From NCBI RefSeq assembly GCF_030410395.1, contig NZ_JAUHHF010000001.1, positions 186,001 through 250,000 of the forward strand: a stretch of 64,000 bases of DNA. Reading direction: 5' to 3'. The stretch is from Zwartia panacis. Its GTDB lineage: Bacteria > Pseudomonadota > Gammaproteobacteria > Burkholderiales > Burkholderiaceae_B. Shown here piece after piece: positions 1-64,000 of the stretch; position 1 is the stretch's first letter, and every line of letters starts with the position of its first letter. The notes below the pieces were generated by a model. It saw only the letters and a list, made by a program, of their open reading frames with translations, made no database searches and was not told the origin of the DNA. Position numbers and translations under genes: made by a program.

Positions 1-2
1 TG

Positions 3-1319
3 ACCAGTGCCTGGCTAGCCGGCGTGATGATTATTTTGCTCTTGGTGATCGTTCTACCCCTCTGGGCCTTGGGTCGGCGCGTGCGTAAGATGTCACGGGC
101 CAGCCAGGATAAAGTCGCCGATACGAGTGCGATGGCTGGCGAGGTGTTGAACGCGATCACGACTGTTCAGGCGTTTGTGCGAGAGCCCTACGAACAAAAA
201 CGTTTTGATTCGGCGGTCGAGCAGGCCTTTGCCGAAGCCAAAAAACGTATCACCATGCGCTCAATACTCACAGCGTCGGCGATCGTGATGGCCTTTGGCG
301 TCATTGTGTTTGTTTTATGGATGGGTGCGCGTCAGGTCACTCAGGGCGTCATATCGCTTGGTGAGTTGACTCAGTTCGTGTTGTACGCGGTCTTGATTGC
401 TGGCTCGATTGGAGCACTATCAGAGACCTGGGGTGACTTGCAGCGCGCAGCGGGTGCGATGGAAAGACTCGTCGAGTTGATGCAGGCCAGGCCTGCCTTG
501 ATTGATGACTCAAATAAAAACAGCGAAAGCATTGATCGATTGATCACCGGCATTTCAGCGCCAGATTCGTTCATGGGGAATGAGTTTGCTGAGGCATTGA
601 AATTCAAGGACGTCACGTTTTCCTATCCCTCACGGCCTGATTTTCTGACGATGAATCACTTGTCCTTTTCTGTATCGAGTGGTGCCCGTTATGCGCTGGT
701 GGGGCCCTCTGGCGCGGGGAAAAGCACGTTATTTGCGATGCTATTACGTTTTTATCAGCCTGCTGCTGGACAAATCGAAGTGTTCGGCCGTGATATTACG
801 CAATGGCCGGTGAGCACGTTGCGTAATTTGATTGGCATCGTTCCTCAAGAACCGGTCATATTTGCAGCCAGTGCGATGGAAAATATCCGCTATGGCAGAC
901 TCGATGCAACCGATCAAGAAGTCATCGCAGCGGCCCAGACTGCGCACGCCCATGGCTTTATCACGGCCTTGCCGCAAGGGTATGACAGCTTTTTAGGTGA
1001 GCGGGGCGTGCGATTATCAGGTGGACAAAAACAGCGGATTTCAATTGCGCGCGCGATTTTGAAAAATCCGCCGCTCTTGCTGCTTGATGAAGCGACGAGC
1101 GCTCTGGATGCAGAGTCGGAGCGCGAGGTTCAGCTCGCGCTGGAAAGTGTCCTGCCAGGCAGGACATCATTGACGATCGCGCATCGTTTGGCGACAGTGC
1201 TTCAAGCTGACCGTATTATTGTGTTGGAGGATGGTACGGTGGTCGAGCAGGGTACGCACGCGGAGCTGATTGGCCAAAGTGGTTTGTATGCACGGCTGGC
1301 GAAGTTGCAGTTTGCTTGA
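3..1319 (+). CDS. ABC exporter, permease/ATP-binding half-transporter (5' truncated)
   Basis: This is the C-terminal part of an ABCB/MsbA-type half-transporter. The frame is open to the left edge, so the true start lies outside the window; the first in-window ATG at 27 is inside a membrane helix. Visible are the last membrane helices, then a nucleotide-binding domain with Walker A (GPSGAGKS, near base 705), the signature LSGGQ (near 1015) and Walker B ending LLLLDEATSALD (near 1075), followed by the switch His in TIAHR. The family exports lipids or hydrophobic compounds as a homodimer in the inner membrane, and the sequence resembles the MsbA-related subgroup common in proteobacteria. The substrate cannot be told from sequence. 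Confidence 0.9.
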   Translation, partial: TSAWLAGVMIILLLVIVLPLWALGRRVRKMSRASQDKVADTSAMAGEVLNAITTVQAFVREPYEQKRFDSAVEQAFAEAKKRITMRSILTASAIVMAFGVIVFVLWMGARQVTQGVISLGELTQFVLYAVLIAGSIGALSETWGDLQRAAGAMERLVELMQARPALIDDSNKNSESIDRLITGISAPDSFMGNEFAEALKFKDVTFSYPSRPDFLTMNHLSFSVSSGARYALVGPSGAGKSTLFAMLLRFYQPAAGQIEVFGRDITQWPVSTLRNLIGIVPQEPVIFAASAMENIRYGRLDATDQEVIAAAQTAHAHGFITALPQGYDSFLGERGVRLSGGQKQRISIARAILKNPPLLLLDEATSALDAESEREVQLALESVLPGRTSLTIAHRLATVLQADRIIVLEDGTVVEQGTHAELIGQSGLYARLAKLQFA

Positions 1320-1404
1320 TCAAAATACCCCTAGAAGTCGTATGGAACTCTTTGTTCAGCAGACTAGTCTATAAAACTTATTTAACGTACTTTACAAGGA
1401 GCCT

Positions 1405-1680
1405 ATGATGCATTGTCCAGTTTGCAAAGATCCTCAGCTCGTGATCTCTGAGCGTCAGGGTATAGAAATTGATTACTGCCCATCATGTCGGGGTGTATGG
1501 CTCGATAGAGGAGAATTGGATAAACTGATCGAAAAGTCGAATGTCATGAATCAACCAAGTCCGGTTAGCTCGTATCAACAAAGAGAGTCTCAGCCGCGCA
1601 TGGATGACCGTTATCATTCGGACTCTAGACATCATTATCAGAAAAAACCAAAAAACTGGCTCAGTGAATTTTTTGATTGA
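1405..1680 (+). CDS. Small TFIIB-type zinc-ribbon protein
   Basis: A 91-residue protein with a zf-TFIIB zinc ribbon. It has CPVC at the N-terminus and CPSC about 25 residues later, followed by the family sequence RGVWLDRGELDKL. The C-terminal third is polar and His/Ser/Gln-rich and is probably disordered. AAGGAG at 1396-1401 supports either of the two adjacent ATG codons (1405 or 1408). The function of this family is unknown; a structural zinc site is inferred from the four Cys. The stop codon overlaps the upstream edge of the next reading frame, so the two genes are probably co-transcribed. Confidence 0.85.
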   Translation: MMHCPVCKDPQLVISERQGIEIDYCPSCRGVWLDRGELDKLIEKSNVMNQPSPVSSYQQRESQPRMDDRYHSDSRHHYQKKPKNWLSEFFD

Positions 1681-1727
1681 GTATAGATTTTGACCCTGAC
1701 ACATTGACATCTCTACTCGCTCACTTT

Positions 1728-2705
1728 ATGTCCACTCATCCATGTTCAGTTCAAGCACTACAAAATCTGAGTCTTCCTGTTATCGCCTCTCCGATGTTCA
1801 CAGTCAGTTATCCAGAACTGGTGTTGGCGCAATGTAAAGCGGGAATAGTGGGGTCTTTTCCAGCATTGAATGCTAGAGAGCCTCAGATACTGGATGAATG
1901 GCTTTATCTGATTGAGCAGGATTTGGAGGCATTTAAAAGACAAAATCCTCAGATGAATATTGGTCCTGTCGCCGTGAATCAAATTTCACATCAATCTAAT
2001 GTTCGTTTGATGCAGGATGTTGAGACATGTGTCAGACATCAAGTACCGATTATTATCAGCTCACTCAGGGCCCCAGTCCGCGAAGTGATTGATGCTGTGC
2101 ATAGTTATGGTGGCATAATTCTTCATGACGTGATTACTATCAGACATGCAGAGAAAGCACTTGAGGCGGGCGTTGACGGATTAATTGCTGTTGCAGCGGG
2201 TGCGGGTGGTCACGGCGGAACATTGTCGCCTTTTGCTTTGGTCGGCGAAATTAGGCGCTTCTTCAAGGGTCCTTTGGCACTCTCGGGATCAATCGCGACC
2301 GGACGTGCCGTATTGTCAGCTTTGGCGATGGGCGCAGATTTTGCTTACATAGGTACTCGATTTATCGCCAGCAAAGAGGCCAATGCAAGCGAGCAATACA
2401 AGCAGACAATTCTAGATTCTGCCGCGGCTGATATCATTTATAGCGATTATTTCTCTGGTGTTCATGGAAACTATCTTCGCGAGAGTATTGTGCGCGCAGG
2501 TTTGGATCCTAATAGTTTGCCTGTTGGCGACAAGAATAAAATGAGCTTTTCTGATGGCCGCTCAAAAGCGAAGACTTGGAAAGATATCTGGGGTGCTGGC
2601 CAAGGCGTGGGACAAATTGATAGCCTCTTGAGTGTTCAGGAAATCGTCAATCAGTTGCGACTTGAATATCAAGAGGCTTTGCAATCACTGAGCCTTCGCG
2701 CCTGA
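1728..2705 (+). CDS. Nitronate monooxygenase family FMN enzyme
   Basis: A TIM-barrel flavoprotein of the nitronate monooxygenase / 2-nitropropane dioxygenase family, which oxidises alkyl nitronates with O2 using FMN. The family motif GAGGHGG lies near base 2200, the phosphate-binding GSIATGRAV near 2290, and the N-terminus reads LPVIASPMF as in homologues. An in-frame TTG at 1677 overlaps the previous stop codon, but the ATG at 1728 fits the usual short N-terminus better; neither has a clear ribosome-binding site. The 3' end overlaps the convergent Bug gene by 21 bp. The physiological substrate is unknown; several relatives have been misassigned as trans-enoyl reductases. Confidence 0.85.
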   Translation: MSTHPCSVQALQNLSLPVIASPMFTVSYPELVLAQCKAGIVGSFPALNAREPQILDEWLYLIEQDLEAFKRQNPQMNIGPVAVNQISHQSNVRLMQDVETCVRHQVPIIISSLRAPVREVIDAVHSYGGIILHDVITIRHAEKALEAGVDGLIAVAAGAGGHGGTLSPFALVGEIRRFFKGPLALSGSIATGRAVLSALAMGADFAYIGTRFIASKEANASEQYKQTILDSAAADIIYSDYFSGVHGNYLRESIVRAGLDPNSLPVGDKNKMSFSDGRSKAKTWKDIWGAGQGVGQIDSLLSVQEIVNQLRLEYQEALQSLSLRA

Positions 2706-3668
2706 TACTTTGACGGCTTGCTCCCAGCGTGTGAGCTCGTTTTTAAGCAGTTTTTCAAAGTCTGCCGGACTGCCACCTGTAACAAGCGACCCTTGTTGTT
2801 CGAATTTCTTTTGCATTTCTGGATCTTTAAGCGCTGTATTTACGGCTTGGTTAAGTGTATTGATTATGTGAGCCGGTGTACCTTTTGGTACGACGATCCC
2901 GTACCACACTGTGACAACAAGATCCGGGAATCCGGATTCAAGCGCTGTGGGAACATTGGGTAATACAGAAGAACGTTCTTTGGAGGTAACCGCAAGAGCT
3001 TTGATCCGACCATCTGTAATTAAAGGTGCGGTTAAAGGGACGCCGTCTATCACCGTATCGACTTGGTTGGCCATTAAGTCTTGAACGGCCGGGGATCCGC
3101 CTTTGTATGGAACGTGCAAAAGCTTGATCCCTGTTTGAAGTTTAAGTAATTCGATCGTCAGGTGAGAAATGCTGCCGGAACCACCTGTGCCAAAGCTATA
3201 TTTGTCTGGTGCTCCCTTTGCCAGCGCAACGAACTCACTTAGATTGTTTGCCGGCAAGGAATTTTTTGCCACGATCGCAAGCGGTGATGTTGAAACTAGT
3301 GCGACAGGCTCCAAATCCCTGAGTGGCTGAACTGATTGTCCCGGAGTCATGAAGGGATTGATCGTGAGTGATCCAGTATTACCCAGCAGTATCGTATAGC
3401 CATCTGGCTGGGCTTTCGATACGGCAACAGCAGCGATACTGCCGCCCGCTCCAGGTCGATTTTCTACGATGATTGTTTGGCCCAGCAGTTTGCTCATGCC
3501 GCTGGCGATTAGACGCGCACTTAAGTCGGCGCCACCGCCTGCAGGGAATCCAACCAGCATTCTGATCGAATTAGAGGGATATGTTTGTGCGAATGTCGTC
3601 GCTGAGCATGTCAGCAACGTCAATCCGAGCGCGAGCTGTACTTTGGTGAACGCGTGTTTGAAGTTCAT
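2685..3668 (-). CDS. Bug-family (TctC) periplasmic solute receptor
   Basis: A 327-residue periplasmic binding protein of the Bug/TctC family, which captures carboxylates for tripartite tricarboxylate transporters. It has an N-terminal signal peptide ending near TFAQ, the family start sequence YPSNSIRMLVGFPAGGGAD, and the conserved HVPYKGGSPAVQDLMANQVD block in the middle. No TctA or TctB membrane gene is nearby, so it must share a transporter encoded elsewhere or act as a sensor, as proposed for many orphan Bug proteins. Its 3' end overlaps the convergent nitronate monooxygenase gene. The ligand is unknown. Confidence 0.9.
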   Translation of the reverse strand: MNFKHAFTKVQLALGLTLLTCSATTFAQTYPSNSIRMLVGFPAGGGADLSARLIASGMSKLLGQTIIVENRPGAGGSIAAVAVSKAQPDGYTILLGNTGSLTINPFMTPGQSVQPLRDLEPVALVSTSPLAIVAKNSLPANNLSEFVALAKGAPDKYSFGTGGSGSISHLTIELLKLQTGIKLLHVPYKGGSPAVQDLMANQVDTVIDGVPLTAPLITDGRIKALAVTSKERSSVLPNVPTALESGFPDLVVTVWYGIVVPKGTPAHIINTLNQAVNTALKDPEMQKKFEQQGSLVTGGSPADFEKLLKNELTRWEQAVKVSGAKAQ

Positions 3669-4272
3669 TTTGTCTCCTTCGGCTGCCTTTTAGGCTGTTG
3701 CTATGTCTTCGAATGTAGTGATATCGCTTGTGACCGTCAAGGACGATTTTTATCCTAAAAGCGGAAAGTACAGTCTGTGTTGCTGCGGTTATTCTCTGTG
3801 CCGGTTCGGGTACGAAACTTTGGCTGATTATCCGCAGTGGATTTTAAAATTTTTATCTGTGACTCAAGGTTATAGACTTTTAAGGAAAACTGTCTAAACG
3901 ATGCAAGGAAAGAATAGAGTTACTTGTCAGTGCCACAAGTTGTGTTGCTGCATTCTTAAATGATGCAACTCCTTGTACGATTCTGCTCGAAATCATCGAA
4001 ATGCTGTCTGGCGGTTATTTGGTTGAGGATGATGTCGCGCGTTTCGACCATGAGTACGAACGAAGGGTTTTAATGAGAAGTTCATTCAATATGTCGCGAA
4101 GCTTTATTGGTTTTTTGTCTCCTTTTAGACTTTCAAAAAAATCATAAAAATCAATTACATACTTCGATTAGCGTACGCTTCGGTAGAAAAAAATTAATCT
4201 CAAAATGAATACAATTTCCAAAGGAGTTTTTGATATCTAAACATTAGTTATTTAAAAGAGCACTAAAAAAGC
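3669..4272. other. AT-rich intergenic region before the two-partner secretion genes
   Basis: About 600 bp without a convincing gene, between the divergent Bug gene and tpsB. The last 150 bp are clearly AT-rich, which fits a promoter/leader for the secretion operon. A 64-codon open frame at 3703-3897 shows no family features. A strong AAAGGAG at 4219-4225 is not followed by a usable reading frame; an 11-codon ORF starting at 4205 spans it. No hairpin or known riboswitch was recognised by eye. Confidence 0.5.
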
Positions 4273-5973
4273 ATGCCTCAAAATAAAGCTATCTTGCCAA
4301 AATCTTTAGCTGCATCTTTAGTAGTGACATGCCTGATTAATGCTCCATCATTTGCGCAACCATCCGCGGGTTCGCTGATGCAGCAACTGCAGAGTGAACA
4401 GCCTCTTATCACTTTACCCCCTGCACAGCCGAGTCTGGCACCCGGAAGATCGGTCCCCACCACACCTGATCAACAAAAAGTATTCATCAAGCAATTTAAA
4501 TTTCTCGGTAATCAAAAATTATCCGATCAGGATTTACAAGCGCTAGTTGCACCCTACAAAAACACCTCTCTATCTTTTGCGGATATCAAAGGAATCACAG
4601 AGCTCATCGGTAAGCATTACAGGCAGAAAGGTTGGCTGGCACGTGCGCTGGTGCCAGCTCAGGACGTGACCGATGGAGTGTTGACGATTCAAGTGGTCGA
4701 AGCTGTCGTGGGTGAAATCCGGATCGACAATCAGTCAAAAAGAGTCAGTACAGAGCGAATCGAGTCATGGATTGATAACGGTATCACCCGGAAATCAGGC
4801 TTATCCCTCGGGCAATTGGATCGCACGATGCTGACGCTGAATGATTTGCCGGATGTCAATGCGGTCAGTTCATTACAAAGCGGTACAAAAGAAGGCGAAA
4901 CAGATTTAAATGTTGTGATTACCGATAAACCGCGTGTCGATGGTTTTGTCGATGTCGATAATTATGGTGATCCTGCAACGGGTATTTGGCGTGCAGTTGG
5001 AAGCGTCTATATCAATAGTCCTTTGGGATTCGGTGATCAAGCAATCGTTTATGGGTTGTATTCCGAAGGCGTTTCATTTGGACGTGTTTCCTACACCGTT
5101 CCTGTCGGTCAAGATGGATTGCGCCTGGGCGTGAACGCGAGCGCATTAAATTACCGTGTGATCAACCGCGATTGGGATACGTTGCGCTTGGGAGGACAAT
5201 CTCAATCTGGTGGTCTTGAGGCCGCCTATCCAATTCTTCGCAGTCGACCCGCTAATTTATATGCGCTCGGTTTTTACAACTACAGTAATTATGAAAACCG
5301 AAGTGACGGCAACATCACCAATCGTTACAAGACTTCTGTGCTGAGTGCTGGACTGTCCGGAAATTTAATGGATGGCTTGGGTGGAGGTGGGACCAATAAT
5401 GGCTCGCTGATTTTTTCAGTGGGTGTCATTATTTTAAATGGATCACCACTTCAATCTTTTAACGAGGAGACCATCAATACTGGTGGTCAATTCACCAAGA
5501 TCAGATACTCGTTAAACAGATTGCAAAATATCTCGAAAGATCTCTCTGGGTATGTTTCTTTGTCCGGGCAGTTCGCAAATAAAAATATGGACTCCTCCGA
5601 ACAAATGTTTATGGGGGGACCCTATGCTGTTCGCGCTTACGCCACTGGGCAAGGTGCAGCGACACAAGGAAATTTACTGACTGCAGAGTTGCGTCTGAGA
5701 TTGCCTCACCAATTCATCGCAACTGCTTTTTATGATTTGGCTAATGTCCAAATGCTGAAGTCTTCAGATTATCCGGGCAATACAGGTGCAAACATGTATC
5801 TGCTACAAGGACTCGGCCTGAGCTTGACGTGGAACGCCCCCAAAAACATTTTGGTACGCGCAACCTGGGCGCATCGCACGGGCCCTCTCTCTGATGCTGC
5901 TCAGACATATCTATCCAGCAATGGTGGTTTGAGTCCCAACCGCTTTTGGTTGAACGCTTCTATTTCATTCTGA
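4273..5973 (+). CDS. Two-partner secretion outer-membrane transporter (TpsB, ShlB/FhaC/HecB family)
   Basis: A 566-residue Omp85-superfamily transporter that secretes a large beta-helical exoprotein across the outer membrane. It has a signal peptide ending near PSFAQ, a linker rich in Gln and Pro, a POTRA-type region (about residues 70-225, including VFIKQFKFLGNQKL), and a C-terminal beta barrel ending in aromatic-rich NRFWLNASISF, as expected for an outer-membrane protein. The motif VRAYATGQGAATQGN near residue 460 matches the conserved loop 6 (VRGY/RGF-like) of this family. The exoprotein gene starts 4 bp downstream, so the two form an operon. Confidence 0.93.
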   Translation: MPQNKAILPKSLAASLVVTCLINAPSFAQPSAGSLMQQLQSEQPLITLPPAQPSLAPGRSVPTTPDQQKVFIKQFKFLGNQKLSDQDLQALVAPYKNTSLSFADIKGITELIGKHYRQKGWLARALVPAQDVTDGVLTIQVVEAVVGEIRIDNQSKRVSTERIESWIDNGITRKSGLSLGQLDRTMLTLNDLPDVNAVSSLQSGTKEGETDLNVVITDKPRVDGFVDVDNYGDPATGIWRAVGSVYINSPLGFGDQAIVYGLYSEGVSFGRVSYTVPVGQDGLRLGVNASALNYRVINRDWDTLRLGGQSQSGGLEAAYPILRSRPANLYALGFYNYSNYENRSDGNITNRYKTSVLSAGLSGNLMDGLGGGGTNNGSLIFSVGVIILNGSPLQSFNEETINTGGQFTKIRYSLNRLQNISKDLSGYVSLSGQFANKNMDSSEQMFMGGPYAVRAYATGQGAATQGNLLTAELRLRLPHQFIATAFYDLANVQMLKSSDYPGNTGANMYLLQGLGLSLTWNAPKNILVRATWAHRTGPLSDAAQTYLSSNGGLSPNRFWLNASISF

Positions 5974-5977
5974 AACA

Positions 5978-8900
5978 ATGTCTGATCACAACTATTCAGC
6001 AACGCGCTCGCTGAGCGACAATTCTGATCGATTCAAACTCAAGCACCTCGTTTGCGTACTGATCAGTATTTTTTGGTATCCCGCGTTTGCTCAAGCTCCT
6101 GCGCGAACTCAATTGCCTACTGGTGGAACAGTCACCGCAGGTCAGGCAAACATCTCACAGTCTGGTAACGCTACGACAGTGAATCAATCCTCGAATCGTG
6201 CGTCAATCAGATGGAACAGTTTCGACGTGGGAAGGGATGCGACAGTCAACTTCGTTCAGCCTGATACCAAGTCAGCGACGCTGAATCGCGTTGACAGCAT
6301 GGCGCCTAGTCAAATTTATGGCCAGATCAAAGCAAATGGTCAGGTGTACCTGATGAATCCGGCCGGGGTTTACTTTGCACCCAGCGCAAGCGTCAATGTT
6401 GGCGGGGTTGTGGCCACCACGCACCAAATTTCTGACGAAGATTTCATGCAAGGCAAGACGACCCTGAATGGTCGTGGAGCGAAGGGTAGCGTCGTCAATG
6501 AAGGGAAAATAGAAACTGATCTGGGTGGGTATGTTGCATTGCTCGCACCAGATGTTCGCAACAAGGGTTTTATTCTGGCGCGTCAAGGTACCGTTGCGAT
6601 GGCGGGTGGGGAGTCCATTACGCTCAATTTCGGACCACTTAACAAGCTTGAAAGTGTGACAGTCACTGCAGGTGATATGGCGGCCTTGATTCAAAATCAA
6701 CAGGCGGTTCAGGCCCCTGGTGGTCTTGTCATTATGTCAGCCCGTGCGATTAATCAGCTTGCAAGTCGCGTGGTGAATACCGGAGTGATTGAAGCGCAGG
6801 GATTAATCGACAAAGGCGGCCGAATTATTCTAGATGCCGGTTCGACAGGCACAACAGTGGTTTCTGGCAGTCTAGATACATCGAGTCAACAAGGACGCGG
6901 TGGTCGTATCGATGTAACAGGTCAGCACATACAGGTGCGCCAAGGTGCCAAAGTCAATGCCTCGGGTGCAACAGGGGGTGGGGAGGTATTTGTTGGGGGT
7001 GGCTGGCAGGGTAAAGATCCCTCTCTGCTGCAAGCAACAAGCACGTCGGTTGAGTCTAGCGCTGTTATTCAGGCCAATGCAACAAAGCAGGGAAGTGGAG
7101 GTACAGTCGTAGTCTGGTCAGATACTAAAAACGCCAAGTCCACGACTGTCGTCAAAGGCGATATTGAAGCGAAGGGCGGGCCTCTTGGTGGCGGTGGTGG
7201 CAAGATTGAGACATCAGGCGCTCAAGTCGATATTGCCGGAGCCATGGTAAGTGCTCAGGCCCCTGCGGGTCGAGGTGGTATCTGGCTGATCGATCCTTAC
7301 GATTATTTTATTGGTCAGGCACAAGCCTCGACCATTATGAATACACTGAATACTGGTACCGATGTCATTATCGAAACTTCGGTGAACAATACTTCCTTGG
7401 GATCCAATGGTAATAGTTCCAGTGCGGGCAATATTATTATTTCTAGTCCAATTACTAAAACGAACGGGAGCTCAGCCACTCTGACTTTAAATGCAGCGAA
7501 TGAAATTTATATCACTGCGGATATCACTGCGGTCGGTAATGGCCTAGATATAGTGTTGAATGCACCCGGTCGTTCGAGCTTGGTCTCAGGCCGACTCTCC
7601 CTTGGTTCAGGCTCTCTCACCAAGTTGGGTGCTGGCGCTTTGACCCTCACACAAAATAATTCATATTCGGGTCTGACTTACATCAATGCGGGAAGTTTGG
7701 TTTTTGAAAATGATGCACCAGTTTTTAATACAAGCGGCTTTAGAGGGATCAACGGTTCACTGACCATTCAGCCTGCTTCGTCTAGTTTTAGTGCTCCCTA
7801 TACAGTACCCTCACTATTGACCTCCGCTTCTTTGGGTGGCTTGACGATTGGTAAACCGTCTAATGAGGCAGCCTTAACGTTTTCAAATAATATTCTGGTT
7901 GCTGGACCCATCAATATTTATGGCGGCAGAATTAACTTTAATGCCAACTTGACTTCATCATCAGGTGATATTTTGGTGCGTAGTGCCGGTGTGACGAACA
8001 TCGCATCTGGTAAATCTTTAAGCGCAACGAATGGAAATATTGTCGTTACCACAAGTCAATTTATGAATGACAGTAACGCTTCTGCATTACAAGCTTCGGG
8101 CGCATCAAAGTCATGGCAGGTTTGGAGTACAAACGCGAATCCGTTTGATGGAAGTACTGCAGACGTCACTGGAAATCTTGCATTCGATTTTGTTCAATAT
8201 AACGCTACTTATGGCGCGACCACAGTCCTTGGAAGTGGTAATGGATTTCTCTACAGCCTTGCTCCGACTGTGAGTGTCGCTTTAGTCGGTACGTCAGCCA
8301 AAGTGTATGACGGCAATAAAAGCGCATCTTTAACAGCTTCAAATTACAGTATCATTCGCGGAGGAGTAAATGGCGACGTCGTCACTCAAGTGAGATATCC
8401 TACAAGTGGAACCTATGCGACTGCAAATGCAGGTAATGGGATCCTTATCACTGCTGACGGAACATCTGTTTTATCAGCGTCTACCAGTGTCGCCTCTGGT
8501 AGTAAGCCCGCTTATGGCTATCGATTAGCTGGTGGGTCAGCATCCGGAAATATAGGTTCGATCTCTCCAGCTAATTTAACTGTCACAACAAACGATTTTG
8601 CACGACCTTTTATAGGTCAACCATTTTATGGCGGTAATGGTGTAATGATGTCTGGCTTTGTGAACGGTGAAACGTCGAGCGTGCTCTCTGGCACTCTCAT
8701 ATATACGGGCACGAGTCAGGGTGCAATTAACCCTGGACAATACAGTTTATTAGCCTCCGGATTAACGAATCCGAACTATACGATTAGATATGTTGGTGGT
8801 CAGTTAGTCATTACGCAACCTGTTTTTGGAATTGCTTCACCTGCTCCATCTTCGGTGCTAACGGCGATGATTCCTTCGCCTTCAACTCTGGTCATGCCAA

Positions 8901-10087
8901 CACTATCAGTATCTGCTGATGTTGCGGATGCAGGTCCTGATGCGAATACAAGCTCAGATGTTGGTCAGTTTTTGGATAGCAGTGCGAGTACTTCGTCTAG
9001 AGGTTCTGGCGCAAATGTAGGCAGTGAGGCAAATACAGCAGCTGGAACGGGTCAAGGTGCTGGCGGTCCTGGTGATGGTGCAGGTCCTGGTCAAGGGGCA
9101 GGTCAAGGAATTGGCAAAGGTGGAACTCAAGTTGATTCCACTTCACAACCAATCTCTGATTCAGGGGCTAATGAAGGTAGTTTTGTAAATACTCAGCCGG
9201 GAACGGGTCAAGGTGCCGGAGGTCCTGGTGATGGTGAAGGCCCTGGTCAAGGGGCAGGTCAGGGAATTGGCAATGGTGGAGTTAAAGGTCCTGATGTCAC
9301 TCCAACGATGCCGCCAGGTGGAGTGACGCCTCCAGGCGGAGTTACACCTCCGAGTGGAATTACACCTCCAGGTGGAATCACACCTCCGAGCGGAGTCATA
9401 CCACCGAGCGGAACCACACCTCCAAGTGGAATCACGCCTCCGAGCGGAGTCACACCACCAAGTGGAGTCACACCACCAAGTGGAGTCACACCTCCAAGTG
9501 GAATTACACCTCCAGGTGGAATCACACCACCGAGCGGAGTCACACCTCCGAGCGGAGTCACACCTCCAAGTGGAATCACACCTCCTAGCGGAGTGACGCC
9601 TCCAAGTGGAGTGACACCTCCAGGCGGAGTGACACCTCCGAGCGGAGTCACACCTCCAAGTGGAATCACGCCTCCGAGCGGAGTCACACCACCCGGCGTC
9701 GCGACACCGCAAGCCAGTACTTCAAACACTCTGACTGGTCAGCGCTTAGTGACTTATGAAGATATTTCAGTTTCTCTTGTCAGAGAACCAAGAGCGCAAG
9801 AGAAAGGGCTGGTCACAGTGTTGGTTCCAAATACCATCATCTCGACGGGTAAAGAGTTTTCTTTCAAATTACCTGAAAAAATTGGTGATACTGCAGTGGG
9901 TTCTCAGCCGATTAGAATCACCGCCGAAAATGGTGGTCCTTTACCTGGCTGGTTAAATTTTGATCCGAACTCCAAGACACTAGAGTCGATGTCATCTGCA
10001 AATCGAGTCTTCCCCGTCAAATTAATCATCCGAATCAATAATCAAACTGCAGACCTCATCATTTCGGAGAGGACAAATTCCAAATAA
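5978..10087 (+). CDS. Two-partner secretion exoprotein (TpsA, filamentous haemagglutinin N-terminal family)
   Basis: A 1369-residue secreted adhesin-like protein. Regions in order: signal peptide ending near AFAQ (about residue 39); TPS secretion domain (about 45-270) with SIRWNSFDVG and the NPAGVYFAPSA motif; beta-helical stretches rich in Gly/Thr/Asn; an autotransporter-associated strand repeat near residue 550 (GAGALTLTQNNSYSG); YDG/MBG-like beta domains (about 765-950; AKVYDGNKSA, NPNYTIRYVGGQL); two Gly-rich copies; about 21 TPPSGV-type repeats; and a C-terminal domain with PLPGWLNFDPNSKTLES, resembling cadherin/dystroglycan-type beta domains. It is probably secreted by the adjacent TpsB. 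No toxin domain is visible, so adhesion or a matrix role is more likely than contact-dependent inhibition. Confidence 0.9.
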   Translation: MSDHNYSATRSLSDNSDRFKLKHLVCVLISIFWYPAFAQAPARTQLPTGGTVTAGQANISQSGNATTVNQSSNRASIRWNSFDVGRDATVNFVQPDTKSATLNRVDSMAPSQIYGQIKANGQVYLMNPAGVYFAPSASVNVGGVVATTHQISDEDFMQGKTTLNGRGAKGSVVNEGKIETDLGGYVALLAPDVRNKGFILARQGTVAMAGGESITLNFGPLNKLESVTVTAGDMAALIQNQQAVQAPGGLVIMSARAINQLASRVVNTGVIEAQGLIDKGGRIILDAGSTGTTVVSGSLDTSSQQGRGGRIDVTGQHIQVRQGAKVNASGATGGGEVFVGGGWQGKDPSLLQATSTSVESSAVIQANATKQGSGGTVVVWSDTKNAKSTTVVKGDIEAKGGPLGGGGGKIETSGAQVDIAGAMVSAQAPAGRGGIWLIDPYDYFIGQAQASTIMNTLNTGTDVIIETSVNNTSLGSNGNSSSAGNIIISSPITKTNGSSATLTLNAANEIYITADITAVGNGLDIVLNAPGRSSLVSGRLSLGSGSLTKLGAGALTLTQNNSYSGLTYINAGSLVFENDAPVFNTSGFRGINGSLTIQPASSSFSAPYTVPSLLTSASLGGLTIGKPSNEAALTFSNNILVAGPINIYGGRINFNANLTSSSGDILVRSAGVTNIASGKSLSATNGNIVVTTSQFMNDSNASALQASGASKSWQVWSTNANPFDGSTADVTGNLAFDFVQYNATYGATTVLGSGNGFLYSLAPTVSVALVGTSAKVYDGNKSASLTASNYSIIRGGVNGDVVTQVRYPTSGTYATANAGNGILITADGTSVLSASTSVASGSKPAYGYRLAGGSASGNIGSISPANLTVTTNDFARPFIGQPFYGGNGVMMSGFVNGETSSVLSGTLIYTGTSQGAINPGQYSLLASGLTNPNYTIRYVGGQLVITQPVFGIASPAPSSVLTAMIPSPSTLVMPTLSVSADVADAGPDANTSSDVGQFLDSSASTSSRGSGANVGSEANTAAGTGQGAGGPGDGAGPGQGAGQGIGKGGTQVDSTSQPISDSGANEGSFVNTQPGTGQGAGGPGDGEGPGQGAGQGIGNGGVKGPDVTPTMPPGGVTPPGGVTPPSGITPPGGITPPSGVIPPSGTTPPSGITPPSGVTPPSGVTPPSGVTPPSGITPPGGITPPSGVTPPSGVTPPSGITPPSGVTPPSGVTPPGGVTPPSGVTPPSGITPPSGVTPPGVATPQASTSNTLTGQRLVTYEDISVSLVREPRAQEKGLVTVLVPNTIISTGKEFSFKLPEKIGDTAVGSQPIRITAENGGPLPGWLNFDPNSKTLESMSSANRVFPVKLIIRINNQTADLIISERTNSK
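9044..9280 (+). repeat. Duplicated 81-bp Gly-rich coding repeat
   Basis: Two near-identical 81-bp copies (9044-9124 and 9200-9280), separated by 75 bp, encode a 27-residue unit beginning GTGQGAGGPGDG. Only two residues differ between the copies (A/E and K/N). They sit just before the TPPSGV array in the exoprotein and probably form a flexible Gly-rich spacer. Confidence 0.85.
9308..9685 (+). repeat. 18-bp tandem repeat array encoding TPPSGV/I hexapeptides
   Basis: About 21 consecutive 18-bp units encode xPPxGx hexapeptides (mostly TPPSGV, TPPSGI, TPPGGV). Unit length is a multiple of three, so copy-number change would alter protein length without shifting frame. Third-position variants (cca/cct, gga/ggc) recur in blocks, which suggests past duplication of multi-unit segments. 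The array probably forms an extended Pro-rich stalk. Confidence 0.93.
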
Positions 10088-10119
10088 TTAAGCGAATCAA
10101 TATCGGGTTGTTACGGGGG

Positions 10120-10146
10120 TTGACTATCTTCATCAAGATGTATGAT
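10120..10146 (+). promoter_or_regulatory. Candidate sigma-70 promoter for the Bug gene at 10181
   Basis: TTGACT at 10120-10125 and TATGAT at 10141-10146 resemble -35 and -10 boxes, with a short 15-bp spacer. A transcript would start near 10153, a plausible leader for the gene at 10181. The assignment is by consensus match only. Confidence 0.4.
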
Positions 10147-10180
10147 GGGATTCAATTCCCACAATGCAAAGGAATTCTTC

Positions 10181-11179
10181 ATGGTGCATACAACTCGTGC
10201 GTTCGCAAAGTTTGCCAAGCTTTCTCTGACAGCTTGTGTTTTTTCTTGGTTTTCACTCACGGCCTCATCAGCCGCGGCGCAAACAAATTACCCAACTAAG
10301 CCAATCAAGCTGATCGTAGGATTTGCACCAGGTGGTGGCTCAGATTTGATTGCTCGCTTGGTGGCCGCCAAGCTGGGTCCAGTACTGGGTCAATCAGTGA
10401 TTGTGGAGAACAAGCCTGGTGCGGGCGGCAACCTTGCCGCTGAACTCGCGCTGAAATCTCCCGCAGATGGTTACACCTTGTTCTTGTCGGCTGCAAGTTA
10501 TACCGTCAATCCCAGTTTCTACAAGTTACCTTTTGACTCTGGTAACGATATGACTCCAATTGCACTATTGGCCCGTGGACCTTTTATTATTGCGGCAACA
10601 AAAAGCTTTCCTGCCAATACGCTGCAGGAGTTTGTGACCTTGGCTAAGGCAAGTCCGGGGAAATACAGTTTCGCGACTTCGGGTCAAGGCAGTATCACCC
10701 AGATGGCCACTGAGTATTTCAATGAAACAGCAGGTATCAACTTGCTGCATATCCCGTACAAAGGTACCTCTCCTGCACTGACCGATACTGTAGCGGGTCA
10801 CACCGATATCATTTTTGGAACTGTTGCCTCAACTTTGCCTTTAGTCAGTACTGGGCAACTCAAAGCATTAGCAGTGACCACGCCTAAGCGTTTGTCCGCT
10901 TTGCCTGATGTCCCGACTGTGATGGAGTCAGGCTACCCGTCCTACGAAGTGACGAACTGGCACGGGATTATTGCACCTAAAGGTGTACCGGTTGCTATTC
11001 AGCAAAAGCTGAATAAAGCCATCAATCAGGTTCTTCAGGACAAAGAGATGGAAAAGACGTTGACTAGTGATGGCTTGACGGCCGCCGCGTTGACACCAGA
11101 ACAGTTCGGCGAGTTGTTGAGAAGTGAAATCGCTCGCTGGGGAGCTCTTGCTAAAAGTCGTGGATTGTCCATCAAGTGA
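10181..11179 (+). CDS. Bug-family (TctC) periplasmic solute receptor
   Basis: A Bug/TctC receptor of about 332 residues. The signal peptide ends near ASSAAAQ, followed by YPTKPIKLIVGFAPGGGSD and the mid-protein HIPYKGTSPALTDTVAGH block. An ATG at 10142 would give a longer product, but AAAGGA at 10168-10173, 7 bp before the ATG at 10181, and a normal signal peptide from there, favour the shorter form. It stands alone downstream of the secretion pair and convergent to the RraA-like gene. It may serve the hydroxyacid locus that follows, which has its own Bug gene, but this is inferred from position only. Confidence 0.9.
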   Translation: MVHTTRAFAKFAKLSLTACVFSWFSLTASSAAAQTNYPTKPIKLIVGFAPGGGSDLIARLVAAKLGPVLGQSVIVENKPGAGGNLAAELALKSPADGYTLFLSAASYTVNPSFYKLPFDSGNDMTPIALLARGPFIIAATKSFPANTLQEFVTLAKASPGKYSFATSGQGSITQMATEYFNETAGINLLHIPYKGTSPALTDTVAGHTDIIFGTVASTLPLVSTGQLKALAVTTPKRLSALPDVPTVMESGYPSYEVTNWHGIIAPKGVPVAIQQKLNKAINQVLQDKEMEKTLTSDGLTAAALTPEQFGELLRSEIARWGALAKSRGLSIK

Positions 11180-11214
11180 ATCTGATTTCTGCAGGCTGTT
11201 AAAAATCTGAACTA

Positions 11215-11243
11215 TATCGATCCTCCGACGCGGAGGATCGATA
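11215..11243. terminator. Hairpin between convergent genes, probable bidirectional terminator
   Basis: A perfect 13-bp inverted repeat (TATCGATCCTCCG at 11215-11227 and its complement at 11231-11243) with a 3-nt loop. It sits between the ends of the Bug gene and the convergent RraA-like gene. The T-tract is better on the minus strand (AAAAA at 11200-11204 on plus, about 10 bp away) than on the plus strand. Confidence 0.55.
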
Positions 11244-11252
11244 GTTTCCTGA

Positions 11253-11930
11253 CTATTTCTTTTGCAGCATCCGCTCGTAATTAAACCGTCGATCCACGTC
11301 AAGGATTGATTCGCCAGACTCCAGGGCGCGGACCATTTCGAGCTCCTTGCTCAGGATCTCCTCGGCGGCCGCGACGACCTCTTCTACTTTCTCGACGGGA
11401 ATGACGACTACCCCATTCACGTCAGCGACAATGACGTCGCCAGGGCGCACAGGCGCATCGCCTAATCTGACTGGAACGTTCCAGGCTTCTTGAACGATGC
11501 GACCCCGGGCAGTCAAAGGCACAGTGCCGCGTGCGTGCACGGGAAACCCGAACACTTCACAGGCATCGACGTCCCGAACCGCACCGTCTACAACAACGCC
11601 TGAAACGCCTTTTTGTCGGGCGCCCATCGCGAGGATTTCTCCCCAGCAATTGTTGTAAAGATCGCCTCGGTTGTCGATCACAATGACATCACCGGGATGG
11701 CTGTTGAAGATGGCGTCTACGCCGAGGTGCGCTTTGGCAGGGACCGCGCCTGCCGCTGTCATCTTGATGGTGACGGCGCGCCCGATGACCTTTGTTTTGC
11801 CCCAGCGGGGAACGATACCGACGACGCTGCAGCGAGCGATCCCAAGCTGATCAAGCGCGTCGCTCAGATTGGATGTGGCAAGCGCCTCTAAGCGCCCTCG
11901 AAAATCTTTGTCAAACGTTTTGTTGTCCAT
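11253..11930 (-). CDS. RraA-family aldolase-like protein (HMG/CHA aldolase type)
   Basis: A 225-residue member of the RraA / 4-hydroxy-4-methyl-2-oxoglutarate aldolase family. The enzymes cleave 4-hydroxy-2-oxo acids to pyruvate plus an oxo acid, or decarboxylate oxaloacetate, using a divalent metal. The metal/substrate signature G-AVRD (VVVDGAVRDVDACE) and upstream DNRGDLYNNCWGE are intact, which favours an enzyme over an RNase E inhibitor. A GTG at 11951 is possible, but the ATG at 11930, preceded by the coupled TAAGG of the upstream Bug stop, matches the family N-terminus better. It is the last gene of the run acnX large - acnX small - Bug - RraA, so it probably acts late in that pathway. 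Confidence 0.85.
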   Translation of the reverse strand: MDNKTFDKDFRGRLEALATSNLSDALDQLGIARCSVVGIVPRWGKTKVIGRAVTIKMTAAGAVPAKAHLGVDAIFNSHPGDVIVIDNRGDLYNNCWGEILAMGARQKGVSGVVVDGAVRDVDACEVFGFPVHARGTVPLTARGRIVQEAWNVPVRLGDAPVRPGDVIVADVNGVVVIPVEKVEEVVAAAEEILSKELEMVRALESGESILDVDRRFNYERMLQKK

Positions 11931-11934
11931 AACC

Positions 11935-12909
11935 TTAGTCCACTTTTGCACCAGACATTTTAATCAGCTCTGCCCATTTTGGAATTTCAGCATCCACGAC
12001 CTTCTTGAAATCAGCCGGCGTGCCGCCCAGCGCTGTTGAACCTTGCTCTTCAAGTTTTTTCAGGACGGCTGGATCTTTCATGACCGTTTGAATTGCGCTG
12101 CTGAGTTTGTTGACGATTGCAGGTGGTGTCGCTGCGGGAGCGAAAATGCCGTTCCACAAGACGATTTCATAGCCTGGCAGGATTTCTGCGATCGCAGGTG
12201 CGTTGGGGATTCTGGATGAGCGCGTTTTAGTGGTGACGGCAAGCGGTCTGAGTTTTCCGCTATCCAAATACCCAAGTACTTCGACCATAGGTGAAAAAAC
12301 AGCTTGTACCTGGCCTGCTAGAAGGTCATTGTTCGCCAAGGAGCCGCCTTTGTAGGGGACGTGCACCATTTCACCTCCCACCATGTTGTTAAACAAAACA
12401 CCTGCGAGATGGTTGGAGGCACCACTACCCGAGGAACCATAGTTCACGGGTACTTTTTTCTGTTTAACAATTTCGACAAACTCTGCCAGGGTTTTGGCTT
12501 GAAAATTATTGTTCACCATCAAAACATTCGGAATCAGCGCGACTTGCGAGACGGGTATGAGATCTTTCTGTACGTTTAAACCCATGTTTTTGTACAGAGA
12601 GACGTTTGCGGTGAGTGTGCTGGTATGCAAGAGGATGGTGTAGCCGTCTGGCTGGGCTCTGGCAACAAAGGCTGCTCCAATGTTACCCGCTGCGCCGGGC
12701 TTATTTTCCACGACTACGCTTTGACCGAGGATGGGACCGAGCTTTTCAGCGAGCATGCGTGCGGTGATGTCGGTGCTGCCGCCTGCTGCGAAGGGAACGA
12801 CCATGGTAATCGGGCGAGTGGGCCAGTGACCTGATTGCGCCATCGCGCTAGTGCCTAAGGCAGCCATCGCAGTTGTTAAAACAAGTTTTGCAATTTTTTT
12901 TGTGATCAT
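11935..12909 (-). CDS. Bug-family (TctC) periplasmic solute receptor in the aconitase X operon
   Basis: A 324-residue Bug/TctC receptor with a signal peptide ending in SAMAQ, PTRPITMVVPFAAGGSTD and the central HVPYKGGSLANNDLLAGQ block. It lies in the minus-strand run with both aconitase X subunits upstream and the RraA-like gene downstream. Its natural ligand is therefore probably the carboxylic acid that this operon degrades. No TctA/TctB partner is in the window. Confidence 0.9.
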   Translation of the reverse strand: MITKKIAKLVLTTAMAALGTSAMAQSGHWPTRPITMVVPFAAGGSTDITARMLAEKLGPILGQSVVVENKPGAAGNIGAAFVARAQPDGYTILLHTSTLTANVSLYKNMGLNVQKDLIPVSQVALIPNVLMVNNNFQAKTLAEFVEIVKQKKVPVNYGSSGSGASNHLAGVLFNNMVGGEMVHVPYKGGSLANNDLLAGQVQAVFSPMVEVLGYLDSGKLRPLAVTTKTRSSRIPNAPAIAEILPGYEIVLWNGIFAPAATPPAIVNKLSSAIQTVMKDPAVLKKLEEQGSTALGGTPADFKKVVDAEIPKWAELIKMSGAKVD

Positions 12910-12952
12910 GATTTGTCTCCAGATGTTTTATCGCAATGTGCTTCGTTTATTT

Positions 12953-13381
12953 TTATGAACGATTTTTAAGACTCACTTCAACAACGCCTGCGTCTGCGTC
13001 GATTTCCACATAGTCGCCTGTTTTGATGACAACTGTCGGGTCTTGATCCAGTCCTGCCACGACGGGTATGTTGCCGATAATCGCACCGATGGTCGTGATG
13101 GGCTCTGGGTTGACTTGTATAAAAGCGACGGGGGCTGTGCCACGCGAGACCATGTCGTATATTTTGTATGAACCCCCTGTGGAGCCTTTGCCAGTCAAAA
13201 ATACGAGCACTTTCCCGGAAATATTCATACCTTCAATTTCATGGCCAGGTTCGGTCACGATCCCAGTCATGTTGTCGACGCCTCCGTTAAAGCTGATGGC
13301 CTCTTTGGTCACAATTGCTTCGCCTTGAGCTTTGCCCGTGACAATTTTTCGCCCTTGAAGTTTTAATGTTGTTGTATTCAT
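12953..13381 (-). CDS. Aconitase X small (swivel, DUF126) subunit
   Basis: A 142-residue protein of the DUF126 family, the swivelling domain that completes the active site of aconitase X. The conserved loop GKGSTGGS lies at residues 64-71; its Ser67 corresponds to the catalytic-loop serine region of the family. The gene begins 3 bp after the stop of the large subunit, so the two are translated together. Separate subunits are the arrangement known for bacterial cis-3-hydroxy-L-proline dehydratase and archaeal mevalonate 5-phosphate dehydratase. The reaction here is a dehydration of some hydroxy acid; the substrate is not determined. Confidence 0.88.
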   Translation of the reverse strand: MNTTTLKLQGRKIVTGKAQGEAIVTKEAISFNGGVDNMTGIVTEPGHEIEGMNISGKVLVFLTGKGSTGGSYKIYDMVSRGTAPVAFIQVNPEPITTIGAIIGNIPVVAGLDQDPTVVIKTGDYVEIDADAGVVEVSLKNRS

Positions 13382-13384
13382 CTT

Positions 13385-14626
13385 TTATCTCCAGACACCG
13401 TCGATGGCGGCTTGCATCACGCGTTGTAGATTGCCGTAATGAGCCGGCAGTCCAAATTGACCGGGTGCATAAAAAGCCATCTTTGCTGAATTGGTGGTCA
13501 AGGTTTTGTAGCCTTTCGAGGGTGCGATCACACGACTTCTCGCTAAAAATGGGCAAGTTTCACGCACGACTACGCCACCAGCGTCTTTGATCGTCTTGAT
13601 GTAGCCCATTTCATCGGCCATCGCATACATGGCGCCGGCGGTCGTGACCCAAAGCGACACGTCAGGGTGTATTTTTTTTCCTTCAAGCGCTTCGGCTACT
13701 TCCCGGATCTCCTGCACCGATGCATTTGGACATCCGACCAATATCCAGTCGACGTGATCTGAGGGCTCTTTGTTAAGAGCGTTTTCAGCTTGTTGACGTT
13801 CTTGCTCTCCAAATACCAGTGTTTTGGCAGGCTTACGATCACCAAAGGCTGCCTCGAGCGTGGGGGCTTCCGGCGTCACACCAATGGCATGAAACATACT
13901 CACCGCTCCAGAGGCTGCGAGTGCCGCACTCAAAGCCTTAAGTTCCTCAAGAGTAGGATGATTGGGGAGTCCCTCAAAAACCGGCGTATCTTGTCCTGCG
14001 ATTTTCCCTGCAAAGTAACCGAGCGTTCCATAGTCAGTCATATCTCGCATGGGTGTTTCAACTTTGATCAAGAAACTTCCATAGCGATTTTCTTTGAGAT
14101 GGAACCCGTATTCAGGTGTTCGACCGGTGAGTGCTGTAGCAAGAGCGCTTGGACCGCCTTCACGATTCGTTCTTGCGCCACAGACTGAGTTGGCAAAAAC
14201 AACCGCGGACGATTCTCCCCAAGCCATATGTTCGCCAAAACGCGGCATGTTGCCCACCAGATAGGGGATGCAGGTATTACAGGTGTTTGCACCCATCCCC
14301 GCATAGGCTCCTGTCAAGCGTTTTTGCAGGACCTGATCGGATTCAGGAATGCCGATTTGCTCCCATTGAGTGGGATCCACTGCCGTTGGATTCGTGGTGA
14401 CTCGGGTCACAAAGGTGCCCCCTTGTTTACGAATATCCTCGACAAAACGTGTGCCTGCCTCTTCTGCAACCAGGACGGATGATCCAGCCATGTGGACGTT
14501 ATTCACGGGAAGGAGTTTCTCTGCCCCAAAGCTTTCCCCGAGTGCGACGAGGATTTGCATCGCTTTTTGAACTGCCGGGCCTTTTTCCCCCGCCAGCATC
14601 TTTGTCTCTTCTTCTGTCAGAAACAT
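13385..14626 (-). CDS. Aconitase X catalytic (large, DUF521) subunit
   Basis: A 413-residue AcnX large subunit, distantly related to aconitase and a Fe-S dehydratase. Candidate cluster-binding cysteines are Cys116 and Cys119 (NTCNTC), Cys149, Cys299 (VGCPN) and Cys358 (RETCPF). Characterised bacterial AcnX enzymes dehydrate cis-3-hydroxy-L-proline, but no proline racemase, pyrroline-carboxylate reductase or amino acid transporter lies nearby. The neighbours handle hydroxy/oxo acids instead (RraA-type aldolase, two NAD-dependent dehydrogenases, Bug receptors). It is the first gene of the minus-strand operon and is divergent from the LysR regulator. Confidence 0.88.
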   Translation of the reverse strand: MFLTEEETKMLAGEKGPAVQKAMQILVALGESFGAEKLLPVNNVHMAGSSVLVAEEAGTRFVEDIRKQGGTFVTRVTTNPTAVDPTQWEQIGIPESDQVLQKRLTGAYAGMGANTCNTCIPYLVGNMPRFGEHMAWGESSAVVFANSVCGARTNREGGPSALATALTGRTPEYGFHLKENRYGSFLIKVETPMRDMTDYGTLGYFAGKIAGQDTPVFEGLPNHPTLEELKALSAALAASGAVSMFHAIGVTPEAPTLEAAFGDRKPAKTLVFGEQERQQAENALNKEPSDHVDWILVGCPNASVQEIREVAEALEGKKIHPDVSLWVTTAGAMYAMADEMGYIKTIKDAGGVVVRETCPFLARSRVIAPSKGYKTLTTNSAKMAFYAPGQFGLPAHYGNLQRVMQAAIDGVWR

Positions 14627-14714
14627 CTATTTCTCCGTTTATCACTGGAATCACGTATTCACGATCAACTAGGATTCTGGACAATTAAATAAATCATGAA
14701 AAGCGATAAATTGG

Positions 14715-14749
14715 AATTAATATACATTCTAAATAGTGATCTATTAATT
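14715..14749. promoter_or_regulatory. Inverted repeat in the LysR/aconitase X divergent intergenic region
   Basis: AATTAATA at 14715-14722 and its exact complement TATTAATT at 14742-14749 form an 8-bp inverted repeat with a 19-bp spacer. It lies between the divergent lysR gene and the acnX operon, where LysR regulators usually bind. The surrounding DNA is AT-rich, so chance occurrence is possible. Confidence 0.35.
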
Positions 14750-14765
14750 GAAGTGAATATGCGCC

Positions 14766-15668
14766 ATGATGACTTTCAAACAGCTGGAAGCACTGTTCTG
14801 GATTGTGCAGGCAGGTGGTTTCTCACAAGCGGCAGCGCGCCTGCACACCACTCAATCCGCCATTTCCAAGCGTGTGCACGAATTGGAGGAGATGTTTGAG
14901 ACGCCTCTATTCGATCGTACCCAGCGCTCGGCTAAGCTGACGGCAAAGGGCGAGGAGATGTTTTTGGTCGCCAAGCGACTGTTGGAGCAGCGGGATGTCG
15001 CGATTGAGCAGTTTCAACGTCCGGAGGTTTTGGTGCGGCGCATCAGAATCGGTGTCACAGAACTGACAGCCATGACGTGGTTGCCTCGATTGGTCAGCGC
15101 GATCCAGGCCCACTACCCCAAGGTCATCATCGAACCCGATGTGGATGTCAGCCTTGCCCTACGTGACAAGCTGTTTGCCGATGATGTGGATTTGATGATC
15201 GTGCCTCAGGTTTTCGAAGATCAACGCTTAGTGGTCAAGAGAGTAGGCGTCGTAGAAAATGTGTGGATGTGTAAGCCGGGTCTGGTGAAAGCAGGCAGAA
15301 ATCTGCGCATGCAGGATTTGGCAAACCATAGGCTGCTCACTCAAGATGATCGTTCAGGCACGGGTCAGCTCTATAACCGTTGGCTGCAGTCGATTGGTAT
15401 TCAGCCAGAAAATACGATCTTGAGTAATAGTCTCGTCACACTCATCGCACTGACGATCTCCGGGATGGGCGTGAGTTATCTGCCTAAGAATTGTCTGCAG
15501 CAAATGATTCAGGCTGGTGCGCTTCAAGTGTTGCCAATCAAACCGACCTTGCCACTGGCCTCCTATGCTGCCGTGTATCGTGCAGATCGAAAGAGCACCT
15601 TTATTTCTGCGGTGGCGACTCTCGCGCAAGATCACTGTGATTTCGGTACGATCTTTCAAACAGCTTAA
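14766..15668 (+). CDS. LysR-family transcriptional regulator
   Basis: A 300-residue LysR regulator. The winged helix-turn-helix spans residues 1-60 (TFKQLEALFWIVQAGGFSQAAARLHTTQSAISKRVHELEE split over the two helices), followed by a substrate-binding effector domain with the family motif IRIGVTELTAMTWLP. An ATG at 14769 is equally likely as start. It is divergent from the aconitase X operon (139 bp apart) and is followed after 61 bp by two dehydrogenase genes on the same strand. It probably controls both arms in response to a pathway acid. Confidence 0.92.
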   Translation: MMTFKQLEALFWIVQAGGFSQAAARLHTTQSAISKRVHELEEMFETPLFDRTQRSAKLTAKGEEMFLVAKRLLEQRDVAIEQFQRPEVLVRRIRIGVTELTAMTWLPRLVSAIQAHYPKVIIEPDVDVSLALRDKLFADDVDLMIVPQVFEDQRLVVKRVGVVENVWMCKPGLVKAGRNLRMQDLANHRLLTQDDRSGTGQLYNRWLQSIGIQPENTILSNSLVTLIALTISGMGVSYLPKNCLQQMIQAGALQVLPIKPTLPLASYAAVYRADRKSTFISAVATLAQDHCDFGTIFQTA

Positions 15669-15729
15669 TGGATGTATTAGTATCTGGCTATAACCGAATC
15701 TACAAAAAATAAATCTCAAGGAGACAAGT

Positions 15730-16617
15730 ATGAAAGTAGGCTTAATTGGTGCAGGAAATATCGGGCAACATTTTGCGACGCGTATTCTGGCTGCAGGTCA
15801 TGAACTCGTAATTTTTGATCTGAATAAAGAGGTGCTGACGCGCTTCAAGGCCCTAGGCGCCGAAGTGGCCGACGGAGTGTCTGACCTTACTTCGCGTGTG
15901 ACAGATGTTTATTTGTGTTTGCCGGTACCTGCTGCGGTCAAATCCGTAGCCGCTGAAGTCGTGAACGGTTCAATGGTCAACATGTTGATTGATCTTTCCA
16001 CGACGGGTCCTTCGATTACCAAAGAAGTTCACGAAATATTGTCGCAAAAAAATATAGCATTTGTGAGTGCCCCGGTCAGTGGCGGGACTGTTGCTGCCCA
16101 GCATGGCACGCTGGCGGTGATGGCGGCAGGAGATACGGAGGCATTTAAAAAAGCCGAACCGATTTTGAAGATCATAGGCAAAAATATTTTCTTCCTCGGT
16201 GAGGATCCCAGCCTGGGTCAAACGATGAAGATCATCAACAACACTTTGTATGCCACCAGCATGCTGGCAAGCTGCGAAGCATTAGTTTATGGCGTCAAAG
16301 CTGGTCTGGACTCCAAGACCATGCTCGATGTTTTGAATGTGTCGAGTGGCAGATCCTTTGCGACACTTGAAAGAATTCCGCAATGTGCCTTGGACAGAAG
16401 TTTCCCTGTGCGTTTCACCACAGAGTTACTGCACAAGGACATCAAAATGTGTCTGGATGAAGCCGAAAAAATTGGTGCGCCAATGTTTATCAATCAAAAC
16501 GCACGACAGTTTCTCGCCTTTGCAATGACGCAAGGTGATGGACCCAAAGACAATCTCATGCCGATGAGACATTTTGAAGAGTGGGCTGGCGTTCAGTTTG
16601 GTAAAAAACCCGATTAA
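15730..16617 (+). CDS. NAD(P)-dependent beta-hydroxyacid dehydrogenase (3-hydroxyisobutyrate/tartronate semialdehyde reductase family)
   Basis: A 295-residue beta-hydroxyacid dehydrogenase. The Rossmann motif GLIGAGNIGQHF is at the N-terminus, the substrate-binding APVSGGTVAA loop near residue 118, and the catalytic lysine in MKIINN near residue 168. A good AAGGAG lies 6 bp before the ATG (15718-15723). The family oxidises 3-hydroxyisobutyrate, glycerate-type or related 3-hydroxy acids. The gene lies between lysR and a D-2-hydroxyacid dehydrogenase and belongs by context to the aconitase X/RraA locus. The substrate is not predictable. Confidence 0.9.
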   Translation: MKVGLIGAGNIGQHFATRILAAGHELVIFDLNKEVLTRFKALGAEVADGVSDLTSRVTDVYLCLPVPAAVKSVAAEVVNGSMVNMLIDLSTTGPSITKEVHEILSQKNIAFVSAPVSGGTVAAQHGTLAVMAAGDTEAFKKAEPILKIIGKNIFFLGEDPSLGQTMKIINNTLYATSMLASCEALVYGVKAGLDSKTMLDVLNVSSGRSFATLERIPQCALDRSFPVRFTTELLHKDIKMCLDEAEKIGAPMFINQNARQFLAFAMTQGDGPKDNLMPMRHFEEWAGVQFGKKPD

Positions 16618-16659
16618 CTCAGAATTAAAAGTTCGAGTGGTAAGGAAGGATGCGTGTTG

Positions 16660-17616
16660 ATGTCTCAAAAGTCTTTGCTGTTAGTGCTTGTATTTTTGAC
16701 CGAAGATCATCGTTCTCTTTTGTCAGAACATTTTGACGTGATTTACTTGCCTTACGAAAAATATGGCGGTGATCGATCATTTTGTATCGAAACCATGCGT
16801 GAACATGCGTCGCGAATCAAGTTCGTTTTGACCAACGGCGCGTTTGGTTTGAAAGATGCCGAAATGGCACGCATGCCCAAGCTCGAGTTCATCAGCACGT
16901 TAGGTGTCGGCCATGAAAGTGTTGATCTTGAGGCTGCTAAAAAAAGAGGCATTGTCGTTTGCAACACAGCGGGGACGAATGCGGAGGTTGTCGCAGATCA
17001 CACCATGATGTTGCTGCTTGCCACCATCAGGCGACTGCCATTCCTGAATCGCGAAGTGCGTAAAGGTTTATGGCGTGACGACGTTCCACGACCAAGACAT
17101 ATTTCAGGTAGAAAGATCGGTATCTTTGGTTTGGGTGCCGTGGGACAAAAAATCGCGACGCGTGCTCAAGCCTTTGAGATGCAGGTGGGTTATCACAGTC
17201 GTACCCGAAAGGACGAAACGGGGTACACGTATTTTTCAAACATTGAAGAACTGGCAACATGGTGTGATTTTCTGGTGCTTTGCGCCCCAGCAGGTCCCCA
17301 GACATTTCATATCGTAAATCGCAAAATTTTGGACATGCTGGGTCCTGAAGGTGTGTTGGTGAATGTTGCCAGAGGTGCCCTGGTCAATACAGAAGAACTT
17401 GTTGAAGCTATTCAGGCAAAGGCGATCGCAGGGGCTGCTCTGGATGTGTATGAGGGTGAGCCCAATTTGCCGCCCGCTCTAATCGATCTCGATGATGTGG
17501 TGATCACCCCTCATATTGCAGGTGTTTCTCCGGAGGCGATGCGCTCAGCGATAGACAGAGTCATTGAGAATTTGCAACGTCATATCGCTGGGCAAGCTTT
17601 GATATCGCCTATTTAG
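16660..17616 (+). CDS. D-isomer-specific 2-hydroxyacid dehydrogenase
   Basis: A 318-residue NAD-dependent D-2-hydroxyacid dehydrogenase. The cofactor motif GLGAVGQKI is near residue 150, followed by the catalytic Arg in NVARGALVN, Glu in the YEGEP segment and His in ITPHIAG. GTG (16654) and TTG (16657) codons lie just upstream, but AAGGA at 16646-16650 is best spaced for the ATG at 16660. The family interconverts 2-oxo acids and D-2-hydroxy acids such as glyoxylate/glycolate or hydroxypyruvate/glycerate. Its end overlaps the convergent enoyl-CoA hydratase gene by 8 bp. Confidence 0.9.
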   Translation: MSQKSLLLVLVFLTEDHRSLLSEHFDVIYLPYEKYGGDRSFCIETMREHASRIKFVLTNGAFGLKDAEMARMPKLEFISTLGVGHESVDLEAAKKRGIVVCNTAGTNAEVVADHTMMLLLATIRRLPFLNREVRKGLWRDDVPRPRHISGRKIGIFGLGAVGQKIATRAQAFEMQVGYHSRTRKDETGYTYFSNIEELATWCDFLVLCAPAGPQTFHIVNRKILDMLGPEGVLVNVARGALVNTEELVEAIQAKAIAGAALDVYEGEPNLPPALIDLDDVVITPHIAGVSPEAMRSAIDRVIENLQRHIAGQALISPI

Positions 17617-18385
17617 ATTTTTTCTCTTTCAAGAACTGACCCATGTACTGCTGTGGTTCACCAGTTTGAAAAGCTGCAGCAAACTCACTGATACTGTTTC
17701 GGATAGAGGTCTCCAGAGGCTCGTCTTCCCATTCTCGCATCATGCGTTTTTGTTGGGCGAGCACCTTGGGACCAAGTTCTGCGAGACCATCGGCGACACG
17801 CGCGATTTCTTGGTCTAGCGTATCGAGTTCGACCACCTTATCGAGCAATCCCCAAGAGAGCCCTTGCTGGGCATCGATAACTTCACCCGTCAGGAGCAAC
17901 CATGCCGCGCGCGACTGACCGATTAGCCGAGGCATGAGTGAAGCGTGAATGACGGAGGGGATGCCTACTTTGACCTCAGGCATGCCTAGCTTCGCAGCTG
18001 TCGATGCGATACGCAGGTCGCAGCAGAGGGCGAATTCAAGTCCGCCACCGAGTGTCCAACCTGGCACGCGAGCGATGACCGGCATGCGCAAGACACGGAC
18101 GGCTTCACACAATTGTCTGAGTTTGTCGATAAACACCCTGGCAGTTTGGTGATCAAGCGCAGCCATTTCCTTGATGTCGGCACCCGCAACAAAGGCTTTG
18201 TCGCCATGCCCACGCATGACCACGACTCGAACATCGTTGTTATTTTCGACCCAGGCTAATGCCTCGATCAGGCCATTCATGACAGGCGTGCTCAAAATAT
18301 TCAGGCTGCCTGCCTGTTGAATGGATACGGTCGCAACACCTTTAGTCGATACGTTGACTGTAGCAAACTGATTCTCAAACATCAT
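17609..18385 (-). CDS. Enoyl-CoA hydratase/isomerase family protein
   Basis: A 258-residue crotonase-fold protein. The oxyanion-hole segments are present (KAFVAGADIKEMA near residue 65 and GWTLGGGLEFALCCDLRIA near residue 108), followed by MPEVKVGIPS, where one catalytic Glu usually lies. The family hydrates or isomerises enoyl-CoA esters and some members decarboxylate or hydrolyse CoA esters. It converges on the hydroxyacid dehydrogenase gene and may end the same catabolic route, but no CoA ligase is adjacent. An alternative ATG is the second codon. Confidence 0.87.
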   Translation of the reverse strand: MMFENQFATVNVSTKGVATVSIQQAGSLNILSTPVMNGLIEALAWVENNNDVRVVVMRGHGDKAFVAGADIKEMAALDHQTARVFIDKLRQLCEAVRVLRMPVIARVPGWTLGGGLEFALCCDLRIASTAAKLGMPEVKVGIPSVIHASLMPRLIGQSRAAWLLLTGEVIDAQQGLSWGLLDKVVELDTLDQEIARVADGLAELGPKVLAQQKRMMREWEDEPLETSIRNSISEFAAAFQTGEPQQYMGQFLKEKKSK

Positions 18386-18421
18386 TCTTTTGTCACCTGA
18401 TTTTATGTGGTCATGTATTGG

Positions 18422-19654
18422 TTAAATCAAATGAAGCAGCCAGCCCGTTAAACCTCCGACCATCACTACGAGCCATGGCGGGAGTTTCCAGAACATCAGC
18501 GCGACAAAGGCGATCAGTGCCAGGCAAAAATCCTGTGTACTGAGGATCGCGCTTGTCCAGACTGGCTGATACAGTGCGGCGAGTAACAAGCCCACGACAG
18601 ATGCATTGATGCCGCTCAGTGCTGCTTGCGTGCGTAGGTTTTGACGGAGTTGTTCCCAGAATGGCAGGGCACCTACGACTAATAAGAAAGAGGGAATAAA
18701 AATCGCGATCAGTGCGATCAGTCCGCCTGCCCAACCGCTGGGAGCACTCGTCATGGAGGCGCCGAGAAACGCGGCGAACGTAAAAAGGGGTCCTGGCATG
18801 GCTTGAGTGGCGCCGTATCCAGCCAGAAAAACTTGTTCCTCTACCCAGCCCGTCGGCACAACCTCGGTCTGCAGCAGTGGAAGGACGACATGACCACCAC
18901 CAAACACCAGAGAGCCTGCACGGTAAAAGGCATCCACGATGGCCAAGGTCTGACCAGGCATTGCTTCGGAGGCCAGTGGCAAGAGGATTAACAAGATAAA
19001 AAAGAGAGCAAGCCAGAGACTTCCCGTTCGCCGTGAGATCTGAATGGGAAGAGGATCGTGTGGGGCAAGCTGAGCAGGTTTGAATAGGGCTACACCCGAG
19101 ATTCCAGCCACAATGATCACGCCTACTTGAGCCCAAACCGACGGCATGAGCAGTACGGCGCAAGTGGCGAGCATCATGATCGAGATGCGTTTTTCATCTG
19201 TACACAGACTGCGAGCCATGCCCCAGACTGCTTGCGCCACAACCGCCACCGCGACGATTTTTAAACCATGAAGTGCTCCGGCCGAGAAACTGTTGCCGGC
19301 ACTTGAGATCCCAATCGCAAAGAGAATCAGCACGATTGCCGAGGGAAGGGTAAAACCCGCCCAGGCTGCAAGTGCGCCAGCGTAGCCTGCTCTCGAAAAA
19401 CCTAGTGCGATGCCGACCTGACTGCTGGCTGGTCCTGGGAGAAACTGACAGAGCGCGACGAGATCTGCATAACTTCGGTCGCTGAGCCATTGTCGACGTG
19501 TGACGAACTCTTCTCGAAAATATCCCAGATGGGCGACGGGTCCTCCGAAAGAAGTCAGCCCAAGTCTGAGGAAAATCAGAAAGACTGTCCAGACGGAGCG
19601 GTTATTGGAGCGTTTTTCGGATCGGTTTTCGTTTGATGGGGGAGATGTTGTCAT
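18422..19654 (-). CDS. chrA: ChrA-type chromate efflux transporter
   Basis: A 410-residue inner-membrane CHR-superfamily transporter with two homologous halves (long-chain form). The N-terminal half carries the conserved FGGPVAHLGYFREEFV and LPGPASSQVGIALG, and the second half carries FGGGHVVLPLL and GPLFTFAAFLGA. Family members export chromate; some relatives may move other oxyanions such as sulfate, so a link to the neighbouring selenium genes through oxyanion handling is conceivable but unsupported. It is divergent from egtD, with a 117-bp gap. Confidence 0.88.
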   Translation of the reverse strand: MTTSPPSNENRSEKRSNNRSVWTVFLIFLRLGLTSFGGPVAHLGYFREEFVTRRQWLSDRSYADLVALCQFLPGPASSQVGIALGFSRAGYAGALAAWAGFTLPSAIVLILFAIGISSAGNSFSAGALHGLKIVAVAVVAQAVWGMARSLCTDEKRISIMMLATCAVLLMPSVWAQVGVIIVAGISGVALFKPAQLAPHDPLPIQISRRTGSLWLALFFILLILLPLASEAMPGQTLAIVDAFYRAGSLVFGGGHVVLPLLQTEVVPTGWVEEQVFLAGYGATQAMPGPLFTFAAFLGASMTSAPSGWAGGLIALIAIFIPSFLLVVGALPFWEQLRQNLRTQAALSGINASVVGLLLAALYQPVWTSAILSTQDFCLALIAFVALMFWKLPPWLVVMVGGLTGWLLHLI

Positions 19655-19771
19655 GATTATGAGTACCCAAAGTATCTAGGTGATTATGCCTCAGCTCGTG
19701 TCTGTAAATGAAGGGTTGAGTCAAGCGTGTTATGGTTTCACACACTTAAGTGAGCTTTCCGGAGCAGTGGC

Positions 19772-20749
19772 ATGACCCAGCGGATCCCGAGTTTTTACAA
19801 GACCTTTGAAATTGATCCCGCTGCGGTGGTGGCCGAGTTAGAGTCGGGCCTGTGCTCGCCGCATGCACATTGCTCACCAAAATATTTCTACAACGCTTTG
19901 GGTTCAACCTTGTTTGAGGCCATTACGCATTTGCCTGAGTATTACCCGACGCGTACCGAAGCCAGCATTTTTACTGAACACGCCAATGAGATTCACCGTC
20001 ATATCCCTCTCCAAGCTGCGTGGATCGATCTGGGAGCCGGGAGTTGTCAAAAAGCAGTGAGCCTGTTCGCTGGAACGACACCTGGGATGTATGTGGCGGT
20101 AGACATCTCGCTGGATTATTTGACGGGTACGCTGATTCAACTGCAGCGCAGTCACCCGACGCTCGAAATGGTTGGCGTGGGGATGGACTTTTCCTCATCT
20201 CTTGATTTCCCTGCAGTACTCGCTAGTCAGTTCACTGAACGTCCGGTCTTTGCTTTTTATCCGGGGTCAAGCCTTGGCAACTTTACGCCCTCGGAGGCGC
20301 AGAAGTTTTTAGGTCGAGTGTCTCACGTTTGTCAAAACGCTCAAACTGGTTCTGGTTTACTGATCGGGATAGATTTGGTGAAGTCCAGACAAGTTCTTGA
20401 GCTTGCTTACGATGATGAACTGGGTGTGACCGCAGCATTCAATTTGAATGTCTTGAGACATATCAACACCTTATTGGGAACCAATTTTGATGTGCGTGAC
20501 TGGCGCCATAAGGCTTTATTTAACGAAGCAGAGTCTCGAATCGAGATGCACTTGATCGCCCGCCATGCTCTCACTGTGCGCTGGGGCAGTCGGTCGCGTG
20601 ATTTTCAGGCAGGAGAGGGTATCCATACTGAAAATTCCTACAAGTGGACGATTCCCGACTTTGATTCGCTTCTGAAGTCTGCAGGATTCTCAGAAACAAA
20701 ATACTGGACGGATCCCCAACAGCAGTTTGCCGTGTTTTGGGCGAGTTAA
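19772..20749 (+). CDS. egtD: L-histidine N-alpha-methyltransferase (hercynine synthase, EgtD)
   Basis: A 325-residue SAM-dependent enzyme that trimethylates the alpha-amino group of histidine to give hercynine. EgtD features are clear: the N-terminal SPKYFYNALGSTLFEAIT segment and PEYYPTRTE, the SAM-binding IDLGAGSCQKA, and YVAVDISLDYL. The length matches the family (about 320). It converges on senA with a 2-bp gap. Hercynine is the common precursor of ergothioneine and selenoneine; the neighbouring senABC genes point to selenoneine, although hercynine could also feed a sulfur branch elsewhere in the genome. Confidence 0.95.
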   Translation: MTQRIPSFYKTFEIDPAAVVAELESGLCSPHAHCSPKYFYNALGSTLFEAITHLPEYYPTRTEASIFTEHANEIHRHIPLQAAWIDLGAGSCQKAVSLFAGTTPGMYVAVDISLDYLTGTLIQLQRSHPTLEMVGVGMDFSSSLDFPAVLASQFTERPVFAFYPGSSLGNFTPSEAQKFLGRVSHVCQNAQTGSGLLIGIDLVKSRQVLELAYDDELGVTAAFNLNVLRHINTLLGTNFDVRDWRHKALFNEAESRIEMHLIARHALTVRWGSRSRDFQAGEGIHTENSYKWTIPDFDSLLKSAGFSETKYWTDPQQQFAVFWAS

Positions 20750-20751
20750 GT

Positions 20752-21903
20752 TCAGAGTGAATGGTGACAAACCCTGAAACCAGAGTAGATGTCGCGGCGC
20801 TCGGGTGTGAAAAAGTTGCGGTAATGCACATTGCGTAAATATGGGTGAGTCGCCCGTGCAGCGCCGCGTAGGACTTTTCGTGAACCAAACCAAGGCGCGG
20901 AATATTCGACGTAGGGGTGGGGCGTAAAGCCCTCGAAAGGTTCGAACGTGTCCGATGTCCATTCCCAGACATCGCCCCATTGGAAATTTTGTAGTGTGCG
21001 AGCAGCGTAGTCCCATTGGGCCTCGGTCGGGAGGCTGCACTGTGCCCAGCGGCAATAGGCTTGAGCGTCGTCCCAGGAGATGTGTTGGGCGCATGCTTCG
21101 GGATTGATAGGTTCCCAAGTGCCGAAGGTATTGATTTCATAAGGTACTGAGCCAGTCTGCGCCTTCGAGGGTTGGACATAGAGTGGCAATCGGTGTCCTG
21201 TTGACTCGACGAAATCGAGATACTCTCTCCAAGTCACCGGTTGCAGCGCAATGGCAAAAGATTCGAGCCTGGTTGTGCGTTCTCCGACTTCGTTATCAAA
21301 ACAAAACGACCGACCCGCCAAACCACTCCAGTTTGTCCCCATTTTCCAGTCGGTCGCTGTGAGCTGACTCATCCCCTGCGGATAGACATTAGGGTGTGAG
21401 GCCCATTGGGTCTCAAATGGAATCCCCAAGGCTTGGGCCATATAGGTACTGGCCTCCAGGTGCATCGCTTCATGTTGCAGTGCAAGCCAGTAAAAATAAA
21501 GTGCAGCTGAACCATCGGTTTCTTTTTCTAAAGTCACTAGTGTTGTATCAAGTGTCTTTCTCAGATAGTCCAAGCATTGCTCAGTTTTTAGGAGAGGGAG
21601 GGTCCAGCGCAGATCATGGGCGACTTGTGTACTGTCATACCATTGATCAGCCGAGTTGACGATCGAGGGTGCACGTTGGTGTTTGATGTCCTGAAAGACG
21701 CCGCGCTCCCTTTGTAGATTGCGCGCGATCCAATATTCCTGAAACCAGGCGAGGTGGCCTAATTCCCAGAGTGGAGGATTAAACTCATCCTCCAAAGGAA
21801 CCGTGAGTACACTGGCTCGCTGATAGCAGGCAAAAGCCTCGAGCGTATGCGCGCGCAGAGTTTTAAGCCCTCGAGCCAATATGTGTACTTCTGCTTGTCT
21901 CAT
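20752..21903 (-). CDS. senA: Selenoneine synthase SenA (EgtB-like mononuclear iron enzyme)
   Basis: A 383-residue protein with a DinB-like N-terminal domain and a C-terminal formylglycine-generating-enzyme (FGE-sulfatase) domain, the EgtB architecture. Probable iron ligands are His50 (ELGHLAWF), His144 and His148 (HEAMHLE). The C-terminus has the fold signature DIYSGFRVC. EgtB joins a thiol to hercynine; the SenA branch uses a selenosugar instead, giving selenoneine after C-Se cleavage. The SenA call rests on adjacency to senB and senC and the absence of egtA, egtC and egtE. On domain content alone EgtB would be equally valid. It is divergent from senB with only 21 bp between. Confidence 0.85.
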   Translation of the reverse strand: MRQAEVHILARGLKTLRAHTLEAFACYQRASVLTVPLEDEFNPPLWELGHLAWFQEYWIARNLQRERGVFQDIKHQRAPSIVNSADQWYDSTQVAHDLRWTLPLLKTEQCLDYLRKTLDTTLVTLEKETDGSAALYFYWLALQHEAMHLEASTYMAQALGIPFETQWASHPNVYPQGMSQLTATDWKMGTNWSGLAGRSFCFDNEVGERTTRLESFAIALQPVTWREYLDFVESTGHRLPLYVQPSKAQTGSVPYEINTFGTWEPINPEACAQHISWDDAQAYCRWAQCSLPTEAQWDYAARTLQNFQWGDVWEWTSDTFEPFEGFTPHPYVEYSAPWFGSRKVLRGAARATHPYLRNVHYRNFFTPERRDIYSGFRVCHHSL

Positions 21904-21924
21904 AATTCTTGCTAACCTCTTGTT

Positions 21925-22905
21925 ATGTCTATTTTACCCAAGCCTACACTGTTGAATGTTGTGATTGTCAGTCCTGCGCTGGCAGCGGCGAACAATGGCA
22001 ACTGGCAGACTGCCCAGCGCTACGCCAGACTACTGCGCGCGTTTTGCCGCGTCAGGATTGTGCAGCGATGGGATGGCAGTGAAAGCGATGATGTCATGAT
22101 CGCTCTGCATGCACGACGCAGCTATGAGTCGATCGCACAGTGGCATGTGCGCCACGGAACGCGCGGTTTGATTGTCGTTCTCACAGGTACGGATTTGTAT
22201 CGCGATATTCAGAGCGATCCGCAGGCGCAGCAATCGCTTCGCTGGGCGCATACGCTTGTTGTGTTGCAGTCTGAAGGGGTGCAAGCTGTGCCGGAGTCCT
22301 TTCAAGCAAAAACAGTCGTCGCTTTTCAGTCGACAACAACGCGTCAAACACTTCGCAAAACGCCAAGATATTTACGCGCGATTATGGTGGGTCATCTGCG
22401 TCCCGAAAAATCGCCTCGAACCTTTTTTCAGGCAGCCCGTCAGTTGGCATCGCATGGTGATATCCAGCTTCAGCACGTGGGTGGCGAACATGATCCCGAG
22501 CTCGCACAACTCGCGCATCAAACTGCTGCAGAATGCCCAAATTATGTTTTCCTCGGTGCCCGTTCACACGAGGCGACGCGAAGACTGATCCAGCGTGCGC
22601 ATGTTCTGGTTCACCCGAGCGTGATGGAAGGTGGAGCGCATGTCGTCATGGAAGCCATATGCAGCGGTGTTCCAGTGGTTGCTTCCCGCATCCCCGGCAA
22701 CGAGGGCATGCTCGGTCATGATTACGCTGGTTTTTTTCCGACAGAGGATGCGGCGGCTTTAGCTGAAGTTTTGCTGCGTTTGCGCCGTGACGCTTCGTTT
22801 TATGCTCAATTAATGGCTCAGTGCGCCTTGAGAGCCCCCTTGTTTGCACCCGCCCGTGAGCAAGAGCGTTTGATTACAATCGTCCAACAGTCTTTTTTGT
22901 CTTAA
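21925..22905 (+). CDS. senB: Selenosugar synthase SenB (GT-B glycosyltransferase family)
   Basis: A 326-residue GT-B-fold glycosyltransferase matching the group once described as TIGR04348. The N-terminal PALAAANNGNWQTAQRYARLL and the nucleotide-sugar binding EGGAHVVMEAICSGVPVV near residue 238 are visible. Characterised SenB forms a Se-glycoside from a UDP-sugar and selenophosphate, the first dedicated C-Se bond of selenoneine synthesis. The gene heads an operon with senC (17 bp downstream) and a transporter gene. No ribosome-binding site is visible in the very short leader. Confidence 0.9.
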   Translation: MSILPKPTLLNVVIVSPALAAANNGNWQTAQRYARLLRAFCRVRIVQRWDGSESDDVMIALHARRSYESIAQWHVRHGTRGLIVVLTGTDLYRDIQSDPQAQQSLRWAHTLVVLQSEGVQAVPESFQAKTVVAFQSTTTRQTLRKTPRYLRAIMVGHLRPEKSPRTFFQAARQLASHGDIQLQHVGGEHDPELAQLAHQTAAECPNYVFLGARSHEATRRLIQRAHVLVHPSVMEGGAHVVMEAICSGVPVVASRIPGNEGMLGHDYAGFFPTEDAAALAEVLLRLRRDASFYAQLMAQCALRAPLFAPAREQERLITIVQQSFLS

Positions 22906-22922
22906 CCCCCCCAAGGAATCTC

Positions 22923-23972
22923 ATGAAATCACTCGAGCCCCGCCTAACTTCACTGTCGCACGGTGGCGGTTGTGGATGCAAAATTGCTCCGGCCGTCTTG
23001 TCCGAGATTTTGAAGGGCACCCTTCAGATGCCGATTCCCAAAGAGTTGATGGTGGGTATCGCGACCGCTGACGACGCTGCGGTTTATCGTTTAAACGATG
23101 AACAGGCTTTGATCGCAACAACGGATTTTTTTATGCCGATCGTAGATGATCCGCATGAGTTCGGCCGCATTGCCGCAACGAATGCCATCAGCGATGTCTA
23201 TGCGATGGGGGGGCGTCCGATTTTGGCATTGGCGTTGGTTGGCATGCCGATCAATGTGCTCTCAACCGAGACGATCGGTAAAGTTCTCGAAGGTGGCGCT
23301 TCGGTTTGTCGCGCGGCTGGAATACCGATTGCGGGTGGTCACACAATCGACTCAGTCGAGGCGATTTATGGACTCGTTGTGCTGGGCCTCGTGCATCCCG
23401 ACCGTGTCAAGCGTAACGATGGCGCGCGCAAGGGCGATGTGATGATTTTGGGCAAGCCTGTTGGTGTGGGTATCTTGTCAGCGGCTTTAAAAAAGGAGGC
23501 GCTTGATGAGGCCGGATACGCTTCAATGATCCACAATACGACCAAACTGAATACGCCCGGTCCTGAGCTCGCCGAGCTCGAAGGCGTGCATGCCTTAACC
23601 GATGTGACGGGTTTTGGTCTGGCCGGACACGCCCTTGAAATTGCCCGTGGTGCCGACTTGACTGCCCAGATTAAATGGGCCGATGTGCCTTTGTTGCCGG
23701 GTGTGACTGATTTGATCAAGGCTGGAATGGTAACTGGAGCCTCAGGTCGCAATTGGGATGGCTATGGTCAAGACGTCAGTCTCGCGGTCAACTTGGGTGC
23801 AGAATGTAAAACCCTGCTGACCGACCCTCAAACCAGTGGCGGCTTGCTGGTGTGTTGTGCACCTGAAGCGGTGCAGGATGTGCTGGCGATCTTTAAAAAG
23901 CATGACTTCGGGCATGCCAGCGTGATTGGCCAGATTACCGAAAAGCAAGCTGCGCGTCTCGTGGTGGTCTGA
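22923..23972 (+). CDS. senC: Selenide, water dikinase (SelD / SenC)
   Basis: A 349-residue selenophosphate synthetase that makes selenophosphate from selenide and ATP. The catalytic loop GGGCGCK contains Cys17, Cys19 and Lys20, corresponding to the E. coli SelD Cys17 and Lys20; the residue is Cys, not selenocysteine. The AIR-synthase-like domain shows DDAAVYRL and the GRIAATNAISDVYAMGG segment, and the C-terminus has LLTDPQTSGGLLV. Position directly behind senB marks it as the selenophosphate source for SenB. It may also supply selenophosphate for selenoproteins or seleno-tRNA if those pathways exist elsewhere. Confidence 0.92.
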   Translation: MKSLEPRLTSLSHGGGCGCKIAPAVLSEILKGTLQMPIPKELMVGIATADDAAVYRLNDEQALIATTDFFMPIVDDPHEFGRIAATNAISDVYAMGGRPILALALVGMPINVLSTETIGKVLEGGASVCRAAGIPIAGGHTIDSVEAIYGLVVLGLVHPDRVKRNDGARKGDVMILGKPVGVGILSAALKKEALDEAGYASMIHNTTKLNTPGPELAELEGVHALTDVTGFGLAGHALEIARGADLTAQIKWADVPLLPGVTDLIKAGMVTGASGRNWDGYGQDVSLAVNLGAECKTLLTDPQTSGGLLVCCAPEAVQDVLAIFKKHDFGHASVIGQITEKQAARLVVV

Positions 23973-23974
23973 GT

Positions 23975-25489
23975 ATGACAGGGCGCTCCCTGCTCAGCGG
24001 AGCACTTGTCGCGCTCTGTGTGATGTTCATGCAGAGCGCCTTGTCCGCGCCCTTTGTCGTCGGTTCCAAGCGATTCACTGAGTCTTTTATCCTCGGTGAA
24101 ATTGTTGCCCAAACGGTCCGCGAGGCGGGTGACGTCGATGTTGAGTTGAAATCTGGCATGGGTAACACCAGTATTCTGCTCGCGGCGCTCAGAAGCGGCG
24201 AGATCGATGTGTACCCTGAGTACACCGGTACCATTACACGTGAAATTCTCAAGACTGATCGAGCACTGACGCTGGATCAGATCAATGACAAACTGGCGCC
24301 AATGGGTTTGCGCGCAGCCATTCCGCTCGGCTTTAACAATTCCTATGTGCTGGCGATGCGTAGTGATCTCGCGCGCCAACTGGATATCAAAACGATTTCA
24401 GATCTGAGGCGGCATCCCTCACTTGTCTTGGGCTTATCCCATGAATTTATCGGACGAGCGGATGGATGGCGGGGACTGACGCAGGCGTATGATTTGGGCG
24501 CGCTCAAGCCTCGTGGTCTGGATCATGGGCTAGCCTATGAGGCGATCGCAGCAAAAAAAATTGATCTGGTCGATGCCTATGGCACTGATTCAAAGCTTTC
24601 ACGCTATGCACTAACTGCGCTGGATGATGATCGACAGTTTTTTCCAAGCTATGAGGCAGTGCTACTGTTTCGAGCCGATGTTCCCGAGAGGTTTCCGCGG
24701 GCCTGGCAAGCGCTTCAGAACCTTGAGCAATCTATTTCTCAAAGTACCATGCTCGCACTGAATACGCGGGCTGAAATCGATAAACAAAGTTTTCCGAATG
24801 TTGCCAGGCAATTTCTGGAAACCAAAAAAAAAGGCGTGACATCAGTCGATACCCAGGCTGTGAGTTTTATGAAGTTTTTATTCGGTCCTGATTTCTGGCG
24901 TTTGTCTGGACAGCATTTATTCCTTGTTTTGAGTTCACTCGCGCTTGCCACGCTGATTGGGATTCCTCTGGGAGTATTGTGTTTTTATGCACCTCGCCTG
25001 GGCCAGCTGGTGCTCGCAATCACAAGCGTGATACAAACCATTCCTTCGCTTGCTATCTTGGCATTTCTCATCACGCTGCTTGGCACAATTGGCATCGTGC
25101 CGGCGATTGTGGCGCTGTTTCTGTATGCGTTGTTACCGATCGTGCAGAACACGCATGCGGGGCTCAAGGAGATTCCCTCATCGATGCGTCAAGCTGCGAC
25201 AGCCTTGGGTATTTCTGACAGTCAACGGTTGTGGTTGATCGAGTTACCCTTGGCCCGTAGTCTGATAATTTCAGGTATAAAAATTTCAGCCGTTCTTTGT
25301 GTGGGAACGGCGACGATCGCGGCCTTTATCGGGGCAGGTGGTTATGGAGAGAGAATCGTTCAGGGCTTGGCTCTGAATAATACCCAGTTGCTTCTTGCAG
25401 GCGCCATTCCCGCCGCAGGCTTGGCGTTGCTGATGCAAGGCGGATTTTTTCTCTTGGAAAAACACTGGTCTCCGGGCTCAAAGGGTTGA
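23975..25489 (+). CDS. Fused betaine-type binding protein/permease of an ABC importer (possible hercynine/ergothioneine/selenoneine transporter)
   Basis: A 504-residue fusion: signal peptide (cleavage near residue 25, LSAPF), an OpuC/ProX-type ligand-binding domain (about 26-295; VGSKRFTESFILGE, YPEYTGT), then a permease domain (about 312-490) with the EAA loop near 401-425. The family imports quaternary amines such as glycine betaine, choline and, in EgtU, ergothioneine. The order here is binding domain then membrane domain, the reverse of Helicobacter EgtU. It starts 2 bp after senC, so translation is probably coupled; a trimethylated histidine derivative is an attractive ligand. No cognate ATPase gene is adjacent. 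Its end overlaps the convergent CoA transferase gene by 12 bp. Confidence 0.85.
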   Translation: MTGRSLLSGALVALCVMFMQSALSAPFVVGSKRFTESFILGEIVAQTVREAGDVDVELKSGMGNTSILLAALRSGEIDVYPEYTGTITREILKTDRALTLDQINDKLAPMGLRAAIPLGFNNSYVLAMRSDLARQLDIKTISDLRRHPSLVLGLSHEFIGRADGWRGLTQAYDLGALKPRGLDHGLAYEAIAAKKIDLVDAYGTDSKLSRYALTALDDDRQFFPSYEAVLLFRADVPERFPRAWQALQNLEQSISQSTMLALNTRAEIDKQSFPNVARQFLETKKKGVTSVDTQAVSFMKFLFGPDFWRLSGQHLFLVLSSLALATLIGIPLGVLCFYAPRLGQLVLAITSVIQTIPSLAILAFLITLLGTIGIVPAIVALFLYALLPIVQNTHAGLKEIPSSMRQAATALGISDSQRLWLIELPLARSLIISGIKISAVLCVGTATIAAFIGAGGYGERIVQGLALNNTQLLLAGAIPAAGLALLMQGGFFLLEKHWSPGSKG

Positions 25490-26929
25490 AAGTATGGATG
25501 AGTGCCAGTTAGCCTGATCGCGCTTGAGCGGACCCGCTCCTAAACTCCATTGCATGTTGATGCCAGATACGGTGACAGGCCATTTCACACGTCTAGCCGG
25601 TCCCCACACTGTGAGTTCAACAGTGTCACTCCAGTCTTTGGGTGTTTCTGGGGCGAGGGCAGGGCGTTCAAGACCTAAAGGGTCCACAGTCGTCAACAGT
25701 AAGGCGCCGGTTCGAGCCAGCGATGCGCGGGCAATCGAGCCAATACCGGTTTGGACGCGCTTTTCAAGGCCTTTGAGAACTGCCGTGGCAAGCAAGTAGC
25801 CTGTCGCATGATCCAGCGCCTGAACGGGGAGTGGTTCTGGGCGAGCGCTCTGCGAAAGCTCTTGTCCCAGTTGAGCGATCCCGATACTCATTTGTACCAG
25901 ACTGTCGAAACCCCGTCGGTTGGACCAAGGTCCAGTAAAACCATACGCATCGAGTGAAACATCAACCAGACCTGGTCGGATCCGCTGACGCGTCTCTGCG
26001 TTGAGTCCCATCTTGACCAGGGCATCGCTGCGATAGCCATGGACCAAAACGTCCGCTTCGCTCAATAGTTTGATCCAGTGCGCACGCTGTTCGGCCAGGC
26101 GAAGATCGAGCGCTGCGCAACGTTTGCCAAGGGTCATTTCGGGGGCGTTTGACTCATTCCACATCGGCGCATCGAGTCGCAAAACTTGCGCACCGAGTCC
26201 GGCCAACATGCGGGTCGCCGCCGGGCCCGCTAATACACGCGTCATGTCGAGAATTTTGATTCCCGCAAGAGGCTGGCCAGGATCATACTTCCAGCCACCG
26301 GGATGTCCTTGTTCACCGTCGACCCAATCGATCAGGGGTTCCTGTTCAACGGCTTGGCCCTGTGGATGATGCAGCCATTCATTGACAGAGAGCATGGTTG
26401 CCGCACATCCGCCTTCGGCAATCACGCTTGCCACGAGTTCGTCGCGTTTCCATCCCGATACCGCTCGAGCCATCGCTTCAGGGTTTGCGGAACACCCAAG
26501 CGTCCGGAGTGCCGCAGCACGATGATGTGAAGCATTGGTATGCAGCCGCAACCAGCCATCTTGCGCCAGATAGTCCGCCGCGGGGAGCTCATCCAGTTTG
26601 GGAGGCTTCCAACTCTCGGGTCTGAGCGTTGTGGCAAACCAGAATGAAGCCAAGCGCCGATCGACTTGTACCGTCATATTTTGAGGCGCGCCTCGACCAT
26701 TGGCAGTCTCCAGGGCGTGAACAAGCGAGCCAACAGCCAAGCCTGCAGCCCCCATTGATGCGGCGGCGAGTTCAGTGACTGCAAAAAAAGAGGGTAAATG
26801 TCCTTTGCCTGTGAAGGACACGCTCTCCGTCTGAGAATGGGCGCCTCGGGCCGCCTCCCAGATCGTCTCCAGAAGACTCCGACTCGAATCTTGCGAGGGC
26901 CCGGGATAAGGAGGTGGTTGCTTGAACAT
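25478..26929 (-). CDS. CaiB/BaiF family III CoA transferase
   Basis: A 483-residue class III CoA transferase. The core block LAGIKILDMTRVLAGPAATRML is in the middle (near residue 223), followed by LGAQVLRLDAP, KRCAALDL, ADVLVHGYR and VSLDAYGFTGPW, the usual family order. The N-terminal 200 residues contain a second, degenerate domain with similar length, so the protein resembles a two-domain fusion of which the first half lacks the clear motif. Such enzymes move CoA between carboxylic acids. There is no operon partner; it lies upstream of tRNA-Arg on the opposite strand, and its substrate is unknown. Confidence 0.85.
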   Translation of the reverse strand: MFKQPPPYPGPSQDSSRSLLETIWEAARGAHSQTESVSFTGKGHLPSFFAVTELAAASMGAAGLAVGSLVHALETANGRGAPQNMTVQVDRRLASFWFATTLRPESWKPPKLDELPAADYLAQDGWLRLHTNASHHRAAALRTLGCSANPEAMARAVSGWKRDELVASVIAEGGCAATMLSVNEWLHHPQGQAVEQEPLIDWVDGEQGHPGGWKYDPGQPLAGIKILDMTRVLAGPAATRMLAGLGAQVLRLDAPMWNESNAPEMTLGKRCAALDLRLAEQRAHWIKLLSEADVLVHGYRSDALVKMGLNAETRQRIRPGLVDVSLDAYGFTGPWSNRRGFDSLVQMSIGIAQLGQELSQSARPEPLPVQALDHATGYLLATAVLKGLEKRVQTGIGSIARASLARTGALLLTTVDPLGLERPALAPETPKDWSDTVELTVWGPARRVKWPVTVSGINMQWSLGAGPLKRDQANWHSSILSTL

Positions 26930-27007
26930 GCCGAAACCTGAAGTTGGTTGAAAAGCTGAGCAGAACTCGAAAGCAAATTCAATCCTACACCCGTTTTAAA
27001 AAGCTGA

Positions 27008-27013
27008 TATAAT
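27008..27013 (+). promoter_or_regulatory. -10 box of the tRNA-Arg promoter
   Basis: A perfect TATAAT lies 13 bp before the tRNA 5' end, so transcription would start within a few bases of the mature RNA. The matching -35 region (about 26985-26990, CTACAC) is weak. Confidence 0.6.
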
Positions 27014-27026
27014 TTTAGTCTTTGTA

Positions 27027-27103
27027 GCGCCCGTAGCTCAGTTGGATAGAGTACTTGGCTACGAACCAAGGGGTCGTGGGTTCGAATCCTGCCGGGCGCG
27101 CCA
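27027..27103 (+). tRNA. tRNA-Arg (anticodon ACG)
   Basis: A 77-nt tRNA with CCA encoded. The acceptor stem GCGCCCG (27027-27033) pairs with CGGGCGC (27093-27099), the anticodon stem CTTGG/CCAAG encloses loop CTACGAA with anticodon ACG, and the T arm has GTTCGAAT-type sequence with two G-U pairs in the stem. The discriminator base is G. The A34 is expected to be edited to inosine by TadA, reading CGU, CGC and CGA. No integrase or att duplication was seen beside it. Confidence 0.97.
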
Positions 27104-27110
27104 TAAAAAT

Positions 27111-27154
27111 CAGGGGCTTACAGATTAATTCTGTAAGCCCCTGTCCATTTTTGA
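27111..27154 (+). terminator. Rho-independent terminator after tRNA-Arg
   Basis: A perfect 14-bp stem (CAGGGGCTTACAGA at 27111-27124 with its complement at 27130-27143) and a 5-nt loop, followed by TCC and ATTTTTG. It begins 7 bp after the tRNA 3' end. Confidence 0.85.
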
Positions 27155-27256
27155 GGCCAATTGCTGCGACGCATCAATAAAACTATGACCTACGTTATAC
27201 GCTAATTGGAATAGTTGGAGTTGCTTTAAGTTAAAAATTGGCGCTATCATTCACAC

Positions 27257-27616
27257 ATGGCTACTGAATCGAAACACTCTCTTACATATCTGCGCTTCCT
27301 GAACCTCGTTCATGCGATTAAGCAGATCCCCACGTTTCCTGCAATGGATCCGGTCGAAGAGCGCTTGCTCGCCATGCTAGGTGTCAATTGGCACAATGGT
27401 AAAAAAGTCAGCGTGCTCGAGGCAATGGGTCTCTCAACAGAAATCTCTGCGACAACTGCTCACCGGCGCTTGAAGACACTGCGTAAAAAAGGCATGATCG
27501 AGCTTGACACAGACAAGGTCGATAGCCGCGTGAAATATGTTGTGCCTACTCCACTTGCAGAACAGTACTTTGTGACGCTCGGACAGGCGATCGACAAGGC
27601 CCATCAACCAGGTTGA
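27257..27616 (+). CDS. Small winged-helix DNA-binding protein (MarR-like)
   Basis: A 119-residue protein whose central part looks like a winged helix: VSVLEAMGLSTEISATTAHRRL (helix-turn-helix, near residues 55-76) followed by KTLRKKGMIEL and a Lys/Arg-containing wing. There is no obvious ligand domain. The gene is followed after 3 bp by a membrane protein gene, so the pair is probably an operon and the regulator may control it. I do not recognise a named family; MarR-like is a fold-level call. Confidence 0.7.
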   Translation: MATESKHSLTYLRFLNLVHAIKQIPTFPAMDPVEERLLAMLGVNWHNGKKVSVLEAMGLSTEISATTAHRRLKTLRKKGMIELDTDKVDSRVKYVVPTPLAEQYFVTLGQAIDKAHQPG

Positions 27617-27619
27617 TTT

Positions 27620-28213
27620 ATGTTTTCCACGCCACCAGGCGCTGCTGATCGGACAAAAACTAATCATCGCCTCAGTACTGGGGCGATGATTTTGTTTGTG
27701 GTCGGGGTAGCTGTTGCTTGGGTCGCTTTGTACCAATTCAATACTTGGCTTTTCTCGAGTATCCACCTGACTGGCTTCATTAGCTGGATCTTTTTGCCTG
27801 CCGCCATTCGAATGTTGGCGGTGATGGTCGGTGGCTGGGCGGGTGCGCTCGGGCTGTTTTTGGGGGCAATCATCACAAACTTGAGCCTGCTGCAGTTCGA
27901 GCCACTCAACATTGTGGTTCTGGCGGCGCTTTCAGCTCTTGGGCCTTTAGTTGCCGTTTATCTTTGCACCCGATGGTTGCAGTTGCCCAGCGATCTGGGT
28001 GGTCTGCAGCGCTCACAACTCATGGTATTCGCTGTCGCAGGTGCCGTCTTCAATGTGTTTCCACACAATCTTTATTTTTATATGACTGGACTCACGCATG
28101 ATGCATGGTCCGGTGTGTTCCCGATGTTTGTTGGTGATTTAGCCGGAACATTGATTGTGCTGTATCTGGCGAGTTTATCGATTCGCTTGGCTCTCAAGAG
28201 CGCTCGGGTTTAA
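27620..28213 (+). CDS. Integral membrane protein of unknown function
   Basis: A 197-residue protein with about six predicted membrane helices (roughly residues 23-45, 50-70, 72-92, 96-116, 130-150 and 165-190). The order and the helix-breaking motifs (RMLAVMVGGWAGALGLFLG, FPHNLYFYMTGL) recall membrane sensor modules of the MASE type, but there is no attached signalling domain. It lies 3 bp after the small winged-helix gene and convergent to the Trp-rich protein gene (9 bp gap). The function is unknown. Confidence 0.7.
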   Translation: MFSTPPGAADRTKTNHRLSTGAMILFVVGVAVAWVALYQFNTWLFSSIHLTGFISWIFLPAAIRMLAVMVGGWAGALGLFLGAIITNLSLLQFEPLNIVVLAALSALGPLVAVYLCTRWLQLPSDLGGLQRSQLMVFAVAGAVFNVFPHNLYFYMTGLTHDAWSGVFPMFVGDLAGTLIVLYLASLSIRLALKSARV

Positions 28214-28222
28214 ATCAAAAAA

Positions 28223-28483
28223 CTATACCCACCCCCGAAGCCAATGTTGTTGATCTTTCAATGCGCGCCATGCCAAGCGTATGACTCTGCCTGTCATGGC
28301 AGCCTGAAGCTCAATTTCAACAACGGGGTCACCCGGTTGCTCAGGTTCGATGACGTTGACCACCCAAAAATGCTTTTCTTTGTGTGTTGGCCGCACAGCG
28401 GTCCATTTGCTCAGCAAAAGCTTTTTTGGGTGAACGTGATTTTTCGTGGGTGTTGTATCACTTTTCAATGGTGATATTGCCAT
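28223..28483 (-). CDS. Trp-rich small protein (TIGR02450 family)
   Basis: An 86-residue protein with the TIGR02450 core: HPKKLLLSKWTAVRP, then KEKHFWVVNVIEPE, and RLAWRALKDQQHWLRGWV at the end. Conserved tryptophans and basic residues are the family hallmark; the function is unknown. The ATG at 28483 was chosen because it begins a normal-length product. The same frame is open to an ATG at 28510, and the 5' end overlaps the upstream Bug gene by 26 bp either way or more. It is probably transcribed from the Bug gene promoter. Confidence 0.8.
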   Translation of the reverse strand: MAISPLKSDTTPTKNHVHPKKLLLSKWTAVRPTHKEKHFWVVNVIEPEQPGDPVVEIELQAAMTGRVIRLAWRALKDQQHWLRGWV

Positions 28484-29438
28484 CTGTGATGACTTTGTTC
28501 CAAACAGCACTTTCCTCTACCATCTTCTTGGCAAAATCGGCCGAACTGCCACCGCCAGGGTCAAAGCCAAGCTTGGCAAGTTGCGCAAGCACTTTTGGAT
28601 CTTTTAACGACTGATTCAACGCTTGATTGAGCTTGTTGAGGACCGGCTCACTCATGCCTGCGGGACCGAATACGCCAAACCAGGTCAAGGACTCGTAACC
28701 GGGCACAAAGTTGGTCAGTGGTGGAATGTCAGGCGCGACTGAGAAGGGCTTGCCCGAGGTCACTGCCAATGCGCGGACTTTACCATCCCGGATATGAGGT
28801 AACGAAACAGAGATCGAGTCAAACATCATATCCAAACGGCCAGCCATCAAGTCCGGCATGGCCAATGCCGTGCCTTTGTATGGCACGTGAGTCATTTTGG
28901 TATTAGTCATGGCCAGAAAGCGTTCAGCCGACAGGTGGGGGATGCCACCCGTGCCTGCCGACCCAAAATTGAGCTTGCCAGGATTTTTCTTGATGTAATC
29001 AATCAGTTCCGGCATGGTCTGAGCGGGTGAGCTCAGTGGCACCACCACCACCTGTGGCGAGGAAGCCAGGAACATGATGGGCGTAAAGTCTTTGGTGGGC
29101 GAATAAGGCATCTTTGGGTTGAGCAAAGGGCCGATCGTGTGTGTGCTCGAGGTGGCAATCAGAATGGTGTATCCATCAGGCGCTGCGCGGGCGACCATTT
29201 CAGAACCAATGACGCCTGCGGCACCCGCGCGGTTTTCAACCACAACACTTTGGCCAAGCTCCGCGCCGAGTTGTTGCGCCACGACTCGAGATACGAGGTC
29301 AGTCGCACCTCCTGCTGGAAAAGGGACAACAAGCTTGATGGGTTTATTCGGGTAGGCCTGCTGCGCAAAAGCGATTGGTGCAGTCATGCAGGCCAGAGCA
29401 GAGAGACCTGCAATGAGTGCAATGCGTCTAGTTTTCAT
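28458..29438 (-). CDS. Bug-family (TctC) periplasmic solute receptor in the AtuA-like operon
   Basis: A 326-residue Bug/TctC receptor: signal peptide ending near AFAQQ, YPNKPIKLVVPFPAGGATD, and a central HVPYKGTALAMPDLMAGR block. It lies 57 bp after the AtuA C-terminal-like gene on the same strand, with no TctA/TctB gene nearby. Context suggests that it binds the acid or ester handled by the AtuA-type protein. It overlaps the downstream Trp-rich gene by 26 bp. Confidence 0.9.
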   Translation of the reverse strand: MKTRRIALIAGLSALACMTAPIAFAQQAYPNKPIKLVVPFPAGGATDLVSRVVAQQLGAELGQSVVVENRAGAAGVIGSEMVARAAPDGYTILIATSSTHTIGPLLNPKMPYSPTKDFTPIMFLASSPQVVVVPLSSPAQTMPELIDYIKKNPGKLNFGSAGTGGIPHLSAERFLAMTNTKMTHVPYKGTALAMPDLMAGRLDMMFDSISVSLPHIRDGKVRALAVTSGKPFSVAPDIPPLTNFVPGYESLTWFGVFGPAGMSEPVLNKLNQALNQSLKDPKVLAQLAKLGFDPGGGSSADFAKKMVEESAVWNKVITDGNITIEK

Positions 29439-29495
29439 GACAAAGACTCCGAAGCAATAAAAACGACAGTGATTGATATATTAAGCCAGCACGCG

Positions 29496-29882
29496 TCAGG
29501 CAGGCTGAGAGTACTCTTTGACTGTAAGCTTTTCTGCAAGCGCTTGTGGGACGACAATCGGCATATCCATCATCCAGAATGACAAGCCTTTTCCATGCGT
29601 ATCAAGATTGAGTGCGTCATTGACGCCACCGTCCAAAATCCCCTCAAGAACGAAATTCATCGCGTGCAGTTTGGGCAAGACGTAGCGCGTCACTTTGGTC
29701 GGATGTCGGTAGCCAAACCACTCAGCGACTTTTTCCTCCGTTGCCTGGGCAACCAGTAAATCGAAACAAGCAGGGTCCCAAGCGATGACACTGATATTAG
29801 AGGTATTGCCTTTATCTCCCGCGCGTCCGTGTGCGAGTTGGTACAAGGGCAGTTGAACTGTTTGATGAGGTGTTGAGGTCAT
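29496..29882 (-). CDS. AtuA C-terminal domain-like small protein
   Basis: A 128-residue protein matching the small C-terminal domain of AtuA/DUF1446 proteins (PLYQLAHGRAGDKGNTSNISVIA near the start, GGVNDALNLDTHGKGLS near the end). In many bacteria this domain is fused to the large part; here it is a separate gene whose ATG overlaps the stop of the large-subunit gene (ATGA, 29879-29882). A frame extension to 29915 is less likely. The two proteins probably form a complex. Confidence 0.85.
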   Translation of the reverse strand: MTSTPHQTVQLPLYQLAHGRAGDKGNTSNISVIAWDPACFDLLVAQATEEKVAEWFGYRHPTKVTRYVLPKLHAMNFVLEGILDGGVNDALNLDTHGKGLSFWMMDMPIVVPQALAEKLTVKEYSQPA

Positions 29883-31258
29883 GCGCGCTGCTCCTCGACA
29901 AAGCGATAGCCACAAGGGACGGATTCACGTGGGATGGTGCAGGACAATGTGTCCAGTCGGGGTCTGAGTGAAGTTCTCACGCCCCCCCCTCCGGCAGGGC
30001 CACAGCAATACAGTGAGGTCACCTCACGCAGAATTTTTTCAGCGATTGATTTATCAATGTGTACGCCGGCCACACGCAAGCGGACGTCACGCGCTTCGGG
30101 TAAGCCTTTGCCCATTAGTTCTCCGGCGTCATCGCCAAAAATACTGAGGGCACCGATCAGATCCACGCGCAATGGTAATAAGTGTCCGATGCGTTTGCGG
30201 ACTGTTTCACCAGCCAGCGCGGCACGCTCTCTGGCGCGAAAGCCCGCATAGGAAATCTCAGCTTCGGCGAGATAGCCATTGTCATAGCAAACGTTGACTT
30301 TGAGCTCAGCTGGGCGAGGATGCCCTTGGATGCCTTCGACACGGATACGATCCGGACCTTCTTGTGTGATGGTCGCCTCAGTAATGTCTGCGGTGACATC
30401 CGGTGTCAAGTAGCGGGCTGGGTCATGCACTTCGTACAAAATCTGCTCACGGCCTGTACGGTCATCCACGAGTCCACCGGTATTGTTTGCCTTGAAAACA
30501 GAAAAAGTACCGTCTGCACGAATTTCAGCGATCGGAAAACCGATTCGGTCCATGCCAGGGACGGACTTTTGACCAGGTACGCTGTAGTAACCACCTGAAA
30601 CTTGCGTGCCGCACTCAAGCATATGTCCGGCCATCGTGCCACAGCCCATTTTGTGCCAGTCATCCATCGCCCAGCCAAAGTGCGCAATGGCGGGACCCAG
30701 CGTGAGGGATGGATCCGACACACGACCGGTCACAACAATGTCTGCGCCTTCCATGAGCGCTTGCGCAATCTCAAAGGCGCCGATGTAGGCATTGGCACTG
30801 ACAACACGGGCTGGATCGATATTCGTACCGAGTTTTTTGAGTAAAAATTTCAATTGCTCGGGCTCGGTCAGGTCGTCCCCGTACACGACTGCGATGCGAG
30901 GAGTACGGAGATTTTGTTCGCGTGCAATGGCGAAAATCCTCTGGGCAGCGGCTTGGGGATTGGCTGCACCAAAATTACTGACGATCTGAATATTGTGATC
31001 GAGACAGCGTTTGAGTACGGGACCCACCAGATCTGCGAGAAGGGGCTCGTAGCCCATTTTCGGATCTTTGCGTTTTTCGATTTGCGCGAGAGCTAAGGTA
31101 CGCTCGGCAAGTGTTTCAAAATTCAGCACGCCGCCGCCCAGAGCGATCAGAGTATCGACCACAGGGCCTGCGCCATCCGTGCGATCTCCAGAAAAACCGG
31201 TCGCGCATCCCACGTAGAGGGGGCGTTGCGCGGCATGCGATGTAGTTAAAGTGCTCAT
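29879..31258 (-). CDS. AtuA-like acyclic terpene utilisation family protein (DUF1446)
   Basis: A 459-residue DUF1446 protein, the large part of the AtuA family. Motifs include VGCATGFSGDRTDGA at the N-terminus, IVSNFGAANPQAAAQ near residue 95, VVTGRVSDPSLTLGPA near 180 and YCCGPAGGGGVR near 425. AtuA is required for citronellol/geraniol degradation in Pseudomonas, but its biochemical activity is not established and most family members sit in other catabolic contexts. It is the third gene of an operon with a D-hydroxyacid dehydrogenase, an EamA transporter, the small partner and a Bug receptor. Terpene genes proper (atuB-H) are absent. Confidence 0.87.
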   Translation of the reverse strand: MSTLTTSHAAQRPLYVGCATGFSGDRTDGAGPVVDTLIALGGGVLNFETLAERTLALAQIEKRKDPKMGYEPLLADLVGPVLKRCLDHNIQIVSNFGAANPQAAAQRIFAIAREQNLRTPRIAVVYGDDLTEPEQLKFLLKKLGTNIDPARVVSANAYIGAFEIAQALMEGADIVVTGRVSDPSLTLGPAIAHFGWAMDDWHKMGCGTMAGHMLECGTQVSGGYYSVPGQKSVPGMDRIGFPIAEIRADGTFSVFKANNTGGLVDDRTGREQILYEVHDPARYLTPDVTADITEATITQEGPDRIRVEGIQGHPRPAELKVNVCYDNGYLAEAEISYAGFRARERAALAGETVRKRIGHLLPLRVDLIGALSIFGDDAGELMGKGLPEARDVRLRVAGVHIDKSIAEKILREVTSLYCCGPAGGGGVRTSLRPRLDTLSCTIPRESVPCGYRFVEEQRA

Positions 31259-32169
31259 TTATTTGCCTGATTAGTGAGAGTGACACCAGCAATGACAATC
31301 GCCCCGCCAATCACCATCGAAATATAGACGGGCTCGTCGAGGATCAGATAGCTTAACAATAAGCCAAAAACGGGGACAAGGTTGGTGAAAACGACAGTCC
31401 TGGCCGGACCGATCATTTTGACGCCTTCGTTGTACCAGATGAAGGCGATGGCTGAGCCAAACGCACCTAAATAGAAAATGGCGAAAAAATTATTCCAGGT
31501 CAGCATTTCAGCACTCAGCCTGTCTAGTTCGGTCAGTGCTGCAAGACCCAGCACCAACGTGCCCCAAAGCGTGGCGTAGGTTGTTGCCGCAATTGGAGAT
31601 AATCCTCTGAGTGCAAAGCGACTAATCACGGTATAGCTCACCCAGCTGACAATCGCCCCGAACATCAAAAGCTCCCCCCAGCTGAAAGTCTGAATCAAAC
31701 TTTGGGTGGCATTGAGAATGTCGCCTTGGGTGACGATGGTCAGGGTACCGATGAGGGCGAGTGCGATTCCGCCCCAGCGATAGAATCCAAGTTTTTCTTT
31801 GAGAATCAGCGCAACGGTGACCGCTGTCATAATCGGACTTAACGCCACGAGCAGGGCGGTTTTTCCCGCAGGCATACGCTCCAGTGCGCCAAATAAAAAG
31901 AAGTTGTAGATGGAGATCCCGGTCAGGCCCAGAAGCAGGGTCACCCAAAGCTGTTTGTGGCTGAGCTTGGGTAGACCACCCTCGACGCGGTAGGCAATCA
32001 ACAGCAGTAACACCGATGCGATCACGAAACGACCTGTCGCGACAGTCAGTGGCGGCATGGCCTGTACGGCGATTCGACCTGCAATAAAAGTGGCGCCCCA
32101 AAAAAAGGCACAAAGCACGAGTTTGATATAGGCCGAGCGAAGGGATTGTGAGTGCGTCTGTGGACCCAA
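31255..32169 (-). CDS. EamA/DMT-family inner-membrane transporter
   Basis: A 304-residue drug/metabolite transporter with about ten helices in two EamA repeats (first repeat with FFWGATFIAGRIA, second with WGELLMFGAIVSWVSYTV and the closing GPARTVVFTNLVPVFGLLLS). The family usually exports amino acids, metabolites or drugs. Its stop overlaps the start of the AtuA-like gene (ATGA, 31255-31258) and it begins 7 bp after the dehydrogenase gene, so it belongs to that operon and may export or import a pathway compound. Confidence 0.88.
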   Translation of the reverse strand: MGPQTHSQSLRSAYIKLVLCAFFWGATFIAGRIAVQAMPPLTVATGRFVIASVLLLLIAYRVEGGLPKLSHKQLWVTLLLGLTGISIYNFFLFGALERMPAGKTALLVALSPIMTAVTVALILKEKLGFYRWGGIALALIGTLTIVTQGDILNATQSLIQTFSWGELLMFGAIVSWVSYTVISRFALRGLSPIAATTYATLWGTLVLGLAALTELDRLSAEMLTWNNFFAIFYLGAFGSAIAFIWYNEGVKMIGPARTVVFTNLVPVFGLLLSYLILDEPVYISMVIGGAIVIAGVTLTNQANK

Positions 32170-32176
32170 GGATGTC

Positions 32177-33124
32177 TCAGCTCACCACGTTAACGGGTTT
32201 GCCTTGCGCAAAAGCGTTGAGATTGTTCGAGATACCATCCATCAGGCTGCGCATGCCATGCTCGTTGGCCCAGGTGATGTGAGGCGTAATAATCAGATTT
32301 GGCAAGTGCATCTGCAAAAGAGGATTTTCGGCGGGAGGGGGCTCGACAGCCAGCACATCTAATGCCACACCGCCTAACTGGCCACTAAGCAGACCATCGG
32401 CGACCGCCTGTTCATTGATCAGAGGTCCGCGCGCAGTGTTGATCAGCATGGCTCCACGCTTCATTTGAGCGATCTCCGCCTGGCCAATCATGCCGCGCGT
32501 GGCTTCGGTGAGCGGACAGTGCAGTGTAATGATGTCACTTTGAGCTAAAAGTGTTTCAAAGCGGACATAGCCTGGGCGAACCTCGGGTCGGTGGCGATGT
32601 TCGCCAAAGATGACATTCATACCCAGGGCCTGCGCGAGCGTCGCGACTTCGTTGCCGATGGCTCCCCGTCCAAAGATTCCCAGCGTGGCACCCCGCACAT
32701 TGAGCACGGGGGCCCCGTGCACGCAAAAATGGGGTGACTCTGGCCAGGCTTGACGCGCGATTGTCTGGTAATAAGGGAGCGCGCGTCGCAAAGAAAAAAT
32801 AAAGCCAATCACGCCCTCGCCCACGCTTTGCCTGGAGTAACCCGGTACGTTCGAGACCACCACACCATGCTCGCGGCAGGCTTGCAGATCCACACAGTCG
32901 TACCCGGTCGCAGCGACACAGACGAACTTCAGGCGAGGCAACTGCGCAAGGATAGTCGGAGTGAGCTTGATTTTATTGGTGATGCAAATGTCTGCTTCGG
33001 CGAGCGCCTTGACCACTGCCTCGGGATCCTGTGGTGTGGCTGGGAGATTGACCCACTTGGAAACCCAATCGGGCACGGGAAGGGGGGTTGGAATGGTGTC
33101 GCTGTCAAGAAATACGATCTGCAT
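32177..33124 (-). CDS. D-isomer-specific 2-hydroxyacid dehydrogenase
   Basis: A 315-residue NAD(P)-dependent enzyme and first gene of the AtuA-like operon. The cofactor motif GIFGRGAIGNEV is near residue 150, followed by the catalytic Arg (INTARGPLIN), Glu (LAVEPPP) and His (ITPHITWA). Sequence style is that of the glycerate/hydroxypyruvate reductase group. It is not a close copy of the other 2-hydroxyacid dehydrogenase near 17 kb; the motifs differ at many positions. Confidence 0.9.
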   Translation of the reverse strand: MQIVFLDSDTIPTPLPVPDWVSKWVNLPATPQDPEAVVKALAEADICITNKIKLTPTILAQLPRLKFVCVAATGYDCVDLQACREHGVVVSNVPGYSRQSVGEGVIGFIFSLRRALPYYQTIARQAWPESPHFCVHGAPVLNVRGATLGIFGRGAIGNEVATLAQALGMNVIFGEHRHRPEVRPGYVRFETLLAQSDIITLHCPLTEATRGMIGQAEIAQMKRGAMLINTARGPLINEQAVADGLLSGQLGGVALDVLAVEPPPAENPLLQMHLPNLIITPHITWANEHGMRSLMDGISNNLNAFAQGKPVNVVS

Positions 33125-33322
33125 GGTTAAACTTTACCCAGATGTGGTCTGATGTCGAATGCCGCCAATGCGGCAATGAAGCATTAAATCATGTTGGCGG
33201 TCAGTTTGAACTTAGTGCAAGATGGATGCTCAAAAATGATGAGATTTTCTCGCGATGTTTGACATCTCAACGGGCATTTAAGGGATATTTGATCTATTTT
33301 TATATATAAATCAAACAGTTAA

Positions 33323-33913
33323 ATGAAAAACAATCAACGGATACAAAAGACTCTTTTCGGGATTCTCGCTGCGGCACTGGCCTTGTTGGCTCTGTGGGGT
33401 TCTCAAGACCTGTCTGTGCAACTGATTCCTGATGCGCACGCTGCAGATAAAACCTACAAGTTGACCGGGAAAGTTGTTCGTGTCTCTGATGGCGACACGA
33501 TCAACTTGTTGATCGACAACAAACAAGAGCGCATTCGTTTGGCAAGTATCGATGCCCCGGAAACTGCGCATGGCAGCGATCAGCCAGGTCAACCTTATGG
33601 AGAGGCTTCCAGAAAAAACCTCGCTCATTATGTCGCGGGTAAAACGCTGACGGTGCTTTGTTTCGAAAAAGATCGCTTTGATCGACACATCTGTGACATC
33701 CCGATTGACGGTACAACCGCCAATCGGTTGCAAGTCGAGCAAGGAATGGCCTGGGCCAATCAGCAAGCTAAAGGTAAATACTTGCGTGATTCCTCATTGA
33801 TCGAGCTGCAAAAAAATGCGCAGCAGAAAAAGCTGGGGTTATGGGCAGAACCAGGTGCGGTTGCACCCTGGGATTGGCGAGTGCAGTGCTGGAAAAATAA
33901 AAAATGCTCTTAA
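33323..33913 (+). CDS. Thermonuclease-family (SNase-like) secreted nuclease
   Basis: A 196-residue protein with an N-terminal hydrophobic segment (residues about 13-33) and a staphylococcal nuclease-like domain. The catalytic set is visible: RVSDGDTINL (metal Asp), ERIRLASIDAPET (Arg and Glu) and KDRFDRHIC (second Arg). It probably hydrolyses DNA or RNA in the periplasm or outside the cell. Its last 10 bp overlap the start of the ABC binding-protein gene. The 198-bp region upstream is AT-rich near the start and has no clear ribosome-binding site. Confidence 0.88.
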   Translation: MKNNQRIQKTLFGILAAALALLALWGSQDLSVQLIPDAHAADKTYKLTGKVVRVSDGDTINLLIDNKQERIRLASIDAPETAHGSDQPGQPYGEASRKNLAHYVAGKTLTVLCFEKDRFDRHICDIPIDGTTANRLQVEQGMAWANQQAKGKYLRDSSLIELQKNAQQKKLGLWAEPGAVAPWDWRVQCWKNKKCS

Positions 33914-36189
33914 GCCTGACAGGCGCGTTATCTAGGACAATTGCGGTTTGCGCAATCGTCCTGTTGGCTGGCTGTGACCAAGCGTTATCTCCAGGCCAAA
34001 TCTTTGGTGAGTCTCCGATCAATAGTCCGTATGTGGCGGGTGCGGAGAAGCAAAATGTTCTGTATACGGCCTTTACGCAACGCTCACCGAAGTATCTCGA
34101 TCCGGCGCGCTCATATTCGACCGACGAGACTCCCTATACGTACAACATATATGAGCCCCTGTATGGCTATCATTATCTCAAACGTCCTTATGAGCTCATT
34201 GCACGCACCGCCACGCATGTCGCTGAACCTGTTTTTTTAGATTGGCAGGGAAACACGCTGGATGCAGACTCACCTGCGACAGAGATTGTTGAAAGCGTCT
34301 ACGACATCAAGCTGCGACCTGGCATCCTGTTCCAGCCTCATCCTGCTTTTGCACGGAAGGAGGACGGCCGATTTCAATACTGGCCGATCGATGCACAGGA
34401 GTTTGAAAACAAGTTCTCCATTCCCGATTTCGAGTACATGGGCACGCGTGAGTTGACGGCCTATGATTATGTGTATGCGCTACGCAGACTCGCCAGTCCG
34501 CGTGTGGCCTCTCCGATTTTTTCAACCTTGGCGCAACACATCGTCGGGATGGAAGCCTATGGCAAGCGCTTGCGGGAAATCGACAATGACTTGCGCAAAG
34601 ATGTTCCGCCGGGCACCCGCGATTTGCCTTGGCTGGACCTACGCAGCATTGGTTTTTCCGGCATCGAAGCGCTTGACGAATACACGCTGCGGATCCGTGT
34701 CAAAGGTTTGTATCCTCAGTTCAAGTATTGGCTTGCCATGACGTTTGTCGCGCCCATTCCCTGGGAAGCTGACCGGTTTTACAGTCAGGCGGGTATGGCG
34801 CAGCGTAACCTCTCGCTGAATCACTGGCCAGTCGGGACGGGTCCCTACATGTTGACTGAGTCTTTGCAAAACAGGCGTCATGTGCTCTCACGCAACCCTA
34901 ATTTTCGTGGCGAGCCCTATCCCTGCGAAGGAGAGCCCGGCGATCGCGAGGCTGGTTTGTTAGAAGACTGCGGGAAAATGACCCCCTTCATTGATCGCAT
35001 TGTTTTCAATATTGAAAAAGAAAGTATTCCCTTGCAGGGTAAGTTCATGCAGGGTTACTACGACATCCCTCAAGTGGATCGCGGCGATACAGGTGTCGCG
35101 ATGCTCGTGGCTGCCAGTGACTCCACAGAGAAAGCCGCCTTGTACGCCAAGCACGGGATTCAATTGCCGACTACGGTCGAAGCTCAGATGCAGTATTTCG
35201 GTTTTAACTGGCGTGACCCGGTTGTCGGTCAGGGAGACACACCAGAACAACAGATTCGCAATCGTAAGCTGCGTCAGGCCTTGAGTATCGCGTTTAACTG
35301 GGAAGAGTTCGTCGCGATTTTTCAAAACGATCAGGCGCAGGTCGCCTACGGGCCGATACCCCCCGGCATTCTTGGTTATGAAAGCGGTGAGGCGGGCATT
35401 AATCGTGTGGTGTACGACATCAAGGACGGAAAACCGCAACGTAAATCCCTCGATGAAGCCCGCCGCTTGCTAGCCGAAGCAGGTTATCCAAACGGCCGAC
35501 ATGAGAAAACGGGTGAGCCACTGGTGCTGCATTTCGATTCGGCAAGCGGCGCGGGTGGCTCAAGCCCGACGCTTGACTGGATGCGTCGTCAGTTTGCCAA
35601 TATTGGCGTGCAACTGGATGTGCGCTCGACCGACTACAACCGGTTTCAGGAAAAAATGGCGCGAGGTGTCGCCCAAATGTACATGTGGGGGTGGGTGGCG
35701 GACTATCCTGATGCGGAAAATTTCTTGTTCTTACTGTATGGACCCAATGCCAAAGCAGGCAAGGGTGGAGAAAACGCTTCGAATTATGCCAATCCAGCCT
35801 ACGACGCACTCTTTGAAAGAATGCGTGACTTACCCGATGGTCAGGAAAAGGCAGAGGTGATCGCCCAGATGACGCGCATCTTGCAAGAGGATGCGCCATG
35901 GATGTTTGGGGCATTTCCCAAGTCCGGGGGAGCATATCAGCAGTGGGTCGGTAATGCCAAGCCCACCCAGATGGTGCGTAATACATTGCAATACATGAAG
36001 ATCGACCCGGAGCTGCGTGCTAAAAAAATCGCCGAGTGGAATCCGCCGATCTGGTGGCCGCTGGGTGTGTTGCTCGCTGTGCTCGCTGCCATCGTTTGGC
36101 CTGCGTGGCGTGTGCTGCGCAAACAAGAGCGTCTCAATGCATTTGGCGAGGATGCCCGCGAACATCAGCCGCTGGAGATGCGCAAATGA
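33904..36189 (+). CDS. Peptide-type ABC solute-binding lipoprotein with C-terminal membrane anchor
   Basis: A 761-residue family-5 extracellular binding protein (OppA/DppA type). The lipobox LAGC ends at Cys24 and is followed by Asp at +2, the inner-membrane retention signal. The binding domain shows YTYNIYEPLYGYHYL near residue 80 and WHPVGTGPYML-like NHWPVGTGPYMLTES near 315. Unusually, a hydrophobic helix near residues 718-736 (WWPLGVLLAVLAAIVWPAW) and a charged tail follow, so both ends are probably membrane-held. It begins an operon with two transporter genes; the next gene overlaps by ATGA. The ligand is probably a peptide or similar, undetermined. Confidence 0.88.
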   Translation: MLLSLTGALSRTIAVCAIVLLAGCDQALSPGQIFGESPINSPYVAGAEKQNVLYTAFTQRSPKYLDPARSYSTDETPYTYNIYEPLYGYHYLKRPYELIARTATHVAEPVFLDWQGNTLDADSPATEIVESVYDIKLRPGILFQPHPAFARKEDGRFQYWPIDAQEFENKFSIPDFEYMGTRELTAYDYVYALRRLASPRVASPIFSTLAQHIVGMEAYGKRLREIDNDLRKDVPPGTRDLPWLDLRSIGFSGIEALDEYTLRIRVKGLYPQFKYWLAMTFVAPIPWEADRFYSQAGMAQRNLSLNHWPVGTGPYMLTESLQNRRHVLSRNPNFRGEPYPCEGEPGDREAGLLEDCGKMTPFIDRIVFNIEKESIPLQGKFMQGYYDIPQVDRGDTGVAMLVAASDSTEKAALYAKHGIQLPTTVEAQMQYFGFNWRDPVVGQGDTPEQQIRNRKLRQALSIAFNWEEFVAIFQNDQAQVAYGPIPPGILGYESGEAGINRVVYDIKDGKPQRKSLDEARRLLAEAGYPNGRHEKTGEPLVLHFDSASGAGGSSPTLDWMRRQFANIGVQLDVRSTDYNRFQEKMARGVAQMYMWGWVADYPDAENFLFLLYGPNAKAGKGGENASNYANPAYDALFERMRDLPDGQEKAEVIAQMTRILQEDAPWMFGAFPKSGGAYQQWVGNAKPTQMVRNTLQYMKIDPELRAKKIAEWNPPIWWPLGVLLAVLAAIVWPAWRVLRKQERLNAFGEDAREHQPLEMRK

Positions 36190-37163
36190 TGGCTTATATT
36201 GCTCGCCGTTTACTGTACGGCGCATTGATTTTAGTCGGCGTGAACTTGTTCACTTTTATTTTATTTTTTGCAGTCAATACGCCTGATGATATGGCGCGAC
36301 TCGCCATTGGCGGGCAACGTGTCAGCACCGATGCGATTGAAAAATGGAAGGCTGATCGTGGGTACGACAAGCCACTGTTCGTCAATACAGAAGCGACGGG
36401 CCTGGGCAAATATACCGACACGATTTTTTATCAACGCTCGGTGCCATTGTTGAAGTTTGATTTCGGCGCATCGGACGAAGGGCGTGACATTGGTCGTGAA
36501 ATCGGAGTGCGAATGTGGCCAAGCCTTGCGCTGGCGATACCGACCTTTATTCTTGGTTTGTTGGTGAGTGTCGCATTCTCTTTGTCTTTGGTTTTTTTCC
36601 GAACAACGCGTCTCGATTTTTGGGGTGTGGTGTTGTGCGTGCTGATGCTATCGATTTCGGGTTTGTTTTATATCATCGCAGGACAATGGTTGTTTTCAAA
36701 AATGTTGCGTCTGGTCCCTTATTCGGGATTTGCCTGGGGCTGGGATGCGGTCAAGTTTTTAACACTTCCGGTGCTGGTGGCGATCATCGCGCGTCTAGGC
36801 CCTGAGGCCCGTTTTTATCGCAGTTTGTTTCTTGAAGAAATTGGCAAAGACTATGTCCGTTCCGCGCGGGCGCGCGGGCTGAGTGAACGCGTCGTATTGT
36901 TCAAACATGTGTTGCGTAATGCGATGTTGCCGATTTTGACAGGTACGGTTTCTACCTTGCCCTTGCTGTTTATGGGTAGCTTGATCGCGGAGTCTTTCTT
37001 TGGGATTCCGGGATTGGGGAGTTATACGATTGATGCGATTGGCGCGCAGGATTTTTCGGTCGTGCGGGCGATGGTTTTTCTGGGGGCAAGTCTTTATATC
37101 GTCGGCTTGATTCTGGCGGACATTTCTTACACGCTCGCCGATCCGCGCGTGCGTTTCGAGTAA
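36186..37163 (+). CDS. Peptide-type ABC permease (DppB/OppB-like)
   Basis: A 325-residue inner-membrane permease. It begins with MAYIARRLLYGALILVGVN, the normal OppB/DppB N-terminus, and has the EAA loop DYVRSARARGLSERVVLFKH followed by LRNAMLPILT. The frame is open upstream to 36036, but ATG 36186 overlaps the binding-protein stop (ATGA) and gives the family N-terminus. A long periplasmic insert (about residues 35-105) follows the first helix. It partners the fused permease/ATPase encoded 5 bp downstream. Confidence 0.92.
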   Translation: MMAYIARRLLYGALILVGVNLFTFILFFAVNTPDDMARLAIGGQRVSTDAIEKWKADRGYDKPLFVNTEATGLGKYTDTIFYQRSVPLLKFDFGASDEGRDIGREIGVRMWPSLALAIPTFILGLLVSVAFSLSLVFFRTTRLDFWGVVLCVLMLSISGLFYIIAGQWLFSKMLRLVPYSGFAWGWDAVKFLTLPVLVAIIARLGPEARFYRSLFLEEIGKDYVRSARARGLSERVVLFKHVLRNAMLPILTGTVSTLPLLFMGSLIAESFFGIPGLGSYTIDAIGAQDFSVVRAMVFLGASLYIVGLILADISYTLADPRVRFE

Positions 37164-37168
37164 CCGCC

Positions 37169-40100
37169 ATGCCTAAAATTGTTTTCCTTTGGACCGATAT
37201 CGCGATCTTCGCACTGTTCGCTGCGACGTTGATCTACGCCTGGCATGTCTCGCGCTCACGCAATTTGCGTGCGACATGGTCGAGGGTGGCTCGCAGCGCT
37301 CCCGCCATGTGCTCGGCGGTTGTGCTCTCCGTGTTCGTTGTGATTGGCTTGCTGGACTCGATGCATTTTCAGCCGCGCTTGCCACCCGTTCCGGGCGGAC
37401 CTGTCAATGCCGCGCCGGTTTACGCACCGAAAGTCGTATCAGTCCTGGATGCGTTGCTTGAGGATACGGCTTTTGTACGCCCTGAAAAAACGTATTCCGC
37501 TCCTTTAGATTGGCTGCAATTCACCAAAGAAACCATCTTGCAGGATGGCGGCGCGCCGACGCGAGATTTTCCGCGGTTGCGCTTTGGGGGGCGGCATTTA
37601 ACTGATCCGGATTTGGAGTGGGGTGGCGATGTCGCGCAACGCGCGGGTCTGGGAGGCCTGGCGGGTTTGCTCGTGGCTGCAGTGTTGATGTGTTTGACAG
37701 TCTTGTGTGTGGGCGAGGGGACTCGCCTTGAAGTCGCCAGACAGATCTGGCGTGGTCAGACAGAGCTTCCCTGGCGCGCTGTGCTGATCACAGTATTTGT
37801 GCTTTGCGTCACGCTTGGCGTGGTCTTGGGGCTGGCCACGGGGTATCACGTGCTGGGGACAGATCGCACGGGCAATGACGTGTTGTGGCAAGCCTTGAAA
37901 AGCATTCGCACAGCCTGGGTCATTGGTAGCCTGACCACCGTCGCCATGCTGCCTCCCGCCCTGATATTGGGAATATCAGCGGGGTATTTCAAAGGCTGGA
38001 TCGACGATGTGATTCAGTATGTTTACACCACGCTGACTTCGATTCCGGGTGTTTTGCTGATTGCAGCCTGTGTGCTGATGATGCAGGTCTACATTGATAC
38101 CCATCCTGGTTTGTTTCCCACTGCGGCTCAGCGTGCAGATTTGCGACTTTTCTTGCTATGCATGATTTTGGGATTAACGGGGTGGGCAGGATTGTGCCGG
38201 TTACTGCGCGCCGAAGCGTTGAAGCTGCGTGAGCTCGAATATGTGCAGGCTGCGCGTGCGTTCGGTATTTCCAATTGGCGCATCATGGCGCGCCATTTGC
38301 TGCCCAATGTCATGCATATCGTGCTGATCACAGTGGTGTTGGAGTTTTCTGGTCTCGTCTTGTACGAGGCTGTGCTGTCCTACCTCGGGATCGGTGTCGA
38401 TCCGAGCATGAACTCTTTTGGCTCCATGATCGAAAAATCGCGTTTCGAGATGTCGCGCGATCCGATGATCTGGTGGAATCTGCTTGCTGCCTTTGTGTTC
38501 ATGCTGGCCTTGGTCCTGGCGGCGAATTTGTTTGCCGATGCAGTGCGTGATGCGTTTGACCCACGATCGAGGATGTTCCGCCCAAAGCGCTTTAAGTTTC
38601 TGGCCACTCATCAGTCCTCAAATCAGTCCTCAAGTCCTGAGGCACCCGCGTTGACGAATGATGCGAAGAGGCGTTCTGATGTGCCGGTCCTTGATGTGCA
38701 TTCACTCGATGTGGTGATCGATACGGGTGAGGCCTGGCGACATGCGGTGCAGGGGCTGGCTCTTGCTGTGCATCGTGGCGAGACTTTTGCCCTGGTCGGT
38801 GAGTCAGGCTCGGGCAAGAGCATGACGGCGCTCGCGATGATGAGACTATTGCCGGAAGCCTTGCGGGTCACACGCGGTCAAGTTGCAGTCGAGGGTGTGG
38901 ACATCAACAGCTTGTCCGAGTCCTCAATGCGGGCGGTCCGCGGTGGTCGGGCAGGCATGATTTTCCAGGAGCCCGGAACGAGTCTCAACCCTGTGCTCCG
39001 TGTGGGAGACCAACTATGCGAGGCCATCGTGACCCATACGGCTTTGCGTGGAAACGCCGCCAGGATGCGGGCGATTCAGTGGTTACAGCGTGTGGGGATT
39101 CCCGAGCCTGAGCAGCGGATCGACGATTATCCTTTTCAGTTTTCCGGCGGTCAAAAACAGCGGATTATGATTGCGATTGCGTTGGCGGCCGAGCCTGAAT
39201 TGTTGATTGCGGATGAGCCCACGACGGCGTTGGATGTCACCGTGCAGGCGCAAGTATTGAATCTGATTCGAGACATTCAGCAAGAACTCGGAATGGCGGT
39301 CTTATTGATCACACATGATTTGGCAGTCGTGCGTGATGTGGCGGATACGGTCGCATTGATGCGCTTTGGTGAGATCGTTGAAACTGCACCTGCGCAGCAG
39401 TTTTTCAGTGCCCCCAAGCATCCCTATGCGCGGGAGTTGTTTGCTGCGATTCCGACATTTGCCAAACGTGGTCAACCTTTGAGTGCGCTGAGTCTGGACT
39501 CAGTCACTTTTGCTGAAACATTGACGCCCTCCGTCACAAGTTCCTCTGGTGCGTCACAAGCACCTGCACTTCTTGTCGAGCGGCTGCAGATTGGTTATCC
39601 AGTTCGCAAGGGCTTGTTGCGCAGGCAAGTGGGAATCAATCAAGCGGTGCGAGACGTCAGTTTCTCTTTGTGTCGCGGCGAAACCCTGGCTCTAGTCGGC
39701 GCTTCAGGCTGTGGTAAGACAACGGTCGCGAAAGCTTTGCTGAGATTACTGGATTCTTCCGCGCTGATTGTTGGTGCGGCGAGGTTGGGTGATCAAGATT
39801 TGTTGTCAGCATCTCGCCAAGAGATGAAAGCATTGCGCCGTCGGATTCAAATTGTCTTTCAGGATCCCTTTGCCTCGCTTGATCCTCGCATGCGCGTGCG
39901 AGAGATTTTGCATGAAGGCATCGCGGCTCTGCGGCCCGAGTGGACGTCGGCACAACAAACTAAGCGAATTTCAGCACTGTTGGCGCGTGTGGGTCTGCCT
40001 GCGGATGCCGAGGACCGTTATCCGCACGAGTTTTCTGGCGGCCAACGCCAGCGAATCGCGATTGCACGCGCCTTGGCTGTTGAGCCCGAGGTTTTGATTC

Positions 40101-40357
40101 TGGATGAGCCGACCTCGGCACTTGATGTCTCGGTTCAAGCGCAAATCCTTGATTTGCTGACTGATTTGCAGAGAGAGACAGGCATGGCCTATTTGTTTAT
40201 CACCCATAATTTCGGTGTGGTCGAGTATCTGGCTGATCGCGTGGCCGTGATGGATGCAGGCAAAATCGTAGAGCTGGGAGACGCCACGCAGGTGCTTCAG
40301 GCACCCAAGAGCGAGGTGACGCGCGAGTTGCTCGCTTCCGTGCCTCGTTTAGGGTGA
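37169..40357 (+). CDS. Triple fusion: DppC/OppC-like ABC permease plus two ATPase domains
   Basis: A 1062-residue chain combining what are normally three proteins. Residues 1-470 form the permease (periplasmic insert about 70-160; EAA loop near 357-380). A Ser/Asn-rich linker (about 481-505) leads to ATPase 1 (Walker A GESGSGKS at 544-551, FSGGQ at 658-662, LLIADEP at 678-684, His716). ATPase 2 follows (Walker A GASGCGKT at 844-851, FSGGQ at 955-959, LILDEP at 976-981, His1013). Both ATPase sites look intact. ATPase-ATPase fusion is known (YejF), but addition of the permease is unusual. With the two upstream genes it makes a complete importer. Confidence 0.92.
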   Translation: MPKIVFLWTDIAIFALFAATLIYAWHVSRSRNLRATWSRVARSAPAMCSAVVLSVFVVIGLLDSMHFQPRLPPVPGGPVNAAPVYAPKVVSVLDALLEDTAFVRPEKTYSAPLDWLQFTKETILQDGGAPTRDFPRLRFGGRHLTDPDLEWGGDVAQRAGLGGLAGLLVAAVLMCLTVLCVGEGTRLEVARQIWRGQTELPWRAVLITVFVLCVTLGVVLGLATGYHVLGTDRTGNDVLWQALKSIRTAWVIGSLTTVAMLPPALILGISAGYFKGWIDDVIQYVYTTLTSIPGVLLIAACVLMMQVYIDTHPGLFPTAAQRADLRLFLLCMILGLTGWAGLCRLLRAEALKLRELEYVQAARAFGISNWRIMARHLLPNVMHIVLITVVLEFSGLVLYEAVLSYLGIGVDPSMNSFGSMIEKSRFEMSRDPMIWWNLLAAFVFMLALVLAANLFADAVRDAFDPRSRMFRPKRFKFLATHQSSNQSSSPEAPALTNDAKRRSDVPVLDVHSLDVVIDTGEAWRHAVQGLALAVHRGETFALVGESGSGKSMTALAMMRLLPEALRVTRGQVAVEGVDINSLSESSMRAVRGGRAGMIFQEPGTSLNPVLRVGDQLCEAIVTHTALRGNAARMRAIQWLQRVGIPEPEQRIDDYPFQFSGGQKQRIMIAIALAAEPELLIADEPTTALDVTVQAQVLNLIRDIQQELGMAVLLITHDLAVVRDVADTVALMRFGEIVETAPAQQFFSAPKHPYARELFAAIPTFAKRGQPLSALSLDSVTFAETLTPSVTSSSGASQAPALLVERLQIGYPVRKGLLRRQVGINQAVRDVSFSLCRGETLALVGASGCGKTTVAKALLRLLDSSALIVGAARLGDQDLLSASRQEMKALRRRIQIVFQDPFASLDPRMRVREILHEGIAALRPEWTSAQQTKRISALLARVGLPADAEDRYPHEFSGGQRQRIAIARALAVEPEVLILDEPTSALDVSVQAQILDLLTDLQRETGMAYLFITHNFGVVEYLADRVAVMDAGKIVELGDATQVLQAPKSEVTRELLASVPRLG

Positions 40358-40432
40358 TCCCTAGGTGATTTGGGTGAGTCCGTTATACTTTGTAGGACTT
40401 GTATTTTTCAAATTTGCCCTCAGATCAGGTGT

Positions 40433-40951
40433 ATGGGACTAAAAGTTTTCGATTTGCAGTGCGAGCATGGCCATCTTTTTGAGGGCTGGTTCGGCTCGCA
40501 TGAAGATTATGACTCGCAGCAAAGTCGAGGTATGTTGACATGTCCGATGTGTCAGAGCGCCAAAATTGAAAAACGCTTGTCGGCGCCAAGGCTCAATGTG
40601 GGTCATTTTGATTCGGAAACGAGGGCATTGGACGGCGCAAGTGCCTCCGGAAGTTCCTCGGCAACCGGCTCTGCAACCGCTTCCCGGGAGACAGTGCTGG
40701 CAGCTTCGCCCGAAGCCCTTCAGCTCGCCCAAATTCAGGCCGCCATCATGCAGCAGATGCGTGAGCTGGTTCGCAATACCGAGAACGTTGGTGCCAGTTT
40801 CGCCCAAGAAGCTCGCCGGATTCACGAAGGCGAGTCAGAGGAGCGTCCGATCCGCGGCACCGCTACCCCCGAGGAGCGTGAGGCACTGATCGAAGACGGC
40901 ATCGCCGTCGTGGCCTTACCAGACTTTCTCGATGCCGATCAATTGCAGTGA
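40433..40951 (+). CDS. DUF1178 family protein
   Basis: A 172-residue protein of the DUF1178 family. The N-terminus reads [20 protein letters not shown], with a zinc-ribbon-like pair Cys-x-His and CPMC (near residues 9-11 and 36-39); a Ser/Ala-rich spacer and a C-terminal helical region ending in [12 protein letters not shown] follow. The frame is open to 40370 but homologues start at this ATG. The function is unknown; a metal site is inferred. It overlaps the next gene by 20 bp. Confidence 0.88.
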
Positions 40952-41192
40952 CAGGCATTGTGGTGCCTGCTGCATCGCACCTTCCATCAACAGTCCAATA
41001 CCCGGTATGCCACATGGCAAACCTGCGGGTGTTCCTTGCATTCACCTTCAGCAAGATTTTCGTTGCGCGATTTTCGGTCAGCCAGAGCGGCCTGCGTTTT
41101 GCGGCGGCCTTCAGCCGTCAGACGAGATGTGCGGGTCGGACAGGGTGTACGCGCTTCGTTGGCTTAGCGAACTCGAACGCGCCACGTGTTAA
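40932..41192 (+). CDS. YkgJ-family cysteine-cluster protein
   Basis: An 86-residue Cys-rich protein of the YkgJ/zinc-iron-chelating family. It shows [42 protein letters not shown] and MCGSD, with the Cys spacing of the family. The start ATG overlaps the end of the DUF1178 gene, so the two are translationally linked. The family is thought to bind iron or zinc; no activity is assigned. Confidence 0.85.
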
Positions 41193-41368
41193 AAATACTC
41201 AAGGTAGATATCTCCTGAGAATCTGATCACTTACTCGTCTAGAATGTCTGGATTTCTTAGTCTTATTGTTATGAAACTACTACTCTCAAAATGCGGCACA
41301 CTGAAAACAAAGAAAAACGCGAATCGCTACTGAGCAGCATCATTCACAGCATAGGATCTTAATCATTC

Positions 41369-42172
41369 ATGAGTACGGTGTCTGCAGTCATCATCGTTAA
41401 AAACGAAGAGGCACATCTCGCTCAATGTTTGAGCACCTTGCAGTGGGTTGATGAATTGATTGTGCTTGACTCGTGTAGTACAGATGCTACTTGCCGTATT
41501 GCGGAGTCATTCAACGCGCACATTGAACAAGTTGAGGATTGGAAAGGTTTTGGGATACAGCGTCAGCGTGCTCAAGCTTTGGCCACTTGTGACTGGGTAT
41601 TGATGATCGACGCCGACGAACGAGTGACGCCAGAGTTGAAAGCTTCCATTCTGGCGCATATTCAAGGAGAGCCTGCCATTGGCAGAATGTCACGCTTGAG
41701 TTGGTGCTTCGGAGGGTTTATTCGCCATTCAGGTTGGTATCCCGATCTGATTGACCGTCTCTATCCAAGAGAGGCTGCCCATTACAACAGTGATATGGTC
41801 CATGAAAAGCTATTAAACCCCAACAATTTGCCAGTCAAAAGGCTGCATGGAGATTTACTTCACTATACCTACGACAGTATGCGGCAATACCTGGTTAAAT
41901 CTGCCCACTATGCCGAGTTGTGGGCTCAGGGACGGCAACAGCAGGGTAAAACAACCAGCCTCAGTGTGGCTTTTATTCATGGTATTGGTTGTTTTATGCG
42001 GATGTATGTATTGAAGGCAGGTTTTCTGGATGGTCGCCCAGGTATATTGCTCGCTCTTCTGTCGGCGCATTCGACTTTTGCTAAATATGCAGACTTATGG
42101 GTTAAAGGAAGAGCTCAACGAAAGGATGTAGAGAAAATAATTTCAATTTCAAAGTCTCCTACTGACATATGA
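41369..42172 (+). CDS. Family 2 glycosyltransferase, LPS core type (WaaE/KdtX-like)
   Basis: A 267-residue GT2 enzyme. The N-terminal SAVIIVKNEEAHLAQCL and WVDELIVLDSCSTDATC form the nucleotide-sugar fold, and the DxD motif lies in MIDADER near residue 87. The overall layout matches the WaaE group that adds glucose to the LPS inner core. The gene overlaps the heptosyltransferase gene by 4 bp (ATGA, 42169-42172), which supports a role in LPS core synthesis. The sugar added is not certain. The 176 bp upstream hold no recognisable gene. Confidence 0.88.
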   Translation: MSTVSAVIIVKNEEAHLAQCLSTLQWVDELIVLDSCSTDATCRIAESFNAHIEQVEDWKGFGIQRQRAQALATCDWVLMIDADERVTPELKASILAHIQGEPAIGRMSRLSWCFGGFIRHSGWYPDLIDRLYPREAAHYNSDMVHEKLLNPNNLPVKRLHGDLLHYTYDSMRQYLVKSAHYAELWAQGRQQQGKTTSLSVAFIHGIGCFMRMYVLKAGFLDGRPGILLALLSAHSTFAKYADLWVKGRAQRKDVEKIISISKSPTDI

Positions 42173-43206
42173 AAGCCTTACGCATACTGGTGGTGCGCAA
42201 TGACAAGCTGGGAGATTTTATGCTTGCATGGCCAGCCTTAGCGCTTCTCAAACGTTCACTGCCAAATAGTCAAATTAGTGTGCTGGTTCCTGCCTACACT
42301 CAGCAACTTGCTGAACTTTGTCCTTGGGTAGATCGAGTGTTGGTAGATCCTCAAGCGCTTTCTCAATTGAACCGTCAAAATTTTGATGCGGTGTTGACTT
42401 TGTTTTCGACAGGGCGGATAGGGTGGCAGGTCTTTAAAGGTCGCATTCCAGTCCGTTTTTCGCCAGCAACAAAATGGGCACAGATTTTTTATAACCATAC
42501 AGTCGTCCAGAGACGATCTCAATCAGTGAGACCTGAGTTCATATATAACCTTGAGCTAGCGTCAGCTTTAATCGAATATTTAGGTCATAAACCGGCCCAG
42601 TCTTTACCACCTTACTGGTCAATCAGTTCAGATGAAAAAAGTGAACTTCGTCATCAGTTGGCTAAAAAACTTGGATTAGATCGTGCCAGACCATGGTTTT
42701 TTTTGCATAGTGGCTCCGGTGGTTCTGCTAATAATCTCACTGTCGCTCAGTATGCCCAATTACTGGTTTCAATACATGAACAATTAAAGCAAGAACGTCA
42801 ATATTTGCCTCAGTGGGTCTTGACATCTGGTCCAGGAGAGGAGGCTGATGTTGAGTCTTTGTATCAGCGTATTCCTGATCATATTGAAAGAGTTATCTAT
42901 CGTTCAACTGATGGGTTGGCTGCATTTGCCAAAAATATTGTGACTGCTCAGTTGATGGTGGCCGGGTCGACAGGGCCATTGCATATTGCTGGAGCGTTTG
43001 ATGTGCCGACAGTAGGTTTTTTTCCAGCTAAACGTTCGGCAAGTCCTTTGAGGTGGCGTCCTTGCAATAGTGAATTACGTACTATTAGCTTTAGTCCCGA
43101 GTTACATGGAAAAGAGCTGAGTAATATGGCCAGTATCGATATCAGTATTTGTACGCAGCGTATTGTGAGTTGGCTCAGCAAGAATGATTTGCTGCAACGA
43201 CAGTAA
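42169..43206 (+). CDS. Family 9 glycosyltransferase, ADP-heptose:LPS heptosyltransferase-like
   Basis: A 345-residue GT9 enzyme with the GT-B fold. The N-terminus LRILVVRNDKLGDFMLAWPAL is the family hallmark (D of GDF), the middle has FLHSGSGGSANNLT, and the C-terminal domain has MVAGSTGPLHIAGAFDVPTVGFF. It probably transfers heptose to the LPS inner core in the cytoplasm, in partnership with the preceding GT2. A terminator follows 34 bp after the stop. Confidence 0.88.
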   Translation: MKALRILVVRNDKLGDFMLAWPALALLKRSLPNSQISVLVPAYTQQLAELCPWVDRVLVDPQALSQLNRQNFDAVLTLFSTGRIGWQVFKGRIPVRFSPATKWAQIFYNHTVVQRRSQSVRPEFIYNLELASALIEYLGHKPAQSLPPYWSISSDEKSELRHQLAKKLGLDRARPWFFLHSGSGGSANNLTVAQYAQLLVSIHEQLKQERQYLPQWVLTSGPGEEADVESLYQRIPDHIERVIYRSTDGLAAFAKNIVTAQLMVAGSTGPLHIAGAFDVPTVGFFPAKRSASPLRWRPCNSELRTISFSPELHGKELSNMASIDISICTQRIVSWLSKNDLLQRQ

Positions 43207-43240
43207 AAAATTATTTACAAACAAACCGACCATATTCATA

Positions 43241-43270
43241 AAAAATTCCCACCATGAGGTGGGAATTTTT
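43241..43270. terminator. Bidirectional terminator between heptosyltransferase and efp
   Basis: A perfect 13-bp stem (AAAAATTCCCACC with its complement GGTGGGAATTTTT) and ATGA loop, with T-runs in both directions. It ends both the LPS operon (plus) and efp (minus). Confidence 0.92.
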
Positions 43271-43300
43271 GATTAGTTTTGCTGCAAAAGAAAAAAATTT

Positions 43301-43858
43301 TTACATCACGCGGCTGCGGTATTCGCCTGTGCGTGTGTCGATCTCGATCTTGTCGCCGATCGCGCAGAACAAGGGTACTGGCAACTCGTGGCCAGTGTTG
43401 ATCTTGGCGGGCTTCATGACCTTGCCGGAGGTGTCGCCACGCACTGCGGGCTCTGTGTAGACGATTTCACGCACGACCATTGTGGGCAGTTCGACAGAGA
43501 TGGCGCGGCCGTCATACAACACGACTTCGACCTTCATGCCTTCTTCGAGGTAGTTCAACGCATCGCCCATGCTGTCGGCTTCGACTTCGTGCTGGTTGTA
43601 TTCCTCGTCCATGAAGACGTACATGGGATCGGCAAAATAAGAGTAGGTGCACTCTTTGCGATCGAGCACGACCACATCGTATTTTTCGTCAGCTTTTGAC
43701 ACCGTCTCGCTGCCCGAGCCGGTCAACAGGTTTTTGAACTTGAGCTTGACGACAGCGGCGTTGCGGCCAGACTTGTTGTATTCGGCGCGCTGCACGACGA
43801 CGGCGTCTTTGCCGACCATCACTACGTTGCCCACGCGCAGTTCTTGTGCGGTTTTCAT
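43301..43858 (-). CDS. efp: Elongation factor P, Arg32-rhamnosylated type
   Basis: A 185-residue three-domain elongation factor that relieves ribosome stalling at polyproline. The tip of domain I reads NKSGRNAAV with Arg32 instead of the Lys34 of E. coli, the form modified by rhamnose. The modifying enzyme EarP is encoded 110 bp upstream on the same strand. Polyproline substrates exist in this very window: the secreted exoprotein has about 21 PP motifs, so efficient EF-P function may matter for its synthesis. Confidence 0.97.
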
Positions 43859-43968
43859 ACTTTAAAACTCCGGTAACTGAGAGTCTCCGGGACAAACTTG
43901 GCCGGAGTTGTTTGATTAAAAAGCCCTCTATTTTAGCCTTTCTGGGCGCTTGACGCTTTAAATTGGAA

Positions 43969-45111
43969 TTAACCGCTCAAATGCTGAAGCTTTTCTCTGC
44001 AAAAATGGTCCAAAGAAGTCGCCAAATCAGGTTGAAGAGCCAGTTTTTGGCTAAGTAACTGGCATGTCGAGCTCCATTTTTCCAGCTCGGCAGGACCCAG
44101 CGCCAAGCGAAAGGAATCTCTCAAGGCGGGCTCTGGGGAGTCTTGATTCCATTCAAGCAGAAGCTTTTGAGCAAATCCAGGCAGGTCACAACGTGCGAGC
44201 CAGGCCTCAAGTTTTTTGAGGTGTGTCTGTTCGGATTGCGGATAAATATGCCAGACAAAAGGTTTGCCAGCCCAGAGGGCGCGCACGATCGAATCCTCGC
44301 CACGTACGAAATTCAGATCTGCGCACCACAGGATTTTGTCGTAATCCTCTTGTGAAACAAACGGGATGCGCACAACATGAAGTGAACCACGAATATGAGG
44401 TGTCAAATCTGGCACGACGCCTTCAGGAACGAGTAATACAGAATCCTGATGGTCTCGGCTCAAAACCTCGAGTAAGGGCGCAAGAGGAGCCTTTGGGTAG
44501 CAAAACAGGGAAATTAGTCGTCCTGTGTGTCCGGGTGTGGGGGGCGCTTCTCCCTGCGGTCGCCATGCTTGCATGGCGGCTTCGGGTACGCCCAAGCTCT
44601 TGATGAAATGGTACTGTTGGGTGCAGTCTTTGAGCCATGCCTCGCGCTTTGCCAGCAACGCATTTTCACGAAGCAGTCCACCCGTTTGAGGCGTAAAGCC
44701 CGGAAAAAAAAAGTGGGAGGACAAACCGTCTGAACGGAGCGAAGGCAGCCCATGGCAGCCTTCCACCCATTTTTCCGCGCTCAAGTACTCGAGGTTCACC
44801 CACAAGCTTTCTTGCTCGGACATCTGGGCTAAATAAGTGGTGGGTAGATCGCAGGAAAAGCTTGCGATGACAACGGGCCTTGGGAGGAGTGCGGGTGCTG
44901 GATCTGTCCAGTGAATGATCTCCACATCCGCAATGGTTTGGCGAGCCAGCGCTGAATCCAGTCTGGGCTCCAGGCGCTGAAAGCTCCTCAGATCATCGAC
45001 CCACAAACGAATCGACCACTGATACTCACTTTGCAATTGACGCACCAACCGCCAGGTCACCCCGATATCGCCAAAGTTATCAATGACTCGGCAAAAGATA
45101 TCTGCGTGCAT
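43969..45111 (-). CDS. earP: EF-P arginine rhamnosyltransferase EarP
   Basis: A 380-residue inverting GT-B enzyme that transfers rhamnose from dTDP-rhamnose to Arg32 of EF-P. The N-terminus DIFCRVIDNFGDIGVTWRL contains the conserved Asp of the EarP active site, and the C-terminal domain has FVRGEDSIVRALWAGKPFVWHIYPQ split by the dTDP-binding loop. The length is that of the family (about 370-390). The gene lies 2 bp after the DUF2863 gene and upstream of efp. The partner substrate in this genome has the matching Arg32. Confidence 0.95.
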   Translation of the reverse strand: MHADIFCRVIDNFGDIGVTWRLVRQLQSEYQWSIRLWVDDLRSFQRLEPRLDSALARQTIADVEIIHWTDPAPALLPRPVVIASFSCDLPTTYLAQMSEQESLWVNLEYLSAEKWVEGCHGLPSLRSDGLSSHFFFPGFTPQTGGLLRENALLAKREAWLKDCTQQYHFIKSLGVPEAAMQAWRPQGEAPPTPGHTGRLISLFCYPKAPLAPLLEVLSRDHQDSVLLVPEGVVPDLTPHIRGSLHVVRIPFVSQEDYDKILWCADLNFVRGEDSIVRALWAGKPFVWHIYPQSEQTHLKKLEAWLARCDLPGFAQKLLLEWNQDSPEPALRDSFRLALGPAELEKWSSTCQLLSQKLALQPDLATSLDHFCREKLQHLSG

Positions 45112-45113
45112 GG

Positions 45114-46328
45114 TCAGTGAAAATGAGCGGGCGCGGTTTCAGCGTCTTCGGGCAATTCAGCGTGCACCATTTCACCATTTGGATTGGGAAAGTAGGGCGC
45201 GCCGCAGTCTTCACAAAACTCGGGCATCAATATTCCTGGCAAGCGCCGAATATCACTGACACCGCATTCTTTGAGCAGATTGGCGATTTCATCGATCGTT
45301 TCAATCGGTGGGGGCTCATGGTCCAGCAGTGGTTGATCATCTTCGCGGCCATACAGTGGCCACAGGCAACCGTAAACCACTTCGTTTTGATTTTTCTGTG
45401 TAAAGCCGATGCGGTACTCGTCAATGCGTCGTTCGCCGCATCCGGCGATGACGGCGCGCAGTTTAGAGGCCTCGATATTGAGTGCGGCACCCAACCATGA
45501 AACCGCAGCTTTGACAGACAAAGGACGCACCCGACGATCTGCATCGCGGTTACTCACATAATAGGCATCGGGGGTCAGAATCTCAAAGCCACAGCCCGGC
45601 AAGAGATTGGCAAAAATTGGCGTTGTGTCTGCAATCCAGCGCTCCAGGCAGCTCTCGCGACCGACTCCAAGTTCGCCAGGTTCTTCTTGCCAGCGAAAGA
45701 GCGGCTGACCCTCGGGTACGGCAATTGCCGCGACGAGATACCGTGTATCGGCCAACATATTAAACGCCTCGGGTTCGCTGTTGAGTGTGGGCGCAGTATA
45801 AGAAGCGCCCAGAGCGGCGAGACCCAGTTTTTGTAACCAGTCCCAAGTCTCGCAAAAAGTGCGCGGCATTTGATCGAGGCTCGCCAAATGAGGAAACAGG
45901 GCGACCTGAGTATCGCGTGCGAGGACGTGTCTTTGAAGATGCTCGCGCAAGGCTTGCGCTGGCGCCGTTGGGATCTCGGAGGCGGGAATGCTGTATCGCG
46001 TCCATGCCACGAGCGGCGCCACCAATAGCAAGACATCAAAACGTTTGCCGTCTTGTTCGATGACGCAAGATTCAGAGAGAGTCTCTGCTTGCTCGATCAA
46101 GACTTCGTAGCCACCCAGGTGTGTCTGGGATAGATGCTCCAGAGCCGCGTCGATGGCCCCATCATGATGGTTGCGCATGAGCTTGAGCAGCACGTTCGCG
46201 AGCTCGGCTTCCCAATAACGATCCTCGACGCGGCTGCCGGAACTGTGGAGCGCGAGCGCGAGCGCCACCAGACGCGCAGCATCACGCGTCAGGCGGGTAG
46301 AAGGGGTGGTCGAACGAAGACGTGCCAT
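45114..46328 (-). CDS. DUF2863 family protein
   Basis: A 404-residue protein matching DUF2863, found mainly in Burkholderiales. The N-terminus is Arg/Thr-rich (MARLRSTTPSTRLTRDA), the middle has FDVLLLVAPLVAWTRYSIP, and the C-terminus has a possible metal-binding FCEDCGAPYFPNPNGE. The gene comes immediately before earP (2-bp gap), so an operon with earP and perhaps efp is likely. No function is known. Confidence 0.85.
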   Translation of the reverse strand: MARLRSTTPSTRLTRDAARLVALALALHSSGSRVEDRYWEAELANVLLKLMRNHHDGAIDAALEHLSQTHLGGYEVLIEQAETLSESCVIEQDGKRFDVLLLVAPLVAWTRYSIPASEIPTAPAQALREHLQRHVLARDTQVALFPHLASLDQMPRTFCETWDWLQKLGLAALGASYTAPTLNSEPEAFNMLADTRYLVAAIAVPEGQPLFRWQEEPGELGVGRESCLERWIADTTPIFANLLPGCGFEILTPDAYYVSNRDADRRVRPLSVKAAVSWLGAALNIEASKLRAVIAGCGERRIDEYRIGFTQKNQNEVVYGCLWPLYGREDDQPLLDHEPPPIETIDEIANLLKECGVSDIRRLPGILMPEFCEDCGAPYFPNPNGEMVHAELPEDAETAPAHFH

Positions 46329-46419
46329 GATGTTGCGTGCCTGCCGACAAAAGGAGACTAGTGTAACGAACTATCCTCCACTCATCGGCGGGTCACGGGA
46401 TCAGGTCAAAATTCCCCTT

Positions 46420-49125
46420 TTATGCGGCGATTAACTGCCTCAGGACAAAGGGCAAAATCCCGCCGTGTTGGTAGTAGTCCACTTCGATTGGGGTATCGAT
46501 ACGCAGAAGCACAGGGATACTTTGTTTGGAGCCGTCTGGTCGGTGAATCACAAGGGTGACATCTTGTTGCGGCACGATGCCGTTTTCGAGTCCCTCGACA
46601 TCAAACGTTTCCGCACCCGTCAGGCCCAGGGAGACAGCGCTATCCTGACCCTTGAACTGCAGGGGAAGCACACCCATTCCGACCAGGTTGCTGCGGTGAA
46701 TGCGCTCAAAGCTCCGTGCAATCACGGCTTTGACTCCCAGCAGTTGCGTGCCTTTCGCCGCCCAGTCGCGCGACGAACCTGTGCCGTACTCTTCACCGCC
46801 AAAAACGACAGATGGAACACCATCTGCGACGTACTTCATCGCCGCGTCGTAAATCGAGACTTGTTCACCGCCTGGCTGCAATAGCGTTTGGCCACCTTCG
46901 ACACGCGAGCCATCCGGTCTGGCGGGAATCATCAGATTTTTGATGCGCACATTGGCAAAGGTGCCGCGCATCATGATTTCGTGATTGCCACGTCGTGAGC
47001 CATAGCTGTTGAAATCCGCTTTTTGAACGCCATGCGCAAGCAGCCATTGACCGGCTGGTGAGGCTTCGCTGATGGAGCCTGCAGGAGAAATGTGATCAGT
47101 GGTCACAGAGTCACCAAAGATGCCAAGGGTGCGAGCCCCGCGGATCGCAGGCATTGGTTTTGGCTGCATCGTGAAGTCGTCGAAAAACGGCGGTTCGGCA
47201 ATATAGGTCGAGCTCGGCCAGTCGTAGACATCCCCATTGACGCCTTCGATGTTTTGCCAAAGTTTGCCAGGCTTTTTCTCAACCTTGGCATAGTTGGCGC
47301 GGAACACTTTGGGATCCATCGCAAACTTCATCAGCTTTTCAACTTCTTTGGCGCTTGGCCAAATATCGCCCAGGTAAACCGGGCCTTTTTTGCCATCGCC
47401 CACAGGTTCGGTCATTAAATCGCGCATCATGTTGCCCGCCAAAGCGTAGGCGACCACAAGCGGAGGCGAGGCCAGGAAGTTGGCTTTCAGATTCGGGTGG
47501 ATGCGGGCTTCGAAGTTTCTGTTACCCGACAATACCGCAGCACAGATTAGATCGTTGTCGATAATGGCTTGATTGAAGTCAGCAGCCAAATCACCTGCGT
47601 TGCCGATACAGGTTGTGCACCCGTACGCGGCGACATCAAAACCCAATTGCTCCAGATAGGGCAGAAGACCCGCGCGCTCCAGATACTCCGTGACAACACG
47701 GGATCCGGGGGCAAGCGATGTTTTGACATGCGCAGGGACTTTGAGGCCGGCCTTAACCGCTTTTTTGGCAAGCAGGCCAGCGGCCAGCATCACGCTTGGG
47801 TTGGAGGTGTTCGTACAAGACGTAATACCCGCAATCAAAATGTCGCCGTTATGGAGGGTTTTGCCCGTTGCAGTCGTAAAACCTTTGCTGAGTTTGGCGG
47901 CGGGTTGATTGAAGCCGTTGTCAGCGATGGGTTTGGAAAACAGTTTTTTGAAGGTTTTTTTGACCTCGCCGATTTCGATCCTGTCTTGTGGGCGTTTAGG
48001 ACCCGCGAGTGAGGGGACGACGGAACCAAGATCGAGTTTGACGACTTTGGTGTAGTTGATATCGGCGGCGTTAGGCACGCCAAACATTTGCTGCGCCTTG
48101 AAGTAGGCCTCGAGGGCTTGTACCTCGTCTTTCGTGCGGCCGGTACCCTCGAAATATTCAATCGTGCGTTGATCAACAGGGAAAAATCCCATGGTCGCGC
48201 CGTACTCGGGCGCCATATTGCCGATTGTGGCACGGTCTGTGACGGACAACTTGGCTGTCCCGGGGCCACAAAATTCGACAAACTTACCGACCACCTTTTC
48301 TTTGCGCAAGAGTTCTGTAATGGTCAGTACAAGGTCGGTCGCGGTCACGCCGCCGCGCAATTCGCCGGTCAACTCCACCCCGACGACGTCGGGCGTTAAA
48401 AAGTACACGGGCTGCCCGAGCATCCCTGCCTCGGCTTCGATGCCACCTACACCCCATCCCACGACACCAATGCCGTTGATCATGGTGGTGTGGCTGTCCG
48501 TCCCGACCAGTGAGTCAGGATAGTAGACATCGTTCTTTTTATCGTAGTGGACTCCGCGCGCCAAATATTCCAGGTTGATCTGATGAACAATCCCAAAGCC
48601 CGGAGGTACTACGCCAAAGGTATCAAAAGCTTGCATCCCCCACTTAAGGAACTGATAGCGCTCCTTATTGCGCGCGAACTCGACCTTCATGTTGAGATCC
48701 AGCGCGTTCTTGGTACCGAAATAGTCGATCATGACCGAGTGGTCGACGACTAAGTCGACAGGTACCAAGGGTTCGATGGATTTCGCCTCTTTGCCCATTT
48801 TCTGGGCGACTGCACGCATCGCCGCAAGATCAGCCAGTAAGGGGACACCTGTAAAGTCTTGCAACACCACACGTGCCACGACAAACGGGATTTCCAGTTC
48901 GCGTTTGCTGTTGGGTTTCCAGCCAGCGAGTTCACGGATGTGGCTTTCTGTGACTTTTTTACCGTCGCAATGACGCATGACGGATTCCAGCACGATTCGC
49001 AGGGAGACTGGCAGACGGGAAATGTCAATGCCTAGTGCCTCGCCCAGTGCGGGGAGGGAGTAAAAATGGGCATGTTTTTTGCCGATTTTGAATTTTTTAA
49101 GCGTGTTCAGTGTGTCGTGTTTCAT
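46420..49125 (-). CDS. acnA: Aconitate hydratase A
   Basis: A 901-residue monomeric 4Fe-4S aconitase of the AcnA/IRP type, interconverting citrate and isocitrate. Cluster cysteines occur in [13 protein letters not shown] and [10 protein letters not shown] near residues 440-510, and the swivel domain has [14 protein letters not shown] near residue 770. AGGAG lies just before the ATG. It is one of three aconitase-type genes in this block (with acnB and acnD) and seems to be transcribed alone. The 112 bp before it hold the acnB terminator. Confidence 0.95.
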
Positions 49126-49184
49126 GGCGTACGCTCCTGGGTGTTGATGTCTTTATCCTACACCAGCCACACGCTCTGCGTACA

Positions 49185-49222
49185 ATAAAAAATCCCCCTG
49201 TGAGGACATCCACAGGGGGATT
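49185..49222 (-). terminator. Terminator of acnB
   Basis: A perfect 12-bp stem (AATCCCCCTGTG at 49191-49202 with its complement at 49211-49222) and 8-nt loop. On the minus strand it is followed by TTTTTT, directly after the acnB stop codon. Confidence 0.92.
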
Positions 49223-49237
49223 AGAGATCGAGCAGAC

Positions 49238-51817
49238 TTAGATGGCGTCTGCTACATCTTTGTAGTCAGGAATTTGATCAAAATTCAGATACTTGTAGAT
49301 TTCGGCGCTGCTGTTTTTCAGTACGCCCATATCCGCCATGTACTCTTCTTTGGTCGGGATACGGCCAAGTTTCGAGCAAATCGCTGCCAATTCGGCTGAG
49401 CCCAGATACACATTGGTATTTTTGCCCAGACGGTTGGGGAAGTTACGCGTGCTGGTGGACATCACGGTTGCACCTTCGCGGACTTGAGCCTGGTTACCCA
49501 TGCACAGCGAGCATCCAGGTGACTCTGTACGCGCGCCGGCTGTGCCAAACACGCCGTAGTGACCTTCCTCGGTCAGCTGGGCCGCATCCATCTTGGTCGG
49601 TGGTGCGATCCAGAGCTTGACGGGCATGTCGCGCTTACCTTCGAGCAGCTTGGAGGCGGCACGGAAGTGACCGATATTAGTCATGCAGCTACCGATGAAC
49701 ACCTCGTCGATCTTGGCGCCGGCGACTTCAGACAACATTTTGACGTCATCTGGATCGTTGGGGCAGGCCACGATTGGCTCATGGATATCAGCCAGATCGA
49801 TTTCGATGACGGCGGCGTACTCAGCATCCGCATCGGGTTCGAGCAGCTGTGGGTTGGCAAGCCAGGCTTCCATGGCTTGGATACGGCGCTTGAGGCTGCG
49901 CTCGTCTTCGTAACCATTGGCAATCATCCACTTCAACATGACGATGTTGCTGTTGATGTATTCGATGATGGGTTCTTTGTTCAGGCGAACAGTACAGCCC
50001 GCAGCGGAGCGTTCGGCTGACGCGTCCGACAATTCGAAAGCCTGCTCGGCCTTGAGATCAGGCAAACCTTCGATTTCGAGAATGCGACCTGAGAAGATAT
50101 TTTTCTTGTTTTGCTTGTCAACGGTCAGCAGACCAGCTTTGATGGCGTACAGAGGAATCGCGCTCACCAAATCACGCAGCGTGACACCGGGTTGCATTTT
50201 GCCTTTGAAACGCACCAACACTGACTCTGGCATGTCCAGAGGCATCACGCCTGTCGCGGCGGCAAAGGCCACCAGACCGGAGCCAGCTGGAAAGCTGATA
50301 CCGATCGGGAAACGCGTGTGTGAGTCGCCGCCAGTACCGACTGTGTCGGGCAACAGCATGCGGTTGAGCCACGAGTGAATCACACCGTCACCTGGACGCA
50401 GTGAAATGCCACCACGATTGCTCATGAACTCTGGCAGAGTGTGGTGTGTTTTGACGTCCACAGGCTTGGGATAAGCCGAGGTGTGACAAAACGATTGCAT
50501 GACCAGGTCGGCGGAGAAGCCCAGACAAGCGAGGTCTTTCAACTCGTCGCGTGTCATCGGACCAGTGGTGTCCTGGCTGCCGACTGAAGTCATCTTGGGT
50601 TCGCAGTAAGCACCTGGGCGCACGCCCTGACCTTCAGGCAGACCACATGCGCGGCCGACCATTTTCTGAGCCAGTGTGAAACCTTTTTTGGATGCTGCAG
50701 GATTTTGTGGCAAGCGGAACAGCGTCGATGGGGGCAGACCCAATGCTTCGCGCGCTTTGCCCGTGAGGCCACGACCGATGATCAAGGGAATACGACCACC
50801 TGCGCGAACCTCATCGAACAAGACTTCGGACTTGACTTGAAACTTGGCGATGACCTTGCCGTCTTTGAGTGCCTCACCGTCATAAGGACGCAACTCGATC
50901 ACATCGCCCATGTTCATGTTGGAGACATCGAGCTCGATGGGCAGGGCGCCTGCGTCTTCCATGGTGTTGTAAAAAATAGGCGCGATTTTGCTACCCAGAC
51001 AAACACCTCCAAAGCGCTTGTTTGGCACAAAAGGGATGTCTTCGCCGGTAAACCACAGTACCGAATTTGTCGCGGATTTGCGCGAGGAACCTGTACCGAC
51101 CACATCGCCGACGTAGGCAACCAGGTTGCCTTTTTTCTTGAGGTCATTGATGAAATTGATCGGGCCCGTTTTGCCGGGTTCTTGAGGCTCGATACCGGGA
51201 CGGGGATTCTTGAGCATCGCCAAGGCGTGCAGAGGAATGTCGGGGCGACTCCAGGCATCTGGTGCGGGGGACAAGTCGTCCGTATTGGTTTCGCCCGTGA
51301 CCTTGAAGACCGTGACTTTGAGGCTCTTGGGCACTTCGGGGCGGCTGGTAAACCACTCGGCATCGGCCCAGCTCTGCATCACAGCTTTGGCGTTGGCGTT
51401 ACCTTGAGCGGCTTTTTCTTTGACGTCGTGAAAGGCGTCAAACATCAGCAGTGTTTTCTTCAGTCCATCGGCAGCGATCGTGCCGACGTCTTTGTCGTCG
51501 AGCAGTTCGACCAAAGGTCCGATGTTGTAACCACCCAGCATAGTGCCCAGCAACTCAGTGGCCTTAGCGCGTGTGATCAACGGACACTTTTCCTTGCCCA
51601 GTGCGACTGCTGCAAGATATGAAGCTTTGACTTTAGCGGCATCATCCACGCCTGCGGGTACGCGGTGCGTGATGAGTTCCACGAGTGCATCGCCTTCGCC
51701 TGCTGGTGGAGCTTTGAGCAGTTCGATCAGGTCAGCGGTCTGCTGAGCCGAGAGTGGAAGGGGAGGAATACCAAGGGCTGCGCGTTCGGCAACGTGTTGG
51801 CGATAGGCTTGTAGCAT
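49238..51817 (-). CDS. acnB: Aconitate hydratase B / 2-methylisocitrate dehydratase
   Basis: An 859-residue AcnB, the main TCA-cycle aconitase of proteobacteria, with an N-terminal HEAT-like domain ([21 protein letters not shown] at the start), the swivel domain next, and the Fe-S catalytic domain at the C-terminus ([15 protein letters not shown] and [13 protein letters not shown]). It can also hydrate 2-methyl-cis-aconitate. A 20-bp element shared with the mdh/gntR region lies 66 bp upstream of the start codon (51884-51903), pointing to coordinated control. The gene is followed by a strong terminator, so it is monocistronic. Confidence 0.96.
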
Positions 51818-51883
51818 GTGAGCGCCTTTCTATGTGGTGAAGAATGGATTGATTGTAGAGGGAAGACACCGGTGTCGCAAGTG

Positions 51884-51903
51884 TCTTATATCTTATATAA
51901 GAC
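51884..51903. promoter_or_regulatory. Candidate GntR-type operator upstream of acnB
   Basis: The 20-bp sequence TCTTATATCTTATATAAGAC includes the perfect 12-bp palindrome TCTTATATAAGA plus an extra TCTTATA direct half. An identical copy lies at 59765-59784 between mdh and the gntR gene. It is 66 bp from the acnB start codon. The binding protein is inferred to be the GntR regulator at 59851. Confidence 0.65.
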
Positions 51904-51921
51904 TATAAAATAAAGTAAAAC

Positions 51922-52194
51922 TTAATTCACGAGCGAGGCGTATTCAGGATGCTTTTTGATGTACGCCGCGACGTAGCTGCATTGAGGGATGACCTTCCAG
52001 TTTTGTGAACGGGCATAGTCCAGCGCAAACTTGGTGATGTCTGCGGCTAAACCACGTCCGCCCAGCTCATTTGGAACGCCGGTATGCGTCACGGTCATAA
52101 CTTTATTGTGCAAGGTGTAGTCCAGCACGCAACGGTGGCCTTCGAGCTTAAGCTCGAAGCAGTGTCCGGCGATGTTGTGTTCGATCGTATTCAT
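51922..52194 (-). CDS. Small GNAT-like N-acetyltransferase (NATD1/YidJ type)
   Basis: A 90-residue protein with the reduced GNAT fold: VMTVTHTGVPNELGGRGLAADITKFALDYAR carries the acetyl-CoA-binding loop (GGRGLA), and IPQCSYVAAYIKKHPEY ends the domain. Such small proteins are probably acetyltransferases of unknown target. The ATG overlaps the stop of the upstream membrane protein gene by one base, so translation is probably coupled. It seems to be the last gene of the prp transcript. Confidence 0.85.
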   Translation of the reverse strand: MNTIEHNIAGHCFELKLEGHRCVLDYTLHNKVMTVTHTGVPNELGGRGLAADITKFALDYARSQNWKVIPQCSYVAAYIKKHPEYASLVN

Positions 52195-52586
52195 TAGTTG
52201 GATCCAATGATTAAAAGAGCCCAAAGTCCAAGCATGGCAATCAGTCCGACCGCACAGCTTCCCCACATCCCCACGATTGGCCAGCGAACGCTCATGGGCA
52301 AGTTGATCGGGTCAACGTGCGACAACAAACGATTGGCATTGCTGGCAAAAGAAGCGGTCGATTTATGAAAAAGGATACGTAAAAAATAGTCTAGTGTGAT
52401 CGTCAGTCGAATACTGATGGGCAGATCCGCGAACCTACGTTCACGCAAGTATGGGTGCTTAAAGCGCGCGTTGACCTCGTCGATTTTGAAAAACCACAAA
52501 TACGCCCCGGAGATAAAAAATACAAAGGAGCAGGTGATGAAAAACGTAAAGGTCAGAACGAGCGCATGGGAAAAATATTGTTGCAT
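52194..52586 (-). CDS. Small membrane protein of unknown function
   Basis: A 130-residue protein with two predicted membrane helices (about residues 10-33 and 103-127) and a central hydrophilic, Arg-rich loop (FKHPYLRERRFADLP). I recognise no family. It lies 36 bp downstream of prpF on the same strand and overlaps the GNAT gene, so it may be co-transcribed with the methylcitrate genes without sharing their function. Confidence 0.7.
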   Translation of the reverse strand: MQQYFSHALVLTFTFFITCSFVFFISGAYLWFFKIDEVNARFKHPYLRERRFADLPISIRLTITLDYFLRILFHKSTASFASNANRLLSHVDPINLPMSVRWPIVGMWGSCAVGLIAMLGLWALLIIGSN

Positions 52587-52622
52587 ACAGCCTACTAGAT
52601 GTTTAAGAAATATCCGCTTGCA

Positions 52623-53804
52623 TTAACCAGGAACGCGAACCCAGCCTTCCATCAGCACACGTGCGCTGCGGCTCATGATGGCTTTGGTCACCTGCCACTC
52701 GCCGTCGATTTGTGAGGCTTGGGCGCCAACACGCAACGTCCCTGAGGGGTGGCCAAAACGGACGGCATCCAGATTGCCACCACCAGCCGCCAGGTTGACA
52801 AGTGTGCCCGGAATGGCGGCAGCGGTTCCGATCGCCACAGCGGCCGTTCCCATCATGGCGTGGTGCAGCTTACCCATGGATAAGGCGCGTACCAACACAT
52901 TGATATCCGAGGCAGAGATTTTTTTACCGCTCGAGGCGACGTAGTCAGCGGGCTTGGCGACAAAAGCGACTTTGGGTGTGTGCTGTCGCTTGGCCGCCTC
53001 TTCGAGCTGGCTGATCAGACCCATGCGCAGCGCACCGTGGGCACGAATCTTTTCAAACATCTCAAGCGCTTTGGGGTCGCCATTGATGTCATCCTGTAGT
53101 TCGGTGCCCTTGTAACCAATCGCCTCGGCATTGAGAAAGATCGTCGGAATACCCGCGTTGATCATGGTCGCTTTGAGTGTGCCGACACCCGGCACCACGA
53201 GATCATCCACAAGATTGCCAGTCGGGAACATCGCACCGCCGCCACCTTCTTCTTCGGCAGCTGGATCCATAAATTCAAGCTGAACCTCGGCGGCCGGGAA
53301 GGTGACACCATCGAGCTCAAAATCACCTGTTTCCTGAACGGCACCGTCAGTCATCTGCACATGCGAAATAATGGTTTTGCCGATATTGGCTTGCCAGATC
53401 CGCACGGTCGCGATGCCATTTTTCGGGATGCGGGCAGGATCAACGAGACCATTGCTGATACTAAAGGGACCGACCGCCGCGGATAGGTTGCCGCAGTTGC
53501 CGCTCCAGTCGATAAAAGGCTTGTCGATCGAGACCTGGCCAAACAGATAATCCACGTCATGATCAGGGCGTGAACTTTTTGCCAGAATCACGGTTTTGCT
53601 GGTGCTCGAAGTCGCCGCCCCCATGCCATCCGTTTGCTTGCCGTAGGGGTCCGGACTGCCAATCACACGCATCAGCAAGGCATCGCGCGCCGCACCCGGC
53701 ACTTGAGCGGCTGCGGGCAAGTCTTGTAGACGAAAGAAAACGCCCTTGCTTGTGCCGCCGCGCATATAAGTGGCAGGTACTTTGATTTGAGGTGCGTGCG
53801 CCAT
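52623..53804 (-). CDS. prpF: 2-methylaconitate cis-trans isomerase PrpF
   Basis: A 393-residue PrpF of the diaminopimelate epimerase fold. It converts the AcnD product (trans form) to 2-methyl-cis-aconitate, completing the AcnD route of the methylcitrate cycle. The N-terminus has the conserved PATYMRGGTSKGVFF, followed by VDYLFGQVSIDKPFIDWSGNCGNL (active-site Cys region) and HHAMMGTAAV at the C-terminal part. It follows acnD with a 22-bp gap in the prpBC-acnD-prpF operon. Confidence 0.95.
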   Translation of the reverse strand: MAHAPQIKVPATYMRGGTSKGVFFRLQDLPAAAQVPGAARDALLMRVIGSPDPYGKQTDGMGAATSSTSKTVILAKSSRPDHDVDYLFGQVSIDKPFIDWSGNCGNLSAAVGPFSISNGLVDPARIPKNGIATVRIWQANIGKTIISHVQMTDGAVQETGDFELDGVTFPAAEVQLEFMDPAAEEEGGGGAMFPTGNLVDDLVVPGVGTLKATMINAGIPTIFLNAEAIGYKGTELQDDINGDPKALEMFEKIRAHGALRMGLISQLEEAAKRQHTPKVAFVAKPADYVASSGKKISASDINVLVRALSMGKLHHAMMGTAAVAIGTAAAIPGTLVNLAAGGGNLDAVRFGHPSGTLRVGAQASQIDGEWQVTKAIMSRSARVLMEGWVRVPG

Positions 53805-53826
53805 GTGTATGTTTCCTGATAGATGT

Positions 53827-56421
53827 TTAAGCCGCTGCGTTGGACTCTAAAAAGTCTTGTGCGAAACGTTGCAAGACGCCGCCTGCTTCGTAAATCGAGA
53901 CTTCCTCCGCTGTGTCCAGACGACAGGTCATCGGAACCTCGAGGCGCTCACCATTTTTCCGCGTGATGACCAGAGTTAAGGTTGCGAGAGGTGTAGGCTT
54001 TCCAAGCACGTCATAGATTTCGGTGCCGTCCAGGTTCAGAGTCTTGCGATTCACACCGGGTTTGAACTCGAGCGGCAAGACACCCATACCCACGAGATTT
54101 GTGCGATGGATACGCTCGAAGCCCTCGGCTGCAATCGCTTCAACACCCGCGAGCCGAACGCCTTTGGCCGCCCAGTCACGCGAAGAGCCCTGACCATAGT
54201 CCGCACCCGCGACGATAATTAATGGCTGCTTGCGTTCCATGTAGGTTTCGATTGCTTCCCACATGCGGGTGACCTTGCCTTCGGGTTCAATGCGCGCAAG
54301 CGAACCTTGTTTGACCTGACCGTTTTCCACTGCCATTTCATTGATCAGCTTCGGATTGGCAAACGTCGCGCGTTGCGCGGTCAGATGATCGCCACGGTGC
54401 GTCGCATACGAGTTGAAGTCTTCTTCGGGCAGCCCCATCTTCTCTAGGTATTCGCCAGCAGCACTATTGCGCATGATGGCGTTTGAGGGAGACAGGTGAT
54501 CCGTGGTGATGTTGTCACCGAGCAAAGCCAGTGGACGCATGCCTTTTAATTGACGGACACCCGCGAGAGCGCCTTCCCAATAAGGGGGACGACGGATATA
54601 AGTACTCTGTGGACGCCAGTCATACAGAGGGCTGAGCTTTTCACCTGTATCCACTGTTGCGGCGAACATGGGCTCGTAAACTTTGCGGAACTGTTCGGGT
54701 TTGACGCTGGCTTTGACGATGGCATCGATTTCTTCGTCAGAGGGCCAGATATCCTTGAGCATGACGGGTTTGCCTTGCTGGTCGTGACCCAGCACATCGC
54801 GCTCGATGTCAAAACGGATCGTGCCTGCGATCGCATAAGCCACTACGAGTGGGGGCGAGGCCAGAAAGGCCTGTTTCGCATAGGGGTGAATGCGACCGTC
54901 AAAGTTACGGTTTCCGGATAAAACGGCAGTCGCATAGAGATCGCGATCGATGATTTCCTGTTGGATCACGGGGTCGAGCGCGCCGCTCATGCCGTTACAG
55001 GTCGTGCAGGCAAAGGCCACAATGCCAAAGCCGAGTTTTTCCAGTTCGGGCAAAAGCTTTGCGTCGTCGAGGTAAAGCTCGACAGTTTTCGAGCCTGGTG
55101 CAAGAGAACTCTTGACCCAGGGCTTGCGTGTCAGTCCGCGTGCGTTGGCATTGCGCGCCAAAAGACCCGCGGCGATGACGTTGCGCGGATTGCTTGTGTT
55201 GGTGCAGCTTGTGATCGCGGCAATAATGACTGCTCCATCAGGCATGAGGCCAGGTTCATTTTCAACCTTTCCGGAAATGCCTTTGGCAGCCAGATCAGTG
55301 GTCGCCACGCGTCGGTGGGGATTGGAAGGGCCGGCGATGTTTCGAACCACCGTTGACAGATCGAAACGCAGTACGCGCTCATATTCCGCCGTTTTCAGGC
55401 TGTCTGCCCAGAGGCCGGCTTGCTTGGCATACGTTTCGACGAGCTTGACTTGCTCGGCTTCGCGACCGGTCAAGGTCAGGTAGTCGATTGTTTGCTGATC
55501 GATATAGAACATTGCCGCAGTCGCGCCATACTCAGGCGTCATGTTGGAGATCGTTGCACGGTCACCTAAGGTCAGGTGTGCCGCGCCTTCTCCAAAAAAC
55601 TCCAAGTAAGACGAAACGACTTTTTGATGACGTAAAAATTCGGTGAGCGCCAACACTAAGTCGGTTGCAGTGATGCCGGGCTGCAGTTTGCCTGTCAGCT
55701 CTACACCAATAATGTCGGGTAGTCTCATCCATGAGGCGCGACCGAGCATGACGCTTTCCGCCTCAAGTCCACCCACACCAATCGCAATCACACCGAGTGC
55801 GTCAACATGTGGCGTATGACTGTCTGTACCGACTAAGGTGTCTGGAAAGGCAACGCCATCTTGGGCGTGGACAACAGGCGACATGCGTTCCAGATTGATC
55901 TGGTGCATGATGCCGTTACCGGGAGGAATGACGTCGACGTTTTTGAAGGTCTTTTTTGTCCAGTTAATAAAATGGAAGCGATCTTCGTTGCGACGGTCTT
56001 CGATGGCACGGTTTTTTTCAAACGCATCGGGGTCGAATCCCCCACATTCGACAGCCAGAGAGTGATCGACAATTAATTGTGTCGGTACCACCGGGTTGAC
56101 GAGTGCGGGATCTCCCCCTTGCGCTGCGATCGCATCCCTCAACCCTGCCAGGTCGACTAATGCAGTTTGTCCAAGGATGTCATGACAAACGACTCTGGCG
56201 GGAAACCAGGGAAAATCCAGATCGCGTTTGCGTTCGATGATTTGCGTCAGCGAAGCCACGAGTGTCGCGGGGTCGCAGCGACGCACGAGATTTTCAGCCA
56301 GCACACGCGAGGTGTAGGGCAGTTTGTCATACGCACCCGGCTTGATGGCATCGACAGCCGCACGGGTGTCAAAATAATCAAGCTTAGTGCCTGGAAGAGG
56401 TTTGCGATACGCAGTGTTCAT
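53827..56421 (-). CDS. acnD: 2-methylcitrate dehydratase (Fe-S, AcnD type)
   Basis: An 864-residue aconitase-family enzyme that dehydrates 2-methylcitrate in the propionate pathway and replaces PrpD. The start reads MNTAYRKPLPGTKLDYFDTR, typical of AcnD. Cluster cysteines are in [13 protein letters not shown] and FACTTCNGMSGA, and the swivel motif is [16 protein letters not shown]. prpC lies 14 bp upstream and prpF 22 bp downstream, the usual AcnD-PrpF pairing. Confidence 0.96.
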   Translation of the reverse strand: MNTAYRKPLPGTKLDYFDTRAAVDAIKPGAYDKLPYTSRVLAENLVRRCDPATLVASLTQIIERKRDLDFPWFPARVVCHDILGQTALVDLAGLRDAIAAQGGDPALVNPVVPTQLIVDHSLAVECGGFDPDAFEKNRAIEDRRNEDRFHFINWTKKTFKNVDVIPPGNGIMHQINLERMSPVVHAQDGVAFPDTLVGTDSHTPHVDALGVIAIGVGGLEAESVMLGRASWMRLPDIIGVELTGKLQPGITATDLVLALTEFLRHQKVVSSYLEFFGEGAAHLTLGDRATISNMTPEYGATAAMFYIDQQTIDYLTLTGREAEQVKLVETYAKQAGLWADSLKTAEYERVLRFDLSTVVRNIAGPSNPHRRVATTDLAAKGISGKVENEPGLMPDGAVIIAAITSCTNTSNPRNVIAAGLLARNANARGLTRKPWVKSSLAPGSKTVELYLDDAKLLPELEKLGFGIVAFACTTCNGMSGALDPVIQQEIIDRDLYATAVLSGNRNFDGRIHPYAKQAFLASPPLVVAYAIAGTIRFDIERDVLGHDQQGKPVMLKDIWPSDEEIDAIVKASVKPEQFRKVYEPMFAATVDTGEKLSPLYDWRPQSTYIRRPPYWEGALAGVRQLKGMRPLALLGDNITTDHLSPSNAIMRNSAAGEYLEKMGLPEEDFNSYATHRGDHLTAQRATFANPKLINEMAVENGQVKQGSLARIEPEGKVTRMWEAIETYMERKQPLIIVAGADYGQGSSRDWAAKGVRLAGVEAIAAEGFERIHRTNLVGMGVLPLEFKPGVNRKTLNLDGTEIYDVLGKPTPLATLTLVITRKNGERLEVPMTCRLDTAEEVSIYEAGGVLQRFAQDFLESNAAA

Positions 56422-56435
56422 ATTTTCTATGCCGA

Positions 56436-57635
56436 TTAACGACGCTTGGCGAGTGGAACGAATTTCTGATCGTCGGGACCGGTGTAGTTAGCTGCCGGAC
56501 GAATGATCTTGTTGTCGATACGCTGCTCGATGATGTGCGCTGACCAGCCCGCCGTTCGCGCGATCACGAACAGAGGGGTGAACATCGCAGTGGGTACGCC
56601 CATCATGTGATAGGACACAGCGGAGAACCAGTCGAGGTTGGCGAACATTTTTTTCGCATCCCACATCACGGCCTCAAGGCGATCCGCGATGTCATACATT
56701 TTGGTTGTGCCGGCTTTCTTTGAAAGGCGCAACGCCACTTCTTTGATGACTTTGTTGCGTGGATCAGAGATCGTGTAGACGGGATGGCCAAAGCCGATGA
56801 TGACCTCTTTGTTTTCGACACGCGCGCGCACGTCGGCTTCAGCTTCGTCCGGGGTTTCATAACGCTTTTGCACTTCAAAAGCCACCTCGTTGGCGCCACC
56901 GTGCTTGGGGCCGCGCAGCGCGCCAATGCCGCCAGCGATGGCCGAGTACATGTCGGAGCCTGTTCCAGCAATCACGCGGCAGGTGAATGTTGAAGCGTTG
57001 AATTCGTGCTCTGCGTAAAGAATGAGGGAAGTATGCATGGCACGGACCCAGTCAGCATTGGGTTTTTTGCCGTGGAGCAGGTGCAGGAAGTGTGCGCCGA
57101 TCGAGTCATCATCTGTTTGTACATCGATGATGCGACCATTGTGACTAAAGTGGTACCAGTAAAGCAGGGCTGAGCCCAGACTGGCCATCAAGCGGTCCGC
57201 GATATCACGTGCGTCGGGAATATTGTGATCGTCTTTTTCTGGCAGGATGCAGCCAAGTGCCGAAGCCGCTGTGCGCATCACATCCATGGGATGGCTGGCC
57301 GCAGGCAATGATTCGAGAATGGTTTGCAACTGTGCGGGCAGACCTCGCATTGAGCGCAATTTTTCTTTGTAGGCGGCGAGCTCAGCCTTGTTTGGAAGTT
57401 TGCCGTGAATCAGTAAGTGCGCGATTTCCTCGAATTCGCTCGTATCGGCGAAGTCCAGAATATCGTAGCCGCGGTAGTGCAGATCATTGCCGCTGCGACC
57501 GACTGTGCAAAGCGCGGTGTTACCGGCAGTCACGCCAGAAAGCGCAACGGATTTTTTGGGTTTGAAGGCGGGCGCAGCAGTTTCGACAGCTTTAGCAGGC
57601 GCTGCGCGTTTTGCCGTTTTCTTGGTCGTGGCCAT
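56436..57635 (-). CDS. prpC: 2-methylcitrate synthase PrpC
   Basis: A 399-residue citrate-synthase-family enzyme condensing propionyl-CoA with oxaloacetate. The core begins [22 protein letters not shown] as in E. coli PrpC, with active-site segments HGGANEVAF and [13 protein letters not shown]. The frame is open to 57737, but the ATG at 57635 has GAGGAAA upstream and the right N-terminus. About ten extra Lys/Ala-rich residues precede the core compared with E. coli. It sits 19 bp after prpB and 14 bp before acnD. Confidence 0.95.
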
Positions 57636-57654
57636 GTGTGATTTCCTCAATAAA

Positions 57655-58548
57655 TTATTTGGATTTGCCCTGAGCGAACAAAGCGTCGAGTTTGCCTTCG
57701 AATTCGTGATAATTGATGCGGTCGTACAACTCGTCACGGGTTTGCATGATGTCGATCACATTGCGCTGGTGGCCATCACGTCGGATCGCGGTGTAGACAG
57801 TTTCAGCCGCTTTGTTCATGGCACGGAAGGCGGACAGCGGGTAGAGCACCATGCCAACACCAGAGCCGCGCAATTCATCCACTGAAAAGAGCGGTGTTTT
57901 GCCGAATTCTGTAATGTTTGCAAGCAATGGGACGTCAACGGCTTTTGAGAACTTTTCAAATGTCGCCAGGTCGTAGGCCGCTTCGGCAAAAATCGCATCG
58001 GCACCTGCTTCAACGCAGGCAATCGCGCGCTCGATCGCGGCATCGACGCCATGTGAGGCGATCGCATCAGTGCGAGCAATCAGATAAAAGCTGTCATCGG
58101 TGCGTGCGTCGGCTGCTGCTTTGACGCGGTCGCGCATTTCTTCAGTCGAAACAATTTCTTTGCCTGGGCGATGTCCGCAGCGTTTAGCGCCGACCTGGTC
58201 TTCAATGTGGCATCCGGCTGCGCCAAACTTGCTCAAACTTTGAATGGTGCGAGCGATGTTGAACGCCGAGGGGCCAAAGCCGGTATCGATATCAACGATC
58301 AGGGGCGTATCGCATACATCCGTGATGCGGCGCACATCAGTCAGCACGTCGTCAAGCGTATTGATCCCCAGGTCCGGTAATCCCAGAGAGCCAGCTGCGA
58401 CTCCGCCACCAGAGAGGTAAATAGCCTTAAAGCCGGCGCGCTTGGCGAGCAAAGCATGGTTGGCGTTGATCGCACCGATGATTTGCAATGGTTTTTCGGC
58501 GGCGAGCGCTTCGCGAAACCGTTGACCGGCGGGAACTTGTTTGGGCAT
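57655..58548 (-). CDS. prpB: 2-methylisocitrate lyase PrpB
   Basis: A 297-residue member of the isocitrate lyase/PEP mutase superfamily, splitting 2-methylisocitrate into pyruvate and succinate. The active-site motif [12 protein letters not shown] lies near residue 122, preceded by the metal-binding DIDTGFG. The length is normal. It is the first gene of the prp operon on the minus strand. The 84 bp upstream contain the mdh terminator and AAGATTGATCTT, a loose inverted repeat; no clear copy of the acnB/gntR element is present. Confidence 0.95.
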
Positions 58549-58592
58549 GATGATCTCCGTGACGAATATTTATTTTTTAAAGATTGATCTTA

Positions 58593-58622
58593 TTAAAAAA
58601 ATGGGCCCTCATGGGGCCCATT
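58593..58622 (-). terminator. Terminator of mdh
   Basis: A 9-bp stem AATGGGCCC (58600-58608) with GGGCCCATT (58614-58622), followed on the minus strand by a T7 run. It lies directly after the mdh stop and before prpB, so mdh and prp are separate transcripts. Confidence 0.88.
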
Positions 58623-58632
58623 AACTCGATGC

Positions 58633-59622
58633 TTACTTGAGCAAATGAGCGACTGCGTCGCGCTCTTCGATCAATTCTTTCAGCGTGAGATCCATACGCT
58701 CACGTGAGAACGCATCAACCTCGAGACCTGTGACGCGGTGGTATTCGCCACCTTCGCAAGTCACTGGCACGCCATACATGACGCCTTCGGGGATGCCATA
58801 GCTTCCGTCGGAAGGAACACCCATGGTGACCCATTTACCGTTTGTACCCAACACCCAGTCGCGCACATGGTCGATTGCGGCGTTGGCTGCCGATGCGGCA
58901 GAGGACAGACCGCGCGCTTCGATGATTGCCGCGCCACGCTTGCCGACTGTAGGCAAGAAAACGTCGCGGTTCCAGGCTGCATCATTGATCAGTTTTTGAA
59001 CGCTCTGGCCTCCGATTGTTGCGAAACGGTAATCCGCGTACATTGTGGGAGAGTGGTTGCCCCAGACCGCCAGCTTTTGAATTTCGGCGACAGGCTTGCC
59101 CATCTTACTGGCCAACTGCGACAAGGCGCGGTTGTGATCGAGGCGCAACATGGCAGTGAAGTTTTTGGCAGGCAGGTCCGGTGCCGACTTCATTGCGATG
59201 TAGGCGTTGGTGTTGGCGGGGTTGCCGACAACCAGTACTTTGACATTACGGTTTGCGACCGCGTTCAGCGCTTTGCCCTGTGCAGTGAAAATCGCGGCGT
59301 TCACCGCGAGCAAGTCCGCGCGCTCCATACCGGGGCCGCGTGGGCGTGAACCGACTAACAGTGCGACTTCAACGTCTTTGAATGCTTCGAGGGGATCGCT
59401 GTGTGCTGTCATCGATTGCAGCAAGGGAAATGCGCAATCATCAAGCTCCATCATCACGCCCTTGAGCGCCTTTTGGGCTTTCTCATCCGGGATTTCCAGC
59501 AGCTGCAAGATAACAGGCTGGTCTTTGCCAAGCATTTCACCTGAAGCAATACGGAACAAAAGGGCGTAACCAATCTGGCCAACTGCACCAGTAACCGCAA
59601 CACGCACGGCGGGTTTGGACAT
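58633..59622 (-). CDS. mdh: Malate dehydrogenase
   Basis: A 329-residue NAD-dependent malate dehydrogenase of the cytosolic-like (long) type used by Burkholderiales. The cofactor loop [15 protein letters not shown] is at the N-terminus, the substrate-binding [13 protein letters not shown] near residue 93, and the catalytic His in [13 protein letters not shown] near residue 189. It is divergent from the gntR gene, with a 228-bp intergenic region holding the shared 20-bp element 142 bp from its start. Confidence 0.96.
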
Positions 59623-59764
59623 AACGATCTCCGAAAGGACTGAGAGGATTGTAAGAAGGGGAAATAAAGAGTTTAGCTTTTTTGCGCAACCCGTTTTTTA
59701 GGCGGCCTGGCAGGGGGCGACACGTTGACGAATGCTAAAGCAAACACGCAGTGTTCGTCAACAT

Positions 59765-59784
59765 TCTTATATCTTATATAAGAC
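59765..59784. promoter_or_regulatory. Candidate GntR-type operator between mdh and gntR
   Basis: An exact copy of the 20-bp TCTTATATCTTATATAAGAC element found upstream of acnB. It is 66 bp from the gntR start codon, the same spacing as at acnB, and 142 bp from mdh. Its position fits autoregulation of the GntR protein. Confidence 0.65.
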
Positions 59785-59850
59785 ACAAGAGTAATGGACT
59801 TTCGCTGAGGGCTATGCCACAATGCGACATGATATTTCAGAGCCCTTCAG

Positions 59851-60621
59851 ATGTCTGACAGTTCTCGCGCCCGTGCTGCTTTGGTCGAATCAGTTCCAAC
59901 TACTGCGGCGGCTTTTAGTCCGCTTTATCAGCAGATCAAGTCTCTGCTGGTTAAGTCGCTTGACGCCGGCGAATGGAAGCCGGGCGAGGCCATTCCCAGT
60001 GAAATCGAGCTTGCCGCCCGTTTTCAGGTGAGTCAGGGAACCGTGCGTAAAGCGGTCGATGAATTGGCCGCTGAAAATTTATTGTTCAGACGTCAGGGAA
60101 AGGGAACGTTCGTGGCGACGCATCTGGAGCCCAGGGTACGTTTCAGATTTCTGAGGCTTGCGCCGAACGAAGGCGCGCCCGAGCCGGCTCAAAGCAAAGT
60201 TCTGGATTGTCGTCGTATCCGTGCGAATGCCGAAATCGCGCGGGCGCTCGAAATCAAATCGGGTGATCCGGTTGTGGCTATTCGCCGCTTACTTTCATTT
60301 TCCGATACCCCTACAGTTGTTGATGATATTTATTTGCCAGGTGCGCTCTTCAAGGGATTGACTGCAGATCTGCTCAACGATTACTCCGGACCGCTTTATG
60401 GTTTGTTCGAGTCAGAGTTTGGCATCAACATGGTGCGTGCCGAAGAAAAGCTTCGCGCCATTGCGGCTCCCGATGACGTTGCGCTTGCATTGGGTGTCGC
60501 CCCCTCAATACCCCTACTTTGTGTGGAGCGAATTTCTTACACCTACGGAAACCGTCCTGTAGAATTACGTATCGGTCATTATGTGACTAATGAGTATTAT
60601 TATCGTAATAGCTTGAATTAA
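59851..60621 (+). CDS. GntR-family regulator (HutC/UTRA type), probable controller of TCA genes
   Basis: A 256-residue GntR regulator with a winged helix-turn-helix (about residues 25-90: SPLYQQIKSLLVKSLDAGEW, SQGTVRKAVDELAAENLLFRRQGKGTFV) and a C-terminal UTRA effector domain (PVVAIRRLLSFSDTPTVVDDIYLPGALFKG). The start ATG has only a weak ribosome-binding site. It sits between mdh and sdhCDAB; the 20-bp palindromic element lies 66 bp upstream of it and upstream of acnB, so it probably regulates itself, mdh and acnB. The effector is unknown, perhaps a TCA-cycle acid or acyl-CoA. Confidence 0.9.
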   Translation: MSDSSRARAALVESVPTTAAAFSPLYQQIKSLLVKSLDAGEWKPGEAIPSEIELAARFQVSQGTVRKAVDELAAENLLFRRQGKGTFVATHLEPRVRFRFLRLAPNEGAPEPAQSKVLDCRRIRANAEIARALEIKSGDPVVAIRRLLSFSDTPTVVDDIYLPGALFKGLTADLLNDYSGPLYGLFESEFGINMVRAEEKLRAIAAPDDVALALGVAPSIPLLCVERISYTYGNRPVELRIGHYVTNEYYYRNSLN

Positions 60622-60711
60622 TTATATATTTTTGCTGATTTGAATGCAGTCTCTACATGAGCGAAAATAGCGTGTTTTCCCTTATCCAACTGTTCTACGT
60701 TCGAGGTCGTT

Positions 60712-61122
60712 ATGTCTGACACAGCTAACAAGCCGCGTCCTCAGTTTCGTAACATTAATGTTACAGACTTGATGGCGTATCGCTTGCCAATGGCCGGAAA
60801 AGTCTCCATTCTCCATCGAGTGAGTGGTGCTTTGCTCTTTTTGTGCTTGCCTTTCCTGATCGCGCTCTTTGCGATGAGTTTTGTCAGCCAGGCCGGTTTC
60901 AACGCATTGGCAATGGTGATCGGTCACCCGATCGTCAAGGTGATTCTGTTGGTCCTGATTTGGGGCTACCTCCACCATTTCTGTGCAGGCATTCGTTACC
61001 TGATCCTCGACTTGCATATTGGCGTCGACAAAGAGTCTGCTGCTAAAAGCGCGAGTCTTGTCATGGGCGTGAGCCTGGCGCTGACCCTCGTTTTCGGTCT
61101 CAAATTATTCGGAGTGTGGTAA
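60712..61122 (+). CDS. sdhC: Succinate dehydrogenase cytochrome b556 subunit
   Basis: A 136-residue membrane anchor with three helices. The heme/quinone-region motif HRVSGALLFLCLPF is near residue 31 and the second helix has HHFCAGIRYLILDLHIG. The N-terminal KPRPQFRNINV is typical for betaproteobacterial SdhC. It begins the sdhCDAB operon and its stop overlaps sdhD by one base. The 90 bp upstream do not contain the acnB/gntR palindrome. Confidence 0.95.
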   Translation: MSDTANKPRPQFRNINVTDLMAYRLPMAGKVSILHRVSGALLFLCLPFLIALFAMSFVSQAGFNALAMVIGHPIVKVILLVLIWGYLHHFCAGIRYLILDLHIGVDKESAAKSASLVMGVSLALTLVFGLKLFGVW

Positions 61123-61505
61123 TGGTTCCCGTCGAAAAAATTGGTCCCAAGCGTCTGGTAGTTGGCGCACATTACGGCACAGGCGAATTCATTGCCCAGC
61201 GTGTGACCGCCATCATTCTTGCGGTATACACCCTCGTGTTGCTGATTGGCATTCTGACAATGTCGGGCTTCACGTACGAGGGCTGGAAAAACCTCTTTAC
61301 TTTTACTGTGCTGTTCATGCCTTTGGGTCAGATTCTTGCCACGCTCGCCATGTTTTCGCTGGCTTGGCACGCTTGGATTGGCGTGCGAGACATCTGGATG
61401 GATTACATCAAACCCGTTGGTCTTCGTATTTTTTTACTGGTCCTGACTATCCTGTGGTTGGTCGGTTCGGTCGTGTACTTCGTACACATCCTCTGGAGAA
61501 ATTAA
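61122..61505 (+). CDS. sdhD: Succinate dehydrogenase membrane anchor subunit
   Basis: A 127-residue three-helix anchor of complex II. It starts MVPVEKIGPKRLVVGAHYG, with the RVTAIILAVYTLVLL helix next and the WHAWIGVRDIWMDYIKP motif near residue 85. The ATG at 61122 overlaps the sdhC stop (TAATG); the GTG six bases earlier is less likely. sdhA follows 3 bp after the stop. Confidence 0.95.
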   Translation: MVPVEKIGPKRLVVGAHYGTGEFIAQRVTAIILAVYTLVLLIGILTMSGFTYEGWKNLFTFTVLFMPLGQILATLAMFSLAWHAWIGVRDIWMDYIKPVGLRIFLLVLTILWLVGSVVYFVHILWRN

Positions 61506-61508
61506 GCC

Positions 61509-63287
61509 GTGGCAGCTGTCAAAACATCTTTACCGCGCCGTCAATTTGATGTGGTGGTCGTGGGTGCCGGCGGAGCCGGTATGCGTTGCTCACTTCAGCT
61601 CGCCAATGCGGGCCTGTCGGTAGCCGTTCTTTCCAAAGTCTTTCCTACACGCTCCCACACGGTTGCGGCTCAGGGCGGTATTGGTGCCTCCTTGGGCAAC
61701 ATGAGCGAAGACAACTGGTACTGGCACATGTACGACACCGTCAAGGGTTCAGATTGGCTGGGCGACCAGGACGCCATCGAATTCATGTGCCGCGAGGCGC
61801 CCAACGCTGTCTATGAGCTTGAGCACATGGGCATGCCTTTTGACCGTAACCCTGACGGTACGATCTATCAGCGACCCTTCGGCGGTCACACTGCCAATTT
61901 CGGTGAAAAGCCCGTGCAGCGCGCATGTGCTGCCGCAGACCGTACCGGTCATGCTCTTTTGCATACCCTTTATCAGCGTAACGTGGCTTCACGCACTCAG
62001 TTTTTCGTGGAGTGGATGGCGCTTGACCTGATTCGCAACGATGCGGGCGATGTCCTGGGTGTGACAGCCCTCGAGATGGAAACCGGCGAAATCTATATTT
62101 TCGAAGCGAAAACGACCGTGATCGCAACGGGCGGTGCAGGACGTATCTGGGCCGCTTCGACTAACGCCTTTATCAATACCGGAGACGGTATGGGCATGGC
62201 TGCTCGCGCGGGCATCCCGATGATGGATATGGAGTTCTGGCAGTTCCACCCCACTGGCGTAGCCGGTGCGGGCGTGCTGATCACCGAAGGTGTGCGAGGC
62301 GAGGGCGGTATCTTGCTGAACAAAGACGGTGAGCGCTTCATGGAGCGTTACGCGCCCACGCTCAAGGATTTGGCTCCTCGCGACTTCATTTCCCGTTGCA
62401 TGGATCAGGAAATCAAAGAGGGACGCGGTTGCGGACCCGATGGCTCATACGTTCATCTCAAGCTCGACCACCTTGGTGCAGACGTGATCAACAAGCGTTT
62501 GCCTTCGATTCTCGAAATCGGGCACAAGTTCGCCAACGTTGACGCCACCAAAGAGCCCATTCCTGTTGTACCGACCATCCACTATCAGATGGGCGGTATC
62601 CCCTGTAATTACAACGGTCAGGTGACAACCTGGGACGGCAAGCAGACCAAGATTGTCAATGGTCTTTACGCAATCGGAGAGTGTTCCGCAACATCGGTAC
62701 ACGGAGCCAACCGTTTGGGTACAAACTCCTTGCTCGATTTGATCGTGTTTGGTCGTGCGGCGGGTAATCACATTGTCGCGGCTCACCTTGAGCGTCAGCA
62801 TGCGCACCAGCCTTTGCCAATGGAGTCCGTTGACTTTTCGCTTGATCGCGTCAACAAGCTTGAACAACGCAAGACTGGTGAAAAGACGCAGGTCGTTGGT
62901 AACGAAATTCGCAACGCCATGCAACAGCATTGCGGCGTATTCCGTACCATGGCCTCTCTCAAAGAGGGTGTGGCCAAGATCGATGCGTTGGCTGAAAAGG
63001 TCGACAACATCGCCTTCCAGGACAAATCCAAGGTTTTCAACACGGCACGAATCGAAGCACTCGAACTGAGCAACATGATCGAAGTCGCCCGTTCGACGAT
63101 TCATTCGGCAGCAGCCCGCACGGAAAGCCGTGGCGCACATGCGCTGGACGACTTCCCAACGCGTGACGATGATAACTGGATCAAGCACACTCTCTGGTAT
63201 TCCGAAGGCAACCGCCTGGACTACAAGCCCGTGCAGATGCAGCCTCTCACCGTCGAGAGCTTCCCGCCCAAGACTCGTACATTCTAA
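61509..63287 (+). CDS. sdhA: Succinate dehydrogenase flavoprotein subunit
   Basis: A 592-residue FAD-containing catalytic subunit of complex II, oxidising succinate to fumarate. The FAD motif [17 protein letters not shown] is N-terminal, the covalent FAD histidine is in [13 protein letters not shown] near residue 56, and the active-site region [22 protein letters not shown] and [19 protein letters not shown] are intact. Translation starts at GTG (61509), 3 bp after sdhD. sdhB begins 22 bp downstream. Confidence 0.97.
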
Positions 63288-63309
63288 GTCAGGATATCTG
63301 GAACAAATC

Positions 63310-64000
63310 ATGAGCAAAAAACGCATCGTGAAGTTTGAAATCTACCGCTACGATCCAGACAAGGATGAGCGCCCTTACATGCAGAAACTCGAAGTCGAGT
63401 TGCTGCCTACCGACAAAATGCTGCTTGACGCATTGCTTCGCATCAAAATGGATGTCGATGACAGCCTGGCATTGCGTCGGTCATGCCGCGAGGGCGTTTG
63501 CGGTTCAGATGCCATGAACATCAATGGCAAAAATGGTCTGGCTTGCACCACAAACATGCTTGAACTCAAAGAGCCTGTGGTGTTGCGTCCTTTGCCAGGC
63601 CTGCCTGTCATTCGCGATTTGATCGTCGATATGACGCACTTTTTCAATCAGTACCATTCGATTCGCCCATACCTCATCAACGATACGCCTCCTCCAGAGA
63701 AGGAGCGTCTCCAGACTCCCGCTGCGCGTGAGGAGCTTGATGGGTTGTATGAGTGTATTTTGTGTGCCTGCTGTTCGACTTCCTGCCCCTCGTTCTGGTG
63801 GAATCCCGACAAATTCGTGGGTCCCGCAGGCTTGTTGCAAGCTTATCGTTTCATTGCGGACACCCGCGATCACGCGACAGCCGAACGCCTCGATAACCTA
63901 GAGGATCCGTACCGCTTGTTCCGTTGCCACACCATCATGAATTGTGTGGACGTCTGTCCAAAGGGTCTGAACCCAACCAAGGCGATTGGCAAGATCAAAG
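63310..64000 (+). CDS. sdhB: Succinate dehydrogenase iron-sulfur subunit (3' truncated by window end)
   Basis: The first 230 residues of SdhB, which carries electrons from the flavin to the membrane quinone. All cluster cysteines except any beyond the edge are visible: Cys59, Cys64 and Cys79 (2Fe-2[11 protein letters not shown]), Cys149, Cys152, Cys155 and Cys159 ([12 protein letters not shown]), and Cys206, Cys212 and Cys216. The family is about 235-240 residues long, so only a few codons are missing. The start ATG at 63310 follows sdhA by 22 bp. Confidence 0.96.

Follow-up and report, generated by a model that had tools for sequence, protein, structure and literature searches.

The window, a stretch of 64,000 nucleotides, was found to carry a selenoneine (sen) gene core and, linked to it, an importer gene of the betaine class, here called T; the two statements taken together are given a probability of about 0.85. 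As judged from its sequences, the core is well identified and of an ordinary, already-known kind, and the locus is best read as making selenoneine from hercynine that it supplies itself. The new element is a genus-wide sen unit with a linked betaine-type importer, which may be a candidate for the uptake of selenoneine or hercynine. The synthesis of selenoneine is known. The literature searched, mostly without subscription papers, gave no description of the transport of selenoneine or its precursors in bacteria and no report of a transporter in a sen cluster.

Organization of the locus

The predicted features are the following.

egtD: 19772..20749, + strand, 325 aa; histidine Nalpha-methyltransferase (hercynine supply)
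senA: 20752..21903, - strand, 383 aa; selenoneine synthase, an EgtB-like iron enzyme
Intergenic gap separating the start codons of the divergent senA and senB: 21904..21924, no strand, 21 bases
senB: 21925..22905, + strand, 326 aa; selenosugar synthase
senC/selD: 22923..23972, + strand, 349 aa; selenide, water dikinase
T: 23975..25489, + strand; component of an ABC importer, with an OpuAC-type substrate-binding domain joined to a permease domain

The earlier note had placed egtD, senA, senB and senC contiguously at 19772-23972, with egtD converging on senA and senA divergent from senBC. The open reading frames were found there on the strands claimed and their map bears out both orientations, the gap between the convergent egtD and senA being 2 bases. 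The residues named for SenA (His50, His144 and His148) and for SelD (Cys17) were all located in the translations. The gap of 21 bases between senA and senB recurs in four close relatives (L175-L178), with the starts picked mechanically as the first ATG, GTG or TTG. A promoter scan returned one weak site, below the mean count in shuffled sequence.

The gene order had also been called distinctive, which was not upheld: among 128 SenB loci from elsewhere, 77 have senA upstream of senB and reading the opposite way, and 14 of these 77 share the full egtD/senA/senB orientation. These loci belong to other genomes of the same order (115 with SenB over the cut-off and 13 below it) and were fetched with about 8 kb per side, some being ended by contig ends. 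SenA was within reach in 81 of them, SenC in 56 and EgtD in 38. Where the orientation of the window is shared, senC stands between senA and senB in three of the 14 loci, and seven of the 14 hold SenB-like matches below the cut-off. The end of the locus, previously set at 23972, had to be revised as well, since T starts 2 bases past the senC stop and the unit seems to run on into this gene.

Linkage of T to the sen genes

The protein encoded by T was matched by two Pfam domains, PF04069 (28-282) and then PF00528 (329-495). Its gene lies beside senC or senA in 22 of the 23 genus loci whose T flank could be read, a count that leaves out genomes G628, G634 and G649, in which T was found in pieces only. 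In 17 loci (L145-L161), as well as in L268 and L270, senC directly precedes T, and in three (L265-L267) T is located just upstream of senC or senA. In genome G625 (L264), T has no sen gene nearby. The named relatives L175, L176 and L178, a set that overlaps the other genus genomes, display the same gene order including T; in L177 T is missing and the ORF of egtD is short.

The 32 genomes of the genus, the present one included, were also compared by gene content. SenB over the cut-off was detected in 26, and T or pieces of it in 26: both occur in 25 genomes, SenB only in one (G639), T only in one (G625) and neither in five (Fisher p 0.00017, kinship ignored). The membership of T in the sen unit is supported by the linkage, and the senB-senC transcription unit is predicted to include T, which is very likely.

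In L266 and L267 (genomes G638 and G651) T adjoins a senA of another lineage. Forcing the SenA proteins of these loci into the genus SenA clade was 111 log units worse (p-AU 8.5e-8, with the SenA group for this test picked after a tree was seen). Two independent recruitments of T were first read from a tree of untrimmed ORFs, and this claim was dropped as the T trees disagreed. In a second, smaller tree all genus T proteins fell on one side of a branch (90/96). In a third, built from trimmed cores, the two groups stood near each other with only L300_T between them, and a single clade was rejected (p-AU 0.003). The T trees are at odds over where exactly the L265-L267 proteins belong. What is left standing after the recruitment claim was dropped is that T, by sequence comparison, lies beside two different SenA lineages.

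Beyond the genome under study, a search around SenB in the 128 loci of the order (about 8 kb per side, some shortened by contig ends) turned up no gene resembling T, and in six regions from other genera of the family (L272-L277) T occurs without sen genes. Homologues of T (E up to 1e-90) were present in 74 of 399 genomes of the order; SenB over the cut-off was found in 50 of these 74, versus 66 of the 325 others. The 24 genomes with a T homologue and no over-cut-off SenB include one (G170) with a partial SenB. The order-wide co-occurrence of T and SenB (p 1.5e-14) was discarded as support: it appears weak by eye within families and ignores kinship.

Possible ATPase partners of T

No ATPase gene is present next to T in the window locus. 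In L265-L267 (genomes G642, G638 and G651) T and an ATPase ORF overlap at the start of T. For the ATPase of L266 the best model is ProV, whose cut-off of 326.6 was missed at 227 bits. Beyond the genus, T is preceded in 12 of 29 loci of the order by an ATPase with 45-56% identity to the L266 protein, which suggests that T often supplies the membrane part of an ABC importer encoded by two genes. When the own genome was searched for a dedicated partner with TIGR01186 and the L266 ATPase, none stood out, the best being 34-39% identical.

Several other candidates were examined and rejected. The short ATPase candidates of L293 and L297 adjoin amino-acid-type permeases and are best matched by GlnQ-type models. 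The genes upstream of T in L304, L305, L307, L308, L315 and L316 matched the ATPase with an identity of only 32-33%; the one scanned, that of L307, was MsbA-related, and these six genes were not counted as partners.

Pocket and possible ligand of T

The AlphaFold2 model of T had a mean pLDDT of 88. Its top Foldseek match was Helicobacter pylori EgtU (8dp6), with 32% identity and a TM of 0.91 on the target, while pneumococcal EgtU, Archaeoglobus ProX (AfProX) and choline binders were lower in the list. K32, T86 and R161, together with the cage residues Y83, N122, Y124, Y202 and Y226, are kept in all 22 aligned T proteins of the genus, and the predicted pocket of T keeps the betaine cage and the carboxylate clamp, as in EgtU. 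In both proteins a single chain also holds the binding domain and the permease. The order differs: the binding domain is first in T and last in pneumococcal EgtU (SpEgtU), as taken from the residue numbers in PMC9732360. A partner ATPase encoded in the same operon is a further mark of EgtU transporters; no ATPase gene adjoins T in this genome, while L265-L267 do have one.

According to PMC9732360, G244, F293 and Y337 of SpEgtUC set pneumococcal EgtU apart from AfProX. The equivalent residues are F34, Y83 and F120 in 22 of 22 aligned genus T proteins. T was not accepted as a proven EgtU, the three pneumococcal determinants being absent. EgtU function was kept as a possibility because the SpEgtUC variants G244F and F293Y still bind ergothioneine, only more weakly (association constants of 2.0e5 and 2.0e6 per molar, respectively, versus 1.7e7, in PMC9732360), and because two of the three departures from SpEgtUC recur in H. 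pylori EgtU, which in our reading of the alignment has, like T, Tyr and Phe at the SpEgtUC F293 and Y337 positions. PMC9732360 also describes H. pylori transport as of lower affinity and notes that how selenium substitution affects EgtUC binding had not been worked out. A histidine betaine is a possible ligand of T on these sequence grounds.

AfProX, a binder of glycine and proline betaine, has Lys, Phe, Tyr and Phe where it departs from SpEgtU, and T carries the same letters. The two differ at N122 of T, which is Asp in AfProX, and T, unlike the Archaeoglobus protein, shares its chain with a permease and is linked to the sen cluster.

T may alternatively be a general osmoprotectant importer, for glycine betaine or choline, that has been a chance neighbour of senC since the ancestor of the genus. 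This explanation is judged to fall somewhat short of an even chance. It differs from the main reading only in what T imports and in the reason for its location, and the figures assigned to the two overlap. The letters F34, Y83 and F120, which are those of the glycine-betaine binder AfProX, agree with it, as do the 24 T-bearing genomes of the order without over-cut-off SenB, where T lies among unrelated neighbours, and the failure to find T near SenB beyond the genus. An unlinked solute importer would, however, be expected to separate from the sen genes, and T has stayed beside them in 22 of the 23 loci of the genus that could be read, across varied gene orders and both SenA lineages.

The most specific version of the main reading, in which T would be a dedicated importer of selenoneine or hercynine, co-transcribed with senBC, in cells that both make and scavenge selenoneine, is regarded as rather unlikely. 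If it is true, no transporter of a selenometabolite pathway would have been named before T. The genus-wide sen unit with its importer poses a concrete and cheap question: whether selenoneine, ergothioneine or hercynine is bound by the T domain.

Enzymes of the sen core

EgtD scored 344.1 bits on TIGR03438 (cut-off 290.9) and was matched by Pfam PF10017 too. SenB reached 431.7 bits on the curated NCBIfam model TIGR04348 (cut-off 300), and its closest solved chains are 8k5u, 8jjn and 8fbx (E about 1e-105). These best solved relatives are characterised Se-glycosyltransferases, which answers the concern that SenB might group with unrelated glycosyltransferases. For Variovorax SenB, an EGGAHV motif and residues N20, T23 and K158 are named as important in PMC10891094. 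The window SenB carries NNGNWQT from residue 23, RPEKS from 159 and EGGAHV at 235, which were located as similar motifs and not through a residue-by-residue alignment to N20, T23 and K158. In Zwartia vadi IMCC34845 (L178) and three MAGs, the named relatives, SenB is 80-83% identical. SelD scored 421 bits on TIGR00476 (cut-off 125), with the catalytic Cys17 present.

Based on family membership and residues, the following route can be proposed. SelD/SenC would provide selenophosphate, from which, with a UDP-sugar, SenB would form a selenosugar. Histidine would be trimethylated by EgtD to hercynine, and SenA would join selenium to hercynine to yield selenoneine. T, predicted to be in one transcription unit with senB and senC, would import a betaine (selenoneine, hercynine, ergothioneine or a plain betaine) with an ATPase encoded elsewhere.

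The Variovorax paradoxus senABC cluster (PMC9814287) has the same SenA, SenB and SelD/SenC families; the window SenA groups with the solved SenA 8k5i, and the EGGAHV motif of SenB is kept as in that cluster. In the window locus egtD lies with the sen genes and T follows senC; the comparison with V. paradoxus covered the protein families, the SenA grouping and the SenB motif.

Selenium and hercynine genes elsewhere in the genome

The host is a freshwater-type bacterium with a 3.34 Mb assembly, in which the window spans C11:186001-250000. A check of the rest of this genome for selA and selU had been proposed. selU was found over the cut-off, and SelA gave no match at E 0.001 in the genome. The close SelD is the only one, the second match being 25% identical over 151 residues. 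This suggests that a lone close SelD would feed two uses, selenoneine and tRNA selenouridine through SelU, without SelA.

A separate egtB-egtD locus was found on contig C22, with an EgtB of 508.1 bits (cut-off 360) and an EgtD of 295.5 bits (cut-off 290.9). The hercynine methyltransferase is thus doubled, apparently with one copy per pathway by position, and with this egtB-egtD locus elsewhere in the genome the production of both ergothioneine and selenoneine looks likely.

It could also be argued that the sen locus is a silent remnant and that selenium is used for tRNA selenouridine alone, as selU is present and would share the lone close SelD. This is quite improbable, considering that every reading frame is open, the motifs are kept and SenB is retained in 26 of the 32 genus genomes.

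A putative selenate binding protein (TIGR04553, over the cut-off) is encoded on contig C51. The TIGR04553 putative selenate ABC transporter is of another transporter family than T. Its binding protein was found over the cut-off within the sen loci L266 and L282, and relatives of the binding protein were detected by BLAST in 38 of 206 loci.

SenA and EgtB

The window SenA obtained 406.5 bits on NF041186, its best model, 13.5 under the curated cut-off of 420. On the EgtB model TIGR03440 it reached 182.3 bits, and the cut-off of 360 was not attained. The closest solved chains are SenA 8ryz and 8k5i (E about 1e-94). In a tree of 117 rows (133 collected, near-copies dropped), 105 SenA-like rows, including the window protein and 8k5i, were split from 12 EgtB-like rows with an SH-aLRT of 100. 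This tree was made by a quick method with SH-aLRT support only, and its labels, given by the higher-scoring of two BLAST queries, are not wholly independent of it.

That SenA is instead an EgtB-type enzyme and the locus makes ergothioneine is hardly credible: SenA does lie under its own curated cut-off, and NF041186 also scores the EgtB of the genome (352.6 bits), but the EgtB model separates the window protein clearly from the C22 gene (182.3 versus 508.1 bits, for a cut-off of 360), the tree splits SenA from EgtB with a support of 100, and senB and selD adjoin the window senA.

The phylogenetic check against true EgtB, which had been suggested beforehand, places SenA with the solved SenA and apart from EgtB. 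A second tree, built with more care from 37 rows that include one EgtB, recovered the window SenA with its genus (100/100), and a wider group joined it to the solved SenA (94/83).

Ergothioneine genes and flanking genes of the sen locus

Apart from the sen locus, the genome of Zwartia panacis was found to hold an egtB-egtD pair at about 300324-302506 of contig C22 (fetched as L005 and L136). Because this separate locus lies in the same genome, it is likely that the strain makes ergothioneine as well, beside selenoneine.

Upstream of egtD, the window carries a transporter gene.

Window 18422-19654: chromate-type transporter (TIGR00937)

This transporter was present in all four named relatives of the genus (L175-L178), with identities of 84-88%. 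In one of them, the MAG L177, the stretch from senC to the CoA-transferase gene lacks the gene for the betaine-type ABC importer component that directly follows senC in the window (T). The egtD ORF of this MAG comprises 372 bases only.

In the genus loci where an ATPase ORF overlaps the start of T (L265-L267), the pair has an MFS transporter in its vicinity, together with an oxygenase-like protein. The oxygenase-like protein of L266 displayed a weak similarity to gamma-butyrobetaine dioxygenase (36 bits), a likeness in keeping with betaine metabolism. L266 also encodes a putative selenate-binding protein (TIGR04553), and a BLAST search revealed relatives in 38 of 206 loci, of which 192 hold SenB and some overlap one another. 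A protein of the same putative kind is encoded in the own genome at C51:123702.

Loci with the putative selenate-binding protein or relatives:
L266:372-3712
L267
L282
others

Variation of SelD and SenB in other sen loci

In some sen loci, the SelD adjoining SenB carries an N-terminal pyridine nucleotide-disulfide oxidoreductase as a fusion. All four fusions tested scored over the TIGR03169 cut-off, and the arrangement possibly links selenium reduction to selenophosphate synthesis.

Oxidoreductase-SelD fusions (TIGR03169 over cut-off):
L101:8834-11338
L028:9062-11347
L189:10976-13249
L180:4266-6554

Seven loci (L133, L135, L137, L140, L142-L144) encode SenB-like proteins reaching 156-209 bits on TIGR04348, far under its cut-off of 300 bits. 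Their hosts belong to one family with small genomes. SenA and EgtD homologues adjoin these proteins, which represent a diverged SenB branch. Among the 115 SenB loci over the cut-off, 41 showed no SenA within the fetched stretch (e.g. L016, L021 and L022), some stretches ending at contig ends. In a genome from another genus of the family, SenB is split over two frames (G536:C2:74545-75532), either by a frameshift or by an assembly error.
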